NCBI RefSeq assembly: GCF_002218065.1
Contig: NZ_BDUB01000001.1
Coordinates: forward strand, 1,251,567 to 1,315,566
Source: Nodularia sp. NIES-3585
Lineage (GTDB): Bacteria; Cyanobacteriota; Cyanobacteriia; Cyanobacteriales; Nostocaceae
Reading direction: 5' to 3'
Length of the DNA stretch: 64,000 bases
Part shown: positions 1 through 64,000 of the stretch, one piece after another
Layout: each line of letters starts with the position of its first letter
Position numbering within the stretch: position 1 is the stretch's first letter
Notes under the pieces: generated by a model
Database searches by the model: none
What the model saw: the letters and a program-made list of their open reading frames with translations, nothing else
What the model was told of the DNA's origin: nothing
Made by a program: the position numbers and the translations under genes

Positions 1-970
1 AAGAGGCTATGCCGATTAAGACAAATCCCATGTGGGCAATTGAAGAGTAAGCCAAGCGGCGTTTGAGGTTTGTTTGGGCAAAGGCGCAACAAGCACCGTA
101 GACAATATTTACTACACCTAATACTGCTAGAACTGGGGCAAAGTAAACATGGGCATTAGGCAACATTTCAACGTTGAAGCGGATGAGTGCATAACCACCC
201 ATTTTTAACAATACACCAGCCAAAATCATGGAACCAGGTGCGGATGCTTCACCGTGGGCATCAGGTAGCCAAGTGTGTAAGGGGAAGATGGGCATCTTCA
301 CACCGAAGGCAATCAAGAATCCTGCATAAGTTAATAGTTCTAAAGCTTTGGGGTATTGCTTCATTCCCAGAGTTGCCATGTCGAAGGTGACGGTATCTCC
401 TGAGAATGCCATTGCAAAACCAGCTACCAAGATAAATATTGATGCTGCGGCTGTGTAGAGAATGAATTTAGTCGCTGCGTAACGGCGGTTTTGTCCTCCC
501 CAGATGGAAATTAGCAGGTACACAGGTACTAACTCGATTTCCCACATTAGGAAGAATAACAGCAAGTCTTGGGCGACAAATACGCCAATTTGGGCGCTGT
601 ACATCACCAACATCAACGCATAAAACAATCGCGGCTTAGTGGTTACTTTCCAAGCCGCGAAGATTGCCAGTGTGTTAATTAAGCCTGTTAGTAGGAGTAA
701 GGGCATCGATAAACCATCAACACCGACAGACCAATTTAAACCTAACTGTGGAACCCAAGCATAGTTTTCTACGAGTTGCAGTGTGGGGTTTTGGAAGTCG
801 TAGCTATACCAAAAGGCACAAATTATCAGGGCAAAATCGGCGATCGCAACCCCTAGACCATACCACCTAACGGTTCTTCCTTCTTTATCTGGGATGAAAG
901 GGATGGCTAAGGCAGCCACCAGAGGCAATAAAATTATGGCTGACAGCCAGGGAAATTCAATGGCATTCAT
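1..970 (-). CDS. ndhD: NAD(P)H-quinone oxidoreductase subunit 4 (NdhD), 3' part outside window
   Basis: Reading the minus strand from the ATG at 968-970 gives an open frame of about 323 codons to the window edge. It begins [20 protein letters not shown] and is a polytopic membrane protein. The conserved proton-channel subunit segments of the NuoM/NdhD family are recognisable: [13 protein letters not shown], the [13 protein letters not shown] segment with its key Glu, and [18 protein letters not shown]. NdhD is an antiporter-like subunit of thylakoid NDH-1, which moves electrons from ferredoxin to plastoquinone in respiration and cyclic flow, or supports CO2 uptake depending on the paralogue. 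The N-terminus suggests a D1/D2-type respiratory paralogue, but that is an inference. The C-terminal third is missing because the window ends. Confidence 0.93.
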
Positions 971-1153
971 TAGTTCTGACAATCGATTGACCTTTTTGGT
1001 TATGATTTCATTATATGAAGGAATTTGTAGTTTTGTAAATGTTATTTATCCCTAACATCTGCTTTTCGAGAATATTTTAGGAATAAATACTCATCAATTC
1101 CTGTCAAAACCATTCTAAGTGTAAACTTTTGCAACGTCAATACAAAATTATAT

Positions 1154-1176
1154 AAAAAAAGGTGACCAAAGTCACC
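1154..1176 (-). terminator. Rho-independent terminator after thrB operon
   Basis: On the minus strand a perfect 6-bp stem (GGTGAC, loop TTTG, GTCACC) is followed by seven T residues. It lies 46 bp beyond the stop of the coiled-coil gene and probably ends the thrB transcript. Confidence 0.85.
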
Positions 1177-1221
1177 AATTCAAGTTATTATATTACGCGT
1201 TTTAGACAAATATGGACAATT

Positions 1222-1734
1222 TCAGACAATCCGATTTACAATCGACCAGACTTCGCCATCTGAGCGCACATAGGGAACTGAGATGGTCTTAAACCCTGTA
1301 ATAAAGGGCTTGTAGTAGACGTGCCAATACATGGGACTCAAATAATCAGCACAAGATTTCAGCAGACGGATTTCTGTGGATAGTTCCGCCGCTAGTTGAT
1401 TAATGCGTTGGGCATGAACCTGAGCTATTTCTCTGGCTTGTTCTAATTCTTGCTCTTGGGTAAGTTGCTGGGATTGTTTTTGCCAATGTTCTAATTCAGT
1501 TTGTTTGTATTGTCGCTGTATTTCCAAGGCTGCGATCGCATCGTCTATACCCTTGAGTTCTACAGATAATTGGGCATTTTCTCTGGCTTGGCGGCGACAA
1601 GCTTCCACCATTGCTGAAGGTGAATCATTCTTGCCAGATAAGACATTATTAATACTCAGGGTAGCCCGTTCTTGCTGGAGTGCCTGAATTTCTGAGTTGA
1701 GGGTGGTGATTTCTGTATGAATTTGGTTAATCAT
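1222..1734 (-). CDS. Coiled-coil protein of unknown function
   Basis: This 170-residue protein starts at an ATG only 6 bp after the stop of thrB, so the two are very probably cotranscribed. Roughly residues 1-120 are rich in Gln, Glu, Leu and Ala with heptad spacing, which predicts one long coiled coil (LNSEIQALQQERATL, then LEHWQKQSQQLTQEQELEQAREIAQ). The last 45 residues (LSPMYWHVYYKPFITGFKTISVPYVRSDGEVWSIVNRIV) look like a small globular tail. I recognise no enzyme motif, signal peptide or membrane segment, and I cannot assign a function. A strong terminator follows. Confidence 0.7.
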   Translation of the reverse strand: MINQIHTEITTLNSEIQALQQERATLSINNVLSGKNDSPSAMVEACRRQARENAQLSVELKGIDDAIAALEIQRQYKQTELEHWQKQSQQLTQEQELEQAREIAQVHAQRINQLAAELSTEIRLLKSCADYLSPMYWHVYYKPFITGFKTISVPYVRSDGEVWSIVNRIV

Positions 1735-1740
1735 GACGGT

Positions 1741-2658
1741 TTATCCTTGGTAGCTTGCACCTTGGGTATCCAGAGAAAGCGATCGCACTGTGGCTGTAAT
1801 TCCTGTTGATTGCCAAGCTGATAACATCGCCGCTTCTACAGCCTGGGAATGTAACTGATCTACTAAAGCTAACAGTGTCGGCCCTGCACCACTAATTACC
1901 ATGCCATAAGCACCAGCTTGCATTGCAGCTGCATTCACAGCATCGTAACCAGGAATCAAAGCTTGGCGATATGGTTGATGCAATCTATCTTGTAAAGCTG
2001 TGCTTAACCATTCTCCCTTACCTGTTTGCAAACCGCGCAATAATAACCCCAGATGAGCTGTGTTGAAAATGGCATCTGCACGACTGACTTGAGTGGGTAA
2101 AACTTGCCGGGCTTCACTGGTGGAAAGCTCAAAGTCAGGAATAGCTAGAACTGGGACAATATTTTCATTCCAGGGAATATCGCAAATTGACCAATTATCA
2201 GCACTGGTAGCAGCGAGACGACATCCCCCCAATAGGGCTGGTACTACATTATCAGGATGTCCTTCCATGGCGATCGCTAATTCCATCACCTGTAACTGAG
2301 TCAAAGGCGCACCCGCCAGTTGATTCGCACCCACTAACCCGCCGACAATGGCTGTCGCTGAACTACCCAAACCTCTGGCTAAGGGTACACCAAGCTGAAT
2401 TTCCATGTTTACCGATGGCGGTATCTGTCCTATATATTGATATAACTTGAGAAAAGCCTGATACAGCAGATTACTTTCATCGGTTTGCACTCTTTCAGCT
2501 TCTGCACCTGTGACATCAATAATTAATCCACCCTCATCCAGGCGAGTGAATTTGAACTTGTTGTACAGCGTTAAAGCTGCACCGATACAGTCAAAACCAG
2601 GCCCCAAGTTAGCTGTAGTGGCGGGAACGGTAACAGTGATACTAGAAATAACAGACAT
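1741..2658 (-). CDS. thrB: Homoserine kinase
   Basis: ThrB phosphorylates homoserine to O-phosphohomoserine with ATP, the step before threonine synthase in threonine synthesis. The 305-residue product is a GHMP-family kinase. It has the N-terminal [19 protein letters not shown] motif (about 11-29), the ATP-binding [12 protein letters not shown] motif (about 93-104) and a C-terminal [14 protein letters not shown] motif. The frame is open further upstream, but the ATG at 2656-2658 matches the family N-terminus ([19 protein letters not shown]) and gives the usual length. It is the first gene of a two-gene unit with the downstream coiled-coil protein. Confidence 0.95.
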
Positions 2659-2871
2659 CTGCAAATACTCTCCAATCATCAACCAGCATCTCATGTAAAG
2701 GGTTGATTTGCTCATGAGTATTGCTAATTGCGGCAAGGTATGGTTTATAAAACAGAATATATGAGTAAGCGATCGCCTGTGGGTTTACAGAATTAATCCA
2801 GGAGTGAGCGATCGCTTGTTTCCACTTCTCCAAGAGTTGATGCTATCGCTATTGCTCCCATTTACCTTGTT

Positions 2872-3111
2872 ATGGCTTTTTACGTATTGATTTTAAAAGA
2901 CAGGGAGGATGAAATAGGAGTTACTTACAGTTTCGGGCCAAATGAAGGTCATTTAGGATCTTTGTGGCTAGATAAATCTAGTGGAGAAGTCAAGGAACTT
3001 CAACAAACGCCTACTGAAAACTCACAAGCATTGTTTCAACGAGCAGCAGTCAAAGTTTGGCAACATTGGAAAACAGGATCTTTTCCTGATAAAACGTGCT
3101 GGGCATCCTGA
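2872..3111 (+). CDS. Small hypothetical protein
   Basis: A 79-codon frame begins MAFYVLILKDREDEIGVTY and ends KTGSFPDKTCWAS. It has a balanced, soluble-protein composition with a two-strand start (FYVLILKD, GVTYSFG) and a short C-terminal helix (SQALFQRAAVKVWQHWKTG). No domain is recognised. There is no strong ribosome-binding site before the ATG. The frame lies alone between thrB (divergent) and the DUF2887 gene. Its protein-like composition makes it more likely real than not. Confidence 0.5.
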   Translation: MAFYVLILKDREDEIGVTYSFGPNEGHLGSLWLDKSSGEVKELQQTPTENSQALFQRAAVKVWQHWKTGSFPDKTCWAS

Positions 3112-3318
3112 GAATAGTTTGGCATTGATAAGTATCTTTATTCAAGATATATTATCAATGCTCTATTCTTTCTCGGAAAAATAGCTAGAAGTTCTCGAAG
3201 TTAGCGATCGCTTTGAGAAAATCTGGATAATTTGCAGTCCTTGAGAGTTAAGATGATGAAGACAAATGAGTGCTTTTGACACGACTTTAACTATTGCGCT
3301 CATCTAGGAACATCTTTC

Positions 3319-4158
3319 ATGCGCCGAGATTCCATATTTTATCAACTATTTCAACAATCTCCGACATTATTATTTGAACTGTTGACAAATCCGCCAGCAA
3401 ATGCACAGGCATATCGCTTTGATTCTGTAGCTGTCAAAGAACCCAAGTTTGAAATTGACGGGGTATTTTTACCACCAGAAAATGAAAGTCCGGGTGTGGT
3501 GTATTTCTGTGAAGTGCAGTTTCAAAAAGACGAAAAACTCTATGAAAGAGTATTTGCCGAATCCTCATTATATTTCTATCGCAACAGTGACAGATTTAGC
3601 GATTGGCAAGCAGTGATAATTTATCCATCACGCAGTATTGAACAAAGTAATATTTATCCCCATCGTGGCTTTCTGAATAGTAACCAAGTGCATCGAGTGT
3701 ATTTAGATGAATTGGGAGATATTCGTCAATTACCTCTATGGGTAGCATTGATGGTATTAACCACTGTAGATTCAGAACAAGCACCCTCTGAAGCTAAGTA
3801 TTTACTTGAACGTTCCGCTTGCGAGGAAGCAGAAACCGCAAGTAGCGCCATAATTGAATTAGTTACCACAATCATGGTGTACAAGTTTGAAAAATTAAGC
3901 CGCAGGGAGGTTGAAGCGATGCTAGGAATCACACTCAAAGAAACGCGAGTTTACCGGGAAATTAAGGAAGAAGGTCGAGAAGAAGGAGTACAAAGAGAAA
4001 GATCCTTCATACTGCGACTCCTAACTCGACGAGTGGGAGAATTACCTCAAGATGTGCGCCAGCGTGTTGAAACTCTCTCTTTAGAAGAATTAGAAAATCT
4101 GGGCGAAGCCTTGCTTGATTTTAGCAGTATGGCTGATTTGCAGTCGTGGTTAGACTAG
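3319..4158 (+). CDS. Rpn/DUF2887-family PD-(D/E)XK nuclease-like protein
   Basis: The 279-residue protein matches the cyanobacterial DUF2887 group of Rpn-type, transposase-like proteins. Family features are the start RRDSIFYQLFQQSPTLLFELL and the core FEIDGVFLPP followed by VVYFCEVQFQKDE, where the Asp and the E-x-Q residues fit a PD-(D/E)XK-like active site. A helical C-terminal tail contains a charged REIKEEGREEGVQRERSF segment. Related Rpn proteins are DNA nucleases that stimulate RecA-independent recombination; activity of this copy is an inference. The gene stands alone, facing thrS tail to tail. Such genes are often present in many copies in cyanobacterial genomes. Confidence 0.8.
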   Translation: MRRDSIFYQLFQQSPTLLFELLTNPPANAQAYRFDSVAVKEPKFEIDGVFLPPENESPGVVYFCEVQFQKDEKLYERVFAESSLYFYRNSDRFSDWQAVIIYPSRSIEQSNIYPHRGFLNSNQVHRVYLDELGDIRQLPLWVALMVLTTVDSEQAPSEAKYLLERSACEEAETASSAIIELVTTIMVYKFEKLSRREVEAMLGITLKETRVYREIKEEGREEGVQRERSFILRLLTRRVGELPQDVRQRVETLSLEELENLGEALLDFSSMADLQSWLD

Positions 4159-4278
4159 GCAATTCTAAATCTTCTATGGCGGTTATCTTCAGTTGAACAC
4201 TCATCTGGTAGTTGCTGCAAAAGAGATTGCACTTATGCTTTTGTGTTACTCGTAGTCTGTTTTAGTTAAGTGAGTTTC

Positions 4279-4303
4279 TTAGACTAGGAAATCCCTAGTC
4301 TAA
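4279..4303. terminator. Hairpin between convergent genes
   Basis: A perfect 10-bp inverted repeat (TTAGACTAGG, loop AAATC, CCTAGTCTAA) lies between the convergent DUF2887 gene and thrS. There is no long T tract on either strand, so a bidirectional terminator role is only probable. Confidence 0.5.
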
Positions 4304-4370
4304 AGAACACAAACTCCTGGCTTCTTTCAATCAACTCTCAAAGCTGCATTCCAGGTCATATCATATTAAT

Positions 4371-6395
4371 CTACTGTATCAATTGCCACGTTACCCACAT
4401 TACAGCTAAGTATAGTACAAAAGCGGCAACATAAAGCAAAGATTTCCTAGAGTAAATAGGTTGGTTACCAACTGGTAATATTTCAGTGTTTGTATTTGTC
4501 ACATCAATTTTGCAGTTTTCCAGTTTAGATTCCTCTGGTATTGAATTAATTTGAAGATCCTCAAACTTAGTTATTGCCTCTTGTAATTTCTCCAAAACAT
4601 AATTGACAGGAATACTACCTAAATCCCCAGAAGCACGGGTACGGATACTCAAGCTGTTAGATTCAACTTCTTTAGCTCCGATCACCGCCATAACTGGTAT
4701 TTTTTGCTTCTCTGCATTGCGGATGATTTTACCCAAGCGATCGCCACTGGTATCGACTTCTGCACGGATACCCTCAGCCACCATTTTCGCGGCGACATCT
4801 TTAGCAAAATCTAGCTGTGCTTCACCCACTGGTAACAATCTCGCTTGTACAGGTGCTAACCATAAAGGGAAATCTCCAGCATACTCTTCAATCAAAATCC
4901 CAATCAGCCGTTCTAGAGAACCAAACGGCGCACGGTGAATCATTACTGGACGTTGGCGGGAACCATCTTCAGCCACGTATTCCAAATCAAAGCGTTCTGG
5001 TAAGTTGTAATCTACCTGAACAGTTCCTAATTGCCATTCCCGTTCTAAAGCATCACTAAAGATAAAATCTAGTTTAGGACCATAAAACGCCGCTTCCCCA
5101 ATTCCCTCAAAGTAATTCATTCCCAACTTTTCCACAGCGCGGCGAATTGCACCTTCGGCTTTATCCCAAACTTCATTAGAACCAATATACTTATCACTGG
5201 CTGGATCGCGGAAACTGAGTCTAGCTTTAAAATTCTTCAGTTGCAGACTCTTAAACACCGACAAAATCAAATCCACCACGTTGAGAAATTCACTGTCTAG
5301 CTGTTCAGGAGTGACAAACAGGTGGGAATCATCCACAGTAAAACCGCGCACTCTGGTTAAACCACCCAATTCTCCTGATTGTTCGTAGCGGTAAACAGTA
5401 CCAAATTCGGCAAATCTAATTGGTAATTCCCTATAGGAACGTAACTCACTCTTGTATATTTGGATATGGAAGGGACAATTCATCGGCTTGAGGACAAAAC
5501 CCTGCTCTAAAGCTGCGGCTTCCTCATCATCCGACATCAAAGGAAACATATCTTCCTTATACTTTTGCCAGTGTCCAGAAGTTTTAAATAAATCGACTCT
5601 CGCAATATGCGGCGTTACCACAGGTAAATAACCCCGCTTTAGCTGTTCCTTCTTGAGGAAATCTTCTAAAACACTCCGCAACAAAGTACCTTTAGGAGTC
5701 CACAAAGGTAAACCCGGCCCCACTTGCTCGGAAAATATAAATAATCCCAGTTCCTTACCGAGTTTACGGTGATCTCTTCGTAGCGCTTCCTCTTTGCGCC
5801 GCTTATACTCAGCCAGTTGTTCTGGACTTTCCCAAGCAGTAGCATAGATGCGTTGTAATTGCGCCTTGGTTTCATCACCGCGCCAATAAGCCCCAGCCAC
5901 ACTTTCTAATTCAATAGCTTTGGGGTTTAATTCGCTGGTGTTTTCTATATGAGGACCAGCGCACAAATCCCACCATTCATTCCCCAAATGGTAAATTGTG
6001 ATGGGTTCTTCTTTAATATCTCCCAGGATTTCGAGTTTGTAAGGTTCTTGAATTTCTGAGATTCTTTTTTCAGCCTCTCCTCGACTGACTTCTTCCCGCA
6101 GAACTGGCAATTTGCGATTAATAATCTTCACCATCTCTTTCTTGATGGCTTTCAAATCATTTTCGCTAAATGGTTCTGGACTATCGAAGTCGTAGTAAAA
6201 ACCGTTTTCAATCCAGGGACCGATTGTAACTTGCGCTTTAGGAAACAGCTTTTGTACCGCCATTGCCATTACGTGGGAAGCTGTGTGGCGAATCTGCTTT
6301 AATTTTTCCGATTCGCTGGTACGCGGTAAATAAATTTTTTCAGGTTGTTCTGATTGAACGAAAGATGAATTTGGCGACATCGGCTGCTGAACCAT
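4371..6395 (-). CDS. thrS: Threonyl-tRNA synthetase with C-terminal membrane helix
   Basis: The 674-residue enzyme charges tRNA-Thr. It lacks the N-terminal TGS domain of the E. coli enzyme. It keeps the editing domain (HTASHVMA, H37 and H41, and the later CAGPH), the class II catalytic core (zinc ligands in MNCPFH, DDSH and MIHRAPFGS) and the anticodon-binding domain (LAPVQARLLPVGE onward). After the normal end of the family (near VNYVLEKLQEAITKF) there is an extra tail of about 70 residues. The tail has a polar linker rich in Glu and Asn, then one clear transmembrane helix (YVAAFVLYLAVMWVTWQLI) at the extreme C-terminus. Membrane-anchored synthetases with the CAAD domain are known in cyanobacteria, but CAAD has two helices and is described on other synthetases. 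The start ATG has no strong ribosome-binding site; a second ATG lies five codons further in. Confidence 0.95.
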   Translation of the reverse strand: MVQQPMSPNSSFVQSEQPEKIYLPRTSESEKLKQIRHTASHVMAMAVQKLFPKAQVTIGPWIENGFYYDFDSPEPFSENDLKAIKKEMVKIINRKLPVLREEVSRGEAEKRISEIQEPYKLEILGDIKEEPITIYHLGNEWWDLCAGPHIENTSELNPKAIELESVAGAYWRGDETKAQLQRIYATAWESPEQLAEYKRRKEEALRRDHRKLGKELGLFIFSEQVGPGLPLWTPKGTLLRSVLEDFLKKEQLKRGYLPVVTPHIARVDLFKTSGHWQKYKEDMFPLMSDDEEAAALEQGFVLKPMNCPFHIQIYKSELRSYRELPIRFAEFGTVYRYEQSGELGGLTRVRGFTVDDSHLFVTPEQLDSEFLNVVDLILSVFKSLQLKNFKARLSFRDPASDKYIGSNEVWDKAEGAIRRAVEKLGMNYFEGIGEAAFYGPKLDFIFSDALEREWQLGTVQVDYNLPERFDLEYVAEDGSRQRPVMIHRAPFGSLERLIGILIEEYAGDFPLWLAPVQARLLPVGEAQLDFAKDVAAKMVAEGIRAEVDTSGDRLGKIIRNAEKQKIPVMAVIGAKEVESNSLSIRTRASGDLGSIPVNYVLEKLQEAITKFEDLQINSIPEESKLENCKIDVTNTNTEILPVGNQPIYSRKSLLYVAAFVLYLAVMWVTWQLIQ

Positions 6396-6911
6396 TAGCG
6401 AAGTGATTGCAAAAAGATAATTTTAGTAGTTGAAGCTGTGAAAAATCTACCCAGGGACTGGGAAGAGGCAGGGGTGCAGGGTGCAGGGGGAAAGAAACTT
6501 ACTCAGCACTCAACACTCTTCTGTGCTGCTTCAAATATAGCGAGTATACCTGCTATATCCGCTGCCAAGATGACTTTAATATTCCAGTTTTATTAATGCC
6601 TTTCTCATAAACCGTAACAGATGAGTGTTAAGGACTCAGCACCCAACTAGGAAATTATGCCCTATTGGCTGGCAATACCTACGGTGAGCTACTCTAAAGC
6701 CCTGCCGAAAATATTTTTGACTCTTATCTGTATAGGTTTTTTCTATATTGTAAATTTTTGATAAACCTTACGCCAATTATAACTTTATTCTATTTCGTAG
6801 CGATTAGTACAGATTTTTCCACAATCTATCTGAGGATATAGCCTAAAATAATGTTAAAAATTGTAAAAAATGTTAATATTCTTAGAGGACTTAGAAATAT
6901 ACTTTTTATTT
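6396..6911. other. Gene-free region between thrS and DUF2605 gene
   Basis: No supported gene lies in these 516 bp, which hold the promoters of the two divergent genes. There is a short G-rich tandem repeat at about 6464-6492 (GGGTGCA units) and a CA-rich run near 6500. The part from 6700 is AT-rich. Confidence 0.6.
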
Positions 6912-7229
6912 ATGCGAGACTCGAATTTACCAGGGGCTGAGATGCTGAAAACGGTATTAGAACCTCTGCTGGAGGATTTTAATTATTGGTTTGCGCGATC
7001 GCGTGAATTGTTAGAAACCGGGCAACTCTCATTTATGAGTCACGAAGAGCAATCAGATTTACTTTTGCGAGTCAAGCAAGCGCAAGATGAATTAAACGCA
7101 GCCAAGATGCTATTTACAGCCACAGATGGACAAGTCGGGATTGAGATGACCACCTTGATGCCTTGGCACCGATTGGTAACAGAATGCTGGAATGTATCAA
7201 TGCGCTTTCGTCAGGCACGAGAAGCCTGA
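6912..7229 (+). CDS. DUF2605 family protein
   Basis: This 105-residue soluble protein (from MRDSNLPGAEMLKTVLEPLLEDFNYWFARSRELLE) matches the cyanobacterial DUF2605 family. It is largely helical, with a MSHEEQSDLLLRVKQAQDELNAAKMLF core and a conserved MPWHRLVTECW segment. The frame is open 42 bp upstream, but the ATG at 6912 gives the family-like N-terminus. It lies upstream of a DUF2973 gene, a pairing I recall from other cyanobacteria. No function is known to me. Confidence 0.75.
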   Translation: MRDSNLPGAEMLKTVLEPLLEDFNYWFARSRELLETGQLSFMSHEEQSDLLLRVKQAQDELNAAKMLFTATDGQVGIEMTTLMPWHRLVTECWNVSMRFRQAREA

Positions 7230-7507
7230 GCGTGGGCTGCTGGTTGATTTTTTGCAGACTGATTGGCATCACAACAAGACACAATACAAGTCGCATTAAA
7301 AATTCAAAATCCTTAACATTATTTTTATTAACAAATAATGTATCCCATGCTACTTTAGTTTGAATAACGATTAACAAATTTTTCCATAAAAATATAGGCG
7401 CACTAAGCGTGCGTGAGATATTCATCTTCGCCGGCTCTCACAATATAGGCGAAGCAAACGGTTACCGAATAAGAATTTAAAACTTGCTGCTCTTGGAGGA
7501 AAATCCG

Positions 7508-7828
7508 ATGTTACACCTACTTTACATTCTGGCTTTTACAATTCTGGCTTTTCTAGCTGTTGCTAACTTAATCCGCAACTTGATTATGTTCAGTTTTGAT
7601 CGAGAGCGGGTTTATCCAGGTAAATATTCATCAATGGATAATCAAGGCTATCTCTCTTCCAGAAAACAATTTATTCCCCATCCAGAATTATTAGACAACG
7701 CGGGTAACCTAATTAAAGAACCTCTGTTAGTAATGCGTTCAGTCAATGTTGAAGATGCGCGTCAACAGTTAGATGCTCTTTATGAATCTTCTCCAGGACA
7801 AAAAATCGACCGCCAAGAAGAGGCTTAA
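7508..7828 (+). CDS. DUF2973 family membrane protein
   Basis: The 106-residue product begins with one hydrophobic helix (LHLLYILAFTILAFLAVANLI), followed by a cytosolic tail with the family segment FDRERVYPGKYSSMDNQGYLSSRKQFIPHPELLD. It fits DUF2973. The ATG at 7508 is preceded by a good GGAGG at 7496-7500, so it is preferred over the longer frame. It follows the DUF2605 gene on the same strand. The role is unknown; a membrane helper specific to cyanobacteria is the most that can be said. Confidence 0.78.
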   Translation: MLHLLYILAFTILAFLAVANLIRNLIMFSFDRERVYPGKYSSMDNQGYLSSRKQFIPHPELLDNAGNLIKEPLLVMRSVNVEDARQQLDALYESSPGQKIDRQEEA

Positions 7829-7965
7829 TTTTTCACAGTCATAATTTAGTATCTGTAGCATTGGGGGTTTAGCAATGAACCCCTTTATGGGACTAGAGTC
7901 TAGATAAGAAGAATTAAACGCAGATAAACGCCGATAAACGCCGATAAATCAATTTTTGAGCTAAT

Positions 7966-8448
7966 TTACAGTTTTGAGTGATATTCGGGAAACCAGTTTT
8001 CATCTAAGATTTGTTCTAAGGAAGCAATGGGGATGAGGGGAAAGATGTCAATTATTAGTTGAGAGCGATCGCTTGCTTCTTTTCTCGCTTCTTGATAACA
8101 TTGATCGAATATTTCTAAAATGTAAGGCTTCAAACTAGGACTATCTTTAAGTTCATCTTGTATCTGTCTGCGGAACGTCCTAATCTCCCCTTTCCAATGT
8201 CCTTGATTTCGTTCTCTCTCCCCATCCCAACACTTGAGTTTTAGTAGATGTTCCAGAAGCTTAATCAATAAACTTTTAATTGTGCGCTTCTGACTTCTCC
8301 CCATATTTTCTAACTCTTCCAACAAATTATCCAAATCAACCGCAGGAAACTGTCCCGTGCGAAGTTGGTTAATAGTTGTCCTCAGCCACAGATAATAATC
8401 TTGGTCATATAAACTTTGAGTTGCTGGTTGTATTATTGGTGTCACCAT
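7966..8448 (-). CDS. DUF29 family protein
   Basis: The 160-residue protein has the DUF29 hallmarks: the start LYDQDYYLWLRTTINQLRTGQF, then LDNLLEELENMGRSQKRTIKSLLIKLLEHLLKLKCW, then WKGEIRTFRRQIQDEL and a C-terminal FPEYHSKL. DUF29 genes occur in many copies in cyanobacteria and are often near mobile or toxin-antitoxin-like loci. Their function is not established. It stands alone here. Confidence 0.85.
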   Translation of the reverse strand: MVTPIIQPATQSLYDQDYYLWLRTTINQLRTGQFPAVDLDNLLEELENMGRSQKRTIKSLLIKLLEHLLKLKCWDGERERNQGHWKGEIRTFRRQIQDELKDSPSLKPYILEIFDQCYQEARKEASDRSQLIIDIFPLIPIASLEQILDENWFPEYHSKL

Positions 8449-8619
8449 AAACTAGCTGTACTCCTAGTCTTTTTTTGGCAGTTCTCAATTCTTACTCTCT
8501 GCGCCTGGTGCGCCTGGTGCGTGAGACAATTGATTTTTCTTACTTTAACTCAATTGAGGTAATTGAGTTAGGAGTCTAATATAATTAAACCCCTAAAAAT
8601 TTTATTAACTCTTCCCTGG

Positions 8620-10899
8620 TTACGCTTCAATAACCACCCGCAGATTACCCCGTTTTTTCACAACCCGACAAGCAGTAGTACTACCAGAACGCTCGAAATC
8701 CAAATCCAGTAAAGTAGCGCCAACTTTCAGATTATGGAAAGACAGACGATTAATTGATTCTGGCAAAGTAGGATGAATAATTCGTAAGCAATTATTTTGA
8801 GCATCAGGGACTAAATTAACTACCATTTGCAGCAATTGAAATATAGTACCAGTCGCCCAAGCTTGCGGTGAACAAGCCACTGGATACTGTACAGGCGCAT
8901 GGTCACCATTACGTTCATAACCACAAAAAAGTTCTGGCGGACGTTGATATGGTTGTTGACTAGTCATATCAAACAAACCTTGGAACACTTCTAAAGCTTG
9001 ATCAATTAAACCAAGCGATCGCAATCCCATTGCAGTGAGAGAATTATCATGAGGCCAAACTGAACCAATGTGATAACCCATGGGATTATACGCTGGCGAT
9101 AAACTGCTCAGAGTCCGAATACCCCAGCCATTAAACATATCCGGCGCTCGTAATCTTTCCGCCACACTGTAGGCTTTTTCCGGTGTGAAAATTCCTAAAT
9201 TCAAACAGTGACCCGGATTAGATGTAATGCTTTCGACTTGGTTCCCGTCCCCATCTAAAGCCAAGGCGCAGAAATCTTGGTCTTTGATCCAAAAGTCTTG
9301 ATTAAAACGCACCTTGAGGTGTCTAGCCTCATCCAGCCACCGTTCTGCTAAGTCTAGCCGCTTCTTTGTCTTAGCTATTTCTGCTAGGTGAATTTTGGCT
9401 GCGTAAACGTAAGCTTGTACCTCACTTAAAGCAATAGGACCATTAGCTAACTCACCCTTGTGGTCTACGATACAGTCACCAGAATCTTTCCAACCTTGGT
9501 TAGCTAGACCGCGTTTTGATTTACGGTAGTAAGTCAAATAGCTACTTTGTTTAAGATGATGATCAATCCATTCCATCGCTGCGAGAGCATTCGGCCACAG
9601 TTTCTCTAGAGTTTCTTGATCGTGAGTCCAAGCATAGTATTCAGCATACAACATCAACCACAGGGGAGTAGCATCAACTGTGCCGTAGTAAGGTGTATGG
9701 GGAATTTCTTCACAACGCGCCATTTCCCCAAACCGTAACTCGTGTAAAATTTTCCCCGGTTCTTCTTCGCGCCAGTCATCCACAGTTTTACCTTGGTACG
9801 ACGCTAATATCATCAAGGTTTCTTTGGCAATTTGGGGATTTAGCATCAAAGTTTGGGAAGCTGTAATTAGGGAATCTCTCCCAAACAAGGCTGAGAACCA
9901 AGGGACACCGGCGGAAACAGTTTTATACTTCCCAAAAGACTGACGCAACAAATACATATCTTGTTCAGCGCGCTCAATTACACGATTAAAGAGACTTTTA
10001 TCTGATCTAATCTGTGTAATTTGCTGTATCCATTGTTGCTCTTCCATCAACTCAGCCGCTTTGGCTTGTACTAAGGTAAAAGCTGCACTGACTGTAGAAC
10101 TGGGTTGATTGTTGGTTAACATATTGACTCTGTAACCCAGCTTTTGGGTTTCGTGAGAAGCCAAATCTAACCGCCAAATAGCAGTGTAACCCTGGAAATC
10201 GTCTGGTTGGCGATACTGGAATTGGATACGGGATTCCATTAATAAGCCATCCAATCCTTGATAGGCTAAGGTCAAGGATTTTTCTCTTGGTGGATGTCCA
10301 GAGGAAACACCATGACCGCCAAAAGCTGCTTTTTCTTCAGATGTCGATTCTACTAAGTGTAAAAATTTACCCCGTTGTTCTCTCTGAGTACCGCGAACTT
10401 CAAATAAATCGACAAAATCGGCATCGAAGCTGATACTTAATTCAAAGCTGACGTTTGTGGTGCTGTAATTAGATATTTCAATTTCTTCAAATAGCGCCCC
10501 ATTGAGGACAATTTCTCGACGAATACCGATGGTTTCAGCTTTTAAGTGTTCGTCAATATTCGGGTTAGTACACAGAACTGAAATTGCAAACCCTTTTTCA
10601 GCAGTACTGCTCAGAAGAATAGGCGATCGCCCGGCAATTTGCAACTCTAAACGATTCAGAAATCTGGTGTCAGCACAAAATAATCCGACGTTGGGGTTAC
10701 CATCCTGGAGGGAACAGCCAGAAATGTTCCCCATTGTATCAGTCACTAAAAATAAATCATCATCTTTAACCGTCAGAGTTGGTTGTGGTCTTTCACTCAC
10801 CACAGAAGGCCATTCCGGTATAGGTAATTGTGCTGCGGGAGTAAAAGTTTTGCCATCCAAAGAAATTTCTTCTGGGGTCGTCAGTGTATCCAGTGTCAT
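8620..10899 (-). CDS. Amylo-alpha-1,6-glucosidase / glycogen-debranching-like glycosidase
   Basis: The 759-residue protein has an N-terminal beta-sandwich GDE-like domain (about 1-300; TMGNISGCSLQDGNPNVGLFCADTRFLNRLEL) and a C-terminal (alpha/alpha)6 barrel. Barrel segments are AGVPWFSALFGRDSLITASQ, YYGTVDATPLWLMLY, GLANQGWKDSGD and YHIGSVWPHDNSL. These match proteins annotated as amylo-alpha-1,6-glucosidases, which remove alpha-1,6-linked glucose in glycogen or hydrolyse related glucosides. Catalytic acids probably lie in the GRDS and KDSGD segments, but the exact substrate cannot be read from the sequence. No signal peptide is seen, so it should be cytosolic. The gene is monocistronic. Confidence 0.85.
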   Translation of the reverse strand: MTLDTLTTPEEISLDGKTFTPAAQLPIPEWPSVVSERPQPTLTVKDDDLFLVTDTMGNISGCSLQDGNPNVGLFCADTRFLNRLELQIAGRSPILLSSTAEKGFAISVLCTNPNIDEHLKAETIGIRREIVLNGALFEEIEISNYSTTNVSFELSISFDADFVDLFEVRGTQREQRGKFLHLVESTSEEKAAFGGHGVSSGHPPREKSLTLAYQGLDGLLMESRIQFQYRQPDDFQGYTAIWRLDLASHETQKLGYRVNMLTNNQPSSTVSAAFTLVQAKAAELMEEQQWIQQITQIRSDKSLFNRVIERAEQDMYLLRQSFGKYKTVSAGVPWFSALFGRDSLITASQTLMLNPQIAKETLMILASYQGKTVDDWREEEPGKILHELRFGEMARCEEIPHTPYYGTVDATPLWLMLYAEYYAWTHDQETLEKLWPNALAAMEWIDHHLKQSSYLTYYRKSKRGLANQGWKDSGDCIVDHKGELANGPIALSEVQAYVYAAKIHLAEIAKTKKRLDLAERWLDEARHLKVRFNQDFWIKDQDFCALALDGDGNQVESITSNPGHCLNLGIFTPEKAYSVAERLRAPDMFNGWGIRTLSSLSPAYNPMGYHIGSVWPHDNSLTAMGLRSLGLIDQALEVFQGLFDMTSQQPYQRPPELFCGYERNGDHAPVQYPVACSPQAWATGTIFQLLQMVVNLVPDAQNNCLRIIHPTLPESINRLSFHNLKVGATLLDLDFERSGSTTACRVVKKRGNLRVVIEA

Positions 10900-12169
10900 T
10901 AGCCAAAGTTCCAGTTAAAGGTATATGTCAATCAAGTCAAACAATTTTAGATTTTGGATTTTAGATTTTAGATTGACTGCACCCATAAAGGGATGCAGCT
11001 TGGGGATTTTGGATTGACGTTAGCGAAGCGTACGCAGCGCAGCGAGTATTTTAGATTTGTTCCACCCACCAGGGGTGGGGCTTGTACCAAAAATCATCCC
11101 AAATCCAAAATTCGGAGGGTCAACGGGTAAAAGTGCTTCTAAAAGGGAGTTTCAATCTTTTGGGGTCAAATTTAAATACACATATTTTGGCAAAGGCGGA
11201 GACAAAAAATTGATCATAAATCTTTATCAGATTATATTTTCTATATCTAAAGTCAAGGCTGAAAAACGGTGATTTTCAGCTAATTCATCTAACTCTAAAC
11301 CTTCTCAGTCCTCATAGAAAGAGAATACTTAGCCAAGATGGTAAAGTTGCAAATGAGTACAATTTTACTTAGCGATTGAGTCCAGCAATCCTATGAATTT
11401 ATTTAAATTATTGTTGTATATTATTAAACAAATTTATGCAGCAGGCTGCTTTAACTAAAGTACTACTTTTTCAGAATAAGGCATTTATTAAGTCCTCATG
11501 GACTAAATGCTTTGCCAACATTTGTAATCACAAGATTTTTCCTGTTTAAGCAACAAGATTAACTAAGGGGTTTAAATTTAAATCAGTTATTTTATAGTAA
11601 GATTTTAATGAAGCGCGGGTGTAAAAACATGATAACTTGGATAGCGTAGCCAAAGAAAGAATTAACCACAAATCAATTTGTAGTTACCACATTAGAAAAT
11701 GCTATAAATTGTCATAGGTATAGGTACTAAAATATTTGCCAAAAAGTTGATAAAATTAGCGCCAAAGAGAAATTTAAACTAGCTCATTTTGTGTTCCTGA
11801 GCGATTTTACGCAAATAAACTTCAGCTAAGGTTGATATCAGAGCGGTCTGTTGAATGTATATTGAGCTTAGTAGTTTATGATTTTAAACCTGATGATGCC
11901 AGGAAAAGGAGCAAAAAACCTTCAAAATAAATATCAAGACAAATGTAGCAAAATACTTCTATATCCCAGAATATGACCAATAAATATGCTATTTTTGTTG
12001 GTCTAGTTATGGAGATTTTTCCAAAACTGTCACTACCTTTGTGAAAAATGTTGTTCAAGATTCTTTACATATTTCAACTGTCTGCTGCACTTGAGAGTCC
12101 GTTGTAATTTGTACAATGCAGCTATGACTTGAATCTTTTTTGTGATTGGGCTTTTCTTTAACGATATTC
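10900..12169. other. 1.27-kb gene-free region with short repeats
   Basis: No supported gene. About 10940-11110 carries TTTTAGATTTTGGATTTTAGA-type repeats, a small hairpin (CTGCA..TGCAG near 10977-10999) and a GTAGCG/GCAGCG-rich palindromic block near 11020-11045. From about 11280 the DNA is strongly AT-rich without coding character. It may hold the promoter of the downstream kinase gene or an unrecognised RNA. Confidence 0.55.
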
Positions 12170-14182
12170 ATGAGCATTTCGTCTTCCGTGCTGAGTGATC
12201 TGCTACGATTCATACCCTACCTGCGACCCCAGCTATATTTCAAGGCTTCACTAACAGCTCTTTCCCACGCGATGGAAGATCAAGTTTTGGCTGCGACTTT
12301 GGACCAGCCCTTGGTAATTGCTAGCTTCCAACGAGAGCGATACTATCGCCAAGAAGCTCATCGCTATCAGCGTTTAGCTATGCGTAGTAATCAAATATAC
12401 GTCTTATCCGCACCAGAGACGGACTTTGCCAACAGTTCGGAATATTATGAAAAGGTGGCCTTTGAGCCAGAAGATGCCTTAAGTCAAGAATGGCATTTGG
12501 TGGTAGTTGCTGATAACTATGCTACTTGCCTAGTGTGCCGGGAAAGCCTGGGTTCTATTACGAAAAACCAGCAGCTACGAGAATTTAGCCCTAGTCTAGA
12601 TATGGACACAGCTCGGAGGTTTGAGGGAGTCTGGACATCGGAACGGGGAGTTAGCATCAAAGCAGCTGATTTGCTCTTAGAGAGAATTTTGGTTTACAGA
12701 CCAGACCTGGGAGACAAAATTAAACAGGCTCGCCAGAGATTTTGTATCGGGGAAACCAGAAATTATTCCCCAACAGAACAAGTGACTGAATTTGCTTGTG
12801 ACATCGACACTGACCCCTTTGTGCAGCGCTTGGTGACTTATCTGCAAGCTAGCCAGTATAAATTGCACAAAGCCTATCGTTCGATCACTGCCCAAGCACG
12901 AAAAGAGCGTTTGGTCAACTCTATTAGTACAGCGATTCGGCGATCGCTTGACCCCCACGAAGTCCTACAAGTGGCTGCACAAGAACTAGGACAGCACTTA
13001 GGGGCTAGTCGCTGTTTAATTTACCGCGCGCAAGCTACAGATGCCCAGGCAGATATTAAACATGAGTTTTTGATTCCTGGTGTTTTACCTGTGGGTGGGC
13101 AAACTTGGCAGTTAGATGAAAATCCTTTATTTCAAGAAGCAGTCCAAAATGGTGAGGGCGTTTGTGTAGCTGATACGCTCAGTGACCCTCGTGTGACCAA
13201 ATCCCAGAAACTGTCGTCAATTGCCCAAAAATTTGCCATTCGTTCTTGGTTAATCGAACCAGTATTTTTTCAAGGACGGTTGTTAGGCATTGTGGAACTG
13301 CATTATTGCAGTGTACCGCCACACGAGTGGCAAGCAGGAGAACTAGATTTGGTGAAGGCGATCGCTACCCAAATGGGCGCAGCTTTAATCCAAGCCGAGG
13401 CTTACGCTAACCTAGAAGACCTGAACCAGCAGCTAGAAGCCCTAGACCGCACCCGCAGCAACTTAATCGCCATCACCGGACACGAACTCCGCACGCCCCT
13501 ATCGACAATTCAGGTGTGCTTGGAAAGTCTGGCGACTGAACCCGATATGCCTTTAGAGTTGCAGCAGGTAATGCTGAGTACTGCACTTTCCGACTCAGAA
13601 CGAATGCGGAAACTGGTGCAAGATTTCCTCACCCTGTCTAACTTAGAAAGCGGACGGGTACAATGGCATCCAGAATCCCTGACTTTACAAGAATGTGTGG
13701 ATTTAGCCCTCAGCCGACTTCGCACCCGGACTTCAGAAGAGAAACCCCCCCAAGTCAAAACTCAAATTGCCGAAAATCTGCCTTTAGTGAGAGCTGATGG
13801 TGATTGGCTGGTGGAGGTAATTGCCAAACTGATGGATAATGCTTGTAAATTTACACTGCCTGAGGGCAAAATTACGATTACCGCCACCCAAAACAGCAAT
13901 CAGATGGTGGAGGTGACTGTGGCTGATACGGGACGTGGTATTGAACCCAATCGCCTAGAAATAGTGTTTGACCGCTTTTATCAGGAAGAAGGAGCGCTGC
14001 GGCGTACCACTGGCGGAACGGGCTTGGGACTAGCAATTAGTCGTCAAATTGTCACTGGCTGGGGTGGGGAAATTTGGGCAGAATCCAATGGTAAAGACCA
14101 AGGTAGCCAGTTTCATTTCACCGTTCCTATCGCTCAGGTGAGTTATGAGGAGAAGCGACCAAAAGTCAAGAGTAAGTTGTAA
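12170..14182 (+). CDS. DICT-GAF sensor histidine kinase
   Basis: The 670-residue soluble kinase starts at the ATG at 12170 (MSISSSVLSDLLRFIPYLRPQ). Domain order: a DICT sensory domain (about 1-220; TALSHAMEDQVLAA, VASFQRERYYRQEAHRYQRL); a GAF domain (about 255-420, starting at SISTAIRRSLDPHEVLQVAAQEL); HisKA with the phospho-accepting His in ITGHELRTPLSTI (near 438); and an HATPase with an N box (LMDNACKFT), a G1 box (VADTGRGIEPNRL) and a G2 box (TGGTGLGLAIS). It lacks a transmembrane segment and a receiver domain, so an unlinked response regulator is implied. It lies upstream of psaD in the same direction with a repeat-filled gap; a regulatory link to photosystem I genes is only a guess. Confidence 0.9.
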   Translation: MSISSSVLSDLLRFIPYLRPQLYFKASLTALSHAMEDQVLAATLDQPLVIASFQRERYYRQEAHRYQRLAMRSNQIYVLSAPETDFANSSEYYEKVAFEPEDALSQEWHLVVVADNYATCLVCRESLGSITKNQQLREFSPSLDMDTARRFEGVWTSERGVSIKAADLLLERILVYRPDLGDKIKQARQRFCIGETRNYSPTEQVTEFACDIDTDPFVQRLVTYLQASQYKLHKAYRSITAQARKERLVNSISTAIRRSLDPHEVLQVAAQELGQHLGASRCLIYRAQATDAQADIKHEFLIPGVLPVGGQTWQLDENPLFQEAVQNGEGVCVADTLSDPRVTKSQKLSSIAQKFAIRSWLIEPVFFQGRLLGIVELHYCSVPPHEWQAGELDLVKAIATQMGAALIQAEAYANLEDLNQQLEALDRTRSNLIAITGHELRTPLSTIQVCLESLATEPDMPLELQQVMLSTALSDSERMRKLVQDFLTLSNLESGRVQWHPESLTLQECVDLALSRLRTRTSEEKPPQVKTQIAENLPLVRADGDWLVEVIAKLMDNACKFTLPEGKITITATQNSNQMVEVTVADTGRGIEPNRLEIVFDRFYQEEGALRRTTGGTGLGLAISRQIVTGWGGEIWAESNGKDQGSQFHFTVPIAQVSYEEKRPKVKSKL

Positions 14183-14192
14183 TTCTGAGAAG

Positions 14193-14290
14193 AACCTCAC
14201 CCCCTGCCCCTTATCAAGGAGAGGGGAGAGTTTAATGACTAATGACCAATGACCAATGACCAATGACCAATGACTAATGACTAATGACCA
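14193..14290. repeat. Palindromic repeat followed by heptamer tandem repeat
   Basis: 14193-14230 is a member of a repeated palindrome (CTCACCCC...CCTT..AAGGAGAGGGG) also seen near 33540 and 55280-55318. It is followed at about 14234-14290 by eight copies of a 7-bp unit, ATGACCA or ATGACTA. Such short tandemly repeated sequences are known from heterocystous cyanobacteria. Confidence 0.85.
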
Positions 14291-14378
14291 AAAACTGTTA
14301 CAGTCTATGACGCGATCGCTATATGATCATGTTGGCAGTGTTAGGATGCCGTAAAAACGTTGAGAGAGACACACCTTT

Positions 14379-14798
14379 ATGGCAGAAACACTTTCTGGAC
14401 AAACTCCGCTATTTGGTGGTAGCACTGGCGGTTTGCTGACCAAAGCAAAAGAAGAAGAAAAGTACGCTATCACTTGGACTAGCCCCAAAGAACAAGTTTT
14501 TGAAATGCCTACAGGTGGTTCTGCCACTATGCTCAAAGGCGAAAACCTGCTATACATAGCTCGTAAAGAATATGGTATCGCCTTGGGCGGTCAACTCCGG
14601 AAATTCAAAATCACAGATTACAAGATTTACCGGATTTTACCCTCTGGAGAAACCACTTTCATTCACCCGGCTGATGGTGTGTTCCCAGAAAAAGTGAACG
14701 CAGGACGCGAAAAAGTACGTCATGTACCTCGCAGCATTGGGGAAAACCCCAGTCCCGCAAAACTAAAGTTCAGTGGTAAAGCTACCCACGATGTTTAG
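14379..14798 (+). CDS. psaD: Photosystem I reaction centre subunit II (PsaD)
   Basis: The 139-residue protein is PsaD, a stromal-side peripheral subunit of photosystem I that docks ferredoxin and stabilises PsaC. It is recognised from [20 protein letters not shown], the [19 protein letters not shown] segment, [20 protein letters not shown] and [24 protein letters not shown]. Length and basic composition are typical. The ATG is preceded by a purine-rich GAGAGAGAC. The trpE gene follows on the same strand after a repeat-filled spacer, an order I recall from other cyanobacteria. Confidence 0.98.
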
Positions 14799-14809
14799 AG
14801 GCTAGAAAG

Positions 14810-14920
14810 TGGGGAGTGGGGAGTAGGGAGTAGGGAGTAGTGAAGGGAAGGCGACAAATTTAATGTCTAATTCCTCATTCCTCATTCCTCATTCCCCCAT
14901 TCCCCATTGCCCACTCCCAA
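14810..14920. repeat. Two heptamer tandem repeat blocks
   Basis: The psaD-trpE spacer is built of short tandem repeats: GGGGAGT/AGGGAGT units at about 14810-14841 and TCATTCC-type units at about 14870-14905. They run almost up to the trpE start codon. Confidence 0.85.
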
Positions 14921-14933
14921 TTCCCAAAATTCT

Positions 14934-16448
14934 ATGATGTTCCCCGATTTTTCTGATTTTTCTCAGCTCGCTTTACAAGGTAATTTTGTCCCGGTGTATC
15001 AGGAATGGGTAGCAGACCTAGATACGCCTGTGTCAGCTTGGTATAAAGTTTGTGCTGGTCAGCCTTATAGTTTTTTGCTGGAATCAGTGGAAGGCGGGGA
15101 GAAAATCGGACGTTATAGTTTACTCGGTTGCAATCCGCTATGGATTTTATCAGCTAAGGGTGACACTACAACTCAGACACATCGAGATGGTTCCCAAGTT
15201 GTCTTTGCAGGTGACCCATTTACAGCTTTAGCTGAATGTCTGGAACCTTTTAAACCTGTGACTTTACCCCAACTACCGCCAGGAATTGGGGGATTGTTTG
15301 GATTTTGGGGCTATGAATTGATTCGGTGGATTGAGCCACGTGTGCCAGTTCATCCACAAGATGAGCGTAATATCCCTGATGGATTATGGATGCAGGTAGA
15401 CCACCTGTTGATTTTTGACCAAGTGAAGCGGAAAATTTGGGCGATCGCCTACGCAGATTTACGTGATCCGGAAGTAGATTTGCAACAGGCTTATGAACAA
15501 GCGTGCGATCGCGTTACCCAGATGTTGTGTAAGTTATCTCTACCTGTGTCGCCACAAAAAACTATTTTAGAATGGACTCCCCCAGGAACGCAGAATGTCG
15601 GGGGAATAGAGGCATATACCAGCAATTTCACTCGCCCAGAATTTTGCGCCAGTGTGGAAAAGGCTAAAGAATATATTAAAGCTGGTGATATTTTCCAAGT
15701 AGTAATTTCCCAGCGTTTATCAACAGAATATACAGGCGACCCCTTCGCCCTTTATCGTTCCCTGCGCCAGATTAATCCTTCGCCTTACATGGCTTTCTTT
15801 AACTTCCAAGATTGGCAAATTATCGGTTCCAGTCCAGAGGTGATGGTCAAAGCCGAACGGGATGCAGATGGTGGGGTATTAGCCACAGTCCGCCCCATTG
15901 CAGGGACACGTCCACGGGGGAAAACGACGAAGGAGGATGCAGCTTTCGCTGAAGATTTACTCCAAGACCCCAAGGAAACTGCGGAACACGTGATGCTAGT
16001 TGATTTAGGGCGGAATGATTTGGGGCGGGTTTGTGAAAGTGGTAGCGTCAAAGTTGATGAATTAATGATCGTTGAGCGTTATTCTCATGTCATGCACATT
16101 GTGAGTAATGTGGTGGGTAAGTTAGCACCAGATAAAACGGCTTGGGATTTACTCAAGGCTTGTTTCCCTGCGGGGACTGTGAGTGGTGCGCCTAAAATTC
16201 GGGCGATGGAAATTATCAATGAGTTGGAACCGAGTCGCCGGGGTGTTTATTCTGGTGTCTATGGTTATTATGATTTTGAAGGACAATTGAATAGTGCGAT
16301 CGCCATTCGCACAATGGTATTGCAGAATAATACAGTAACTGTCCAAGCTGGTGCAGGTTTGGTGGCTGATTCTGAACCTGAGAAGGAATATGAGGAGACT
16401 TTGAATAAGGCGCGAGGATTGTTGATCGCAATTCGTTGTTTACAGTGA
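14934..16448 (+). CDS. trpE: Anthranilate synthase component I
   Basis: TrpE converts chorismate to anthranilate with ammonia from the glutaminase subunit, the first step of tryptophan synthesis. The 504-residue product has the N-terminal feedback domain (SFLLESVEGGEKIGRYSLLG) and the chorismate-binding C-domain: SPSPEV-type GSSPEVMVKAER, VRPIAGTRPRGKT, DLGRNDLGRV, CFPAGTVSGAPK and QAGAGLVADSEPEKEYEE. The LESVEGGEKIGRYS segment is typical of Trp-regulated TrpE rather than PabB. The frame is open upstream through repeat DNA, so the ATG at 14934 (or the next codon) is the best start. No glutaminase gene is adjacent. Confidence 0.93.
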   Translation: MMFPDFSDFSQLALQGNFVPVYQEWVADLDTPVSAWYKVCAGQPYSFLLESVEGGEKIGRYSLLGCNPLWILSAKGDTTTQTHRDGSQVVFAGDPFTALAECLEPFKPVTLPQLPPGIGGLFGFWGYELIRWIEPRVPVHPQDERNIPDGLWMQVDHLLIFDQVKRKIWAIAYADLRDPEVDLQQAYEQACDRVTQMLCKLSLPVSPQKTILEWTPPGTQNVGGIEAYTSNFTRPEFCASVEKAKEYIKAGDIFQVVISQRLSTEYTGDPFALYRSLRQINPSPYMAFFNFQDWQIIGSSPEVMVKAERDADGGVLATVRPIAGTRPRGKTTKEDAAFAEDLLQDPKETAEHVMLVDLGRNDLGRVCESGSVKVDELMIVERYSHVMHIVSNVVGKLAPDKTAWDLLKACFPAGTVSGAPKIRAMEIINELEPSRRGVYSGVYGYYDFEGQLNSAIAIRTMVLQNNTVTVQAGAGLVADSEPEKEYEETLNKARGLLIAIRCLQ

Positions 16449-16581
16449 AACAGCTCGCCTCTAATATTTGCTTTAGTAGTTGCTTAGGTTAGTACATCGA
16501 TAGGCGTGCTATCCCTCATCCTAATAATACTGTCTGTAAGGCTTAGTTTGTAATTTATATAAATGGTATGAGATAAAAATC

Positions 16582-19062
16582 ATGATCAAATGTTTTCTAT
16601 CACATAGTAGCAAGGACAAAAAAAGCTATGTTGAAATTGTTGCCAGAGAGTTAAGCAAAAATAATATAGTTTATGATGAATTGACTTTCGAGGAAGGAAA
16701 TCAATCACTGGAAGAAATACTTAACGGACTAGATAATTCTCAAATTTTTGTGATATTTATTTCGGAATCTTCTTTATTATCAAACTGGGTTAAGTTAGAA
16801 ATAACTAAAGCAAATAAAGCATTAGAAAATGGCGATATAAAGAGAATATTTCCAATTATCATAGACCAAAATATAACTTATAAAGATGAAAGAATTCCTG
16901 ATTGGATGAGGGAGAAATATAACCTTAAGTATATTTCTCGCCCAAAAGTAGCTGTAAGAAGAATTCGTCAAAAGCTTAGAGAACTAAGTTGGGAGCTTCA
17001 TCCTAAAAATAAAGAAAGAAATAAAATATTTGTTGGCAGAAATCAGCTAATCAATTCTTTTGAAGAGCGTATAGACGACTTTGATAAATCAACACCAATA
17101 TGTATAATCGCTTCAGGAATCCCTGAAATAGGTAGAAGAAGCCTTATAAAACGTTGTTTTATTAAATCTAATTTAATTGGTGAATATTATGAATTTCCAT
17201 CTATTAATTTAAGTTACGAAGATAGTCTTGAAGACTTTATACACAAAATATACGCTCTTGGCTTATCAGCAGAATATGATTTAACTAATTTTATGAGTAA
17301 GTCAATAGATGAAAAACTTTCTATAGCTATTAAAATCGTAACTGATATTCAAAACTCTAAAGAAATTATTTCTATTGTAGACAATGGATGTATTGTTACA
17401 TCTGAAAGAAAAATTAATAACTGGTTTTTCAGACTTATAGAAAGAGTTGAATATGTAAAAACATTGACTTTTGCGATTGCATCTAATTATCGATTATTGA
17501 AACATACTATACATAATAAAGAGAGTATATACAGTCTTGAAGTACCTGAACTAGAGCGCAAAGAAAGAAATGGTCTACTCAAAAGATATTCTGAATTTGA
17601 GGATCTGAATCTAAGCAGTGATGATTTAGCATTTTTCTCTGATTTATTAAGTGGATATCCCGGACAAGTTTTTTATGCTGTAGATTTAATAAAAGATTAT
17701 GGCGTGAATAGAGCTAAGAAAGAATCTTCACAAATAGCAGAATTTAGCTCTAACAAAGCACAATTACTCTTGAATAGATATGAAAATGATTCAGAAAAAT
17801 TAGATTTTCTTTATCTATTATCAGAATTTGATTTTATTAACTATGAATTTATATTTGATATAGTTGAAGAAAACCAGCAATTTGGCAAAACTCTTGATGA
17901 ATTTATTGCTTTTGCTGTATGTGAAACTTTGGGTGCAAATGGGGAATATATTAGAGTTAATGATACTATTAGAGATTATGTTAGAAGAAATAGATTTTCT
18001 CTTCCTAAACAATATGAAGAAAAGTTGCGTAAACATTTAGATAAATTTCTAGAAACTTATACAGAAGAACAAAAAGATGTGCCTGATTACCTTTATTCAT
18101 TAAAGCAAGCTTTGATAGAAGGTAAAGATATTGATAGTAAATATTTGATACCCTCACATTTTCTAAAAACGATGAAAGAACTGTATGATAGACATTATCG
18201 TTATGAAGATGTAGTAAAGCTAGCTGACCAAGTTTTAGCTAATGAAGTTGCGCTAGATATCAAGCTTAAACAGGAAGTAAGATATTATCTTTGTGCTTCT
18301 TTAGCACGTCTCCGAAAAGATAAAAGGTTCTTAGATGAAGTGCATAAAATTCAAGGCTTTGATCATAATTTCTTACTTGGATTTTATTATCGCTTACAGG
18401 GCAGACCTCATGAGGCTCTTACTAGACTTCAAAAAGCTTTAGAGGCACAAACAAAGTCATCAAAGGTAAAGAGAGAAATCGTGCAAGTCCTTCTTGCTCT
18501 TGATGATTTTGAAAATGCTTTAGCTCTGGCTCATGAGAATTATGAAAATTATCCAACTAATCCTTTTCATATACAAGCATACTTTAATTGCATGATAAAT
18601 AGTCATTTTGTTGGAGACAAAGAAAATATAGTAAATCGTTTGTTAGATGATTTAAAAAAAATAAATTCTGAGAAAGCACAAGAGATATTAGGAGTTTCAC
18701 ATTCTCAATTTGTAGCTTTCGAGAAAAATAATTTAATTGAAGCTTTAAATCTTATAGATAATGTCATTGGTAAATTTCCAGAATCCAAATACCCTAAGCT
18801 TACACGATTTGAGATATCCTTTAGGTTCAAACATATAAAAGAAATGCAAAACTCTATAAATGTATTAGAAGAACACATAAGGAAAAAGCGGATAAATAAT
18901 AATTCAGATTTGTACAAAGCATTAATACGAGCTAAATGTAAGTATTTGGCAGTAACTGGAAAACGGCAAGAAGCTATATTACTGGTAAATACTGAACTTA
19001 AAGGCTACTCTGACTCTTACAGAGATAAACTTCTAGAAAAGCTAAAAAACCTTTCTGATTAA
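16582..19062 (+). CDS. TIR-NTPase (STAND-like)-TPR protein, probable defence or signalling NADase
   Basis: The 826-residue protein begins with a TIR domain (about 1-125; IKCFLSHSSKDKKSYVEIVA). The conserved Glu of NAD-cleaving TIR domains is present as E73 in SNWVKLEITKA. A FVGRNQLINSFEERI motif (about 150-164) opens an NTPase region. Its P-loop is degenerate, SGIPEIGRRSL at 178-188, with Arg where Lys is usual, and a Walker-B-like segment reads IISIVDNG. The second half (about 480-826) is a row of helical pairs of TPR type (LGFYYRLQGRPHEALTRLQKALEA; EIVQVLLALDDFENALALAHENY). By analogy with TIR-STAND proteins, the repeats would sense a trigger, the NTPase would oligomerise and the TIR would deplete NAD+. 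That role is inferred. The gene is far more AT-rich than its neighbours trpE and purQ, which suggests acquisition by transfer. It has no partner gene. Confidence 0.85.
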   Translation: MIKCFLSHSSKDKKSYVEIVARELSKNNIVYDELTFEEGNQSLEEILNGLDNSQIFVIFISESSLLSNWVKLEITKANKALENGDIKRIFPIIIDQNITYKDERIPDWMREKYNLKYISRPKVAVRRIRQKLRELSWELHPKNKERNKIFVGRNQLINSFEERIDDFDKSTPICIIASGIPEIGRRSLIKRCFIKSNLIGEYYEFPSINLSYEDSLEDFIHKIYALGLSAEYDLTNFMSKSIDEKLSIAIKIVTDIQNSKEIISIVDNGCIVTSERKINNWFFRLIERVEYVKTLTFAIASNYRLLKHTIHNKESIYSLEVPELERKERNGLLKRYSEFEDLNLSSDDLAFFSDLLSGYPGQVFYAVDLIKDYGVNRAKKESSQIAEFSSNKAQLLLNRYENDSEKLDFLYLLSEFDFINYEFIFDIVEENQQFGKTLDEFIAFAVCETLGANGEYIRVNDTIRDYVRRNRFSLPKQYEEKLRKHLDKFLETYTEEQKDVPDYLYSLKQALIEGKDIDSKYLIPSHFLKTMKELYDRHYRYEDVVKLADQVLANEVALDIKLKQEVRYYLCASLARLRKDKRFLDEVHKIQGFDHNFLLGFYYRLQGRPHEALTRLQKALEAQTKSSKVKREIVQVLLALDDFENALALAHENYENYPTNPFHIQAYFNCMINSHFVGDKENIVNRLLDDLKKINSEKAQEILGVSHSQFVAFEKNNLIEALNLIDNVIGKFPESKYPKLTRFEISFRFKHIKEMQNSINVLEEHIRKKRINNNSDLYKALIRAKCKYLAVTGKRQEAILLVNTELKGYSDSYRDKLLEKLKNLSD

Positions 19063-19100
19063 TTTCTTATTACATCGTTGTAAAATGTGCAAAATATTAA

Positions 19101-19121
19101 AGGGTACAGCATTGCTGCACC
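19101..19121 (-). terminator. Weak terminator hairpin after purQ
   Basis: GGGTACAGC, loop ATT, GCTGCACCC forms a 9-bp stem with one mismatch. On the minus strand it is followed by a T-rich stretch (TTTAATATTTT). It lies about 40 bp beyond the purQ stop and also downstream of the TIR gene. Confidence 0.45.
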
Positions 19122-19159
19122 CCTATCTTGTTTGCTATGAAAGACGCGGAGATAAAACT

Positions 19160-19834
19160 CTACGCCAAGGCTGCTATTTTCTCTAACAAGCCTTGAAATA
19201 ATCTCAACCCATCACTACACCCCAGGGAGGCATCTGATGCCCTTTCTGGGTGCGGCATCATGCCTAAAACGTTGCCTTGACGATTACAAATGCCGGCGAT
19301 GTTGTTGAGTGAACCGTTGGGATTTTCTCCTGCATAGCGGAAGACGACTTGCTCATGCTCTTCAATGGCTGATAAGGTGGCTGAATCAGCATAAAATCGC
19401 CCTTCACCGTGGGCAATGGGTAAAGTGATCGTTTCACCCGTTGTATAGGCTTGCGTCCAATTGGTATCGGTACGCTCAACTTGCAAGGGGACGCGATCGC
19501 ATATAAAATGCAAATCTCGATTCCTCGTTAATGCCCCTGGTAACAACCCTGCTTCAGTTAATACCTGAAAGCCGTTGCAAATACCGAGGACAAACTTACC
19601 TTTTTGTGCGTGAGCAATCACCTGCTGCATCACAGGCGAGAACTGAGCGATCGCACCACAGCGCAGATAATCCCCGTAACTAAAACCACCAGGTACAATT
19701 ACCACATCCACATCAGCGATGTCTGTTTCTTGATGCCAAACCATGCGAGTCGGTTGACCCAGCAATTCTTTGGTCACATAAGCCACATCGCGATCGCAAT
19801 TAGAACCCGGAAAAACCAAAACCCCAAATTTCAT
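19160..19834 (-). CDS. purQ: Phosphoribosylformylglycinamidine synthase, glutaminase subunit
   Basis: PurQ supplies ammonia from glutamine to PurL in the fourth step of purine synthesis. The 224-residue protein is a class I glutamine amidotransferase. It starts MKFGVLVFPGSNCDRD and has the nucleophile Cys in VLGICNGFQVL (near 86) and the His-Glu pair in GMMPHPERASD near the C-terminus. It lies downstream of purS on the same strand, as is usual for the PurS-Q-L complex. The spacer between the two genes carries tandem repeats and a MITE-like element. purL is not in this window. Confidence 0.96.
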   Translation of the reverse strand: MKFGVLVFPGSNCDRDVAYVTKELLGQPTRMVWHQETDIADVDVVIVPGGFSYGDYLRCGAIAQFSPVMQQVIAHAQKGKFVLGICNGFQVLTEAGLLPGALTRNRDLHFICDRVPLQVERTDTNWTQAYTTGETITLPIAHGEGRFYADSATLSAIEEHEQVVFRYAGENPNGSLNNIAGICNRQGNVLGMMPHPERASDASLGCSDGLRLFQGLLEKIAALA

Positions 19835-19841
19835 GATTTAG

Positions 19842-19891
19842 TCGTTAGTCATTAGTCATTAGTCGTTAGTCATTAGTCATTAGTCATTGGG
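19842..19891. repeat. Heptamer tandem repeat (STRR type)
   Basis: About seven copies of a 7-bp unit, AGTCATT or AGTCGTT, lie just upstream of the purQ start and abut the MITE-like element, whose target duplication arose at the edge of this tract. Confidence 0.85.
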
Positions 19892-20062
19892 CTACGGTGT
19901 ACACACATCCTGAGCCAAAAAGAGTTTCCAGCCCTAAAAACAAGATTTCTGATTAAATCCTGTTCCCCTCCTCGCTTGCGGGGAGGGGCTAGGGGCTAGG
20001 GGTGGGGTCTTATGACACAGCAGAGAATTTCCTGACTTGTGTGTACACCGTAGGTCATTGGG
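19883..20062. mobile_element. MITE-like element with 16-bp terminal inverted repeats and 9-bp target duplication
   Basis: A 162-bp unit at 19892-20053 is bounded by perfect 16-bp inverted repeats (CTACGGTGTACACACA on the left; its reverse complement at 20038-20053). It is flanked directly by identical 9-bp copies of GTCATTGGG (19883-19891 and 20054-20062). The interior has no coding frame and holds a GC-rich hairpin (CCCCTCC..GGAGGGG). This is the pattern of a non-autonomous transposon. It sits in the purS-purQ spacer, inside a heptamer repeat tract. Confidence 0.88.
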
Positions 20063-20116
20063 AGTGGGGAGTGGGAAATTAATCTTCTCCCGTTCTCCCT
20101 GATTCCCCAACCCCTG

Positions 20117-20395
20117 TTAAATGACTCCCGTTTGTGTTTCGACCTCTATCAAATCAAAGCGATAATTTTCAATCACCGGATTTGCTAGCATTTGGTCACA
20201 GATCCGTTCCATGTCTTGACGCGCTTTAATCTCTTCAGTCGAAGTGATGGTTAGTTCAATGTACTTACCAATCCGCACCTGTTCCACATTGTTGTATCCC
20301 AGTTGCTGGAGACCAGATTGTACAGCCACACCAGCAGGGTCTAAGACTGAAGGACGAAGCGTCACGAAAATTTTAGCTATATACTTCCTTTGCAC
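20117..20395 (-). CDS. purS: Phosphoribosylformylglycinamidine synthase subunit PurS
   Basis: This 92-residue protein is the small bridging subunit of the PurS-PurQ-PurL complex. It starts QRKYIAKIFVTLRPSVLDPAGVAV and contains LGYNNVEQVRIGKYIELTI and CDQMLANPVIENYRFDLIE, typical of PurS. The frame begins at GTG (20393-20395), which fits the family N-terminus, and no closer ATG exists. It is divergent from zur/furB, with about 145 bp between the two start codons, and precedes purQ. Confidence 0.93.
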   Translation of the reverse strand: MQRKYIAKIFVTLRPSVLDPAGVAVQSGLQQLGYNNVEQVRIGKYIELTITSTEEIKARQDMERICDQMLANPVIENYRFDLIEVETQTGVI

Positions 20396-20540
20396 AGGCT
20401 TTTTGCTGAATGCTGCGATCGCTATACTATAACTTTCTGCCCCAACTGAGTCAAAATAAGATTACGAAGCGGTTAGAGTTAAGTAATTAGTTAGCCAATA
20501 TAACAGCTTCTACTACAGTGGCGAATTTAAATAATTATCT

Positions 20541-20948
20541 ATGAGAGCCATACACACCCGCAGTCAAGAGCGGATTTTGAGCCTGCTGAAAAGCATTAAA
20601 CAAGGCATTTCTGCCCAAGATATTTACGTAGAATTACGCAACCGAAATCAAAGCATGGGTTTAGCCACGGTTTACCGATCCCTAGAAGGCTTAAAACTTG
20701 AAGGTATGGTGCAGGTCAGGACTTTAGCTAACGGTGAAGCCCTCTATAACCTAGCCCAGCAAGACAAACACCACCTCACTTGCCTCCAGTGTGGCGTTTC
20801 GATTCCGATTAGTCAGTGTCCCGTTCATGACCTAGAAGGCGAGTTGGAATCGAGCCACAAGTTTAAAATTTTTTACCACACACTGGAATTTTTTGGTTTA
20901 TGTAGTCAATGCCAAATCAACCAAACTGCTGGTGTAGGAGTTAGTTAA
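20541..20948 (+). CDS. zur: Fur-family zinc regulator (Zur/FurB type)
   Basis: The 135-residue protein is a Fur-family repressor. It has an N-terminal winged helix (RSQERILSLLKSIKQGISAQDIYVELRNRNQSMGLATVYRSLEGL) and a C-terminal metal-binding dimerisation domain with the structural zinc motifs CLQCG (about 79-83) and CSQC (about 126-129). It most resembles the FurB/Zur protein of Anabaena, which represses zinc-uptake and zinc-sparing genes when zinc-replete. That assignment rests on memory of the family (start MRAIHTRSQERIL). It is divergent from purS. I did not find a convincing Zur box in the shared upstream region. Confidence 0.85.
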   Translation: MRAIHTRSQERILSLLKSIKQGISAQDIYVELRNRNQSMGLATVYRSLEGLKLEGMVQVRTLANGEALYNLAQQDKHHLTCLQCGVSIPISQCPVHDLEGELESSHKFKIFYHTLEFFGLCSQCQINQTAGVGVS

Positions 20949-21013
20949 TGTTAATTAAACTGATGAGTTAAAAGCGATTAATTGCCAAAATTTAACTTTT
21001 AACTCATCTTTTT

Positions 21014-22015
21014 TCAACTTGAACGACTTTGATTTCCCCCTGATGTCTGATTGCCAAACAACGGGCTAGCAGACGCATCAGAAACAATAGAACGCATCCC
21101 CTCTAAAGTAGCAGGAATACTGCGGGGGTCCATAAACATCACCTTACTGCTGTCACTGCTGCCAATCTTCATACCCATTTCCAGATAATTTTGGGCAAGT
21201 AAAAACTGTAATGCTTCTTGTGCGCCTGGTTCACTATTCAGAGTTTTAGTGATAATTTGTAGTGCTTCTGAAGTTGCTTGTGCCTTCAGAACCTGTTGCT
21301 GACGTTCAGCTTGGGCTTGTAACACAATAGATTTTTGTTGCGCTTCTGCATGGAGGATCGTGGCTTTTTGTCGAGCTTCAGCGTCCAAAATTTGCGCCTC
21401 AGCCTTACCCCTAGCGCTATTCACAGCAGATTCCCGTTCACCCTCAGAAGTGAGAATTGCCGCCCGTCTGCGGCGTTCTGCCGCCATTTGCAACTCCATT
21501 GATTCTCGCACCGTCTGGGATGGGACAATATCTCGCAATTCCACCCGCGTAATTTTCACGCCCCAAGGATCAGTAGCAATATCTAACTCCCGCAATAACA
21601 TTTCATTGATTTGAGAACGGGCAGTAAAGGTTTTATCTAACTCCAATTGCCCCATTTCCGAACGGATTTGAGTTAAAACCAAAGTCGTCATGGCTGCATG
21701 GAGATTTTCTACTTTATACCAAGCTTTTTCCATATCCACAATTCGCCAGTAAACCACCGCATCAACTTCAATGCCCACATTGTCGCGGGTAATACATTTT
21801 TGCGGAGGAATATCTAAGACCTTTTCGCGGATAGTTTGTTTGTAGACAATTTTATCTAAAAAAGGGATGACAAAATTCAGCCCTGGCCCCAGCTTTTGGT
21901 TATAGCTACCCAATCTTTCCACCAAGACTTCATTACCTTGATTAACAACCTTCACAGATCCTGCCACCGCAGAACCACCAAGCGCCAAGAAGATTAGTAA
22001 AAAAAAGTTACCCAT
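21014..22015 (-). CDS. SPFH/Band-7 membrane protein (paraslipin/QmcA type)
   Basis: The 333-residue protein has an N-terminal membrane anchor ([18 protein letters not shown]), an SPFH domain ([79 protein letters not shown]) and a long Ala/Gln/Glu-rich coiled coil ([28 protein letters not shown]). It fits the stomatin-like group that forms membrane microdomains. It is encoded downstream of an NfeD protein on the same strand. That pairing is conserved in bacteria, and NfeD is a partner of SPFH proteins. Confidence 0.92.
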
Positions 22016-22182
22016 TTATTTATTCTCCTAATTTCTCATCCCATTGATTTGTCAAGAAGCGCTGAATTCTCTTCCTTCCTACTTTCTTTCTTCTCCCAAG
22101 GGGAGACGCTACGCGAATGTGTACTTTGTGTCCTAAAGCCCTGGGGGCATACGCTACGCGGATGCGGTTTGTTCCCCTTCCC

Positions 22183-22202
22183 AGACGCGATGCATCGCGT
22201 CT
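22183..22202. repeat. Palindrome of the AGACGCGAT..ATCGCGTCT family
   Basis: This is a perfect 20-nt palindrome between nfeD and the SPFH gene. Related copies lie at 25829-25848, 29334-29353 and 47022-47041. The DNA just before it (22100-22180) carries GACGCTACGCG-type repeats. Confidence 0.85.
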
Positions 22203-22216
22203 CTACAAGCTTTCTC

Positions 22217-22654
22217 TCAACGCAATAAATTATCTGGCATCACAATCAAAGTCGTGCCTTGCCTTCTGACTACATAAACTCTTTGATTGGGTGCTACGCT
22301 GAGTTGTTCATCGTCACATTGTGCGCGCCAAGAATTTCCTTCATATAGTACCCGTCCGGTTTCGCCAGCGGGGATTTCTGTTAAGGTTTGGGCTAAAACT
22401 GTATCCTGTATTTTCGATTCGCGTCGGCGCGGCTGCAAAAATCGTCGCGAAAGCACAATCAGAACTGTGGAAAGCAGTAACCAAGCCGTAACTTGTAGCC
22501 ATAAATTCCCCAAACCCAATCGAGACAGTACCGCCACGATTAAGGCACTAATTCCCATCATGAATTGGACAAAAGCTGATGGGAAGACAAATTCCATTAA
22601 ACACAGAAAAGATCCTGCCACGAGCCAGATTAAGGTATAACTTCCGATAGTCAT
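22217..22654 (-). CDS. NfeD family membrane protein
   Basis: The 145-residue protein has two or three N-terminal membrane helices (YTLIWLVAGSFLCLMEFVF, FVQFMMGISALIVAVLS, WLQVTAWLLLSTVLIVLS). A C-terminal NfeD-type OB-fold follows (AGETGRVLYEGNSWRAQCDDEQLSVAPNQRVYVVRRQGTTLIV). It is the first gene of the pair with the SPFH protein, and NfeD-SPFH pairs act together in membrane organisation. This is the short form, without the ClpP-like protease domain. Confidence 0.9.
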   Translation of the reverse strand: MTIGSYTLIWLVAGSFLCLMEFVFPSAFVQFMMGISALIVAVLSRLGLGNLWLQVTAWLLLSTVLIVLSRRFLQPRRRESKIQDTVLAQTLTEIPAGETGRVLYEGNSWRAQCDDEQLSVAPNQRVYVVRRQGTTLIVMPDNLLR

Positions 22655-23035
22655 AACACCATTTTAGACTCTACCTTTACGTAGATATCTTTTAATTAGA
22701 TACACTCAGACTATAACCGTTTACGGAAAATAAAGCTTGATATTGTTCAATACCTTAGCCAAATTGAAAAAAGCCTTAATTCGTAGGTTGGGTTGTTCGC
22801 GGTAGCGTTGCGGAGCAATCAGCATGAAACCCAACAAATGCGTTGGGTTGCGCTGTCGCTTAACCCAACCGACAAAAAATGGCTAAGGTATTGATTGTTA
22901 GAGGATGTTTGATTAATTTCAGTAACAAGCTGTAGTCATGGGTACACGAATCCAGTCTATTCTAGCGTTCAAGTCTTTGAAACTTAAATTTAATCGAAAT
23001 TCACAAGTTGGTTTATTTTTTGACTTTATACTTTC
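22655..23035. other. Divergent intergenic region containing a MITE-like element
   Basis: These 381 bp separate nfeD (minus) from the PP2C gene (plus). They hold a MITE-like element (22742-22899, listed separately). The rest is AT-rich and should contain the two promoters. I see no gene in it. Confidence 0.6.
22742..22899. mobile_element. MITE-like element with 14-bp inverted repeats and 6-bp target duplication
   Basis: The unit 22748-22893 (146 bp) is bounded by perfect 14-bp inverted repeats (CAATACCTTAGCCA at 22748-22761; its reverse complement at 22880-22893). Both sides carry ATTGTT directly next to the repeats (22742-22747, 22894-22899). Inside is a second inverted pair (GGTTGGGTT near 22786 and AACCCAACC near 22862) with GTTGCGGAGCAATC-like repeats. 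No coding frame is present. Confidence 0.85.
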
Positions 23036-25033
23036 ATGATTTCGACACAGCGCATAATTTATTGCATCAATCCAGACTGTACTAATCCCATTAATCCTGC
23101 GGGAGAAAGTGTTTGTGCCAGTTGCCAAACTCCTTTAGTCCACCGCTATCTCTGGGCTAGTGGTTCTTTAGCAGCGGCTATTTCACCCACAACTAAAGTG
23201 CTGGATAGGTATGAGGTAATTACACAACAGGTTTGGTTAGATACTCAACCGGGGTTACCGCCAACAGTACCTGAAGAGTTACCAACAGCAGTTATCCCTT
23301 ATTTAAGGCTATACCAAGAGCGGTTACACCTGCCTGAAGCCTATGGGTTTGTTTACATCGCAGAACTAGGTGCAGATGATATCCTTTTGCTGGAAAATGT
23401 ACCGATAGATGATACAGGAAATCTTTACCCCACCATTGCCGAAGCATGGGAACAAGCAACGGCAGTGAGACAAGTTTACTGGCTATGGCAAATTCTCCAA
23501 CTGTGGAAACCTTTATCAGAGTTAGGAGTTGCCCATAGTTTACTGATGCCAGATAACCTGCGATCGCAAGGTTGGTGTGTGCGACTATTGGAACTTTACC
23601 AAACACCAGCTACTCAAAAACCGAGTTTACAGGATTTGGGTGAATCTTGGCAGCCTTGGGTGGCATCTGTAAACACCCCAGTATCTCCAGAATTAGAAAC
23701 TATCATTCAACAGATGTGTAGTAATCAGGTAGAGTTAGCAACAATTTCTACTCAACTCAATACCTTATTACTTTCATCCGCGGCAGAATTACCATTAACT
23801 CTGACAGTGGCAGGGGCAACCGATGTTGGCCCCCAATTGCGGCAAAATGAAGATCATTGTTACCCGATGGCTGCTAGTAACTTAGATGACCCCATACTGC
23901 GACGGTTAGCGATTGTTTGCGATGGCATTGGTGGACACCAAGGCGGTGAGGTTGCTAGTCAATTGGCTGTACAGTCATTAAAACTGCAAGTCAGGGCTTT
24001 GTTAACCGAAGTAGGAGAACAAATTGAACCAGTTCCACCTGATTTATTGCAGTCACAACTAGAAGCCAGCTTGCGGGTTGTGAATAATGTCATTTGTGCT
24101 TGTAATGACGAACAGAAACGCCAAGGCAGAGAACGCATGGCCACAACCCTGGTGATGGCTTTACAAGTGCCGCAACGAGTGCCAACCACCTCTGGCTGGC
24201 AGTCAGATAATGCCCATGAACTTTATTTAGCTAATATTGGTGATAGTCGTGCTTATTGGATAACTAACAAATACTGCCAGCTACTCACAGTAGATGATAT
24301 TGTGGCGACGCGAGAAGTCAGTTCTGCCCGCAGTCTGTATCGTCCAGCACTTGAGAGCATCGATGCAACTGCCCTCATCCAAGCATTGGGGACAAAAGAT
24401 GCTGAATCGCTACACATTGTGATTAAACGCTTTATTTTGGAAGAAGACGGAGTATTACTACTGTGTTCAGATGGTTTAAGTGATAATAACTGGGTAGAAA
24501 AATCCTGGCAAGATTATGTAATCCCTGTGTTAGCAGGTCAACTTTCAGTTGAAGATGCTCTCAGCGATTGGATTAATTTAGCCAATGAAAAAAATGGTCA
24601 TGATAATACTTCTGTGGTTATGACTCTTTGCCAAGTATCCAAAGGATATCTAGTGCCAGTTACTGAATCATCAGTGTCAGAAGAAATTGTCAAAATAGAA
24701 GAATTAAAAGTATTAGAAGAACCAGAAGAACTCGAAGAATTAGAACAACCAGAAGCACTAGAAACAGAATCTTCCTTCGCGCCAAGTTCTCAAGCACTAC
24801 TGGATTTGGATATCACACTTGATAATAATCAACCAGAATCACCCATCCCTACCCCAGTTAAACAACCAAGTCGGCGTAAGCCTATGGTGCTAGTTGGGGG
24901 ATTATTGGCTGTGCTGCTGGGAGGTACAAGTTTGGCATTATTTGCTTGGTGGCAACTTAATCCTCAAGGATTTGGGCAGATATGTCGGCAACTTCCCCAG
25001 CAAATGCAACCAATATGTCCCCAAAACAAGTAA
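23036..25033 (+). CDS. Zinc-ribbon/PP2C serine-threonine phosphatase with C-terminal membrane helix
   Basis: The 665-residue protein has a zinc-ribbon start (CINPDCTNPINPAGESVCASCQ). A middle region (about 55-230; LDRYEVITQQVWLD, VYWLWQILQLWKPLSELGVAHSLLMPDNL) resembles the C-lobe of a degenerate protein kinase. A complete PP2C domain follows (about 260-540): VGPQLRQNEDHCY, VCDGIGGHQGGEVAS, NIGDSRAYWI, LLLCSDGLSDNNW and HDNTSVVMT. After an acidic Glu-rich linker comes one transmembrane helix (MVLVGGLLAVLLGGTSLALFAWW) near the C-terminus. The metal-binding Asp residues are present, so phosphatase activity is expected, acting at the cytosolic face of a membrane. It is probably the eraser for Ser/Thr kinases encoded elsewhere. 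Confidence 0.9.
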   Translation: MISTQRIIYCINPDCTNPINPAGESVCASCQTPLVHRYLWASGSLAAAISPTTKVLDRYEVITQQVWLDTQPGLPPTVPEELPTAVIPYLRLYQERLHLPEAYGFVYIAELGADDILLLENVPIDDTGNLYPTIAEAWEQATAVRQVYWLWQILQLWKPLSELGVAHSLLMPDNLRSQGWCVRLLELYQTPATQKPSLQDLGESWQPWVASVNTPVSPELETIIQQMCSNQVELATISTQLNTLLLSSAAELPLTLTVAGATDVGPQLRQNEDHCYPMAASNLDDPILRRLAIVCDGIGGHQGGEVASQLAVQSLKLQVRALLTEVGEQIEPVPPDLLQSQLEASLRVVNNVICACNDEQKRQGRERMATTLVMALQVPQRVPTTSGWQSDNAHELYLANIGDSRAYWITNKYCQLLTVDDIVATREVSSARSLYRPALESIDATALIQALGTKDAESLHIVIKRFILEEDGVLLLCSDGLSDNNWVEKSWQDYVIPVLAGQLSVEDALSDWINLANEKNGHDNTSVVMTLCQVSKGYLVPVTESSVSEEIVKIEELKVLEEPEELEELEQPEALETESSFAPSSQALLDLDITLDNNQPESPIPTPVKQPSRRKPMVLVGGLLAVLLGGTSLALFAWWQLNPQGFGQICRQLPQQMQPICPQNK

Positions 25034-25186
25034 GTAGAGAGTGTGACTAATGACTATGGAAACACACATTGCCTAGCAATTAACTGTGAGAGCGTTAATT
25101 GTTGTAGAATTAGATTTGTCGTTAAAGCGCACAGCAAAACCAAAGCGGGTTTTAAACTATCCGAATGTCGCTGACTAACCACTATT

Positions 25187-25214
25187 AAAGCCTGCATAGG
25201 CAGGCTTTGTTTGT
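25187..25214 (+). terminator. Terminator between PP2C gene and ftrV
   Basis: A perfect 9-bp stem (AAAGCCTGC at 25187-25195, loop ATAG, GCAGGCTTT at 25200-25208) is followed by GTTTGT. It lies 153 bp beyond the PP2C stop codon, so it may end either that message or a small RNA encoded in the spacer. Confidence 0.7.
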
Positions 25215-25269
25215 ATAGCAGTTACATAGGCTTGACAGTATATTTTTCAAGAAAGCAGTTCAGTGAGGA

Positions 25270-25542
25270 ATGCAGGTGGAGATGCTTGTGGAACAGCAAA
25301 AGCTAGATGTAAATATAGTTATGAAAGTTGGCGATCGCGTCCGTGTTAAAGAGTCGGTGGTAGTGTATCATCATCCTGAGCATCGCGGTCAGGCTTGTGA
25401 CATTAAAGGTACTGAAGGTGAAGTTATAGGTATTGCGACTGAATGGCAAGGTAGACCTGTCAGCGCTAATCTACCAATTTTAGTTAGGTTTACTAAAAAA
25501 TTTAAAGCTCATTTACGTGAGAATGAGTTAGAAGTCATTTAA
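25270..25542 (+). CDS. ftrV: Ferredoxin-thioredoxin reductase variable subunit
   Basis: The FTR variable (alpha) chain pairs with the iron-sulfur catalytic chain to pass electrons from photosystem-I-reduced ferredoxin to thioredoxin. The family core runs from MKVGDRVRVKESVVVYHHPEHRG through GTEGEVIGIATEWQGRPVSANLPILVRF to FKAHLRENELEVI. The frame allows ATG starts at 25270, 25282 and 25321; the last gives the common short form of about 73 residues. The chosen start gives 90 residues and an N-terminal extension, so the start is uncertain. The catalytic chain gene is not nearby. Confidence 0.9.
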   Translation: MQVEMLVEQQKLDVNIVMKVGDRVRVKESVVVYHHPEHRGQACDIKGTEGEVIGIATEWQGRPVSANLPILVRFTKKFKAHLRENELEVI

Positions 25543-25547
25543 AGCAC

Positions 25548-25769
25548 TCACGAGCGGCGAAACCACTGAAAAATATTTAATTCGCCGCGCATTTTTTCCA
25601 AGTCTTGACGATGCTGTTCTGCCGTTACTTCATACCACTGGCAATAATTTTCAAACTCTGAGCGTGTGTGAACTTCTTGGTAGAATTGGTAAGTTATGTG
25701 GTAATTAGCAAAGGTTTCCTCAACTTCAAATTGAGGCGACGGCATAATATAAGGTAAATTTTTAGACAT
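25548..25769 (-). CDS. Small conserved-looking hypothetical protein
   Basis: This 73-residue protein (MSKNLPYIMPSPQFEVEETFANYHITYQFYQEVHTRSEFENYCQW in outline) is acidic, rich in Tyr, Phe and Glu, and ends ELNIFQWFRRS. It converges with ftrV, with only 5 bp between the stop codons. I recognise no domain. The composition and tight packing support a real gene of unknown function. Confidence 0.65.
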   Translation of the reverse strand: MSKNLPYIMPSPQFEVEETFANYHITYQFYQEVHTRSEFENYCQWYEVTAEQHRQDLEKMRGELNIFQWFRRS

Positions 25770-25828
25770 TCTTTTAAGATTTTTTAGCTATTTAATCAAA
25801 TTATAGACTGGACAAAACCCCTTGTAAC

Positions 25829-25848
25829 AGACGCGATGAATCGCGTCT
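25829..25848. repeat. Palindrome of the AGACGCGAT..ATCGCGTCT family
   Basis: This 20-nt near-perfect palindrome (centre GA-AT) ends 2 bp from the stop of the YdcF-like gene. On the minus strand it could act as its terminator hairpin, although only a short T run follows. Confidence 0.8.
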
Positions 25849-25850
25849 TT

Positions 25851-26642
25851 TCACAGCCAACCGCGCCAACTATATACAAAACTGCCAATATATTCTTTGA
25901 GGGCGCTAGTCAATTGATTTAGGTTATTCGTCTCAGGTAATAAATTGAGGATCGCGGCTTTGGGAGTACTGCTAAGTTCTTGCAGTTCACCTTGACTGAC
26001 GAGAAAATCAGTAGGTGCAGCAATCACATCCATACCTTGACGCTGGAAAATTTTCAGCGATCGCGGCATATGCATTGCCGAAGTCACTAATAATACTTTA
26101 CCAATACCACGAGATCCTAAAATTTTCTTCACATTGACGGCATTTTGATAAGTATTCAGAGATTCCGGTTCCTGGATAATTACCTCAGATGGGATACCAA
26201 TAGATGTCAGCACATCTGCCATATCTGCCGATTCTGGGTGACCACCACCACGCCAATCAATCCGACCACCACTGAGAATAATGATGGGGGCTTTCTGTTG
26301 GCGATATAATTGTGCCGCATAAATCACGCGGTCTCCTGCTTCACTTAAATCCACAGTCGGCCGGGGAGGATAGGCTGATTTGGTTGCACCACCTAAAACG
26401 ACAATCGCCTCTGCATTCGGGACTGGGGTAAGAGGGAAATGTTGCCATTCCAGAGATCGCACCAAAGATTTCGCCACCCAAGCATTACTGCAAACCAGCA
26501 ATAAACTTAAAGCCAAAGAAATAGCGATCGCGGCTATGCGTGGTCGTTTCCACAACGTTACCAATGCCACAATCAAACTAATACTAACTAGTCCCAGGGG
26601 ATAAAAAAACAGTGGTAGTAACTTAGACAGATATAAAAACAT
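25851..26642 (-). CDS. YdcF/ElyC-type DUF218 membrane protein
   Basis: The 263-residue protein has two N-terminal membrane helices (LLPLFFYPLGLVSISLIVALVTLW and AAIAISLALSLLLVCSNAWVA). A DUF218 domain follows with the usual segments AIVVLGGATKSAYPP, RVIYAAQLYRQQKAPIIILSGG, ESADMADVLTSIGIPSEVIIQEPESLNTYQNAVNVKKIL and VLLVTSAMHMPRSLKIFQRQGM. Relatives (ElyC, SanA) affect cell-envelope integrity and peptidoglycan precursor use in E. coli; the exact reaction is not known. Confidence 0.88.
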   Translation of the reverse strand: MFLYLSKLLPLFFYPLGLVSISLIVALVTLWKRPRIAAIAISLALSLLLVCSNAWVAKSLVRSLEWQHFPLTPVPNAEAIVVLGGATKSAYPPRPTVDLSEAGDRVIYAAQLYRQQKAPIIILSGGRIDWRGGGHPESADMADVLTSIGIPSEVIIQEPESLNTYQNAVNVKKILGSRGIGKVLLVTSAMHMPRSLKIFQRQGMDVIAAPTDFLVSQGELQELSSTPKAAILNLLPETNNLNQLTSALKEYIGSFVYSWRGWL

Positions 26643-26696
26643 ATTCAGTATCAGGTTTTGGCTGTAATTACGAATTACGTTCGCGTAGCGTGCCGG

Positions 26697-26749
26697 AGGC
26701 TCTATTACGAATTACGAATTACGAATTACGAATTACGAATTACGAATTA
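26697..26749. repeat. Heptamer tandem repeat ATTACGA
   Basis: Seven or so copies of ATTACGA run between two minus-strand genes, preceded by a GTTCGCGTAGCG-type repeat at about 26680-26700. The tract reaches the last codons of the next gene (WERDDNS), so it may have supplied that gene's 3' end. Confidence 0.85.
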
Positions 26750-27255
26750 TCATCTCTTTCCCAAAACCTAAAATTGAAACTTCCAGAAGCCCGACGATAA
26801 CGACGGGTAAGTTTTCTTCTCTGCTGTCTAGTGATTCTTTCTCTAGGAGTTTGCTCTGTATCCATATCTAAAGCTTCCAAGGGTAGCTGAGTTTTCATGG
26901 CTTCATTGGCTCCCCACCAAGCAGTAATCCAGCCGCCACCGATAGCAGCGATTCCACCCAGCAGAACACTTATGGGTGGAGAATACCCCAAAAAGACAAA
27001 GCCTAACAAGAAAAATAACCAGTATTTTAGTCCCGCATCGATACCATCAGATGAAGATACAGTCGCTTGCTGGGGGCTATTTTTACTAGAATTTGTGAAC
27101 CAACCTAAGACGAAACCACCAATAATACCGAGAAAGATACTCAGGGGGACTGAAAACCCCGCCATAACCAAGATGAAGATTAAAAATCCCCCAAATATGA
27201 GTTGAGAAAAGAATTCTGGCGAGATGGGGGGTAAGCCTTGATTGTTTGGTGCCAT
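26740..27255 (-). CDS. Membrane protein of unknown function
   Basis: The 171-residue protein has four predicted hydrophobic segments in two similar pairs (LIFGGFLIFILVMAGFSVPLSIFLGIIGGFVLGWF and YWLFFLLGFVFLGYSPPISVLLGGIAAIGGGWITAWW). Both pairs share a G-F/Y-S-x-P-x-S-x-x-L-G-x-I pattern, so the protein looks like an internal duplication. The C-terminal tail is highly basic (RITRQQRRKLTRRYRRASGSFNF), and a nucleic acid or membrane-surface contact is possible. No family is recognised. Confidence 0.75.
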   Translation of the reverse strand: MAPNNQGLPPISPEFFSQLIFGGFLIFILVMAGFSVPLSIFLGIIGGFVLGWFTNSSKNSPQQATVSSSDGIDAGLKYWLFFLLGFVFLGYSPPISVLLGGIAAIGGGWITAWWGANEAMKTQLPLEALDMDTEQTPRERITRQQRRKLTRRYRRASGSFNFRFWERDDNS

Positions 27256-27283
27256 GGGGTAATAAATACTATGACTGAAGTAC

Positions 27284-28813
27284 TTATTTTAATTGTGTCT
27301 GTGGTGGTTGAGTTGTATCCCAAATTTGCACATAGGGTTTTTCGGCGGCGGTAAATGGTTCGGCTTGCTGGAGTTGCGATGTTAATAAATCGACGGTTGC
27401 ATCAGCAATATCACCAGTGCGTTTAGCCAGACGCTCTTGCACAACATCTAAAGGTGCTGTGCAGTAAATGATTTCTAGGGGAATTTGGTGTTTGTCTGCT
27501 TGAGCGATCGCCTCTTGGCGCAGTTGTGCTTTATCATACTTTGCATCTAAAATTACATTAAAACCTTGCTTCGCTAATCTAATTCCCAAATCTAGCAATC
27601 GGGCATAAGTTTTTTGGGTCATCTCAGATGTGTATAAATCATCCCCACCACGTTCCCAAAGAGAAATTCCCCCCAAATGTTTCCGCACTGCATCTGAGCG
27701 AATCTGAATAGCTTTTAGTTGACGGGCTAAATATTTGGCGGTTGTAGACTTTCCCGAACCCGACACCCCAGACATTAAAATCAGTTTTCCTGGTTGGGGT
27801 TTAGTATACTCCCAAGCCTGTTTGTAATATTCTGCCGCCGTTTTTGCCGCTTCTTCCTTGGCTGTCGCTGGCACACCGGGGTCATCTAATAGAAATGAAG
27901 TCACCTTAGCCCGGACATAAGCCTGACGGCTCAAATACAAAGGTAGTACCTGTAATCCTTCCCAATCACCAGTTTGCTCAACATAGGTATTCAAAAACCC
28001 ATTAGCCAAATCAGGGCTGTGTCGCGCTTCTAAATCCATGACTGTGAACGCCACATCATACATGACATCGACAAAGCGAAACGGTTCATTAAACTCAATG
28101 CAGTCAAAAAGGGTAATTTTGTCTTGCCATAGAGCAATATTTCTCAGGTGTAAATCACCGTGACATTCGCGAATATAGTTATTCTCAACTCGGCTGCTAA
28201 ATATTTCAGGACGTTCTAGAAAAAAATTATCTGTATATTGCTTGGTTTCCTGAAACTGTTTAGGTGTCTGAGGTCCACCAATATACTTTTCCGTTTGTTG
28301 GTAATTTTCATCAATTGCTGCCCGCACCTGCGGCACTTCGCCAAAACTGCGAATATAATCATCAGTTGCAGACTTAGCGTGGTATTCAGCCACAACTCGC
28401 CCCAAATCCTCCAGGTGAGTTTCATTTAACTTACCTTGCTCAAATAGCGTACTAAATAGCAACTCCTGGGGAAACTGGCGCATTTTCAGCGCATATTCTA
28501 CAGCCTTTCCTGCTCCCCCCAGATGATATTGCTCATTCACCACAGTCACAGGCAATACTTCCAAATACAATTCAGGCGCACCGCGTTGATTCAACCGCAA
28601 TTCTTCGTGACAAAAATGTTTCCGTTTCTCTAAGGTAGAAAAATCCAAAAAGCCAAAGTTTACTGGTTTTTTCAGTTTATAGGCGTAATCTCCCGTGAGT
28701 AGTACATAAGAAATATGAGTTTGAATCAGTTGAATTGGTTCTGTTACTGCATGAGAATAAAATCCCGGTTGTAACATCTGCTGAATTAACACTGGAAGAT
28801 TTACTTCTGTCAT
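27284..28813 (-). CDS. Bifunctional APH-like / AAA P-loop kinase
   Basis: The 509-residue protein joins two domains. The N-terminal domain (about 1-330) resembles aminoglycoside-phosphotransferase-type kinases, with YAYKLKKPVNFGFLDFSTLEKR as the nucleotide-binding Lys region and ECHGDLHLRNI plus FDCIEFNEPFRFVDVMYD as the catalytic HGDLHxxN and D motifs. The C-terminal domain (about 340-509) is a P-loop small-molecule kinase with the Walker A motif GVSGSGKST and lid ERLAKR. Such fusions (COG2187 plus COG0645) are widespread in cyanobacteria, but their substrate is unknown to me. It is monocistronic. Confidence 0.85.
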   Translation of the reverse strand: MTEVNLPVLIQQMLQPGFYSHAVTEPIQLIQTHISYVLLTGDYAYKLKKPVNFGFLDFSTLEKRKHFCHEELRLNQRGAPELYLEVLPVTVVNEQYHLGGAGKAVEYALKMRQFPQELLFSTLFEQGKLNETHLEDLGRVVAEYHAKSATDDYIRSFGEVPQVRAAIDENYQQTEKYIGGPQTPKQFQETKQYTDNFFLERPEIFSSRVENNYIRECHGDLHLRNIALWQDKITLFDCIEFNEPFRFVDVMYDVAFTVMDLEARHSPDLANGFLNTYVEQTGDWEGLQVLPLYLSRQAYVRAKVTSFLLDDPGVPATAKEEAAKTAAEYYKQAWEYTKPQPGKLILMSGVSGSGKSTTAKYLARQLKAIQIRSDAVRKHLGGISLWERGGDDLYTSEMTQKTYARLLDLGIRLAKQGFNVILDAKYDKAQLRQEAIAQADKHQIPLEIIYCTAPLDVVQERLAKRTGDIADATVDLLTSQLQQAEPFTAAEKPYVQIWDTTQPPQTQLK

Positions 28814-28921
28814 AAAAATTGTGGATTCGATACTTACAGAAATTGGAAATAAATCCCGCAGGATTCACGCATTGTAGAAGGTCAGAGACAAACTCATAAA
28901 CCCATCGTCTGAAGCTTTTAA

Positions 28922-28947
28922 GAAAAAACCAGGGTTTAACCCCTGGT
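28922..28947 (-). terminator. Rho-independent terminator after rplY
   Basis: On the minus strand the stem ACCAGGG/CCCTGGT is followed by TTTTTTCTT. It lies 50 bp beyond the stop of rplY and ends its transcript. Confidence 0.85.
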
Positions 28948-28997
28948 ATAACTAACAATTATCACAAATTTTTAAGTTGCGAGAAAAACAAACTAAA

Positions 28998-29297
28998 TTA
29001 GTCTTGAGGAGATGCAAAAAAGCTGACGTGGTAGATAAAACCCTTGGCTGGATGGGATTGAACTTCTCGTAGTACAGTTTTACCGTTCCATTCAAGTTCA
29101 GGGATACTCAGTTCAATCTCTGTTTTGTTCACAGAAGCTTGTTTGAGCAGACGCTCAATGGTTTTGGCTTCAACTACCAAAGAAATTGATTCAGCCCCTT
29201 TGTGACCGTACAAATTGGCAGGGATAAGACCAGAACGGCGTAAAGCATTGGGCTTACTACCTTCTGGTCGTTTTTGAGATTCTACTTTAATAGCCAT
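28998..29297 (-). CDS. rplY: 50S ribosomal protein L25, short form
   Basis: The 99-residue protein matches the short L25 family, which binds 5S rRNA. It starts [31 protein letters not shown] and contains [15 protein letters not shown] and [18 protein letters not shown]. It lacks the long CTC-type C-terminal domain. It lies downstream of purA on the same strand, separated by 88 bp of short repeats and a palindrome, and has its own strong terminator. Confidence 0.93.
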
Positions 29298-29298
29298 A

Positions 29299-29385
29299 GG
29301 AGTTTTGAGTTTTGAGTTTTGAGTTGTCAGTAGAGACGCGATGAATCGCGTCTAATGCATCGCTAATTCATCGCGTCTAATTCAC
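29299..29385. repeat. Short tandem repeat and palindromes upstream of rplY
   Basis: GAGTTTT heptamers lie at about 29301-29325. A member of the AGACGCGAT..ATCGCGTCT palindrome family follows at 29334-29353, and a second half copy (TTCATCGCGTCT) at about 29367-29378. Confidence 0.8.
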
Positions 29386-30738
<1,353 letters not shown>

Positions 30739-30919
30739 TCAAAGGGTAAAGTTTCCACAAATTACAATTTTTACCAGATTATCTGCCTGTTGTCAAGAAA
30801 TTAGGGATGTTTTTTTGTAAAAAAGGTGAGCCGAGGGAAAATTAATTGTATTTGCCCTGGAACTAAATAGTATCATATATTACATATGTTTACCTTCTAC
30901 TACTCCTTGCCGATCTCAT

Positions 30920-33352
30920 ATGAAAAAAAATCAAATTTTTCAACGTCTCGGTATTGACTATACAGATCCTCGCTGGTGGTTTCATGTCTTAATTATTGCC
31001 ACAAGTTACTACATTGTCTCTGGGCTGGTATTGACAACAATGTTACTTCCGGATTTTGGTACTCCTGTTTGGCCATCTCCGGGTTTTGCTATTGGCCTTT
31101 TGTTGTTGTGGGGGCGATCGCGTTGGTTTGGAGTCTTTTTAGGAGCAATGTTAACTAATACTAGACTAGTTAACAATATAATTTTAATTGTTGTTCCAGC
31201 TATTGGTACTACTATTGGCACACTAATTTCCATAACGCTAATCCTGAGATTTGCTCGAACTAATTATCCTTTTAGTCAAGTCAAAAATGTAGTTATTTTT
31301 TCTATTTGTAGTTTATTTACTGGGACTATTATTCAATCTTTAATAGGTCCATTTATAGTTTGTTTATCTGGTTATGAACCTTGGGATCAATATTCACAAA
31401 TCGCATTGGGTTGGTGGGTGGGAGATGCTATAGGAATTTTAGTATTTGCTCCACCTATTTTAATTTTAGCCAAAAAAGCACCTGATTCTGAATTTAAATC
31501 TTGGCTCACCTGGGAAATGTTAGCGACAGTAATTACTTTATGTATAGTTAGCTATTTTACTTTTATTCAACCACAACCTTTAGAGTATTTACTATTACCG
31601 CCTTTATTTTGGTCGGCTTTTCGCTTTGGTAGTAAAGTCACAACTATATTGGTTGCCATTATATCTACATTAGCTGCTGTTGCTACCAGTTATGGCTCAG
31701 GAATATTTTATAACGCAGCTTTGCAGACTAATTCAATTGTATTGTTACAATTATTCATGGGTGTCATATCTGTGACTACTATGGTGATGTTAGCTATTGT
31801 CACAGAAAACCATAAGTATAGGTTGAATCTCAAAACAGTTAATACAGAATTAGAACAAAGAGTTTTTGACCGAACTAGAGATTTACAAGCAAGTGAAGCT
31901 AATGCACAGAAATTAGCAGCCAAAGCTGAAACCGCGAACCGGGCTAAAAGTGTATTTATTGCTAATATGAGTCATGAATTGCGATCGCCTCTCAATGCTG
32001 TAATCGGTTTTTCGCAACTAATGTTACGCGCCAACAATCTGCCGCCAGATCAATATGAAAATGCGGGTATCATCTATCGCAGTGGCGACTACTTGCTGAC
32101 TCTGATTAATCATATTCTCGATTTATCCAAAATCGAAGCCGGGAAAGCCAGCCTAAATATCAATGATTTTAATCTTTATCGCTTACTAGATGATTTAGAA
32201 GATATGCTGCATCTGCGGGCTACTAATGGAGGATTATCACTCATATTTAAGCGGAGTGAAAATTTACCCAATTATATTTGCACCGATGAAGTCAAACTGC
32301 GTCAAGTTTTAATCAATTTACTGAGTAATGCCATTAAATTTACCTCTGTGGGTGAAATTTATCTCTATGCCTTTCCGGGAGAACAAGAAACAACGGATGT
32401 TTTTAATCTCCATGTTCGTATACAGGATACTGGAGTAGGAATTGCTCAATCAGAACTACCAAAACTGTTTGATGCCTTTACCCAAGCAGAAGCCGGAAGA
32501 GAAATGCAAGAAGGAACAGGGTTAGGTTTAGCAATCAGTCGTAAATTTGTGCAATTAATGGGTGGGGACATTTCAGTAGAAAGCGAGTTAGGAAAAGGTA
32601 CAACTTTTGAATTTTATATTCAAGCAAAATTAGGTCAAGCCACAAACAGTAATAATGTGGATGAACGGCCACATATCCTGGGGCTGGCTGCTGGTCAACC
32701 TAAATACAAAATTCTCGTAGTAGATGATAAACCTATTAATCGTCAATTATTGCTTAAGCTTTTACAACCATTGGGTTTTGAGATTAAAGAAGCCAGTAAC
32801 GGCAAAGAAGCGATCGCTATTTGGGATGAGTGGGAACCTCATTTAATTTGGATGGATATGAGGATGCCTGTGATGGATGGTTATGAAGCTACCAAACATA
32901 TTAAATCTACCACCAAAGGTAATGCTACAGCGGTGATAGCTTTAACTGCAAGTGTATTAGAAGAAGAGAAAGCCATAGTGCTTTCTGCTGGTTGTGATGA
33001 CTTCCTCCGCAAACCATTTGCAGAACATACGATTTTTGATGCTCTAGCTAAACATCTGGGTGTAAAGTACGTGTTTGCAGAAAACCATGCACTTGATTTA
33101 CATTCTCCAGAGGAAAGTGGATTGAAATCAGAAAATTTCACTTGTATGTCTGGAGAATGGATGAGTCAATTATATGAAGCTGCTCTAGAGGCTAATACTA
33201 ACCTCGTGTTGGAACTGGTAGGAGAAATACCAAAAACAGAAACTCGTTTGATCCAATCACTGACAAAACTGACGCGTCAATTTGAATTTGAACAGATTGT
33301 TGATTTAGTAGAACCTTTATTATCGTCGGAAAAATTGATGAATTCCCCTTAA
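30920..33352 (+). CDS. MASE1 hybrid sensor histidine kinase
   Basis: The 810-residue protein starts with a MASE1 membrane sensor domain (about 15-300, eight or so helices; LLPDFGTPVWPSPGFAIGLLLLWG, GWWVGDAIGILVFAPPIL). HisKA follows with the phospho-accepting His in ANMSHELRSPLNAVIGF (near 352), then an HATPase (LLSNAIKFTS, DTGVGIAQSEL, GTGLGLAISRKFV). A receiver domain follows (about 595-715), with the phospho-accepting Asp in IWMDMRMPVMDGYEA, and a short helical tail. The signal sensed by MASE1 domains is mostly unknown. A REC-GGDEF regulator gene follows about 520 bp downstream on the same strand and is a plausible partner. Confidence 0.92.
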   Translation: MKKNQIFQRLGIDYTDPRWWFHVLIIATSYYIVSGLVLTTMLLPDFGTPVWPSPGFAIGLLLLWGRSRWFGVFLGAMLTNTRLVNNIILIVVPAIGTTIGTLISITLILRFARTNYPFSQVKNVVIFSICSLFTGTIIQSLIGPFIVCLSGYEPWDQYSQIALGWWVGDAIGILVFAPPILILAKKAPDSEFKSWLTWEMLATVITLCIVSYFTFIQPQPLEYLLLPPLFWSAFRFGSKVTTILVAIISTLAAVATSYGSGIFYNAALQTNSIVLLQLFMGVISVTTMVMLAIVTENHKYRLNLKTVNTELEQRVFDRTRDLQASEANAQKLAAKAETANRAKSVFIANMSHELRSPLNAVIGFSQLMLRANNLPPDQYENAGIIYRSGDYLLTLINHILDLSKIEAGKASLNINDFNLYRLLDDLEDMLHLRATNGGLSLIFKRSENLPNYICTDEVKLRQVLINLLSNAIKFTSVGEIYLYAFPGEQETTDVFNLHVRIQDTGVGIAQSELPKLFDAFTQAEAGREMQEGTGLGLAISRKFVQLMGGDISVESELGKGTTFEFYIQAKLGQATNSNNVDERPHILGLAAGQPKYKILVVDDKPINRQLLLKLLQPLGFEIKEASNGKEAIAIWDEWEPHLIWMDMRMPVMDGYEATKHIKSTTKGNATAVIALTASVLEEEKAIVLSAGCDDFLRKPFAEHTIFDALAKHLGVKYVFAENHALDLHSPEESGLKSENFTCMSGEWMSQLYEAALEANTNLVLELVGEIPKTETRLIQSLTKLTRQFEFEQIVDLVEPLLSSEKLMNSP

Positions 33353-33875
33353 TGGAGTAAAAAACAAAATATTAGTCAGCTAATCGGGATTTAACTTGCA
33401 TAACATGGCGAGAAAAGATGCCCACCCCACAAGAGTTGAGTGTAATTTAACGTGAGTTCGATCAGCTGGATATGACCCCGCTTCCATTTCTCTCCCGTGC
33501 AAGGAGAGAGGCTTTTTAAGCCTATTATTTCGTACCACGTGAGAGATTTTTTGCCCCTTCCCTACAAGGAAAGGGGTTGGGGTTAGGTTCCGTCGAACTC
33601 ACGTTTGTTTAAAGCTTGTGGTCTTCCCTTAAAGAACCAAAGCAGGTAAAATATACTGTGTATAAATACTCTGAAGTAAAAGCTATCGTTGATCTGTCAA
33701 CTGTAAATTTACTTGCTTCCTAAAAACATACTGATTAATGATATAAAATTGTACCTAAGCGATAATCACTAATCTAATTGGGCGCTAGCTTACCCCACCG
33801 TTACTATTCCCGATCAATCTGTAAGCTAATAAATTTTAAATTTGCATAATCATGGCGGGCTAAAAGAATACAGCA
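33353..33875. other. Intergenic region with a MITE-like repeat
   Basis: No gene in 523 bp. Bases 33449-33605 form an inverted-repeat element (listed separately). The remaining DNA is AT-rich and probably holds the promoter of the REC-GGDEF gene. Confidence 0.6.
33449..33605. mobile_element. Inverted-repeat element (MITE-like), no clear target duplication
   Basis: Perfect 13-bp inverted repeats (AACGTGAGTTCGA at 33449-33461; its reverse complement at 33593-33605) enclose 131 bp. The interior contains two internal palindromes (CTCTCCCGTGCAAGGAGAG near 33493; CCCCTTCCCTACAAGGAAAGG near 33554) and ends in GGGGTTGGGGTTAGG, a motif shared with other repeats in the window. No direct repeat is visible at the borders. 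Confidence 0.7.
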
Positions 33876-35246
33876 ATGAATCTTGATCTTGACAAAGACA
33901 AAAAAGGTAACATTCTCCTAGTAGATGACATTCCCGAAAACTTACAATTACTCAGCGATTTGCTCATCAAACTTGGCTACAATGTTCGCAGTGTCACTAG
34001 TGGGCGAATGGCACTAAAAACAGTGAAAGTTAAGCCACCAGAAGTTATCCTGTTAGATATCAAGATGCCAGAAATGGATGGCTATCAAGTTTGTCAAGCT
34101 TTGAAAGCGGATGCAGATTTATGTAAGATTCCCGTGATTTTTATTAGTGCTTTAGATGATGTTTTCGATAAAGTTAAAGCCTTTAATTCCGGGGGTGTAG
34201 ATTACATCACCAAACCTTTTCAAATTGAAGAAGTAGTAGCACGTCTAGATAATCAGTTAACTATTCAACGACAACAACAGCTTCTGCAAAAAGAAATTAA
34301 TCACCGTAGAGATACAGAAGAGGCGCTTTATCAGTCTAGAGCTTTGTTATCGAGTGTTTTAAATAGTTCTCTTGATGGCATAGCGGCTTTACAAGCTGTT
34401 CGTAACCCTGAATCTGGAAATATTGAGGATTTTCGGTGTTTAGTTGTTAACCCTGTAATTGCTAAAATATTTCAACGCAGTCGTGAAGATATGATTGGCA
34501 AATTGGTGCTAAAAAAGTTTTTAACTAATCTTCAACCAAAACTATTTGATGATTTCATTGAGATTGTGGAAACGGGAAACACTCTAGAACAAGACTTTTA
34601 CTATCCATCAGGAGATTCTTATTGGTATCACTTCGTTGCAGTCAAATTAGGTGATGGTTTTGCGATTACCACGCGTGATATCACAGCCCGTAAACAAATA
34701 GAACTGGCGCTGCAAGATGCCAATCAGAAACTAGAACAACTGGTAAATATAGATGGTTTGACTCAGGTTGCTAACCGTCGTTGTTTTGATACACGCTTAG
34801 AAGTAGAATGGCAACGTCTAGCGCGGGAGCAGCAGCCTTTATCATTGATTTTATTCGATGTTGATAACTTTAAACCCTACAACGATTTTTATGGTCATCT
34901 GGCTGGTGACGATTGCCTGATTAGAATAGCGCAAGCAGTACAAGAAGTAGTCCGTCATCCCATCGATTTATTGGCGCGTTATGGTGGCGAAGAATTTACA
35001 GTCCTCCTGCCCAATACGGATATAGAAGGAGTAATTAATATCGCAGAAACAATTCAAAAAGTAATTCGTGATCAGGCTATTGCCCATGCCAAGTCTAATA
35101 TCACTGATATTGTCACAGTGAGTTTGGGTATTGCCTCACTGATACCGAAATTGGAAGTGCCGCCAGATATGCTCATAGCCTATGCAGATAAAGCATTATA
35201 CGATGCTAAACAACAAGGGCGCGATCGCTATGCTTACAATTGTTAA
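33876..35246 (+). CDS. Response regulator with PAS-like and GGDEF domains (diguanylate cyclase)
   Basis: The 456-residue protein has a receiver domain (about 14-130) with the phospho-accepting Asp near 61 in ILLDIKMPEMDGY. A linker coiled coil and a PAS-like domain follow (about 155-280, from LYQSRALLSSVLNSSLDGIAAL to RDITARKQIE). A C-terminal GGDEF domain follows, with the active-site signature GGEEF near 369 in LLARYGGEEFTVLLP. It should make cyclic di-GMP when phosphorylated. The inhibitory RxxD site is not in the canonical position (HPID instead). It lies downstream of the MASE1 hybrid kinase, which could be its donor. Confidence 0.92.
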   Translation: MNLDLDKDKKGNILLVDDIPENLQLLSDLLIKLGYNVRSVTSGRMALKTVKVKPPEVILLDIKMPEMDGYQVCQALKADADLCKIPVIFISALDDVFDKVKAFNSGGVDYITKPFQIEEVVARLDNQLTIQRQQQLLQKEINHRRDTEEALYQSRALLSSVLNSSLDGIAALQAVRNPESGNIEDFRCLVVNPVIAKIFQRSREDMIGKLVLKKFLTNLQPKLFDDFIEIVETGNTLEQDFYYPSGDSYWYHFVAVKLGDGFAITTRDITARKQIELALQDANQKLEQLVNIDGLTQVANRRCFDTRLEVEWQRLAREQQPLSLILFDVDNFKPYNDFYGHLAGDDCLIRIAQAVQEVVRHPIDLLARYGGEEFTVLLPNTDIEGVINIAETIQKVIRDQAIAHAKSNITDIVTVSLGIASLIPKLEVPPDMLIAYADKALYDAKQQGRDRYAYNC

Positions 35247-35313
35247 CTAAGTTTCCATAAATGAGTCAATATTGAAGTAGAGCTAATTGCTGATTTACAG
35301 GAGTCAGAAAATT

Positions 35314-35943
35314 ATGATAGCTGTGAAAAATCGAGCCGATAGAGTCGTACTTTACAACATTAGCTGGCAACAATTTGAAAAACTTTTGCAGGATTTGGGA
35401 GAAAGTCGTGCAGCCAGAATAGCTTATGATAACGGTAACTTGGAAATAATGACACCTTTACCAGAACACGAATATTATAAAAAAAGTTTCAGCATCGCTA
35501 TTGAAGACATAGCTTTAGAATTAGATTTAAAATATGAAAGCTATGGTTCAACTACCTGGAAGCAGCAAAGCCGTATGGCTGGTTTAGAACCAGATGATTG
35601 TTTTTATTTCCAAAATGAAGCAGCAATTAGAGGTAAGCTTGATTTAGATTTAAACCAAGACCCGCCCCCAGATTTAGCATTAGAAATTGATGTTACTAGT
35701 AAATCTTTAAATCGATTTCCGATTTATGCGCGGTTGGGTGTTCCTGAAGTTTGGTGTTATGACTCAGGAGAATTAAAGATTTATCTCTTGCAAAATGGGG
35801 AATATATAGAATCTGAAACAAGTTTGGTTTTTCCTAGTTTACCAATTCGTGAATTACCCCGATTGATTGAAGAAAATCGCACCGAGGGGAGAAGGGCGAT
35901 GAGAAAAGCAGTAAGAGGTTGGGTGAGGGGTGTGTTAGGTTAG
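35314..35943 (+). CDS. Uma2/DUF820 family putative endonuclease
   Basis: The 209-residue protein fits the Uma2 (DUF820) restriction-endonuclease-like family, which is greatly expanded in cyanobacteria. Typical segments are ISWQQFEKLLQDLGESRAARIAYDNGNLEIMTPLPEHE, AGLEPDDCFYF, PPDLALEIDVTSKSLNRFPIYARLGVPEVW and YLLQNGEYIE. The PD-(D/E)XK-like residues are the Asp of PPDL and the Glu of ALEID. The ATG at 35314 is chosen because AGGAG lies at 35299-35303. The biological role of the family is not established. It follows the GGDEF gene by about 70 bp. Confidence 0.87.
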   Translation: MIAVKNRADRVVLYNISWQQFEKLLQDLGESRAARIAYDNGNLEIMTPLPEHEYYKKSFSIAIEDIALELDLKYESYGSTTWKQQSRMAGLEPDDCFYFQNEAAIRGKLDLDLNQDPPPDLALEIDVTSKSLNRFPIYARLGVPEVWCYDSGELKIYLLQNGEYIESETSLVFPSLPIRELPRLIEENRTEGRRAMRKAVRGWVRGVLG

Positions 35944-35972
35944 ATACAAGAGTGCAAATTAATCAGCACAGC

Positions 35973-37184
35973 TTAAGGTACTGGAACCCACACACCAGAC
36001 TGTAAAAACCGAATATCATTGCCCGCCAGATTCACATTATAACTCCAGGCAGCACTTGCCCATGAAGGATTTCCACTAGGAACATTACCGCCAAAAACAT
36101 TAACTCCCCATCCGGCTTGAATTGACTGGCGACAACTTAAGTTTTGGTTATCAATATTCAAACAACCATCAAAAAATTTGGGAGTTGTCGAGTGCAGACC
36201 AGTCATATTTTCTGAGACCTTTGCCCGTTTAGCTGCCTCTTTTTTGATGGCAGTTACTAATGAACTAGGTAAACTCTGCATTCCATCAGGTATGGGGGAA
36301 AAATTGGGGTCTGAAATTGCGTTTTTACGAATATAGTAAACATAGCGATTATCACCGCTAATCACTATCATTTGCCAAGCTGCTTGTTCTATATCTTGAC
36401 AATTACCCATTTCTGGTCTTGTGGGTCCTATACCTGTACCCTGACACCAATTCCATGTTACGGCTTTAATACTTTCAACTTGGAGATTAGAAGTTAATTT
36501 ATCATGGCGACTTACAACATCTTCTAACACCTTCTCGCCAATATTTCGGGGCATTTCTGCTGTTTCTTGGGGCAAATATAAACTTAAATTCCCATAATTC
36601 AAATCTTGGCCATCAAGTCCCAATAAGAATGGTTTCTCTCTACCTTCTACCAGAATACGCCATCCTAAAATTGGCTGGACTTTGCAATTACCATTGATGG
36701 GACAGGCCGGAAGACCTTTGCTTAGTTGTGCGGCAATAATAGAAATATTGTTGGTTTCTAGGGATAATTTTGTGGATAAAGCTGAGAGAATAGTTTTATT
36801 TAAACTGGCAGTGGCATCAAGGGTAATAAATCCATTATTAGTCACATAATAAACCCAATTTTCACCTTGACCACTCATGGTTACACGCCAGCCAGAACGG
36901 GATTTAGCTGGACAAGGTTGAGTCGGAATCACGCCTGATTTGTCGGGTAAACAGTCTTCCCAAGTAGCTATTTCAGATTTTGTTAGTTTGAGGAGTTGGC
37001 TGTTAATTTCCAATTGCTGCGCCATTTTCTCGCGCACTGCGGTTTCTAGGTTTTGAGGGAGATTTTTTGGCGTAGTAGCCACTTCTGCTTTAATAGAATT
37101 CTGGGGCTGTGTTGTTGCGTGAAAAATTAGGCTGCTGATGCCAAGTAACGCCAACACACCACATAAAAGTATTTTGGTTTTCAT
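35973..37184 (-). CDS. Secreted protein with four Cys-containing repeats
   Basis: From the ATG at 37182-37184 (upstream in-frame starts also exist) the protein is about 403 residues. It has an N-terminal signal or anchor (MKTKILLCGVLALLGISSLIF). The exported part shows four related units, each with a Cys pair and a Gly-Trp core: EDCLPDKSGVIPTQPCP..GWRVTMSG; ACPINGNCKVQPILGWRILVEG; NWCQGTGIGPTRPEMGNC..AWQMIVISG; GCLNIDNQNLSCRQSIQAGWGVNVFGG. Several end in YYV or YYI. Disulfide-bonded periplasmic repeats are likely. I recognise no family. Confidence 0.75.
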   Translation of the reverse strand: MKTKILLCGVLALLGISSLIFHATTQPQNSIKAEVATTPKNLPQNLETAVREKMAQQLEINSQLLKLTKSEIATWEDCLPDKSGVIPTQPCPAKSRSGWRVTMSGQGENWVYYVTNNGFITLDATASLNKTILSALSTKLSLETNNISIIAAQLSKGLPACPINGNCKVQPILGWRILVEGREKPFLLGLDGQDLNYGNLSLYLPQETAEMPRNIGEKVLEDVVSRHDKLTSNLQVESIKAVTWNWCQGTGIGPTRPEMGNCQDIEQAAWQMIVISGDNRYVYYIRKNAISDPNFSPIPDGMQSLPSSLVTAIKKEAAKRAKVSENMTGLHSTTPKFFDGCLNIDNQNLSCRQSIQAGWGVNVFGGNVPSGNPSWASAAWSYNVNLAGNDIRFLQSGVWVPVP

Positions 37185-37354
37185 GAATTTTGCGGTAAAT
37201 AAACTGTAATTACTAAACTTAGTCATTTTCTGATTAATTTGACTCAAATTAGGCAATTTATGTTTCTGATACCCAAAAATTACTACAAATTCTAGATTTT
37301 TTTATTTAGGGCTTTTGTTACAATTAGTGAACTTTATATTTACAAAATACCATT

Positions 37355-38398
37355 ATGGCATTATATGCTGAGTTACATAGACATCTGGGGGGTTCCGTTG
37401 TTCCCCGCGTTTTGTGGCGATATTTTGAACGCCATGCGACAGATTTAATTACTCGTTTTGCTGAATATTCGGAATTTGAAGACTTTTACACCCGTCCCCG
37501 CAACACTTTAGATGAGTATCTAGAATTACACACTTTAGTGGAAAGTGTGCAAACTGTAGAAACTTTACCCTACTTTATTTATCGCTTGTTGCGCGGTGCT
37601 TATATCTTTGAAAATTTGGCGTATTTAGAATTACGCTATACACCATACTTACGCACACCGGAACATCTGAGTCAAACCGAAAGAATTGACAAGATGGCAG
37701 AAATTGTGGAGGTGGTAGGGAAAGCTAGTCATTTACCAGAGTATCCCATTGTGACTAGCCAAATTCTCTGTATGCACTCGCGTTTACCTTATGAGGTGAA
37801 TCGGGCAATAATTGAGTTAGCGGTGCAGAATAAACAGTACGTTTGTGGTATTGATGTGGCTGGTGGCGATCGCTATTATGAAGAACGTCTGGAAGAATGG
37901 ATCAGCTTGTATGATTATGCGCGATCGCAGGGCATTAATACAACTGGACACATCTACGAAACCACAGATGGTTGTTACCCCAAACTCTTACCCTACCTGA
38001 TGCGAATTGGTCACGGTATCCAAATTCCGCTGTTATCTCCAGAGTTATTAACAGATATAGCTAAACGGGGACAATGTTTAGAAGTTTGTCCTACAACTTA
38101 CCTGAAAACAGGTACTTTACAAGATATCCGTCAACTAAAATTAGTTTTTGACCGTTGTTTTGCAGCTGGGGTGGATATTGCTATTTGTACTGATAACGCT
38201 GGGCTGCATAATATGCGCTTACCGTTTGAATACGAAAATCTTTTGACTTACGATATCATTAATTTTGAGCAGTTACAAGCTTGTCAAAATGCTGCTTTCC
38301 GTCATGCTTTTGCTTGGCCTCACAATCAACCACCTGCATCTATATTAAACAGACTACTGAAACCTGAACTTCCGAAGGTTTTGGCAATCACAGATTAG
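37355..38398 (+). CDS. Adenosine deaminase-like amidohydrolase
   Basis: The 347-residue protein belongs to the adenosine/AMP deaminase fold. Metal and catalytic motifs are visible: the N-terminal HRHLGG (HxH near 8-10), GHIYET (His and catalytic Glu, in place of the usual HAGE), RIGHGIQ, and CTDNAG near 278, where true adenosine deaminases have STDDP. All metal ligands therefore appear present, but substrate-contact motifs differ from canonical adenosine deaminase. The substrate may be another aminopurine or a modified nucleoside. It is monocistronic. Confidence 0.85.
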   Translation: MALYAELHRHLGGSVVPRVLWRYFERHATDLITRFAEYSEFEDFYTRPRNTLDEYLELHTLVESVQTVETLPYFIYRLLRGAYIFENLAYLELRYTPYLRTPEHLSQTERIDKMAEIVEVVGKASHLPEYPIVTSQILCMHSRLPYEVNRAIIELAVQNKQYVCGIDVAGGDRYYEERLEEWISLYDYARSQGINTTGHIYETTDGCYPKLLPYLMRIGHGIQIPLLSPELLTDIAKRGQCLEVCPTTYLKTGTLQDIRQLKLVFDRCFAAGVDIAICTDNAGLHNMRLPFEYENLLTYDIINFEQLQACQNAAFRHAFAWPHNQPPASILNRLLKPELPKVLAITD

Positions 38399-38419
38399 TT
38401 AAATGATTGATTTTGTGGG

Positions 38420-38490
38420 GTGGGATACCTATCCCACAATCAGGATTAAACGCAGAGTTACGCTAAGTTAACGCGGAGGTACGCAGAGGT
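38420..38490. repeat. Hairpin and ACGCAGAGG-type repeats
   Basis: A perfect 8-bp stem (GTGGGATA/TATCCCAC, 38420-38437) follows the deaminase-like gene. It is followed at 38449-38490 by degenerate 9-mers (CGCAGAG, CGCGGAGG, CGCAGAGG) of a family seen elsewhere near gene ends. Confidence 0.6.
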
Positions 38491-38507
38491 TTTGAGGATG
38501 AGTGTTT

Positions 38508-38843
38508 CTAAGCGGCTACGCCTTCTGTAGCGCCACCAACTGTTTTCCAGGCTGTGATACCACCTCTGATGACAGTGGCATTCATAAAGCCAGCTGCTCT
38601 TAATAATTGCACAGCGTAGCCGGCTTGTGTGTCGCTATCTCCATAGATATAAATCTGGCGTTCTTGGTGTAGTGCAGATTTAGCGCGTTTTACCAATTCA
38701 TCTAAGGGCATTTGGATTGCGCCTGTGATGCGATTGTAATTGTAAGTGTGGCGATCGCGCACGTCTATGATTGTAAACGCTGGTTGTCCCCATTCCAGAC
38801 GAAACTTTAGATCATGAACTTCAGCAACTAAATCACTAATCAT
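38508..38843 (-). CDS. Rhodanese-like domain protein without catalytic cysteine
   Basis: This 111-residue single-domain protein has the rhodanese fold (FTIIDVRDRHTYNYNRITGAIQMPLDEL, then AGYAVQLLRAAGFMNATVIRGGITAWK). The active-site loop, normally Y-C-x-x-G-x-R, reads IYIYGDSDTQAGY, and the protein contains no cysteine. It cannot be a normal sulfurtransferase and is more likely a binding or regulatory module. It is divergent from mutL. Confidence 0.88.
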   Translation of the reverse strand: MISDLVAEVHDLKFRLEWGQPAFTIIDVRDRHTYNYNRITGAIQMPLDELVKRAKSALHQERQIYIYGDSDTQAGYAVQLLRAAGFMNATVIRGGITAWKTVGGATEGVAA

Positions 38844-38973
38844 AACCTTTTCTCGCCGATAACCTTACAAGCAATCTATCAAGAATTCCTCTAAAATCTG
38901 AGTTTCTTTACAATAAATCAAAAATTCTCTGCAAGTGTATGCAGTGGTTGGCTATTAGCCTAAACTGTAATTT

Positions 38974-40656
38974 ATGGCATCTACTATTCAAGCTCTACCA
39001 ACAGAAGTTGTATATCTGATTACGGCTGGAGAGGTAATCGACTCTTTAGCTTCTGTGGTGCGGGAATTGGTAGAAAATTCCCTAGACGCAGGCGCAACGC
39101 GGATTGTAGTTTCTCTGTGGCCGCAACAGTGGCGCATTCGCGTGGCAGATAACGGTTGCGGAATGGACGAATATGATTTGCAACAAGCCGCCCTGGCACA
39201 CAGTACCAGTAAAATTCGCTCTAGTGAAGATTTATGGAAGATTAAGAGTTTGGGTTTTCGCGGTGAAGCGTTGCACAGTTTGACAACTTTGGCAGATTTG
39301 GAGATTTTGAGCCGTCCACCGGGGGGAAGCGTGGGCTGGCGGGTTGTTTATGGTGATGGTGGTAAAGCTTTAGAATTTGAAGCAACTGCGATCGCACCTG
39401 GTACAGTGGTGACAGTATCTAATCTCTTCGGTAATTGTGTCGTGCGTCGTCAAGGTTTACCCACAGCCGCCCAGCAAATGCGAGGCGTACAAGTCGCAAT
39501 TCAACAAATAGCCCTCTGTCATCCTCATGTGACTTGGCAAGTTTGGCAAAATGACCGCCAATGGTTCACCATTTCTCCCGCCGCCTCAACTGGACAACTC
39601 CTACCGCAAATTCTCCCCCAGGTGCGACAAGGTGACTTACAGGAAGTCAAACTAGAAATACCCAATCCCGAAAACTCAGAACTCCCAACTCCCAACTCTC
39701 AACTTAGTCTAGTGGTGGGATTACCTGATAGATGTCATCGTCGCCGCCCTGATTGGGTAAGGGTAGCGATAAACGGCCGCATGGTGAAATCGCCAGAATT
39801 AGAGCAAACGATTTTATCAGCATTTCATAGAACATTACCACGCGATCGCTATCCTATTTGTTTATTAAATTTGGACATTTCCCCTGACCAAATTAACTGG
39901 AATCGGAATCCGGCTAAAAGCGAAATTTACCTAAATGAAATTGGTTATTGGCAAGAACAAATTACCCAAGCAATTGACCAAGCACTCCGCATCAGTTCAG
40001 CCAATCTCAAAGAATCTGTCCACACAACCAGAGTCAGTAAATTACTCAAAGCCGCAGAAGCCAAAGGCGGTTATCATGTTAATCCTGAACATCCCCCTGA
40101 AGATAATCATACTCAGCTTTCGTTAAAGGCGATCGCGCAACTCAGCAACACCTATATTGTGGTAGAACATCCTGGTGGGATGTGGTTAGTCGAACAACAT
40201 ATTGCCCATGAGCGAGTATTATATGAGCAAATCTGTGATAACTGGCAACTTGTACCCATTGAACCCGCAATTATTCTTTATCAACTCTCACCAGCGCAAG
40301 TATCACAACTCGAAAGAATTGGTTTAGATATAGAACCCTTCGGCGAACAACTGTGGGCAATTCGCACCATCCCCGCACTTTTGCAACAGCGAGAAGACAG
40401 TGCAGACGCAATATTAGAACTCAGTTGGGGCGGAGACTTACAAGTAGCCCAAGTAGCCGTCGCCTGTCGCAGTGCTATTCGTAATGGTACACCGATGAAT
40501 ATGCCAGAAATGCAGACATTATTAGATCAATGGCAACGGACTCGTAACCCCCGCACCTGTCCCCACGGTCGCCCCATTTATTTATCCTTAGAAGAACCAG
40601 CCTTAGCCAGATTTTTCCGGCGTAATTGGGTAATTGGTAAAAGCCATGGTATTTAA
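38974..40656 (+). CDS. mutL: DNA mismatch repair protein MutL
   Basis: The 560-residue protein has the GHL ATPase N-domain: VVRELVENSLDAGAT, VADNGCGMDE, STSKIRSSEDLWKIKSLGFRGEAL. It also has a C-terminal dimerisation and endonuclease domain. The endonuclease signature, usually DQHAAHER, reads VEQHIAHERVLYE, with Glu for Asp and Ile for Ala. ACRSAIRNG and CPHGRPIYLSL are present. MutL acts with MutS, and strand nicking by the C-domain is expected in organisms without MutH. Codons about 230-245 (39661-39705) are made of a tandem repeat like those between genes. Confidence 0.95.
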   Translation: MASTIQALPTEVVYLITAGEVIDSLASVVRELVENSLDAGATRIVVSLWPQQWRIRVADNGCGMDEYDLQQAALAHSTSKIRSSEDLWKIKSLGFRGEALHSLTTLADLEILSRPPGGSVGWRVVYGDGGKALEFEATAIAPGTVVTVSNLFGNCVVRRQGLPTAAQQMRGVQVAIQQIALCHPHVTWQVWQNDRQWFTISPAASTGQLLPQILPQVRQGDLQEVKLEIPNPENSELPTPNSQLSLVVGLPDRCHRRRPDWVRVAINGRMVKSPELEQTILSAFHRTLPRDRYPICLLNLDISPDQINWNRNPAKSEIYLNEIGYWQEQITQAIDQALRISSANLKESVHTTRVSKLLKAAEAKGGYHVNPEHPPEDNHTQLSLKAIAQLSNTYIVVEHPGGMWLVEQHIAHERVLYEQICDNWQLVPIEPAIILYQLSPAQVSQLERIGLDIEPFGEQLWAIRTIPALLQQREDSADAILELSWGGDLQVAQVAVACRSAIRNGTPMNMPEMQTLLDQWQRTRNPRTCPHGRPIYLSLEEPALARFFRRNWVIGKSHGI

Positions 40657-40751
40657 ATTTGGAAATTTCGTGAATAAGCTAATTTTCAACAATCCCAACT
40701 TTCCAAAAACATCCGGTACTGAGGCAAAAACCCTTTCCAACTCTCTTTACT

Positions 40752-40790
40752 TTGTGTCCTTTGCGTCCTTTGCGGTTCGTTTTTTTATGC
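40752..40790. repeat. CCTTTGCG-type short repeat
   Basis: TTGTGTCCTTTGCGTCCTTTGCGG repeats an 8-9 bp unit between mutL and menH. It is a solo copy of the repeat that brackets the GxxExxY gene at 59068-59545. Confidence 0.65.
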
Positions 40791-40835
40791 CCAGCCTCTG
40801 GGTAAGTCAAAATCATACATTAAAGATACTCCCCT

Positions 40836-41651
40836 ATGAGATTAGGAAATTATCAACTTGATTATTCTTTAATTAACAATCAAAACAAACCAGTTATTCT
40901 ATTTCTGCATGGTTTTATGGGTAATATTCATGAATTTGACGAAGCCATAAAAATACTAGCTGAAGAATTTTCTTTTCTCACAATTAACCTCCCAGGACAT
41001 GGGAAAACTCAAGTATTAGGCGGAGATGAATACTATACAATGGCAAATACTGCTAAAGCTGTAATTAACTTACTAGATGAGTTAAAAATTAAGCAATGCT
41101 TCTTAGTCGGTTATTCAATGGGCGGAAGATTAGCCTTATATCTGACTCTACATTTCCCAGAGCGTTTTGCTAAAGTTGTCCTAGAATCAGCATCCCCAGG
41201 TTTAGCAACAGAAATAGAACGGTTAGCAAGAGTTAAAAGTGATGCTCAAATAGCTAGAAAATTAGCTAGAAGTCTTGCTAAAGCAGATTTTGCAACTTTT
41301 TTACTAAATTGGTATAGTCAGCCAATATTTGGCTCAATCAAAAATCATCCCCAATTTGAAATGATGTTAGAAAGTCGGTTGAAAAACAATCCTATGGAAT
41401 TAACTAAATCATTGCAATTAATGGGAACTGGAAATCAACCTTGTTTATGGAACAAACTCAACCAAAACATCACACCTTTGCTATTATTAGCTGGGGAATA
41501 TGATCAGAAATTTATCGATATCAATACAGAAATAGCTCAAAAATCTAAACTTGCCCAGCTAAAAGTAATTAATCATGCTGGGCATAATATTCACTTAGAA
41601 AATACTGAAGAATTTGTGAAAAATATGAAAAATTTTATCTTATATAATTAG
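40836..41651 (+). CDS. menH: Alpha/beta hydrolase, probable SHCHC synthase MenH
   Basis: The 271-residue alpha/beta hydrolase resembles MenH (2-succinyl-6-hydroxy-2,4-cyclohexadiene-1-carboxylate synthase) of the menaquinone/phylloquinone route. It has the oxyanion segment LFLHGFMGN, the nucleophile Ser in LVGYSMGGRLALYL, the acid Asp in AGEYDQKF and the His in INHAGHNIHLE. Phylloquinone is the A1 cofactor of photosystem I. The stop codon TAG is completed by the first base of an inserted IS (41651). Without the insertion the same position would read TAA, so the protein is unchanged. Confidence 0.85.
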   Translation: MRLGNYQLDYSLINNQNKPVILFLHGFMGNIHEFDEAIKILAEEFSFLTINLPGHGKTQVLGGDEYYTMANTAKAVINLLDELKIKQCFLVGYSMGGRLALYLTLHFPERFAKVVLESASPGLATEIERLARVKSDAQIARKLARSLAKADFATFLLNWYSQPIFGSIKNHPQFEMMLESRLKNNPMELTKSLQLMGTGNQPCLWNKLNQNITPLLLLAGEYDQKFIDINTEIAQKSKLAQLKVINHAGHNIHLENTEEFVKNMKNFILYN

Positions 41652-43323
41652 GGCTTGCTGAATAAAGCCAAAAGCTAGATAAATAAAGAGTTTCAGGGTT
41701 AGAAAAGAGGAATAAGGTGGAAGGAAAAAGGGTAAAATAGATAAAAACCCTTGCATTGAGATGCGTTAAGATGTATCGAAAAGCGCAGAAACAAGACACG
41801 CCTCCAGAAAGCTTTGAACTATCCTTTGGGGGAAAACTAGCCTCAGATAACCGTTGGGTAATCTTGGCGGAAATAATACCTTGGTCAGAATTTGAATCAG
41901 AATATGCAGCCATATTTACAGAGGAAATAGGCGCACCAGCGAAAACATTTAGAATGGCACTGGGGGCATTGATAATCAAAGAGAAACTAGGAACAAGTGA
42001 TAGAGAAACAGTTGAGCAAATCAGGGAAAATCCCTATCTGCAATACTTTATAGGAATGTCAACCTACAGTAATAAACCGCCATTTGATCCGTCAATGCTG
42101 GTTCATTTTCGAGAAAGAATAGATATAAATTTAGTCAACAAAATCAATCAAGAAATTGTCAAATAGGCGTTAGAAAGTAAAGAGGAGGTAGAAGTAAAAC
42201 CAAAAAAGTCAGAAGTCGAGGATTTAAAAAGTGAGCCGACCAATAGGGGAAAATTAATATTAGATGCCAGTTGTGCGCCATCTGATATCAGCTATCCTAC
42301 AGATTTAGGATTATTGAATCAAGCCAGAAAACAGACAGAAACAATTATAGATACATTATATAACTCCCTAATCGTCAAAAATATCAACAAACCAAGAACC
42401 TATAGAACCAGAGCGAGAAAGGATTATTTAGCAGTAGCTAAAAAAAGGAAAGTAAACTTTAGAGAAAGAAGAAAGGCTATCAAAAAGCAACTGCAATATA
42501 TCAAAAGAAACCTAGCTCACATTCAGCAACTACTAGAAGAGGGTGCATCACTATTAAAATTGAGCAACAGACAATATAAGATGCTGCTAGTAGTGGCAGA
42601 AGTTTATCGTCAACAACTGTGGTTATATGAAAATAAAAAACGGAGTATAGAAGACCGGATTGTCAGTTTAAGTCAGCCACATATTCGTCCAATAGTCCGT
42701 GGTAAAGCCAGAACAAACGTAGAATTTGGAGTAAAGTTTTCCGCCAGTTGCTTTGATGGCTATGTATTTTTAGACCACATCAGTTGGGATAATTTTAATG
42801 AATCAGGGGATCTAAAATCACAGGTTGAAGCTTACAAAAATTACACTGGATATTATCCTGAATCTGTTCATGTAGATAAAATTTATCGGACACGGGAAAA
42901 TCGCGCTTGGTGTAAAGAAAGAGGAATTAGAATCAGTGGTCCACCATTAGGTAGACCACCAAAAAATGTTAGTCAAGAACAAAAGAAACAAGCCGCTGAT
43001 GATGAGCGGATTCGTAATTGTATTGAGGGGAAATTTGGACAAGGTAAACGAAGATTTAGCCTGGGTAGAGTCATGGCTAAACTGCCTCATACTTCTTTAA
43101 CTTCTATTGCCATAACTTTTTTAGTCATGAATCTTTCTACTCTGTTATTACGGCTTTTTTGGGGATTTTTGTGTCAATTTTTCAAAACTACGTCTTTTTT
43201 ACCTTCTTTGATTAATAAAAGTGATGCTTTGAGCAATTTTAGTCAACAAAAACTTATCTTTACTACTGCCTGATTACCTACTCATTTCTTCTGTGGTTTT
43301 TTCACGACTTTTTCAGCAAGCCC
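41651..43323 (+). mobile_element. Insertion sequence, IS5/IS1182-like
   Basis: The 1673-bp element has 12-bp perfect terminal inverted repeats (GGGCTTGCTGAA at 41651-41662; its reverse complement at 43312-43323). It is flanked by TAATTA on both sides (41645-41650 and 43324-43329), read as a 6-bp target duplication, although TAATTA is itself palindromic. It carries one transposase reading frame broken by an amber codon. The insertion lies between menH and a MazF remnant. Confidence 0.92.
41771..43273 (+). pseudogene. DDE transposase with internal amber stop
   Basis: A single frame of 501 codons runs from ATG 41771 to 43273 but contains one TAG at 42164-42166; no other stop or frameshift separates the halves. 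The N-terminal part (SFELSFGGKLASDNRW, FRMALGALIIKEKLGTSDRETVEQIRENPYLQYFIG) is the usual transposase N-domain. After the stop come the DDE elements: LILDASCAPSDISYPTDLGLLN (first Asp), SVHVDKIYRTRENRAWC (second Asp) and RNCIEGKFGQGKRRF (Glu). The family is IS5/IS1182-like. The amber codon probably inactivates it, unless the codon is read through. Confidence 0.9.
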
Positions 43324-43324
43324 T

Positions 43325-43516
43325 AATTAAAGTTTCGAGTTTTGCCTGTACTTCTTCTATTAAATCTTGTCCAACACTTTCAACAAATTTTACCTTTCTA
43401 GCTTTCCAATCAAATGTTTTAATTTGGTCGGCTAAGACAACTCTTTTTGTTTGCATTTCCTCAACAAGTGGAACTTCAAAATTAAGCCCTTTGGAAGTGC
43501 TAGTTATGGGACAAGC
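43325..43516 (-). pseudogene. C-terminal remnant of a MazF/PemK-type toxin
   Basis: On the minus strand about 64 codons read ACPITSTSKGLNFEVPLVEE, then MQTKRVVLADQIKTFDWKAR, then KVKFVESVGQDLIEEVQAKL. This is the C-terminal half of MazF-family mRNA interferases (KTLDWKARKV-type motif). The 5' half with the catalytic N-terminus is missing, an in-frame TGA precedes it, and no antitoxin gene is present. Its 3' end runs into the IS. Without the IS it would have ended a few codons later, overlapping the menH 3' end tail to tail. Confidence 0.85.
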
Positions 43517-43527
43517 TCAAAGAAGAC

Positions 43528-44226
43528 TCAACGCTGGGGGGTCGTAGTTGTAGATGCTGGTTGATTAGTAGCTGTTAATTCTTCTTTCAACATTTTCTCA
43601 TAAATCTTCGGCAAAGAGCTACTAATTGAATTAGTTTCTATACCGTATCCCAGACTTGTCCAAGTTGGAGAAAGTCGCCGCAAAACATCGTTAACTTCCC
43701 CCTTTTGCAATAGTTGAGAAATATCAGTTCCCCAAACTTTGACATCATTTAACCAACGGTAAACCACCACATCTTGATACTCTGCTTCAAAACTATAAGC
43801 AGACCAAAACATCATTTGATTGGGAGGATTAGGATGATAGCGAGGGGCAATTTCAAACCAAGTATTATTGATAATTTGATATCTGCCAGCCGCAGTCGAA
43901 CAATTGCCCTTATTTGGCCCAGTGACAATGGTGACACATTTCTCAGGATGACGGCTCAAGTCATTGACCTGCTGACCACCATACAAAAGAGAATAAGGAC
44001 GATTGCCATTTGCCTCACTGGCCGAGATAGTCCGCATCAAAGCGCGGATATGAGGATCTCCCCCTTGCATGACCAAGGGCGGTTGTTGGACTCTAAAGAC
44101 AGGATCGGTAGGCGATCGCAATGTACCATGTATGTACCACTGCAACAAATAGACCAAGCCCAGAAGTGCGGCGATGGGGCCAATTAGATGCTCAACGCCT
44201 TTGAGTTTAAAGCCTTTCAGAATCAA
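43528..44226 (-). CDS. Membrane-anchored lysozyme-like (GH104-like) protein
   Basis: The product of up to 232 residues has an N-terminal membrane helix (LIGPIAALLGLVYLLQWYI). A phage-lysozyme-like domain follows, with the probable catalytic Glu in RTISASEANGNRPYSLLYGG and the segments HPEKCVTIV, STAAGRYQIINNTWFEIA and LLQKGEVNDVLRRLSPTW. This order matches the lambda R / GH104 lytic transglycosylase family, acting on peptidoglycan in the periplasm. The frame opens at TTG (44224-44226), with AAGGAG very close upstream, so the true start is uncertain. Its 3' end lies 11 bp from the MazF remnant. Confidence 0.75.
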   Translation of the reverse strand: MILKGFKLKGVEHLIGPIAALLGLVYLLQWYIHGTLRSPTDPVFRVQQPPLVMQGGDPHIRALMRTISASEANGNRPYSLLYGGQQVNDLSRHPEKCVTIVTGPNKGNCSTAAGRYQIINNTWFEIAPRYHPNPPNQMMFWSAYSFEAEYQDVVVYRWLNDVKVWGTDISQLLQKGEVNDVLRRLSPTWTSLGYGIETNSISSSLPKIYEKMLKEELTATNQPASTTTTPQR

Positions 44227-44328
44227 ACTCCTTTAAATTCGCTCTCATTAACAAAAATAATTGACGCACGGATTTCGGCAAAGTTCACAAAGAAAGTCCA
44301 ACATCCTGAGTCAGTAACTATCTACTAA

Positions 44329-44988
44329 TTAAGCAACGTTAGCAAATAGTTCTCCCAAGTTCTTCGAGGTCGCCTCTGGTTTAGCCACAACCTCAACAAC
44401 TTTATGACGTGAGGCTGGCTCAAACAAAGACTCAACAGCAACCTGAGCGACTTTCTGCCTAGGAATACTACCTTCAAATAATGTATCAGCACTCTGCATC
44501 ACAATGGCATCAGAGTTATCTTCATTTTTCAAACCACCAGGGCGGACAATGGTATAAGTCAAACCGCTTTTTTGAATGTACTCCTCTGCTTGTTTTTTCC
44601 ACACCAAAATCAACCAAAACAAGTTCAACGGATGGAATAACTGGGAAACACACAAGGAAGATACTAAGACAAAATGCTCAATTCCTTTAGTTTTAGCAAT
44701 ATCAACTAAATTTTTAGTCCCTTCAAAATCTACCTTATAGGGGCCAGTTGGGTCAAAACTAGGTTTTGCACCAGTGGCGCAGAGCAAAACTGTACTATCT
44801 CCTAAAGCTGCATTCAGGCTTTGTGCTTCTAACACATCGCCCACAACTAACTCGACATCAGGAGGCAAAATAGCCCTAGCTTTCTCTACATCTCTTACCA
44901 AAGCCCGCACGGGAATATTTCGGGCTATGAGTTCTTGGACAATGCGGCGACCTGTTTCACCTGTTGCTCCGGCTACAAATGCTTTCAT
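44329..44988 (-). CDS. Atypical short-chain dehydrogenase / NAD(P)-binding protein
   Basis: The 219-residue protein has a Rossmann fold with the nucleotide-binding glycine motif MKAFVAGATGETGRRIV at the N-terminus. Further family segments are PPDVELVVGDVLEAQSL, VLLCATGAKPSF, FVLVSSLCVS and LTYTIVRPGGL. It belongs to the atypical SDRs (NmrA/HSCARG-like), where the YxxxK catalytic pair is often missing. The ATG at 44986-44988 overlaps the stop codon of the upstream gene (ATGA), so translation is probably coupled. The substrate is unknown. Confidence 0.87.
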   Translation of the reverse strand: MKAFVAGATGETGRRIVQELIARNIPVRALVRDVEKARAILPPDVELVVGDVLEAQSLNAALGDSTVLLCATGAKPSFDPTGPYKVDFEGTKNLVDIAKTKGIEHFVLVSSLCVSQLFHPLNLFWLILVWKKQAEEYIQKSGLTYTIVRPGGLKNEDNSDAIVMQSADTLFEGSIPRQKVAQVAVESLFEPASRHKVVEVVAKPEATSKNLGELFANVA

Positions 44989-45737
44989 CAGTGTATCTGG
45001 GGTTGAATATTTAACTTTAATGCTAACTGCTGGCGCATTTCTTGGAAAGGTTGGTTCCACACAGGGCTGGTATCCCAATTCCATGCTTCCACAGGGATAA
45101 GTTTTTCTCTAGCTAAAGAAGTTAGCAGCAGGTGTTCATCTTTTGGTTCACGGGAAAAATCGAAGGGATTACGGTATCCTGTATTACCAAGATTATAAGA
45201 TGTCACCTGACCATAATTGATATGTTTGACAATTTTTTCACCCTTGATCAGCAAATCATCTAAAAAAAACAAACTAAAAGGCTCTGAATTGGAGCGAATT
45301 TGTGGTTCTTTTTGTACCCATCTTGCCCAATCAAACCCATACATAAAATCGTGAACATAGCGGAAGCGAATTTCTTTTTTAATGCCGAATAACTCTATCA
45401 GCAAGACCATTTTATTACTGAAGCTTTCTAAAAAAGAAATAGCACCTTCCTCTGCTACTAAAGCTTGTCTAACCATACTACTCACCAGAAAATCAAAATC
45501 CCAGAAGATATTTTCTGGGAAGTTTTGTACCTGGGCATAAACTATTAGTTCCAAAGTATCCCGCAAGGCGAAAATAATTTCCTGGTCTGTGGTTTTGGCA
45601 GTTATTAATTTTTCTAGTTCTACAAAACTGGTGATTAAAGTCTTTTGGGGGTTGAGAGTTAAGAGATTAACAGACTGTTGGGCTAAAATTTCGTCAAGAC
45701 ATTGAAAAAGGTGATTTGGCTTCAGGTCATGCTTCAT
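44988..45737 (-). CDS. Hypothetical protein coupled to the SDR gene
   Basis: This protein of about 249 residues (longer in-frame starts at 45761 and 45788 are possible) begins MKHDLKPNHLFQCLDEILAQQ. It contains LYFDM-like aromatic stretches and a FRYVHDFMYGFDWARWVQKEPQ segment, ending KLNIQPQIH. It is soluble, mixed in composition and not recognisable to me. Its stop codon overlaps the start of the downstream SDR gene, so the two probably serve one pathway. Confidence 0.75.
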   Translation of the reverse strand: MKHDLKPNHLFQCLDEILAQQSVNLLTLNPQKTLITSFVELEKLITAKTTDQEIIFALRDTLELIVYAQVQNFPENIFWDFDFLVSSMVRQALVAEEGAISFLESFSNKMVLLIELFGIKKEIRFRYVHDFMYGFDWARWVQKEPQIRSNSEPFSLFFLDDLLIKGEKIVKHINYGQVTSYNLGNTGYRNPFDFSREPKDEHLLLTSLAREKLIPVEAWNWDTSPVWNQPFQEMRQQLALKLNIQPQIH

Positions 45738-45854
45738 AGTATATTCAAATAGCCTGAACATATCAAAATATAAGTTTATCCCGCCCAACTTTTAATTATT
45801 AATTAAATCCAAATTAATTTCATATTTAGCTTTACAAATTGATACATTTACAGC

Positions 45855-45978
45855 ATTAGTCATTGGTCATTAGTCATTGGTCATTGGTCATTGGTCATTA
45901 GTCATTGGTTATTGGGAAGTAACAATCTTCTCCCCTGCTTCTTCCCCCCTGCTTCTTCCCCCCTGCCTCTTCTCCCCA
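45855..45978. repeat. Heptamer and CT-rich tandem repeats
   Basis: About eight ATTAGTC/ATTGGTC heptamers at 45855-45916 are followed by three copies of a CCCCTGCTTCTTC-type unit up to about 45978. The tract reaches the stop of the yjbQ-like gene. Confidence 0.85.
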
Positions 45979-45982
45979 CTCC

Positions 45983-46396
45983 CTAATCAGAAATGTGGAT
46001 AACTAATTCTCTGGTATGACTACGCTGACGATGTTCCCAAATATAAATTCCTTGCCAAGTTCCCAGGACTAAATGACCGCGATTTATGGGAATATGTTCA
46101 GAAGTATGGGTAAGTGCTGTCCGGATATGTGCTGGCATATCGTCTGCACCTTCAGCATCGTGGATATATTTACCTGATTCTGGCACTAATCTGGCCATAA
46201 AGTTGGCTAGATCCACCAGTACATCGGGGTCGGCATTTTCTTGGATGACTAAACTGGCGGAGGTGTGGCGTAAAAACAAGGTACAAAGACCTGTTTGCAC
46301 CCCAGACTCAGCCACTGTGGCAACAATTTTTGCAGTGATATTCTGAAAATTTTTGCCTGTAGTCGAAATTTTTAGGAGTTTTTGGTAGTGAGACAT
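45983..46396 (-). CDS. YjbQ/UPF0047 family protein
   Basis: The 137-residue protein is a compact YjbQ-family member. Conserved parts are GLCTLFLRHTSASLVIQENADPDVL, HDAEGADDMPAHIRTALTHTSEHIPI and LGTWQGIYIWEHR. The His and Asp residues in these motifs form the metal-binding site. Members have weak thiamine-phosphate-synthase-like activity, but the physiological role is unclear. It is monocistronic. Confidence 0.92.
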   Translation of the reverse strand: MSHYQKLLKISTTGKNFQNITAKIVATVAESGVQTGLCTLFLRHTSASLVIQENADPDVLVDLANFMARLVPESGKYIHDAEGADDMPAHIRTALTHTSEHIPINRGHLVLGTWQGIYIWEHRQRSHTRELVIHISD

Positions 46397-46687
46397 TTTG
46401 AACGTGATTGATTATTGACTCTATTTTACGGGGGATTTATTTTTTCATCTGGGTAAAAAAAAGCAATAATACACTAATACGGCTGTTGAGGATGATCACT
46501 TCGGTGATTGTCGGGATTCAATTCGCCCATATAGGGAGAAAAGCCAGTACTGTCAAAGCGAATTAGGGAGTTTCAACTCCTAATATCTGCCATAAACATC
46601 AAGTTGTTCAAACTTGGGGTGGATGTAAGTGATACGCTCTTTCTATAGTGTCTTAAGTAATGTTGATCACAGTAGGATAATATACTC

Positions 46688-46915
46688 ATGAATTTATTGA
46701 TGGAAACAGCTGCTGAAGCAGCTGCACAAGGTTCCCATTTTCCTTTAGCTTTTACCTTGGTGTATGTAGTTGGTTTTATTGCTGCTGTCACTATTGGTTC
46801 TATCGCTTGGTACAACTCTAAACGACCTGCTGGTTGGGAAAGCAAAGAGCGTCCTGATTTTGTACCTAAAGTGGAAAAAGAAGAAACTCCGGGGGTGGGT
46901 GAACCGAAGTCTTAA
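46688..46915 (+). CDS. Small photosystem II-related membrane protein, probably Psb35
   Basis: The 75-residue protein has one membrane helix (LAFTLVYVVGFIAAVTIGSIAWY) followed by a charged tail with NSKRPAGWESKERPDFVPKV. This fits my memory of the Psb35 family (Synechocystis Ssl2148), a small protein bound to photosystem II assembly complexes; that name is not certain. The ATG follows TAGGATAATATACTC. Tandem repeats (GTGAACA, then TGATAAC) lie directly after the stop at 46921-47010. Confidence 0.75.
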   Translation: MNLLMETAAEAAAQGSHFPLAFTLVYVVGFIAAVTIGSIAWYNSKRPAGWESKERPDFVPKVEKEETPGVGEPKS

Positions 46916-46917
46916 AT

Positions 46918-47041
46918 CAGTGAACAGTGAACAGTGAACAGTTATCACGCTAATTTAGTTAAGAATTTTGACCCAATTATTTCTTCTAACTGATAACTGA
47001 TAACTGATAATTTGGATGACTAGACGCGATTTATCGCGTCT
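46918..47041. repeat. Tandem repeats and palindrome downstream of the Psb35-like gene
   Basis: AGTGAACA units lie at about 46920-46942 and TGATAAC units at about 46990-47010. A member of the AGACGCGAT..ATCGCGTCT palindrome family follows at 47022-47041, between two convergent genes. Confidence 0.8.
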
Positions 47042-47062
47042 GTTCAACTCAAAACTCTGGCG

Positions 47063-47485
47063 TTAGTTCTGCACATCGACCCAGCGACGATAAAGCTTTT
47101 GAATTTGCTTAAGCAAGGCTGTATAAGCTGGTTGAGTGGTTTCATTAAACTTTGCTAACTCCTGTAGTTTGGTCAGAAGCCGTGCTTCTTCTACAGCCAC
47201 TTCGCCATCACTGTAAATTAATCCACTAATAGCCTCGATGAGATTTTCGCAATCTTCCAGGCTGGGGCGATCGCCTAAATATTCTTCGACCCAAGCATAA
47301 CATTCTTGTGGTCGCACAGGAACCAATTCGTATAGCCAAGGCTTAATTTCTGGGTCAGTGGCTAAACCCTTTGCTTGAGCTATCTCCCGCAAATATTGCC
47401 GTTCTTCAGGCTGGATTCTACCATCAATCCAAGCCGCACCAATCAAAATTTTAACTAAGTTTTTCACATGGGAATCAGTAACCAT
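47063..47485 (-). CDS. TerB-family protein
   Basis: The 140-residue helical protein (start MVTDSHVKNLVKILIGAAW) fits the TerB/TerB-like fold, with two similar acidic motifs (AAWIDGRIQPEERQYL and LIYSDGEVAVEEARLL) that bind metal in relatives. The ATG at 47485 has GGAAGAGG upstream and is preferred over a longer TTG-initiated frame. It lies just downstream of rsmB on the same strand. A direct role in tellurite resistance should not be assumed; TerB domains are common in cyanobacteria. Confidence 0.85.
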   Translation of the reverse strand: MVTDSHVKNLVKILIGAAWIDGRIQPEERQYLREIAQAKGLATDPEIKPWLYELVPVRPQECYAWVEEYLGDRPSLEDCENLIEAISGLIYSDGEVAVEEARLLTKLQELAKFNETTQPAYTALLKQIQKLYRRWVDVQN

Positions 47486-47543
47486 TGCTGCCTCTTCCGG
47501 TAGATTCGGGGCTTCAACAAAATAGTACAATCACAAACAGTAT

Positions 47544-48893
47544 TCATTCGGAATCGTTGGCTTTTCTTAAGCGCACCATAAAAAAGCCATCCATGTTCTG
47601 TCGATGAGGCCAGACTTTAAGCCAGCCTTGGGGTGTGGAATAGGCATAATTCGGGGAATCTACGTCTGGGGGCTGAATTTGCCATTGGGGATGATTAATT
47701 AAAAATGTCGAAATCACACCTTCGTTTTCGGCTGGATGTAGGGTACAGGTGGCATAAACAAGTATACCTCCGGGCTTGACAAACTCAGATGTATGTGCTA
47801 ATAGTTCTGTTTGCAAAATTGAGAGTTCCTGGACAGATTCTGGTGTTTGTCGCCAACGTGCATCGGCGTGACGGTGTAGGGTTCCTAAACCAGAGCATGG
47901 AGCATCGAGTAAGACGCGATCGCCTGTGTTGTAAAATTGCGGTAAGTTGCGGCTATCACCTGTGCAAATTTGAATAGATTGTAAATGCAGTCGTTGAGCA
48001 TTCTCTTTGAGTTTACGCAATCGGGAAGCCGTGCGATCGCAAGCCCAAATTTCCCCCTCATCCCGCATTAACTCAGCAATATGGGTGGTTTTCCCCCCTG
48101 GGGCTGCACAAGCGTCAATCACCACATCACCGGGTTGGGGATTGAGTAAATAACCCACAAGTTGAGCGCTAGCATCTTGTACAGACCACCAACCCTCATT
48201 AAAACCGGGCAAATTTTGAATCGCCCCAGTACTACCAATTAATCGTAAAGCTTGGGGTGAATGGTTAACCCGCCGCGTTAAAATTCCCGCCGATTCTAAA
48301 GCCGTCTCAACTTCCTCTATAGAAGTCCGCAGGGGATTAATTCGCAAATCAATTGTCGGTGTTTGGTTCATCCAATCACACAGATTTTCTGTTTCCACCA
48401 AATCCAGTTGGTCTAACCAAACCTGAATAATCCAATCGGGAAAACTGTGTAAGATTCCCAAACGTTCCACAGGATTCTCCGGTAACTTTAACGGTTCTGC
48501 TAATTTCTCCGCTAACCGGATGTATTGCCGCAATAGACCATTGACAAAACCAGTTAGACCAGAAAAGCCATTTTCCTTAGCTAGTTCGACAGTGGTGTTC
48601 ACAGCCGCCGAAGCGGGGATACGCTCTTGATAACGCAGTTGGTATAAACCCAGATGTAAGATGCTGCGGAGGTCTTTGGGTTGTTGGTGAGATTTCTTAG
48701 TGGCGAGTTGGTCGATGAGTGCATCGAGTGTGCGTTGTCTTCTCACACTGCCATAGACTAATTCTGTCAGTAAACGGCGGTCATGATTCGGCAGGTTGAC
48801 TTTTTGTAACCCTCTATTTAAGGCCACATCAGCATAAGCCCCTTTGTGAACATCTCGCAAGGCATTAAAAGCTATTTGACGGGGGTTTGTCAT
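47544..48893 (-). CDS. rsmB: 16S rRNA (cytosine-967-C5)-methyltransferase
   Basis: The 449-residue protein has an N-terminal NusB-like RNA-binding domain (NPRQIAFNALRDVHKGAYADVALNRGL) and a C-terminal Rossmann methyltransferase domain. The SAM site is VIDACAAPGGKTTHIAEL. The two catalytic cysteines of m5C enzymes lie in DAPCSGLGTLHRHAD and YATCTLHPAENE. It modifies C967 of 16S rRNA. The TerB gene follows after about 60 bp and may be cotranscribed. Confidence 0.95.
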   Translation of the reverse strand: MTNPRQIAFNALRDVHKGAYADVALNRGLQKVNLPNHDRRLLTELVYGSVRRQRTLDALIDQLATKKSHQQPKDLRSILHLGLYQLRYQERIPASAAVNTTVELAKENGFSGLTGFVNGLLRQYIRLAEKLAEPLKLPENPVERLGILHSFPDWIIQVWLDQLDLVETENLCDWMNQTPTIDLRINPLRTSIEEVETALESAGILTRRVNHSPQALRLIGSTGAIQNLPGFNEGWWSVQDASAQLVGYLLNPQPGDVVIDACAAPGGKTTHIAELMRDEGEIWACDRTASRLRKLKENAQRLHLQSIQICTGDSRNLPQFYNTGDRVLLDAPCSGLGTLHRHADARWRQTPESVQELSILQTELLAHTSEFVKPGGILVYATCTLHPAENEGVISTFLINHPQWQIQPPDVDSPNYAYSTPQGWLKVWPHRQNMDGFFMVRLRKANDSE

Positions 48894-49290
48894 GAAATAT
48901 AGTAGATGATTTGAACCGCAGAGGACGCAGAGAACGCAGAGGTGAGAGAAGATGAGCCGAAATTTTTTCTCTTTATGGCTGCATGAAAAATTATGTGTGT
49001 TTAATTTATCTAAGTTTTTATATTTTAACGAATGCGATCGCCTGATTATACGTCACATGATTGTTGGTGCGATCGCATAGCGTGCGTGTAGCGCAATCGC
49101 TTACTCAGTCAATGTAATTCATATTGTAAATTTTGGGCTAAATTTGAGTATAATTCTGTAATTCAGAGTATTCACACTTAAACGGCAATAGTCCAGAGGT
49201 AAGCAGAGGCTGACTGGTATTTTGTGATTTATCCAACATATATCAACGCAAGACTACAAACCTTTAATGATTTACGCACGTTTAGCTTAG
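48894..49290. other. Gene-free region upstream of the nucleosidase fragment
   Basis: No gene in about 400 bp. A short repeat of ACGCAGAGG type lies at 48913-48945. HIP1-like GCGATCGC sites occur at about 49035 and 49070, near a GCATAGCGTGCGTGTAGCGC repeat. The remainder is AT-rich. Confidence 0.6.
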
Positions 49291-49620
49291 TGTCCTTTAG
49301 TCGCTCATGTGGGTTCTATGGGTTGTGGATCTGCTGTTGTGGCTGATGCAGCAATGATTGAAGAAATAGTGCTTACAGAAAGAAAGCTGTTGGCTCTTGA
49401 TATGGAGTCTTATGCCGTTGCTTTAGCCACCAGTCTGAGTACAACACCAACAAAAAGAGTCGAGTTTTTTATTGTGAAAAGTGTTGTTGATTTTGCAAAT
49501 AGTTTGAAAGGAGATACTCATCATGATTACTCATGCTATGTGAGCGCAGCTTTCGTAAAGAAGTTTGTGGATCGTTATTACCGTCAATTGTTTTTGGATA
49601 ATGCCTCATTAGACTTTTAG
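49291..49620 (+). pseudogene. C-terminal fragment of a nucleoside phosphorylase/nucleosidase
   Basis: About 109 codons encode the C-terminal part of the PNP/MTAN superfamily: PLVAHVGSMGCGSAVVAD, LLALDMESYAVALATSL (the substrate Met-Glu motif) and FFIVKSVVDFANSLKGDTHHDYSCYVSAAF. An in-frame TAG precedes it and the N-terminal two thirds are missing, so it is a remnant. Full-length relatives cleave nucleosides and are also found as effector domains in conflict systems. Confidence 0.8.
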
Positions 49621-49761
49621 GCAATTATCTATTACTTGATCAAGATTTTTACTCAAAGCTTAACAAGTGTTTTTGAAGTAAAAAAGAGAGAAAAATGAAA
49701 ATTGTTCATAACATTTTGTTAACTACCAAAAACCCATCAAAAACGAAAAAGGAGACTAGTT

Positions 49762-51069
49762 ATGCCAATATATTTCAAAAACTTATTCCTACTTTTACCT
49801 GTCAGTATTTATGCCATAGCGTGCTTTTATTTTAGTACCACCTTTACCGGAGAAGAACCAGAATATTATCAAAAACTAATTCTTTGTGGCGCATCAATCC
49901 TTAGTAATTTTTATGTTTTATACTACCATTACACGAACCCGCCACACCCCAAATTTCTCATGCTACCCAAGAGGAAATTATCAATCAGAACTCACGTAAT
50001 TTCTGGAAGTATAGAAGTTGTTTTTGGTGTGATTGCATTCTTTAGTGCTAATCCAGAAATACCCGCTATCATCATGGCACTATCAGCCATCATCGGTCAC
50101 GTCACCTCATCTTTTTACCAAACACCGATTGTTTTTGGCTCTAAGAGTGCAATGATTCCAGGCTATCTATTCTTTGTCAGTTTACATCTTTATACTGCCA
50201 TTCATCTCCTCTTAGAACCGGATTCAAATTTTTGGTTAATCAACACATTTTTAGTGCTAAGTACATACGTTTGGTGTCGAGTATTCTACTTTGTGTTTAC
50301 CGTCTTTGGACTCTTTAAAGATAATCTTTATTCTGCTTCGATTCTCGCGGCTGGCGTGTTGATATTACCCTCTGTATTAGGTGCTTCTGGTAACTTATTT
50401 TTTATCCTTTTTCTCCTTGGATATAATGCTTTGTACAAGTTAATTATGAATCCCACACCAGCAGAATGGATCAGTTGGACAAAAGAAAGTCAGAGACAAA
50501 CATTAATTGATGAAGATGCGAAACAATTATGGATAAGTAATCATTTGTCAATCAATTCTGATCAGGTCGATGATCAAACAGTAGCAGCAGCAGTTTTTGC
50601 TCAATTGGATACAGATAAAACTGGAACTTTAGATAAAGACGAATTGAGAACTCTTTGGCACGAGTGGCAAGTTCCTGATTCTTTTATCAATACGTTTATT
50701 GCTCGAAATACCAATTTCAATGAATTCACTTTTGATGAATTTTATGAAAAAATCTGGCAAATTAAGGGTGTTAAACAACGACTAAAACAAGAAAATATAA
50801 AGCTTGAATATTTAAGCAAGGGTAAAAACATTAGCAATGAAGAAAAGTGCAAATTGATTTTCGAGCAAATAGATATTGATCGAAGTGGTTACATTGATGA
50901 ATTTGAGCTAAAAACCCTATTGCTAGAATGGGGATTACCTTCTAATGAAGTTGATGAATACATGGAAAAATATGATGAAAATAAAGATTTGAAAATTTCC
51001 CTCGAAGAATTTTTCAAAATGTATCCAGTTTGGTCTTTTGCTTACTCGGATATCATTCTCGCTAACTAA
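49762..51069 (+). CDS. Polytopic membrane protein with C-terminal EF-hands
   Basis: The 435-residue protein has about seven membrane helices in its first 230 residues (LFLLLPVSIYAIACFYF; VISGSIEVVFGVIAFF; AIIMALSAIIGHVTSSFY; YLFFVSLHLYTAIHLLL; LINTFLVLSTYVWCRVFYFVF; ASILAAGVLILPSVLGASGNLFFILFLLGY). A cytosolic tail with an EF-hand unit follows. Calcium loops with full ligands are at about 283-294 (DTDKTGTLDKDE), 371-382 (DIDRSGYIDEFE) and 405-416 (DENKDLKISLEE), and a degenerate one lies near 322. AAGGAG sits correctly before the ATG. I do not recognise the membrane part. A calcium-controlled membrane protein is the inference. The gene is more AT-rich than its flanks. Confidence 0.85.
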   Translation: MPIYFKNLFLLLPVSIYAIACFYFSTTFTGEEPEYYQKLILCGASILSNFYVLYYHYTNPPHPKFLMLPKRKLSIRTHVISGSIEVVFGVIAFFSANPEIPAIIMALSAIIGHVTSSFYQTPIVFGSKSAMIPGYLFFVSLHLYTAIHLLLEPDSNFWLINTFLVLSTYVWCRVFYFVFTVFGLFKDNLYSASILAAGVLILPSVLGASGNLFFILFLLGYNALYKLIMNPTPAEWISWTKESQRQTLIDEDAKQLWISNHLSINSDQVDDQTVAAAVFAQLDTDKTGTLDKDELRTLWHEWQVPDSFINTFIARNTNFNEFTFDEFYEKIWQIKGVKQRLKQENIKLEYLSKGKNISNEEKCKLIFEQIDIDRSGYIDEFELKTLLLEWGLPSNEVDEYMEKYDENKDLKISLEEFFKMYPVWSFAYSDIILAN

Positions 51070-51146
51070 AAACTTACAAAATTAGCATCTATTACGGTAT
51101 TTCTGGTAAGAGTTTAGAATCCCCGTCTATTCATGGCGGGGAGAGG

Positions 51147-52562
51147 TCAAAGTTCACAAGATTGGGAAGCATTCTCTAAATCAAATTGTGCAAAACTGAT
51201 TAATGCTAAATGTGCCGAATTTCGCATCAATTCTTTAGCCAATAGAAAGCCAGAAATTGTCCAAGTTTGATACCTTCTTGCTTCCTTACCAATTAACAGT
51301 CCGCGCGTACCATCGTAATATTCCGGCCAATTATCTTGACTGATCCGTGTTTCGGCAATTTCTAAAGCGCGTTTCCCAATATCCGTTCTACCTGTTTTTT
51401 GCGCCGCAGCAATTAACGACCACAATAACACCGGCCAACTACCACCATTATGATATGACCAAGGGATATTTCTAGGGTCACATCCCGTAAAAATTCTATA
51501 TTCCTCCTTTTCTACAGCCGGGAAACAGATTTTCATCGGCATTTCTCCCACCAAGTCATCCCACTGTTCTTCAATGAGATTCATAATGGCTTGGGATTGC
51601 TGTTCACTCGCCAGAGAGGAAATAATCGCCATCATATTTCCCAGTGCAAAGAAACGTGTATCTAGTTGCGACGGGCCAACATTACCTGCTAGGTAACCAC
51701 CGTGTTTAGGCAACCACATAGCTAAATTAGCATAGGGAATGGAATCAGGATAGATATTAAATTGATTGACTGCTGACTCTCCGTATTCTTCACCTTTGAA
51801 GCGATAAATTACATTCAATCGCTTCATATCAATCCAATAGTGATGACGAATATGATCTCTTAATAGAGGTAAGCGGTTATCAATCCCGATGACAATTTGT
51901 TCATCACCTGCACAAATTAGTAACTTCCGCGCAGATCGCAAAGCTGCATAAAATAGCGCTTGAATTTCTAAAGGATAACCATAGATCCCCATACGGCGAT
52001 AAATCATGCAAGCGCCATCTGGAACTAACAGCGTGGGATACATATCAAATCGAGTCGCCAAGCAGAGTTCCATAATTAACATAATTCCTTGCTGAAATTC
52101 CGGCTGCAAGGCGAAACTTATATCTTTTGTAGCTTTGACATAAGCGTGTAGTATAATTATCCACCACAGACAAGAATCAACAGGTGTGACTCTAGCGATC
52201 GCGTGTTCACCAAAATCCGCTTCTAAGGTCTCGTAACCATCTTTTGATACAACTTTGAAGCTGGCTGGTATCAAACCTTGCCCAGGTATATAAGCATCAA
52301 ATTTGTTTTTTTTTGGCTGTAATTTTAAAGTTTCTTCTAGAAAATTACGGACAATATCATATTTACCTTTGATCAGAAAAAGTAAGGCTGACGATGCAAA
52401 ATCCCTGATAAAACAATGGTCATGGTTTAAGGCTTTTTGCGAAGAATCATAGGTAGCAATTGTACCCACAGGACGACCTTGGTAGTAAAGAATGGACTTT
52501 TCTAAGATTTCCCACGCCTGTTTCTCTAAATCATCAACTATTACTACTTCCTCTCTTTCCAT
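51147..52562 (-). CDS. Alkaline/neutral invertase (GH100), copy 1
   Basis: The 471-residue enzyme hydrolyses sucrose to glucose and fructose in the cytosol. GH100 signatures are [108 protein letters not shown] and [24 protein letters not shown]. The ATG at 52562 gives the family length; the longer frame adds a basic stretch of 23 residues. Anabaena has two such enzymes (Inv-A, Inv-B), inferred plant-enzyme ancestors. A close paralogue lies directly upstream on the same strand. Confidence 0.93.
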   Translation of the reverse strand: MEREEVVIVDDLEKQAWEILEKSILYYQGRPVGTIATYDSSQKALNHDHCFIRDFASSALLFLIKGKYDIVRNFLEETLKLQPKKNKFDAYIPGQGLIPASFKVVSKDGYETLEADFGEHAIARVTPVDSCLWWIIILHAYVKATKDISFALQPEFQQGIMLIMELCLATRFDMYPTLLVPDGACMIYRRMGIYGYPLEIQALFYAALRSARKLLICAGDEQIVIGIDNRLPLLRDHIRHHYWIDMKRLNVIYRFKGEEYGESAVNQFNIYPDSIPYANLAMWLPKHGGYLAGNVGPSQLDTRFFALGNMMAIISSLASEQQSQAIMNLIEEQWDDLVGEMPMKICFPAVEKEEYRIFTGCDPRNIPWSYHNGGSWPVLLWSLIAAAQKTGRTDIGKRALEIAETRISQDNWPEYYDGTRGLLIGKEARRYQTWTISGFLLAKELMRNSAHLALISFAQFDLENASQSCEL

Positions 52563-52798
52563 TCCGAGAAACACTCCGTTATGATGGGATTTTGGTAAGA
52601 GAAAAACCAGAGTTAAACTCTTCCTTTTCAATACTTTTTAGTTTGGTGGTGGATATATCATTACTTAGTTTTTTGACACGTTATATCTAGGGCGATATTC
52701 CACCGTCCATAGTCTCAGGATAACCCAAGTTTCTCATTTACTTTATTGTTACATATGCTCTATTTAAAAAGTGATTACTCAGAGCAATTTAGAAAATA

Positions 52799-52830
52799 GC
52801 AAAAGCCCCAGGGAACTACAAAGGGGCTTT
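52799..52830 (-). terminator. Terminator between the two invertase genes
   Basis: On the minus strand AAAGCCCC/GGGGCTTT forms a perfect 8-bp stem with a 13-nt loop, followed by TTGC. It lies 98 bp beyond the stop of the upstream invertase, so the two genes are probably transcribed separately. Confidence 0.75.
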
Positions 52831-52927
52831 AAAACCAATGTTTATTTTGGACAGTTTACACACTTTATCTGAAGTATTACTGTACTTAATTTTACCATGA
52901 CAGTGATCATTAACCTAACAATATCTA

Positions 52928-54376
52928 CTATCGAGGTAAGTAAGGTTCTACACTGCCAATTTCAAACTCACAGGCGCGGGAAACTGCTTCAGGTGGTAGT
53001 TCATCAAAACTGACTAATGGTAAATAATTGGGATTATCCATTAGTTCTTTTGCCAACAAGAAACCAGCAATTGTCCAAGTTTGATATTTCCTGGCTTGTT
53101 TGCCAATTAATCGCCCTTTCTTACCGTCATAATATTCTGGCCATTCATCTTCACTCAGCCTAGCTTTGGCAATTTCAATAGTCCTTCTGGCTAAACCAGT
53201 TCTGTTGGTTTTTACAGCTGCGGCGGCGAACATCCACATTAATACCGGCCAACTTCCAGCATTATGATATGACCAAGGGATATTTTTAGGGTCACATCCT
53301 GTAACAATTCTGTATTCTTCGCTTTCTAAAGCTGGGAAACAGATTTTCATCGGCATATCTCCCACCAAATCGTCCCATCGTTCTTCAATCAAAGTCATAA
53401 TGGCTTGTGACTGTTCTTCGGTGGCTAAATCGGAAATAATCGCCATCAAGTTACCCAGTGCAAAGAAACGCGTGTCTAACTGGGATGGACCAACATTACC
53501 AGCTAAATAACCACCTTTTCTCGGTAGCCATTTGTCTAATTCGTAATAGGGAAGAGAGTCTACATAGATATTAAATAGATTTACTGCGCCTTTGCCATAT
53601 TCTTCACTCCTGAAGCGATAAATTGCATTGAGGCGATTAATATCTATCCAATAATGCTGGCGAACATGAGCGCATAAAAGCGGTAAGCGGTTATCAATAG
53701 CTGCGACTATATCTTGATTACCTTTACAAACCAGCATCTCACGCGCTGCACGCAAAGCCGCATAAAATAAAACCTGAAGTTCTAGCGGATGACCATAAAT
53801 ACCCATACGACGGTCAATCATACAAGCGCCATCGGGAACTAACAGCGTCGGGTACATATCAAAGCGATTAGCCAAGCAGATTTCGATAATTAAGCGAATA
53901 CCGTTTTGGAAATCAGGTTGATAGGCTATGGAATAATCCTTGCTAGCGACTACATATGCACGCAACAAAATAATCCACCATAGACAAGAATCTACTGGGG
54001 TAACTCTGGCGATCGCGTGTTCCCCAAAATCTGCTTCTAAATGTTCCTCTCCATTTTCTACTACCACTTTAAAGCTAGCTGGAATTAACCCGCGCCCAGG
54101 CTTATAAGCATCTAATTCCCTTTCTTTAGGCTGTAACTTTAATGTTTCTTCCAGGAAATTCCGAACAATATCTGTTCTACCTTTGATCAGAAAAATTAAG
54201 GCTGAAGAGACAAAATCACGGACAAAGCACTGGTCATAATTAAGTGCTTCTACAGATGGATCATAGGCAGCTAAAGTTCCAATGGGGCGACCTTGATAAT
54301 AGAGAATTGACTTCTCTAGCGCTCGCCATGCTTGTTCTTCTATATTCTCATCTGTTAGGACTTCATTTATTGGCAT
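52928..54376 (-). CDS. Alkaline/neutral invertase (GH100), copy 2
   Basis: The 482-residue paralogue of the preceding gene carries the same GH100 motifs ([105 protein letters not shown]). At the DGACMI position it has DRRMG where the other copy has YRRMG. Its tail is longer ([14 protein letters not shown]). A tandem duplication with divergence is evident. Sucrose cleavage by these enzymes matters for carbon supply in heterocysts of Anabaena. The long AT-rich upstream region may hold its control sites. Confidence 0.93.
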
Positions 54377-55291
54377 CGCTAGGTAACTCCATTGAGGGGG
54401 TGATTTTTTAGTAGATGCACCTTCATTGATTATTTATGCTATTTTTAGCATAACAAAAACTATGTTTTGAATAGCAAATTGCTTTGAAAAAATAACTTAT
54501 AAATAATAACTTAAGCTACCGATTTCTCCGCAACTTAATTTACAATTAATTGGTTTTCAATTATCTTCTTTGTGACTTCTTTGTGAATCGTAGCTAAGTA
54601 TTTTTGGCCTCAAGCAATTTCATGACTCCTCAAAACAGCGACACCATATATATTCCCAGATGATTCTGTATCTTGTCTGTACATCCGTAACCTGACTTGA
54701 GCAAACAAGAATATATCTCTGGTACTACTTAAAGTGTGTGCAGTTTTAACTATGTCTGGTAGATTTACTTAATCAGAATTTAGTTTTGAGGCGGTAAATT
54801 AGATTATTCCCCTATAATTTCATAATTTATAATGTTTTCTCAGAATATGCAATATAAAAGCTCAACAATTTTAGATGTCAATACTTCTCAGGAGGTGCAT
54901 ATTTTACCTAAATTACCAATAATCAGGTGAATTTTTGGGAGTAAGTCGAAAAATATATATTACACACAACTTAAAGCAGATGCAGGTTTTCCGCAAGACA
55001 CCAGATAATTACTACACTAATATAAAGTAATTATTGAGACAATTACAAAACCTTAATGATTAAAATTAAAGAATAGTAAATTTACTCCAGGAAAATTGAG
55101 GATTTTCTCAAAATTTAGAAACAATCTGAGTAAGGTTGCAACCACAGTAGGTAAATCACAAATCACTCGTTATTTATCAATTTTTTCAGAAAAACGAACC
55201 ACAGAGGCGCAGAGTACACAGAGGAAGAGAGGGGAATTATCAGATACAGTTAGTTTATGCTTGAGCAAGATCAATTTCTCCCCTCTCCTTA
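54377..55291. other. 0.9-kb gene-free region
   Basis: No supported coding frame in about 915 bp of AT-rich DNA upstream of invertase copy 2. A repeat of the CACAGAGGCGCAGAGTACACAGAGG kind is at 55194-55228, and the AAGGAGAGGGGTTGGGGG palindromic repeat starts at 55278. No GTA-N8-TAC (NtcA) site was found by eye. Confidence 0.55.
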
Positions 55292-55318
55292 CTAAGGAGA
55301 GGGGTTGGGGGTGAGGTT
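55278..55318. repeat. Palindromic repeat overlapping the 3' end of the WD40-J gene
   Basis: CCCCTCTCCTTACTAAGGAGAGGGG is the palindromic core, followed by TTGGGGGTGAGG. The minus-strand reading supplies the last residues (LTPNPSP) and the stop codon of the WD40-DnaJ protein. Relatives are near 14193-14230 and inside the elements at 19892 and 33449. Confidence 0.85.
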
Positions 55319-57067
55319 CTGTATGTTATCCAGTTGTTCCTGAAATTCCTGATATGCGCGATTAATTGCTTGCATTGAATCTTTATTACTGGAATTCTTG
55401 TTAACATCAGGATGATACAATCTGGCTAATTGACGATAAGCAGACTTCACATTTTCAGGATGAGCGTCTTCATCAACACCTAAGATTTCCCACCATTTCC
55501 CAGACAAGAAATCAGGTTGTTTTTCATCACTTTGCATTTGTCGCCAAATTTTAATTACACCATGTTTCCCTCCACTTAATAGGGTTTTACCATCTGGACT
55601 AAAAGCAACGGGACTAAACCCAGTCAAAGTTTGAATTATTTCACCAGTTGGTAAATTCCAAAATTTGATTACACCGTCGCTACTGCTACTGGCGAGGGTT
55701 TTTCCGTCGGGATGAATAGCTAGGGAGACAACCGCCATTTTGTGTCCAGTTAAAATACAGCGTAATTCACCAGTTTGGAAATTCCACAGCTTAATTGTGT
55801 TGTCTTCGCTTCCACTAATGAGCGTTTGACCGTCAGGACTAATAATAACTGTCTTCCCTGCTGAATCTTGAGTTAAAATACAGGGTTCTCTCCCTGTTTT
55901 CCAATCCCAAATTCTAATGGTTTTATCTTTACTGCTACTAACCAAAATCTGACAGTCTGGACTAATAGCCACAGCATAAACTGCATCAGTATGTCCATTC
56001 AAAGTATGTTTAAGATTCCCTGTATAACCTCCCCAAATTCTAATGGTTTTATCTGTACTAGCACTAGCAATTATTCTGCCATCAGCACTATAACTAAGTG
56101 AGTTAACAAAGCCATTATGACTATAAGGAGAATTTAAATAAGAAAATGCCAGATGATATTGTTTTGTATCTAATTGCCAACTGCTGATTTTCCGGTCTAC
56201 ACTACCGCTAATAATTTGCTTACCATTAGGACTGATAGCCACAGATAACACGGCTTCTGCTTGTCCATAAAAAGTATATAAACATTTGCCAGTGTTTAAA
56301 TCCCACCAATAGACTGTTCTATCATTACTTCCACTAATAAAAGTTTGACCATCAGGAGAAATAGCTAAAGCATTAACTGCTGCTGAGTGACCTTTAAGAA
56401 TTTGTACACATCTCCAAGTTTCCGGCTTTTGGATTGTTTGTGGTACTATTTCAGGTTCAATTTTAGGAGGATGATATTTAGGAGGATCAACTTGCTTTTT
56501 CACCTTCGCTTTCAGTGCTTGTAACTCATCCTCAATTTCCCAATCGGCAAATTTTTGATTCAGATCATCACCAGATAAAAATAAATTTAACTCAATGAGT
56601 GCGGCGGAATAGTAATCCATTTGTAAGACTTTTTCTTCCATTCGTCCAAAAACCTCAAAGGGTGTTTCCTTAACTTGAGATTCGTCTAACATTTTGGCGA
56701 TACTATAAGCCGCGAGTCCCACCACTGCACCAATTCCCGCCATCGGGACTGCACCAATACCAAATGCTAAACCGACTTTTGGTGCAACAAATCCCATTCC
56801 ACCGACGACACTAGAAAATCCCACACCACCAACTGCACCAATTCCCATTGCACCAAAAGCGGCTACATCTGCCTCTGTGATGGCTTGGAAAGCACCATAA
56901 ACAGCCGCACCAGCCACAGCGCCAGCCGCAACTACGGGAGTTACCCCAATTCCTACACCGCCAAAGCCGCCGACAATTCCGATTCCGCCAACTGTGGAGG
57001 ATATACTCGCACCAGCTATACTTCCCCCGGTGATAAATGCTGCACCTGTTTGGGAGGTTGGTTTCAT
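55292..57067 (-). CDS. Glycine-rich membrane / WD40 / DnaJ-domain protein
   Basis: The 591-residue protein has three parts. Residues 1-130 are Gly/Ala/Val-rich and hydrophobic (GGIGIVGGFGGVGIGVTPVVAAGAVAGA; VVGGMGFVAPKVGLAFGIGAVPMAG), probably membrane-inserting. After a charged helical linker, seven WD40 repeats (about 225-515) carry typical ends such as SGSNDRTVYWWDLNTGK and SASTDKTIRIWGGYTG. A C-terminal J domain (525-582) has the HPD motif at 552-554 (LYHPDVN), needed to stimulate DnaK. The last seven residues come from a repeat element. It is 6 bp downstream of a lipoprotein gene. It may recruit Hsp70 to a membrane complex. Confidence 0.88.
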   Translation of the reverse strand: MKPTSQTGAAFITGGSIAGASISSTVGGIGIVGGFGGVGIGVTPVVAAGAVAGAAVYGAFQAITEADVAAFGAMGIGAVGGVGFSSVVGGMGFVAPKVGLAFGIGAVPMAGIGAVVGLAAYSIAKMLDESQVKETPFEVFGRMEEKVLQMDYYSAALIELNLFLSGDDLNQKFADWEIEDELQALKAKVKKQVDPPKYHPPKIEPEIVPQTIQKPETWRCVQILKGHSAAVNALAISPDGQTFISGSNDRTVYWWDLNTGKCLYTFYGQAEAVLSVAISPNGKQIISGSVDRKISSWQLDTKQYHLAFSYLNSPYSHNGFVNSLSYSADGRIIASASTDKTIRIWGGYTGNLKHTLNGHTDAVYAVAISPDCQILVSSSKDKTIRIWDWKTGREPCILTQDSAGKTVIISPDGQTLISGSEDNTIKLWNFQTGELRCILTGHKMAVVSLAIHPDGKTLASSSSDGVIKFWNLPTGEIIQTLTGFSPVAFSPDGKTLLSGGKHGVIKIWRQMQSDEKQPDFLSGKWWEILGVDEDAHPENVKSAYRQLARLYHPDVNKNSSNKDSMQAINRAYQEFQEQLDNIQNLTPNPSP

Positions 57068-57073
57068 GTTGAT

Positions 57074-57697
57074 TTAAGGAGTTGTAGAATAGGAAGTAAT
57101 TTGAGTAACTTGGTTTTGAGAATTTAAATTTAAATAAGTTTCTTCTAAATAATAAGTATCATCTCCTTGGTCACAAGGATTGCTCCGCAAAATTATTTTA
57201 TCTTTGGTTTTTTCGGTTTTTTCAAAAGGCTGTTGACTGTTGAGGGCGGCTTTAGCAATGCTCATGGCTTTATCTTGCTCAACACTGGATATAAACTGAA
57301 TATCAGTAATAAAAGATTCTGTACCAGAGACTTTCAGGTAAACTATTCCATCTGCAAATTGATAAGGTTTCAAGATAGAACAATAACTATCTTGGTTAGT
57401 CTTTTCACAGATATTGTTCCATTTTGGCAGATTAGCAAAGACTTCTGGCTGAATTGATGATTTACTCAAGCTGGTGTCTGTGGAAAGTTTTTGACAACCA
57501 TCTTCACAAGCTGGAGGATCTGATATGGGTTGTGGTTGTTCCTCTGGAATTTCTGAAACAGGCTCCGCTTGTTCCGTGGGAGTATCTGAATTAGATGGTG
57601 ATTGTTCAGTTTGTGGGTTTGTGTCACAACTAGTCAAAATTAAGCCGAAAGCTAAGGTTATAAAAAGCCCAAATTTTGTAATCACTTGTTTTTTCAT
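57074..57697 (-). CDS. Putative lipoprotein
   Basis: The 207-residue protein starts at the ATG 57697 with a lipoprotein signal (MKKQVITKFGLFITLAFGLILTSC; lipobox LTSC, Cys24). A Pro/Glu/Gln-rich low-complexity linker follows, then a small domain with Cys residues (ACEDGCQKL, NICEKTNQDSYCSIL, SNPCDQGDD). No family is recognised. It lies 6 bp upstream of the WD40-J gene in one operon. This suggests a membrane-linked pair with parts on opposite sides of the membrane. Confidence 0.8.
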   Translation of the reverse strand: MKKQVITKFGLFITLAFGLILTSCDTNPQTEQSPSNSDTPTEQAEPVSEIPEEQPQPISDPPACEDGCQKLSTDTSLSKSSIQPEVFANLPKWNNICEKTNQDSYCSILKPYQFADGIVYLKVSGTESFITDIQFISSVEQDKAMSIAKAALNSQQPFEKTEKTKDKIILRSNPCDQGDDTYYLEETYLNLNSQNQVTQITSYSTTP

Positions 57698-57872
57698 AAT
57701 TTGATTTTGAAGTAAAATATTAGACTTGTTCATGCTTTCGTTATCAGTATTAAATGAACTTTCGCTTCCTGTAAAGGTTCCCTGATGGTAGACGTGTAGA
57801 ATTGCTCTGAAATTTTGTGTAAAATACAGCATTCCGCTATCTTAAGTTTTGAGATAAAAAATTGCGTTTAAT

Positions 57873-59066
57873 ATGACTTCAGTTTCTCCTCACAAAAAAG
57901 CCAAAGCCCTCAAACCGAATAGCCGTCGCCCGGCGAAAGAACTCTGTAGCGAATGCGGATTGTGTGATACATACTATATTCATTATGTCAAGGAAGCCTG
58001 CGCTTTTATTAATCAGCAGATCGGGGGACTTGAAGAAGAAACCCACAAGCGATCGCGTGACCTAGATAACGAAAATGAACTCTACTTTGGTGTTCATCAA
58101 GACATGATCGCCGCCCGCAAACAGCAGCCCATCGAAGGCGCACAATGGACGGGTATTGTCAGTAGCATTGCCATTGAAATGCTGAATCGCGGCTTAGTTG
58201 AAGGTGTTGTTTGTGTCCAGAACACCAAAGAAGACCGCTTTCAACCCATGCCAGTCATCGCCCGTACCCCAGAAGAAATACTGGCAGCTAGAGTAAATAA
58301 ACCAACATTATCGCCCAACCTTTCTGTTTTAGAACAAATAGAAAAATCGGGGATGAAACGGTTATTGGTAATTGGTGTTGGTTGCCAAATTCAAGCACTC
58401 AGAGCCGTAGAAAAAGAACTTGGCTTAGAAAAGTTATATGTCTTGGGTACACCTTGTGTAGATAACGTTACCCGCGCTGGACTGCAAACATTCTTAGAAA
58501 CCACCAGCCGTTCACCTGAGACAGTGGTGCATTATGAATTTATGCAAGACTTCCGAGTTCACTTCAAACATGAGGATGGTTCTACAGAAACAGTGCCTTT
58601 CTTTGGTTTAAAAACTAATAAGCTCAAAGATGTTTTTGCACCGTCTTGTATGAGTTGCTTTGATTATGTTAATTCCCTGGCCGATTTAGTGGTCGGTTAT
58701 ATGGGCGCACCCTTCGGCTGGCAGTGGATTGTAGTCAGAAATGATACAGGTAAAGAAATGCTGGATTTGGTGCAAGACCAGTTAGACACTCAGCCGGTGA
58801 TGTCTCAGGGGAACAGGAAAGAGGCTGTACAACAGAGTATTCCTGCTTACGATAAGGGCGTGACTCTGCCGATGTGGGCGGCAAAATTGATGGGTGTGGT
58901 GATTGAAAAAATTGGACCGAAGGGTTTGGAGTATGCGCGGTTTTCCATTGATTCGCATTTTACGCGGAATTATTTGTATGTGAAGCGGAATTATCCTGAG
59001 AAGTTGGCGGCTCATGTGCCTGAGTTTGCTAAGAGGATTGTGGGACAGTATAAGTTACCGGAGTAG
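57873..59066 (+). CDS. bciB: Ferredoxin-dependent 8-vinyl chlorophyllide reductase (BciB)
   Basis: The 397-residue protein belongs to the FrhB family with N- and C-terminal segments for Fe-S and flavin binding: CSECGLCDTYY near 29, CVQNTKEDRFQPMPVIA, VGCQIQALRAVE, LGTPCVDNVTRAG, and CMSCFDYVNSLADLVVGYMG. It matches cyanobacterial BciB (Synechocystis Slr1923 type), which reduces the 8-vinyl group of divinyl (proto)chlorophyllide with electrons from ferredoxin. It is divergent from the lipoprotein gene. Its stop codon lies one base before the inverted repeat that encloses the GxxExxY gene. Confidence 0.93.
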   Translation: MTSVSPHKKAKALKPNSRRPAKELCSECGLCDTYYIHYVKEACAFINQQIGGLEEETHKRSRDLDNENELYFGVHQDMIAARKQQPIEGAQWTGIVSSIAIEMLNRGLVEGVVCVQNTKEDRFQPMPVIARTPEEILAARVNKPTLSPNLSVLEQIEKSGMKRLLVIGVGCQIQALRAVEKELGLEKLYVLGTPCVDNVTRAGLQTFLETTSRSPETVVHYEFMQDFRVHFKHEDGSTETVPFFGLKTNKLKDVFAPSCMSCFDYVNSLADLVVGYMGAPFGWQWIVVRNDTGKEMLDLVQDQLDTQPVMSQGNRKEAVQQSIPAYDKGVTLPMWAAKLMGVVIEKIGPKGLEYARFSIDSHFTRNYLYVKRNYPEKLAAHVPEFAKRIVGQYKLPE

Positions 59067-59067
59067 T

Positions 59068-59545
59068 GTTTCGCGCAAAGGCGCAAAGGCGCAGAGAAGA
59101 ATGACTGAGAATGAAATTGCTAAGGAGGTTGTTGATGCTGCGTATAAAATTCATACAAAGTTAGGTCCAGGACTCTTAGAATCTGTGTATGAGGCAGTTC
59201 TAACTTATGAATTGGAAAGCCGGGGATTATGGGTAGTTCGACAGCAACCAATTCCTGTAGTTTATGAGGGTATACGCTTACAGGAAGGCTTTCGTTCTGA
59301 CCTCATTGTTGAAGACAAGGTAATTATTGAAATCAAATCCTTGGAAGCCGTTCATCCAGTACATAAAAAACAACTGATCACATACCTTCGCCTTGCCAAC
59401 AAGCGCCTTGGTTTGCTCATCAACTTCGGTGAAGAACTGATTAAAGATGGCATAACAAGACTTGTTAACGGACTATAAAAATACATCACCTCAAGACGCA
59501 AAGAAACCCTTAATTCCTTTGCGTCTTTGCGCCTTTGCGCGAAAC
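59068..59545. mobile_element. GxxExxY unit bounded by 21-bp inverted repeats
   Basis: The left repeat at 59068-59088 (GTTTCGCGCAAAGGCGCAA plus AG) has its exact reverse complement at 59525-59545. Similarity continues for about 10 more bases inward with three mismatches. The repeats are made of an 8-bp unit (CGCAAAGG). The unit holds one gene and an internal hairpin (GACGCAAAG...CTTTGCGTC, 59494-59525). It lies 1 bp after the bciB stop and 4 bp before the stop of the convergent gene. No target duplication is visible. Confidence 0.75.
59101..59478 (+). CDS. GxxExxY family PD-(D/E)XK nuclease-like protein
   Basis: The 125-residue protein carries the name-giving motif in GPGLLESVYEAVLTYELE. The nuclease-like core reads FRSDLIVEDKVIIEIKS, where Asp and the E-x-K pair fit PD-(D/E)XK, and HKKQLITYLRLANKRLGLLINFGEELIKDGI follows. 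The ATG at 59101 directly follows the left inverted repeat; longer frames would translate the repeat itself. The family is widespread in genomes with repeated DNA, and its function is unknown. It is the only gene in the inverted-repeat unit. Confidence 0.88.
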   Translation: MTENEIAKEVVDAAYKIHTKLGPGLLESVYEAVLTYELESRGLWVVRQQPIPVVYEGIRLQEGFRSDLIVEDKVIIEIKSLEAVHPVHKKQLITYLRLANKRLGLLINFGEELIKDGITRLVNGL

Positions 59546-59549
59546 CTTC

Positions 59550-60779
59550 TTATCCCATCCCCACAGCATCCATCGCCGCTTCTAATGCGATCGCCACATG
59601 AGTCCAATGAGTCCCCCCCTGACAATAAACCACATAAGGCTCTCTTAAAGGTCCATCCGCCGAAAACTCCAAAGTACTCCCCTCAATAAACGTCCCCCCA
59701 GCCATCACTACCTGGCTCTCATACCCCGGTATCTCATCGGGAATAGGTTCCAGATAAGAACCCACAGGTGAATGCTGCTGTATCGCCTTACAGAATGCAA
59801 TTAACTTGGCAGCAGAACCTAATTTAATCGCCTGAATCACATCTCCACGAGGCGCAAGAGGTGCGGGATTGACTGGATAACCTAATTTATCGAATACATA
59901 ACCAGTTAAGTGAGTCCCCTTCATCGCCTCCCCTACCATCTGGGGAGCTAAAAATAAGCCTTGGAACAGCAGCCGATTTTGGTCAAAGGTCGCGCCACCA
60001 TAACTCCCAATCCCAGGAGCCGTTAAACGACAAGCGGCTGCTTCTACTAAGTCAGCCCGACCAGCAATGTAACCCCCAGCTGTGACAATTGTCCCCCCAG
60101 GATTTTTAATCAATGACCCCGCCATTAAGTCAGCACCAACATCTGTGGGTTCTCTGGTTTCAATGAATTCACCGTAACAGTTATCTACAAAGCAGACGGT
60201 GTTGGGGTTTTGCTGTTTAACCAAATGAACGATTTTTTCGATATCAGCAATTGATAAACTCGGTCGCCACGAGTAACCACAAGAGCGTTGAATTAACACT
60301 AAACGGGTATGGTCAGCTACGCTATGACTTAAGGTTTCCCAATCTATAGTTCCTTGTGGGGTTAGCTCCAATTGGCGGTAATTTATGCCAAACTCAATAA
60401 GGGAGCCTTGACCTTTACCCCGTAAACCAATGACTTCTTCGAGCGTATCGTAGGGAGAACCGACCACTGCTAACATCTCATCTCCAGGACGGAGAACACC
60501 AAATAAGCCGCAAGCGATCGCATGAGTTCCAGAAACGAACTGCACCCGCACGGCCGCAGCTTCCGCGCCCATGACTTGGGCAAAAACTTTATCTAAAGTT
60601 TCTCGTCCTAGATCATCGTGACCATAGCCACTGACACCAGCAAAATGGTGTGCGCCTACACGGTGATTACGAAAGGCATCTAGAACACGTTTGAGATTAT
60701 GCTTGACCTGAGCATCAATTCCAGAAAAAATCTCTAACAGAGCCTGTTCTGCTTGCCGCAGATGTTCTACGCTGTTCAT
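59550..60779 (-). CDS. Methionine gamma-lyase family PLP enzyme
   Basis: The 409-residue protein fits the PLP-dependent family once called aluminium resistance proteins. It has HHFAGVSGYGHDDLGRETLDKVFA, FVSGTHAIACGLFG, CGYSWRPSLSI, VCFVDNCYGEF (cofactor Asp) and the Schiff-base Lys in GSLIKNPGGTIVTAGGYIAG. Members are annotated as methionine gamma-lyase-like and probably act on sulfur amino acids; the substrate is not proven here. The stop is 4 bp from the inverted repeat of the GxxExxY unit. Confidence 0.9.
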   Translation of the reverse strand: MNSVEHLRQAEQALLEIFSGIDAQVKHNLKRVLDAFRNHRVGAHHFAGVSGYGHDDLGRETLDKVFAQVMGAEAAAVRVQFVSGTHAIACGLFGVLRPGDEMLAVVGSPYDTLEEVIGLRGKGQGSLIEFGINYRQLELTPQGTIDWETLSHSVADHTRLVLIQRSCGYSWRPSLSIADIEKIVHLVKQQNPNTVCFVDNCYGEFIETREPTDVGADLMAGSLIKNPGGTIVTAGGYIAGRADLVEAAACRLTAPGIGSYGGATFDQNRLLFQGLFLAPQMVGEAMKGTHLTGYVFDKLGYPVNPAPLAPRGDVIQAIKLGSAAKLIAFCKAIQQHSPVGSYLEPIPDEIPGYESQVVMAGGTFIEGSTLEFSADGPLREPYVVYCQGGTHWTHVAIALEAAMDAVGMG

Positions 60780-60863
60780 TAGTTCCTCTTTTAGAAAAAA
60801 TTATAGATATGCGGATTTTTAAACCCCGCAGATTAGGCTAGACAATTTCAATCGGGTTATTGC

Positions 60864-61682
60864 ATGACAATTGCTACTTCAACGAAACTTCAAATTAACT
60901 GGGTAAATACCCTGTTTTTCTTAGCCCTGCACATCGGTGCTTTATTTGCTTTTGTTCCCGGTAACTTTAGCCCGAATGCCGTTGGTGTGGCTTTATTGCT
61001 TTACTGGATCACTGGTGGATTAGGGATTACCCTGGGATTTCACCGTCTGGTAACTCACCGCAGTTTTCAAACTCCCAAATGGCTGGAATATTTCTTGGTG
61101 TTTTGCGGGACTTTAGCCTGTCAAGGTGGACCAATTGAGTGGATCGGGACACATCGCATTCATCACGTACATTCTGATACTGACCCAGACCCCCACGATT
61201 CCAATAAAGGCTTCTGGTGGAGTCATATGGGTTGGTTAATTTATCACTCTCCCTCTCATGCTGATGTTCCTCGTTTTACCAAGGATATTGCCGAAGACCC
61301 AGTTTATCAGTTTTTACAAAAGTATTTCATTTTGATTCAGGTAGCACTGGGTTTATTACTCATGTATCTGGGTGGCTGGTCTTTTGTGGTTTGGGGAATA
61401 TTTGCGCGGATTGTTTGGGTTTACCACTGCACTTGGCTGGTGAACAGCGCTACTCACCAATTTGGTTATCGCAGCTATGATTCAGGCGATCGCTCAACTA
61501 ACTGCTGGTGGGTCGCTGTGCTAGTATTCGGCGAAGGCTGGCATAATAATCACCACGCTTTTCAATATTCGGCTCGTCACGGGCTGGAATGGTGGGAAAT
61601 TGATTTAACTTGGATGACAGTTCAATTGCTGCAATTACTTGGTCTGGCTACTAATGTCAAGTTGGCCGAGAAAAAGCAGTAA
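60864..61682 (+). CDS. desC: Acyl-lipid Delta9 fatty acid desaturase
   Basis: The 272-residue membrane di-iron enzyme puts the first double bond at C9 of stearoyl chains on glycerolipids. The three His boxes are LGFHRLVTHRSFQ (HxxxxH), GTHRIHHVHSD (HxxHH) and EGWHNNHHAF (HxxHH), with four helices between. It has the fold of animal/yeast Delta9 acyl desaturases. It begins a same-strand cluster with desA and desB, which add the C12 and omega-3 bonds; the cluster order desC-desA-desB is known from Anabaena. Confidence 0.95.
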   Translation: MTIATSTKLQINWVNTLFFLALHIGALFAFVPGNFSPNAVGVALLLYWITGGLGITLGFHRLVTHRSFQTPKWLEYFLVFCGTLACQGGPIEWIGTHRIHHVHSDTDPDPHDSNKGFWWSHMGWLIYHSPSHADVPRFTKDIAEDPVYQFLQKYFILIQVALGLLLMYLGGWSFVVWGIFARIVWVYHCTWLVNSATHQFGYRSYDSGDRSTNCWWVAVLVFGEGWHNNHHAFQYSARHGLEWWEIDLTWMTVQLLQLLGLATNVKLAEKKQ

Positions 61683-61922
61683 TTTCCAGGTTATTGGTTA
61701 ATAGTGGATAAATTACAGAATTTATTCACTATTGGCTAAAAAGTAATTTCTACGAGCAACTAATAACCATTCACTATTTCAGAAAATTATCGACCATAGC
61801 TATTTAATAGTGCGTTTGTGTAGCTGAGGTTGTTATAATCTGAGACGCTAATGTTAAGAAACTTTGCGGCCAGCCACTTTTTTGGTGACTTGGCTGTGAA
61901 GCATACTGTTTTCCAGGTGTTC

Positions 61923-62975
61923 ATGACTACATCAATAATCAACAGCCAGAAACTAGGTGAAGACCTTGGCGAACCCAACTTAAAGCTCAAAGATATTATC
62001 AAAACTTTGCCACGAGAATGTTTTGCAAAAAACCGACGCAAAGCTTGGACACAAGCCCTGCTCAGTGTCTTGATGGTCGGCTTGGGCTACTGTATGCTGG
62101 CAATTAGTCCGTGGTTTCTTCTGCCGGTAGCTTGGATTTTTACAGGTACTGCTTTAACAGGTTTTTTCGTAATTGGCCATGATTGTGGTCACAGGTCTTT
62201 TGCCAAACGTCGTTGGGTAAATGATTTAGTGGGACACATATTTATGGCTCCCTTAATTTATCCCTTCCACAGTTGGCGGATTAAGCATAATTATCACCAT
62301 GCTCATACCAACAAACTAGATGAGGATAATGCTTGGCATCCCATTAGAACCCACGTATTTGCCAATTGGACACCTTTTAGGCAGTCAGCTTTTGAAGGCT
62401 TCATGCGTAAGCGTCTGTGGTGGGTAGGTTCCATTGGACATTGGGCGTTGGTGCATTTTGATGCGCGGAACTTCAAGACCAAAGACCAATCCAGTGTTAA
62501 GCTTTCTGTAGCTGTAGTAGTGATATTTGCTGCGATCGCTTTCCCTATCCTGATTGCGACAACAGGGATTTGGGGATTTGTCAAGTTTTGGCTACTGCCC
62601 TGGATGGTATACCATTTTTGGATGAGTACCTTCACCATCGTTCACCACACAGCGTCAGATGTTCCTTTTGTGGGAGCGCACAAGTGGAATGAAGCTTTAG
62701 CACAGCTATCGGGTACTATTCATTGTGATTATCCCCGTTGGATAGAAATTTTCTGCCACGATATCAATGTCCACGTTCCTCATCATATTTCTACTGCCAT
62801 TCCTTCCTATAATTTGCGACTAGCTTACAGCAGCATCAAGGAAAATTGGCAGCCTTATCTACATGATGAATGTCAGTTTTCTTGGTCTTTAATGAAGCAG
62901 ATTACAGACCAATGTCAACTGTACAAAACTGATATTGGCTATGAGACTTTCAACGAATATTACGCAGGAAAATAA
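61923..62975 (+). CDS. desA: Acyl-lipid Delta12 fatty acid desaturase
   Basis: The 350-residue product has the Delta12 desaturase His boxes [11 protein letters not shown] (HDCGH), [14 protein letters not shown] (HxxHH) and NVHVPHHIS (HxPHH). It adds the second double bond to oleoyl lipids using ferredoxin. The ATG at 61923 gives the usual length; the frame is open 24 codons upstream without family likeness. About 160 bp separate the next gene desB. Confidence 0.95.
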
Positions 62976-63134
62976 ATATTATGGCAAGTAGTTTACCTAT
63001 TAACTAACTTGTACTCTTTTTGTTGCAATAGTGTTTAATATCCTGTAAATTAAATAGATTCTGGTAATTCTTGATGTACTTAAATTTTGAGGTGAATTAC
63101 CAGAGATTATCTGCTTGAGTATTAGTCAAACCTG

Positions 63135-64000
63135 ATGCTAGAGATATGTCAAAACAATCCGATTTTTATCCCACCAAAGAATCAAGTGCAATCAAATACC
63201 ATCGCTTTCAATAATCCTGATGACTGTAAACCGTCTGAGGATATAACCAAACTTCCCTTTACTCTTCAGGATTTGAAAGCAGCAATACCTGCTGAATGCT
63301 TTCAGCCCAGTGTGACAAAATCCCTATTTTATTTCTTTCGTGACATCTTGATTATTAGTCTGCTGTATGCAGTAGCTAATTACTTAGATTCTTGGTACTT
63401 TTGGCCGGTTTTCTGGGTCATGCAAGGAACAATGTTTTGGGCTTTGTTTGTCGTTGGACATGACTGTGGACACCAATCTTTTTCTAAGCATAAATGGCTG
63501 AATGATTTGATTGGACATTTATCTCACACGCCGATATTAGTTCCTTATCACGGGTGGAGAATTAGTCACAGAACCCATCACAAAAATACGGGACATCTCG
63601 ATAATGATGAAAGTTGGTATCCTGTGAGTGAATCGCAGTACAAAGAAATGGATTTAGTGGAAAAGATAGGACGATATTATGTCTTTCTTTTGGCTTATCC
63701 TGTGTATTTATTCCAGCGTTCTCCGGGGAAGAAAGGTTCTCACTTTTCACCTAGTAGCCCACTTTTTAAGCCTTCAGAAAAATGGGATATTATCACCAGC
63801 ACTACACTCTGGATTGGTATGGTAGCTTTACTAGGTTTCTTCACCTTTCAATGGGGTTGGATGTGGTTACTCAAATACTACGCTATGCCCTATATTGTAT
63901 TTGTGGTTTGGTTAGATTTGGTAACATTTTTGCATCACACAGAGCAAGATATTCCTTGGTATCGTGGAGAAGATTGGACTTTCCTCAAAGGTGCAATTTC
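63135..64000 (+). CDS. desB: Acyl-lipid omega-3 desaturase, 3' part outside window
   Basis: From the ATG at 63135 the frame (MLEICQNNPIFIPPKNQVQ) stays open to the window end, 288 codons. It shows the omega-3 desaturase segments VGHDCGHQSFSKHKWLNDLIGHLSHTPILVPYHGWRISHRTHHKNTG in part (HDCGH and HRTHH boxes) and VWLDLVTFLHHTEQD. The last His box lies beyond the edge. DesB adds the omega-3 bond and is typically cold-induced in cyanobacteria. Confidence 0.93.
   Translation, partial: MLEICQNNPIFIPPKNQVQSNTIAFNNPDDCKPSEDITKLPFTLQDLKAAIPAECFQPSVTKSLFYFFRDILIISLLYAVANYLDSWYFWPVFWVMQGTMFWALFVVGHDCGHQSFSKHKWLNDLIGHLSHTPILVPYHGWRISHRTHHKNTGHLDNDESWYPVSESQYKEMDLVEKIGRYYVFLLAYPVYLFQRSPGKKGSHFSPSSPLFKPSEKWDIITSTTLWIGMVALLGFFTFQWGWMWLLKYYAMPYIVFVVWLDLVTFLHHTEQDIPWYRGEDWTFLKGAI

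What the first reader, a model, noticed from the sequence alone, without database searches (positions are those of the whole stretch)
16582..19062. AT-rich TIR-NTPase-TPR gene lodged between trpE and purQ
The protein unites a TIR domain retaining the NADase glutamate (E73), a VGR/P-loop NTPase region and a long TPR-like sensor half. This is the architecture of TIR-STAND abortive-infection proteins. The P-loop is unusual (SGIPEIGRRSL instead of GxxxxGKS/T), so ATP may be bound without normal hydrolysis, or this may mark a separate subfamily. Base composition is strikingly different from both neighbours, and it has no partner gene. It is the best candidate for an undescribed defence system in this window.
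Basis: partly seen in the sequence, partly recalled or inferred. Interest (0 to 1): 0.8.

Follow-up and report, generated by a model that had tools for sequence, protein, structure and literature searches.

The report
Cyanobacterial member of TIR-NLR antiphage family
A cyanobacterium has picked up a single-gene bacterial immune receptor of an already described phage-defence family, placed between two housekeeping genes where its sister species carry other genes; it is a known kind, but its family has an unusual ATP-binding loop.

Summary
The gene is real: window 16582-19062 encodes 826 aa with an N-terminal TIR domain (E73 kept), a STAND/NB-ARC-type NTPase and TPR-like repeats, at 29% GC against 46-48% in trpE and purQ. 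It is not an undescribed system. Over its full length it matches PADLOC's TIR-NLR model (E 2.6e-197) and a solved protein, PDB 9m0n/9umd (E 1.6e-183; 38% identical). That chain is nearly identical to an E. coli protein between psu and int of a P4 satellite, the hotspot where Rousset et al. 2022 described and tested a single-gene TIR-NLR system. So this is a divergent member of a known family, probably working as they proposed: repeats sense infection, NTPase oligomerises, TIR destroys NAD+ (inferred). It is absent from four of four congeners. Homology to them ends at the trpE stop codon and resumes at or within 7 bases of the purQ stop; there they carry a two-gene helicase-like cassette or part of it. 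The odd P-loop is family-wide: arginine stands at the aligned Walker-A lysine position in 25 of 25 members covering it, E. coli's included, though a one-residue-shifted loop is not excluded. Whether the family works without normal ATP hydrolysis is open and testable.

The parts
16582..19062 (+). TIR-NLR gene, 826 aa (TIR - STAND NTPase - TPR-like repeats)
   Evidence: ORF; PADLOC TIR-NLR 2.6e-197 over 1-825; PDB 9m0n 1.6e-183 over 1-823
16582..16980 (+). TIR domain, about residues 1-133; Glu73 codon at 16798-16800
   Evidence: Pfam TIR_2 52 bits, cut-off 28, residues 5-97; E73 in 26 of 26 members, this one included
16987..18021 (+). STAND/NB-ARC-type NTPase module, residues 136-480 as modelled
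17116..17142 (+). unusual Walker A, GIPEIGRRS (residues 179-187), Arg185 at the aligned lysine position
   Evidence: R185 in 25 of 25 members covering it; residue 186 R 12, K 9, S 3, T 1
17380..17382 (+). Walker B Asp267 codon (IVDNG); following residue here asparagine
   Evidence: D267 in 23 of 23 rows covering it; residue 268 acidic in 8 of 23
18079..19059 (+). TPR-like helical repeats, about residues 500-826 (putative sensor)
16449..19159 (.). variable slot between the convergent trpE and purQ stop codons
   Evidence: main homology to congeners ends at 16448 in 4 of 4 and restarts at 19161 in 3 of 4, 19167 in the fourth; congeners hold a different cargo
19100..19124 (-). terminator-like hairpin between the gene and purQ
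   Evidence: 1 found, 1.2 expected from shuffles, so no evidence beyond chance

Best explanation
A horizontally acquired member of the bacterial TIR-NLR (TIR-STAND-TPR) antiphage family, a one-gene immune receptor. Inferred working: the repeat half binds a phage component or senses infection; this releases the NB-ARC-like module, which oligomerises; the clustered TIR domains become NAD+ glycohydrolases through Glu73; NAD+ falls and the infected cell stops growing or dies before phage are released. Shown here: architecture, match to the family, conserved glutamate, STAND-type fold, scattered spread on mobile DNA, absence from the held congeners. Inferred: trigger, oligomer, NAD+ loss, phage protection. 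The NTPase probably binds nucleotide as a structural switch with weak or no hydrolysis, because the family has arginine at the Walker-A lysine position and mostly lacks the second Walker-B acid.
For: Full-length PADLOC TIR-NLR match. Full-length match to PDB 9m0n/9umd, 38% identity. An E. coli relative, differing from 9m0n at 17 of 819 compared positions, lies between psu and int of a P4-type satellite, the hotspot where a single-gene TIR-STAND-TPR system protected E. coli against phages and where this mechanism was proposed as a possibility (PMC9122126, passages). E73 in 26 of 26 members. NB-ARC/STAND fold. Scattered occurrence in phage-type contigs, plasmids and bacterial genomes.
Against: No activity has been shown for this copy; identity to the E. 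coli protein is only 38%. TPR profile hits are below Pfam's cut-offs. Residues 27-53 of the TIR are poorly modelled. The accession of the construct tested by Rousset et al. was not seen, so that it is the 9m0n-type protein is inferred from position and architecture. No phage record of 50,697 holds a relative. On the NTPase: 9 of 25 members have a lysine one place on, at residue 186 (7 of them followed by serine), so a P-loop one residue longer with a working lysine is not excluded for those.
Confidence: 0.87

Rival explanations
1. The TIR makes a signalling nucleotide (a cyclic ADP-ribose isomer or the like) for a separate effector, as in Thoeris, instead of destroying NAD+ itself.
For: The TIR protein of Thoeris makes a second messenger from NAD+ (stated in PMC9122126). 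PADLOC reports weak ThsB matches to the TIR, 3.2e-4 and 0.013.
Against: No effector gene adjoins it here: psaD, trpE and purQ by profile, then purS-like and Fur-like ORFs (recognised by eye). In the one E. coli P4 locus opened the gene stands alone between psu and int, and Rousset et al. call it a single-gene system.
Confidence: 0.1
2. A non-defence regulator or programmed-cell-death STAND protein of the cyanobacterium itself, kept for development or stress.
For: Cyanobacteria hold many STAND proteins (recalled); the genome has two other TIR_2 matches over cut-off.
Against: Absent from 4 of 4 congeners; within the family one distant relative among 191 other genomes at E 1e-15; nearest relatives found are from proteobacterial-type genomes and viral contigs.
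Confidence: 0.04
3. A decayed or silent import, no longer functional.
For: Very low GC and hardly any shared upstream DNA with congeners; promoter-like sites no more frequent than in shuffles, 13 against 15.1.
Against: 826 codons intact; the residues E73, G184, R185, D267 and P360, the same in every member covering them, are all kept.
Confidence: 0.08

Closest known systems
TIR-NLR system of E. coli P4-like satellites (Rousset et al. 2022, PMC9122126; PADLOC PDLC03015)
   Same: Full-length collinear TIR - STAND - TPR, single gene, GRRS-type P-loop, WxxxE glutamate
   Different: 38% identity; host a cyanobacterium; sits in a chromosomal slot between convergent trpE and purQ, no satellite or phage genes seen beside it
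PDB 9m0n / 9umd ('Tetratricopeptide repeat protein', 824 aa)
   Same: Solved full-length homologue, phmmer E 1.6e-183 over residues 1-823
   Different: Nearly the E. coli protein (17 differences over 819 compared positions); its paper was not found (search for '9m0n'; '9umd' was not searched)
Plant TIR-NLRs (RPP1, Roq1, WRR4A) and Apaf-1/CED-4
   Different: 8-13% identity; canonical lysine P-loop and LRR or WD40 sensors (recalled); here arginine at that place and TPR-like repeats
Avs5 / SIR2-STAND (PMC12931631, passages read)
   Same: Effector acting on NAD+ plus STAND plus C-terminal repeats; Avs5 Walker B also has a single acidic residue
   Different: SIR2 instead of TIR; Avs5 has a canonical GPAGSGKT Walker A whose glycine or lysine changed to alanine abolishes immunity

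Membership tests
TIR-NLR (Rousset 2022 / PADLOC) | Full-length match to the family profile | tested here: met
   2.6e-197, residues 1-825 against profile 1-821 of 824
TIR-NLR (Rousset 2022 / PADLOC) | N-terminal TIR with catalytic-type glutamate | tested here: met
   TIR_2 over cut-off; E73 in 26 of 26 members; that this is the catalytic residue is recalled from TIR enzymes
TIR-NLR (Rousset 2022 / PADLOC) | Central STAND NTPase | tested here: met
TIR-NLR (Rousset 2022 / PADLOC) | C-terminal TPRs | tested here: met
TIR-NLR (Rousset 2022 / PADLOC) | Single gene, no partner | tested here: met
   only ORF of 80 aa or more in the slot
TIR-NLR (Rousset 2022 / PADLOC) | Protects against phage, NAD+ loss | not testable with these tools
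   needs the bench
STAND NTPases with canonical Walker A | GxxxxGK[ST] | tested here: not met
   GR at the aligned place in 25 of 25, K in none; K one residue later in 9 of 25, not in this protein
STAND NTPases with canonical Walker A | Walker B hhhhD[DE] | tested here: inconclusive
   D267 in 23 of 23; next residue acidic in 8 of 23, asparagine here
Thoeris | Adjacent ThsA effector | tested here: not met
   flanking genes are psaD, trpE and purQ by profile; further ORFs read by eye only
Avs (AVAST) | Match to Avs profiles | tested here: inconclusive
   no Avs model among the 6 PADLOC families reported; EfAvs5 appears among whole-model structural matches

The most novel reading that the evidence does not exclude
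TIR-NLRs form a STAND clade in which the Walker-A lysine was replaced by arginine in a common ancestor, and the switch is driven by ligand binding and a bound, perhaps never hydrolysed, nucleotide. The arginine is kept from Pseudomonadota and Campylobacterota to Bacteroidota, Bacillota and Cyanobacteria, and in the E. coli type that appears to be the one shown to protect against phage. It would be a natural, working NLR-like receptor that breaks the rule that the P-loop lysine is indispensable.
Probability: 0.36. Interest if true: 0.6.

Novelty: new member of a known kind. Interest (0 to 1): 0.36.

Why it matters
It adds a cyanobacterial member to a bacterial immune-receptor family first described from phage satellites, and shows a chromosomal slot where sister species carry a different cargo. 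Whether other cyanobacterial members are already catalogued was not established. The family-wide arginine in the P-loop makes a textbook rule of NLR activation testable in a small bacterial receptor that already has a solved relative.

Tried and rejected
An undescribed system: rejected. AT-richness as a donor signature: rejected, since 13 of 14 related loci show the gene below its flanks in GC. Donor lineage: unresolved. The window falls in an unresolved fork with a Deltaproteobacteria MAG (48%, which treekit labels Myxococcota) and others; partial Desulfobulbaceae and Thiotrichales sequences are 57% and 52% identical over the parts present. Integration signature of the gene itself: no flanking repeat that stands out, no tRNA in the window; a search for pieces of the trpE end elsewhere in the window gave one loose 20-base match at 56122, taken as chance. 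HIP1 sites: 0 in the gene, but only about 2 expected from the window rate, so no evidence. Whole-model structure searches did not show 9m0n among their listed 50 rows, nor did those with the NTPase module; the reason is not known. Paper for 9m0n/9umd: the one search by entry code (9m0n) found none, and none was recognised in the listings of the nine other paper searches, which had wider aims; 9umd was not searched by code, and absence from the held library does not mean unpublished. TIR-NLR in cyanobacteria: one search listed 6 papers holding both words; only one of them, on Asgard archaea, concerned the bacterial system by its listing, and its passage reports TIR-NLR among systems more frequent in Asgard archaea (PMC11291487). 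A review listing TIR-NLR among defence systems was seen in passages only (PMC10952713); PMC12856790 passages gave nothing on it. Viral search with the single protein found nothing; with alignments it found 2 and then 12 loci. A phage-record search found none.

Full report
Observation. The ORF 16582-19062 (+) is 826 codons, intact. Pfam places TIR_2 at residues 5-97 well over its cut-off (52 against 28 bits). Glu73 sits in SNWVKLE, the WxxxE position (that this glutamate is the NADase catalytic residue is recalled from TIR enzymes; the pairwise hits to Cat1 and other bacterial TIR structures cover that stretch). GC is 0.294 with GC3 0.184, against 0.458 for trpE, 0.457 for psaD and 0.481 for purQ; the dip covers the gene and its short flanks.

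What it is. PADLOC's TIR-NLR profile matches from end to end (2.6e-197, residues 1-825 on 1-821 of 824). phmmer finds PDB 9m0n/9umd, named only 'Tetratricopeptide repeat protein', over residues 1-823 (1.6e-183), 38% identical. A DNA search with a viral-contig copy of the E. coli type found it in 26 of 5,426 complete E. coli genomes, all on chromosomes. One locus was opened: psu ('phage polarity suppression protein'), the TIR gene, integrase, tRNA-Leu. That is the P4 psu-int arrangement of Rousset et al. 2022 (PMC9122126; passages read, not the whole text or tables). They describe there a single-gene TIR protein with central STAND domain and C-terminal TPRs that protects E. coli, including against P2-like phages but not 186cIts, and suggest that TPRs may sense infection, inducing oligomerisation and NAD+ degradation. 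The 824-aa E. coli protein differs from the 9m0n chain at 17 of 819 positions compared without gaps. I did not see the accession of the tested construct, so its identity with the 9m0n type is inferred.

The odd P-loop. Thirty sequences were put into the census and 26 kept after removing duplicate or contained copies (L066, L069, L072, L073); the window is one of the 26. Left out beforehand: the Enterococcus plasmid hit, the 52-residue L030, second fragments of two genomes (L055, L059), and the distant L074. Among rows covering each site: E73 26 of 26; G184 25 of 25; R185, at the aligned Walker-A lysine, 25 of 25; residue 186 R 12, K 9, S 3, T 1; residue 187 S or T 21 of 25; D267 23 of 23; the following residue acidic in only 8 of 23; P360 of the GxP motif 23 of 23. 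Some rows are close kin, so these are not independent events. The distant L074 (27% identity), in another genus of the same cyanobacterial family, also reads GLPGIGRRS. The arginine is therefore old and family-wide, and the E. coli type carries it. Against the simplest reading: where residue 186 is lysine (9 of 25) a loop longer by one residue could still offer a lysine, but not here, where it is arginine. By contrast, alanine for the Walker-A lysine of Avs5 abolishes immunity (PMC12931631, passages). In the model R185 begins the helix after the loop that follows strand 174-178, where the lysine would sit.

Distribution. In 40 genomes of the relatives search and in 386 drawn from the phylum (the window's own counted in both) only the window's own has a full-length match; the other 3 of 40 and 9 of 386 hits are short stretches, TIR-like or in one case TPR-like (in one search at most two candidates per genome were scored). 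In 192 genomes of its family, 2 hit at 1e-15: itself and G1302 with L074. In 395 genomes of the phylum of the Desulfobulbaceae MAG 1 hit, the centre itself; in 369 of the class of a gammaproteobacterial MAG 2 hits, one the centre. Genome contigs gave 12 loci out of 106 stretches matching a pattern, titled Pseudomonadota, Campylobacterota, Deltaproteobacteria including Desulfobulbaceae, and one Pseudobutyrivibrio MAG; several are partial. Viral contigs gave 12 loci out of 104 stretches. Plasmids gave 4 of 72,556 records, three covering 80% or more at 24-38% identity, and phage records none of 50,697. These searches are not exhaustive. The tree leaves the window in an unresolved fork.

The slot. 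The trpE and purQ 3' ends face each other. In the four held congeners trpE and purQ are 93-98% identical proteins, but the main DNA homology stops at the trpE stop (16448) in four of four and resumes at the purQ stop (19161) in three of four, and at 19167 in the fourth. One exception: a second, shifted copy of the trpE end in G003 matches window 16431-16463, 15 bases past the stop, at 88%. The stretch between the genes measures 2.7 kb here, about 4.8 kb in G004 and about 7.2 kb in G001 and G002; in G003 the two genes lie on different contigs. G001, G002 and G003 hold a 1201-aa helicase-like protein and a 1003-1010-aa protein; G004 keeps the second and a 247-aa remnant of the first. Of the G001 pair, the first has weak AAA and helicase matches and the second none in Pfam or PADLOC. 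The helicase-like protein is absent from the window's genome; the second was not searched there. The pair occurs side by side on 6 plasmids typed as conjugative, from Trichormus, Aulosira, Microchaete, Tolypothrix and Nostoc. Thus the slot holds one cargo or the other in these five genomes; that the TIR-NLR came in after the species split, or replaced the cassette, is inferred.

Verdict. What remains of interest is the family-wide arginine in the P-loop of a family with a member shown to defend E. coli, and the alternative cargo at this locus.

Noticed in passing
L046:2357-9202 (G001), also L047, L048, partly L045: trpE-purQ slot of congeners: Two-gene minus-strand cassette: 1201-aa P-loop/helicase-like protein (weak PADLOC mad8 match) and a ~1004-aa protein without Pfam or PADLOC match; same pair on 6 cyanobacterial plasmids typed as conjugative. 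Uncharacterised as far as searched, possibly defensive.
   Followed up: partly
L048 (reverse strand), oriented 2701-2733 and 3389-3453: In G003 pieces of the trpE 3' end recur twice downstream of trpE (33 bp at 88%, 65 bp at 97%), around an 81-aa ORF and a broken frame that resemble toxin-antitoxin remains (resemblance recalled, not tested).
   Followed up: partly
L045-L048 just after the trpE stop: A short GCAGAGGCGCAGAG-type repeat follows trpE in the congeners (diverged in L046) but not in the window.
   Followed up: no
L074:1444-4074 (G1302): A distant TIR-STAND-repeat protein (876 aa, 27% identity over residues 2-628) in another genus of the same cyanobacterial family, also with a GRRS P-loop.
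   Followed up: partly
L026, L073 (and L072, which runs off its contig): Desulfobulbaceae-type copies (61% over residues 1-241) end in a stop after about 273 residues in a genome contig and a viral contig.
   Followed up: no
L031:8001-14942: In a viral contig of about 60% GC, a TIR-NLR (35% GC) lies near a C5 DNA methyltransferase-like and a Vsr-like ORF (recognised by eye, not searched).
   Followed up: no
window 11000-11999: A second, weaker AT-rich dip (GC 0.331) upstream of the histidine-kinase gene.
   Followed up: no
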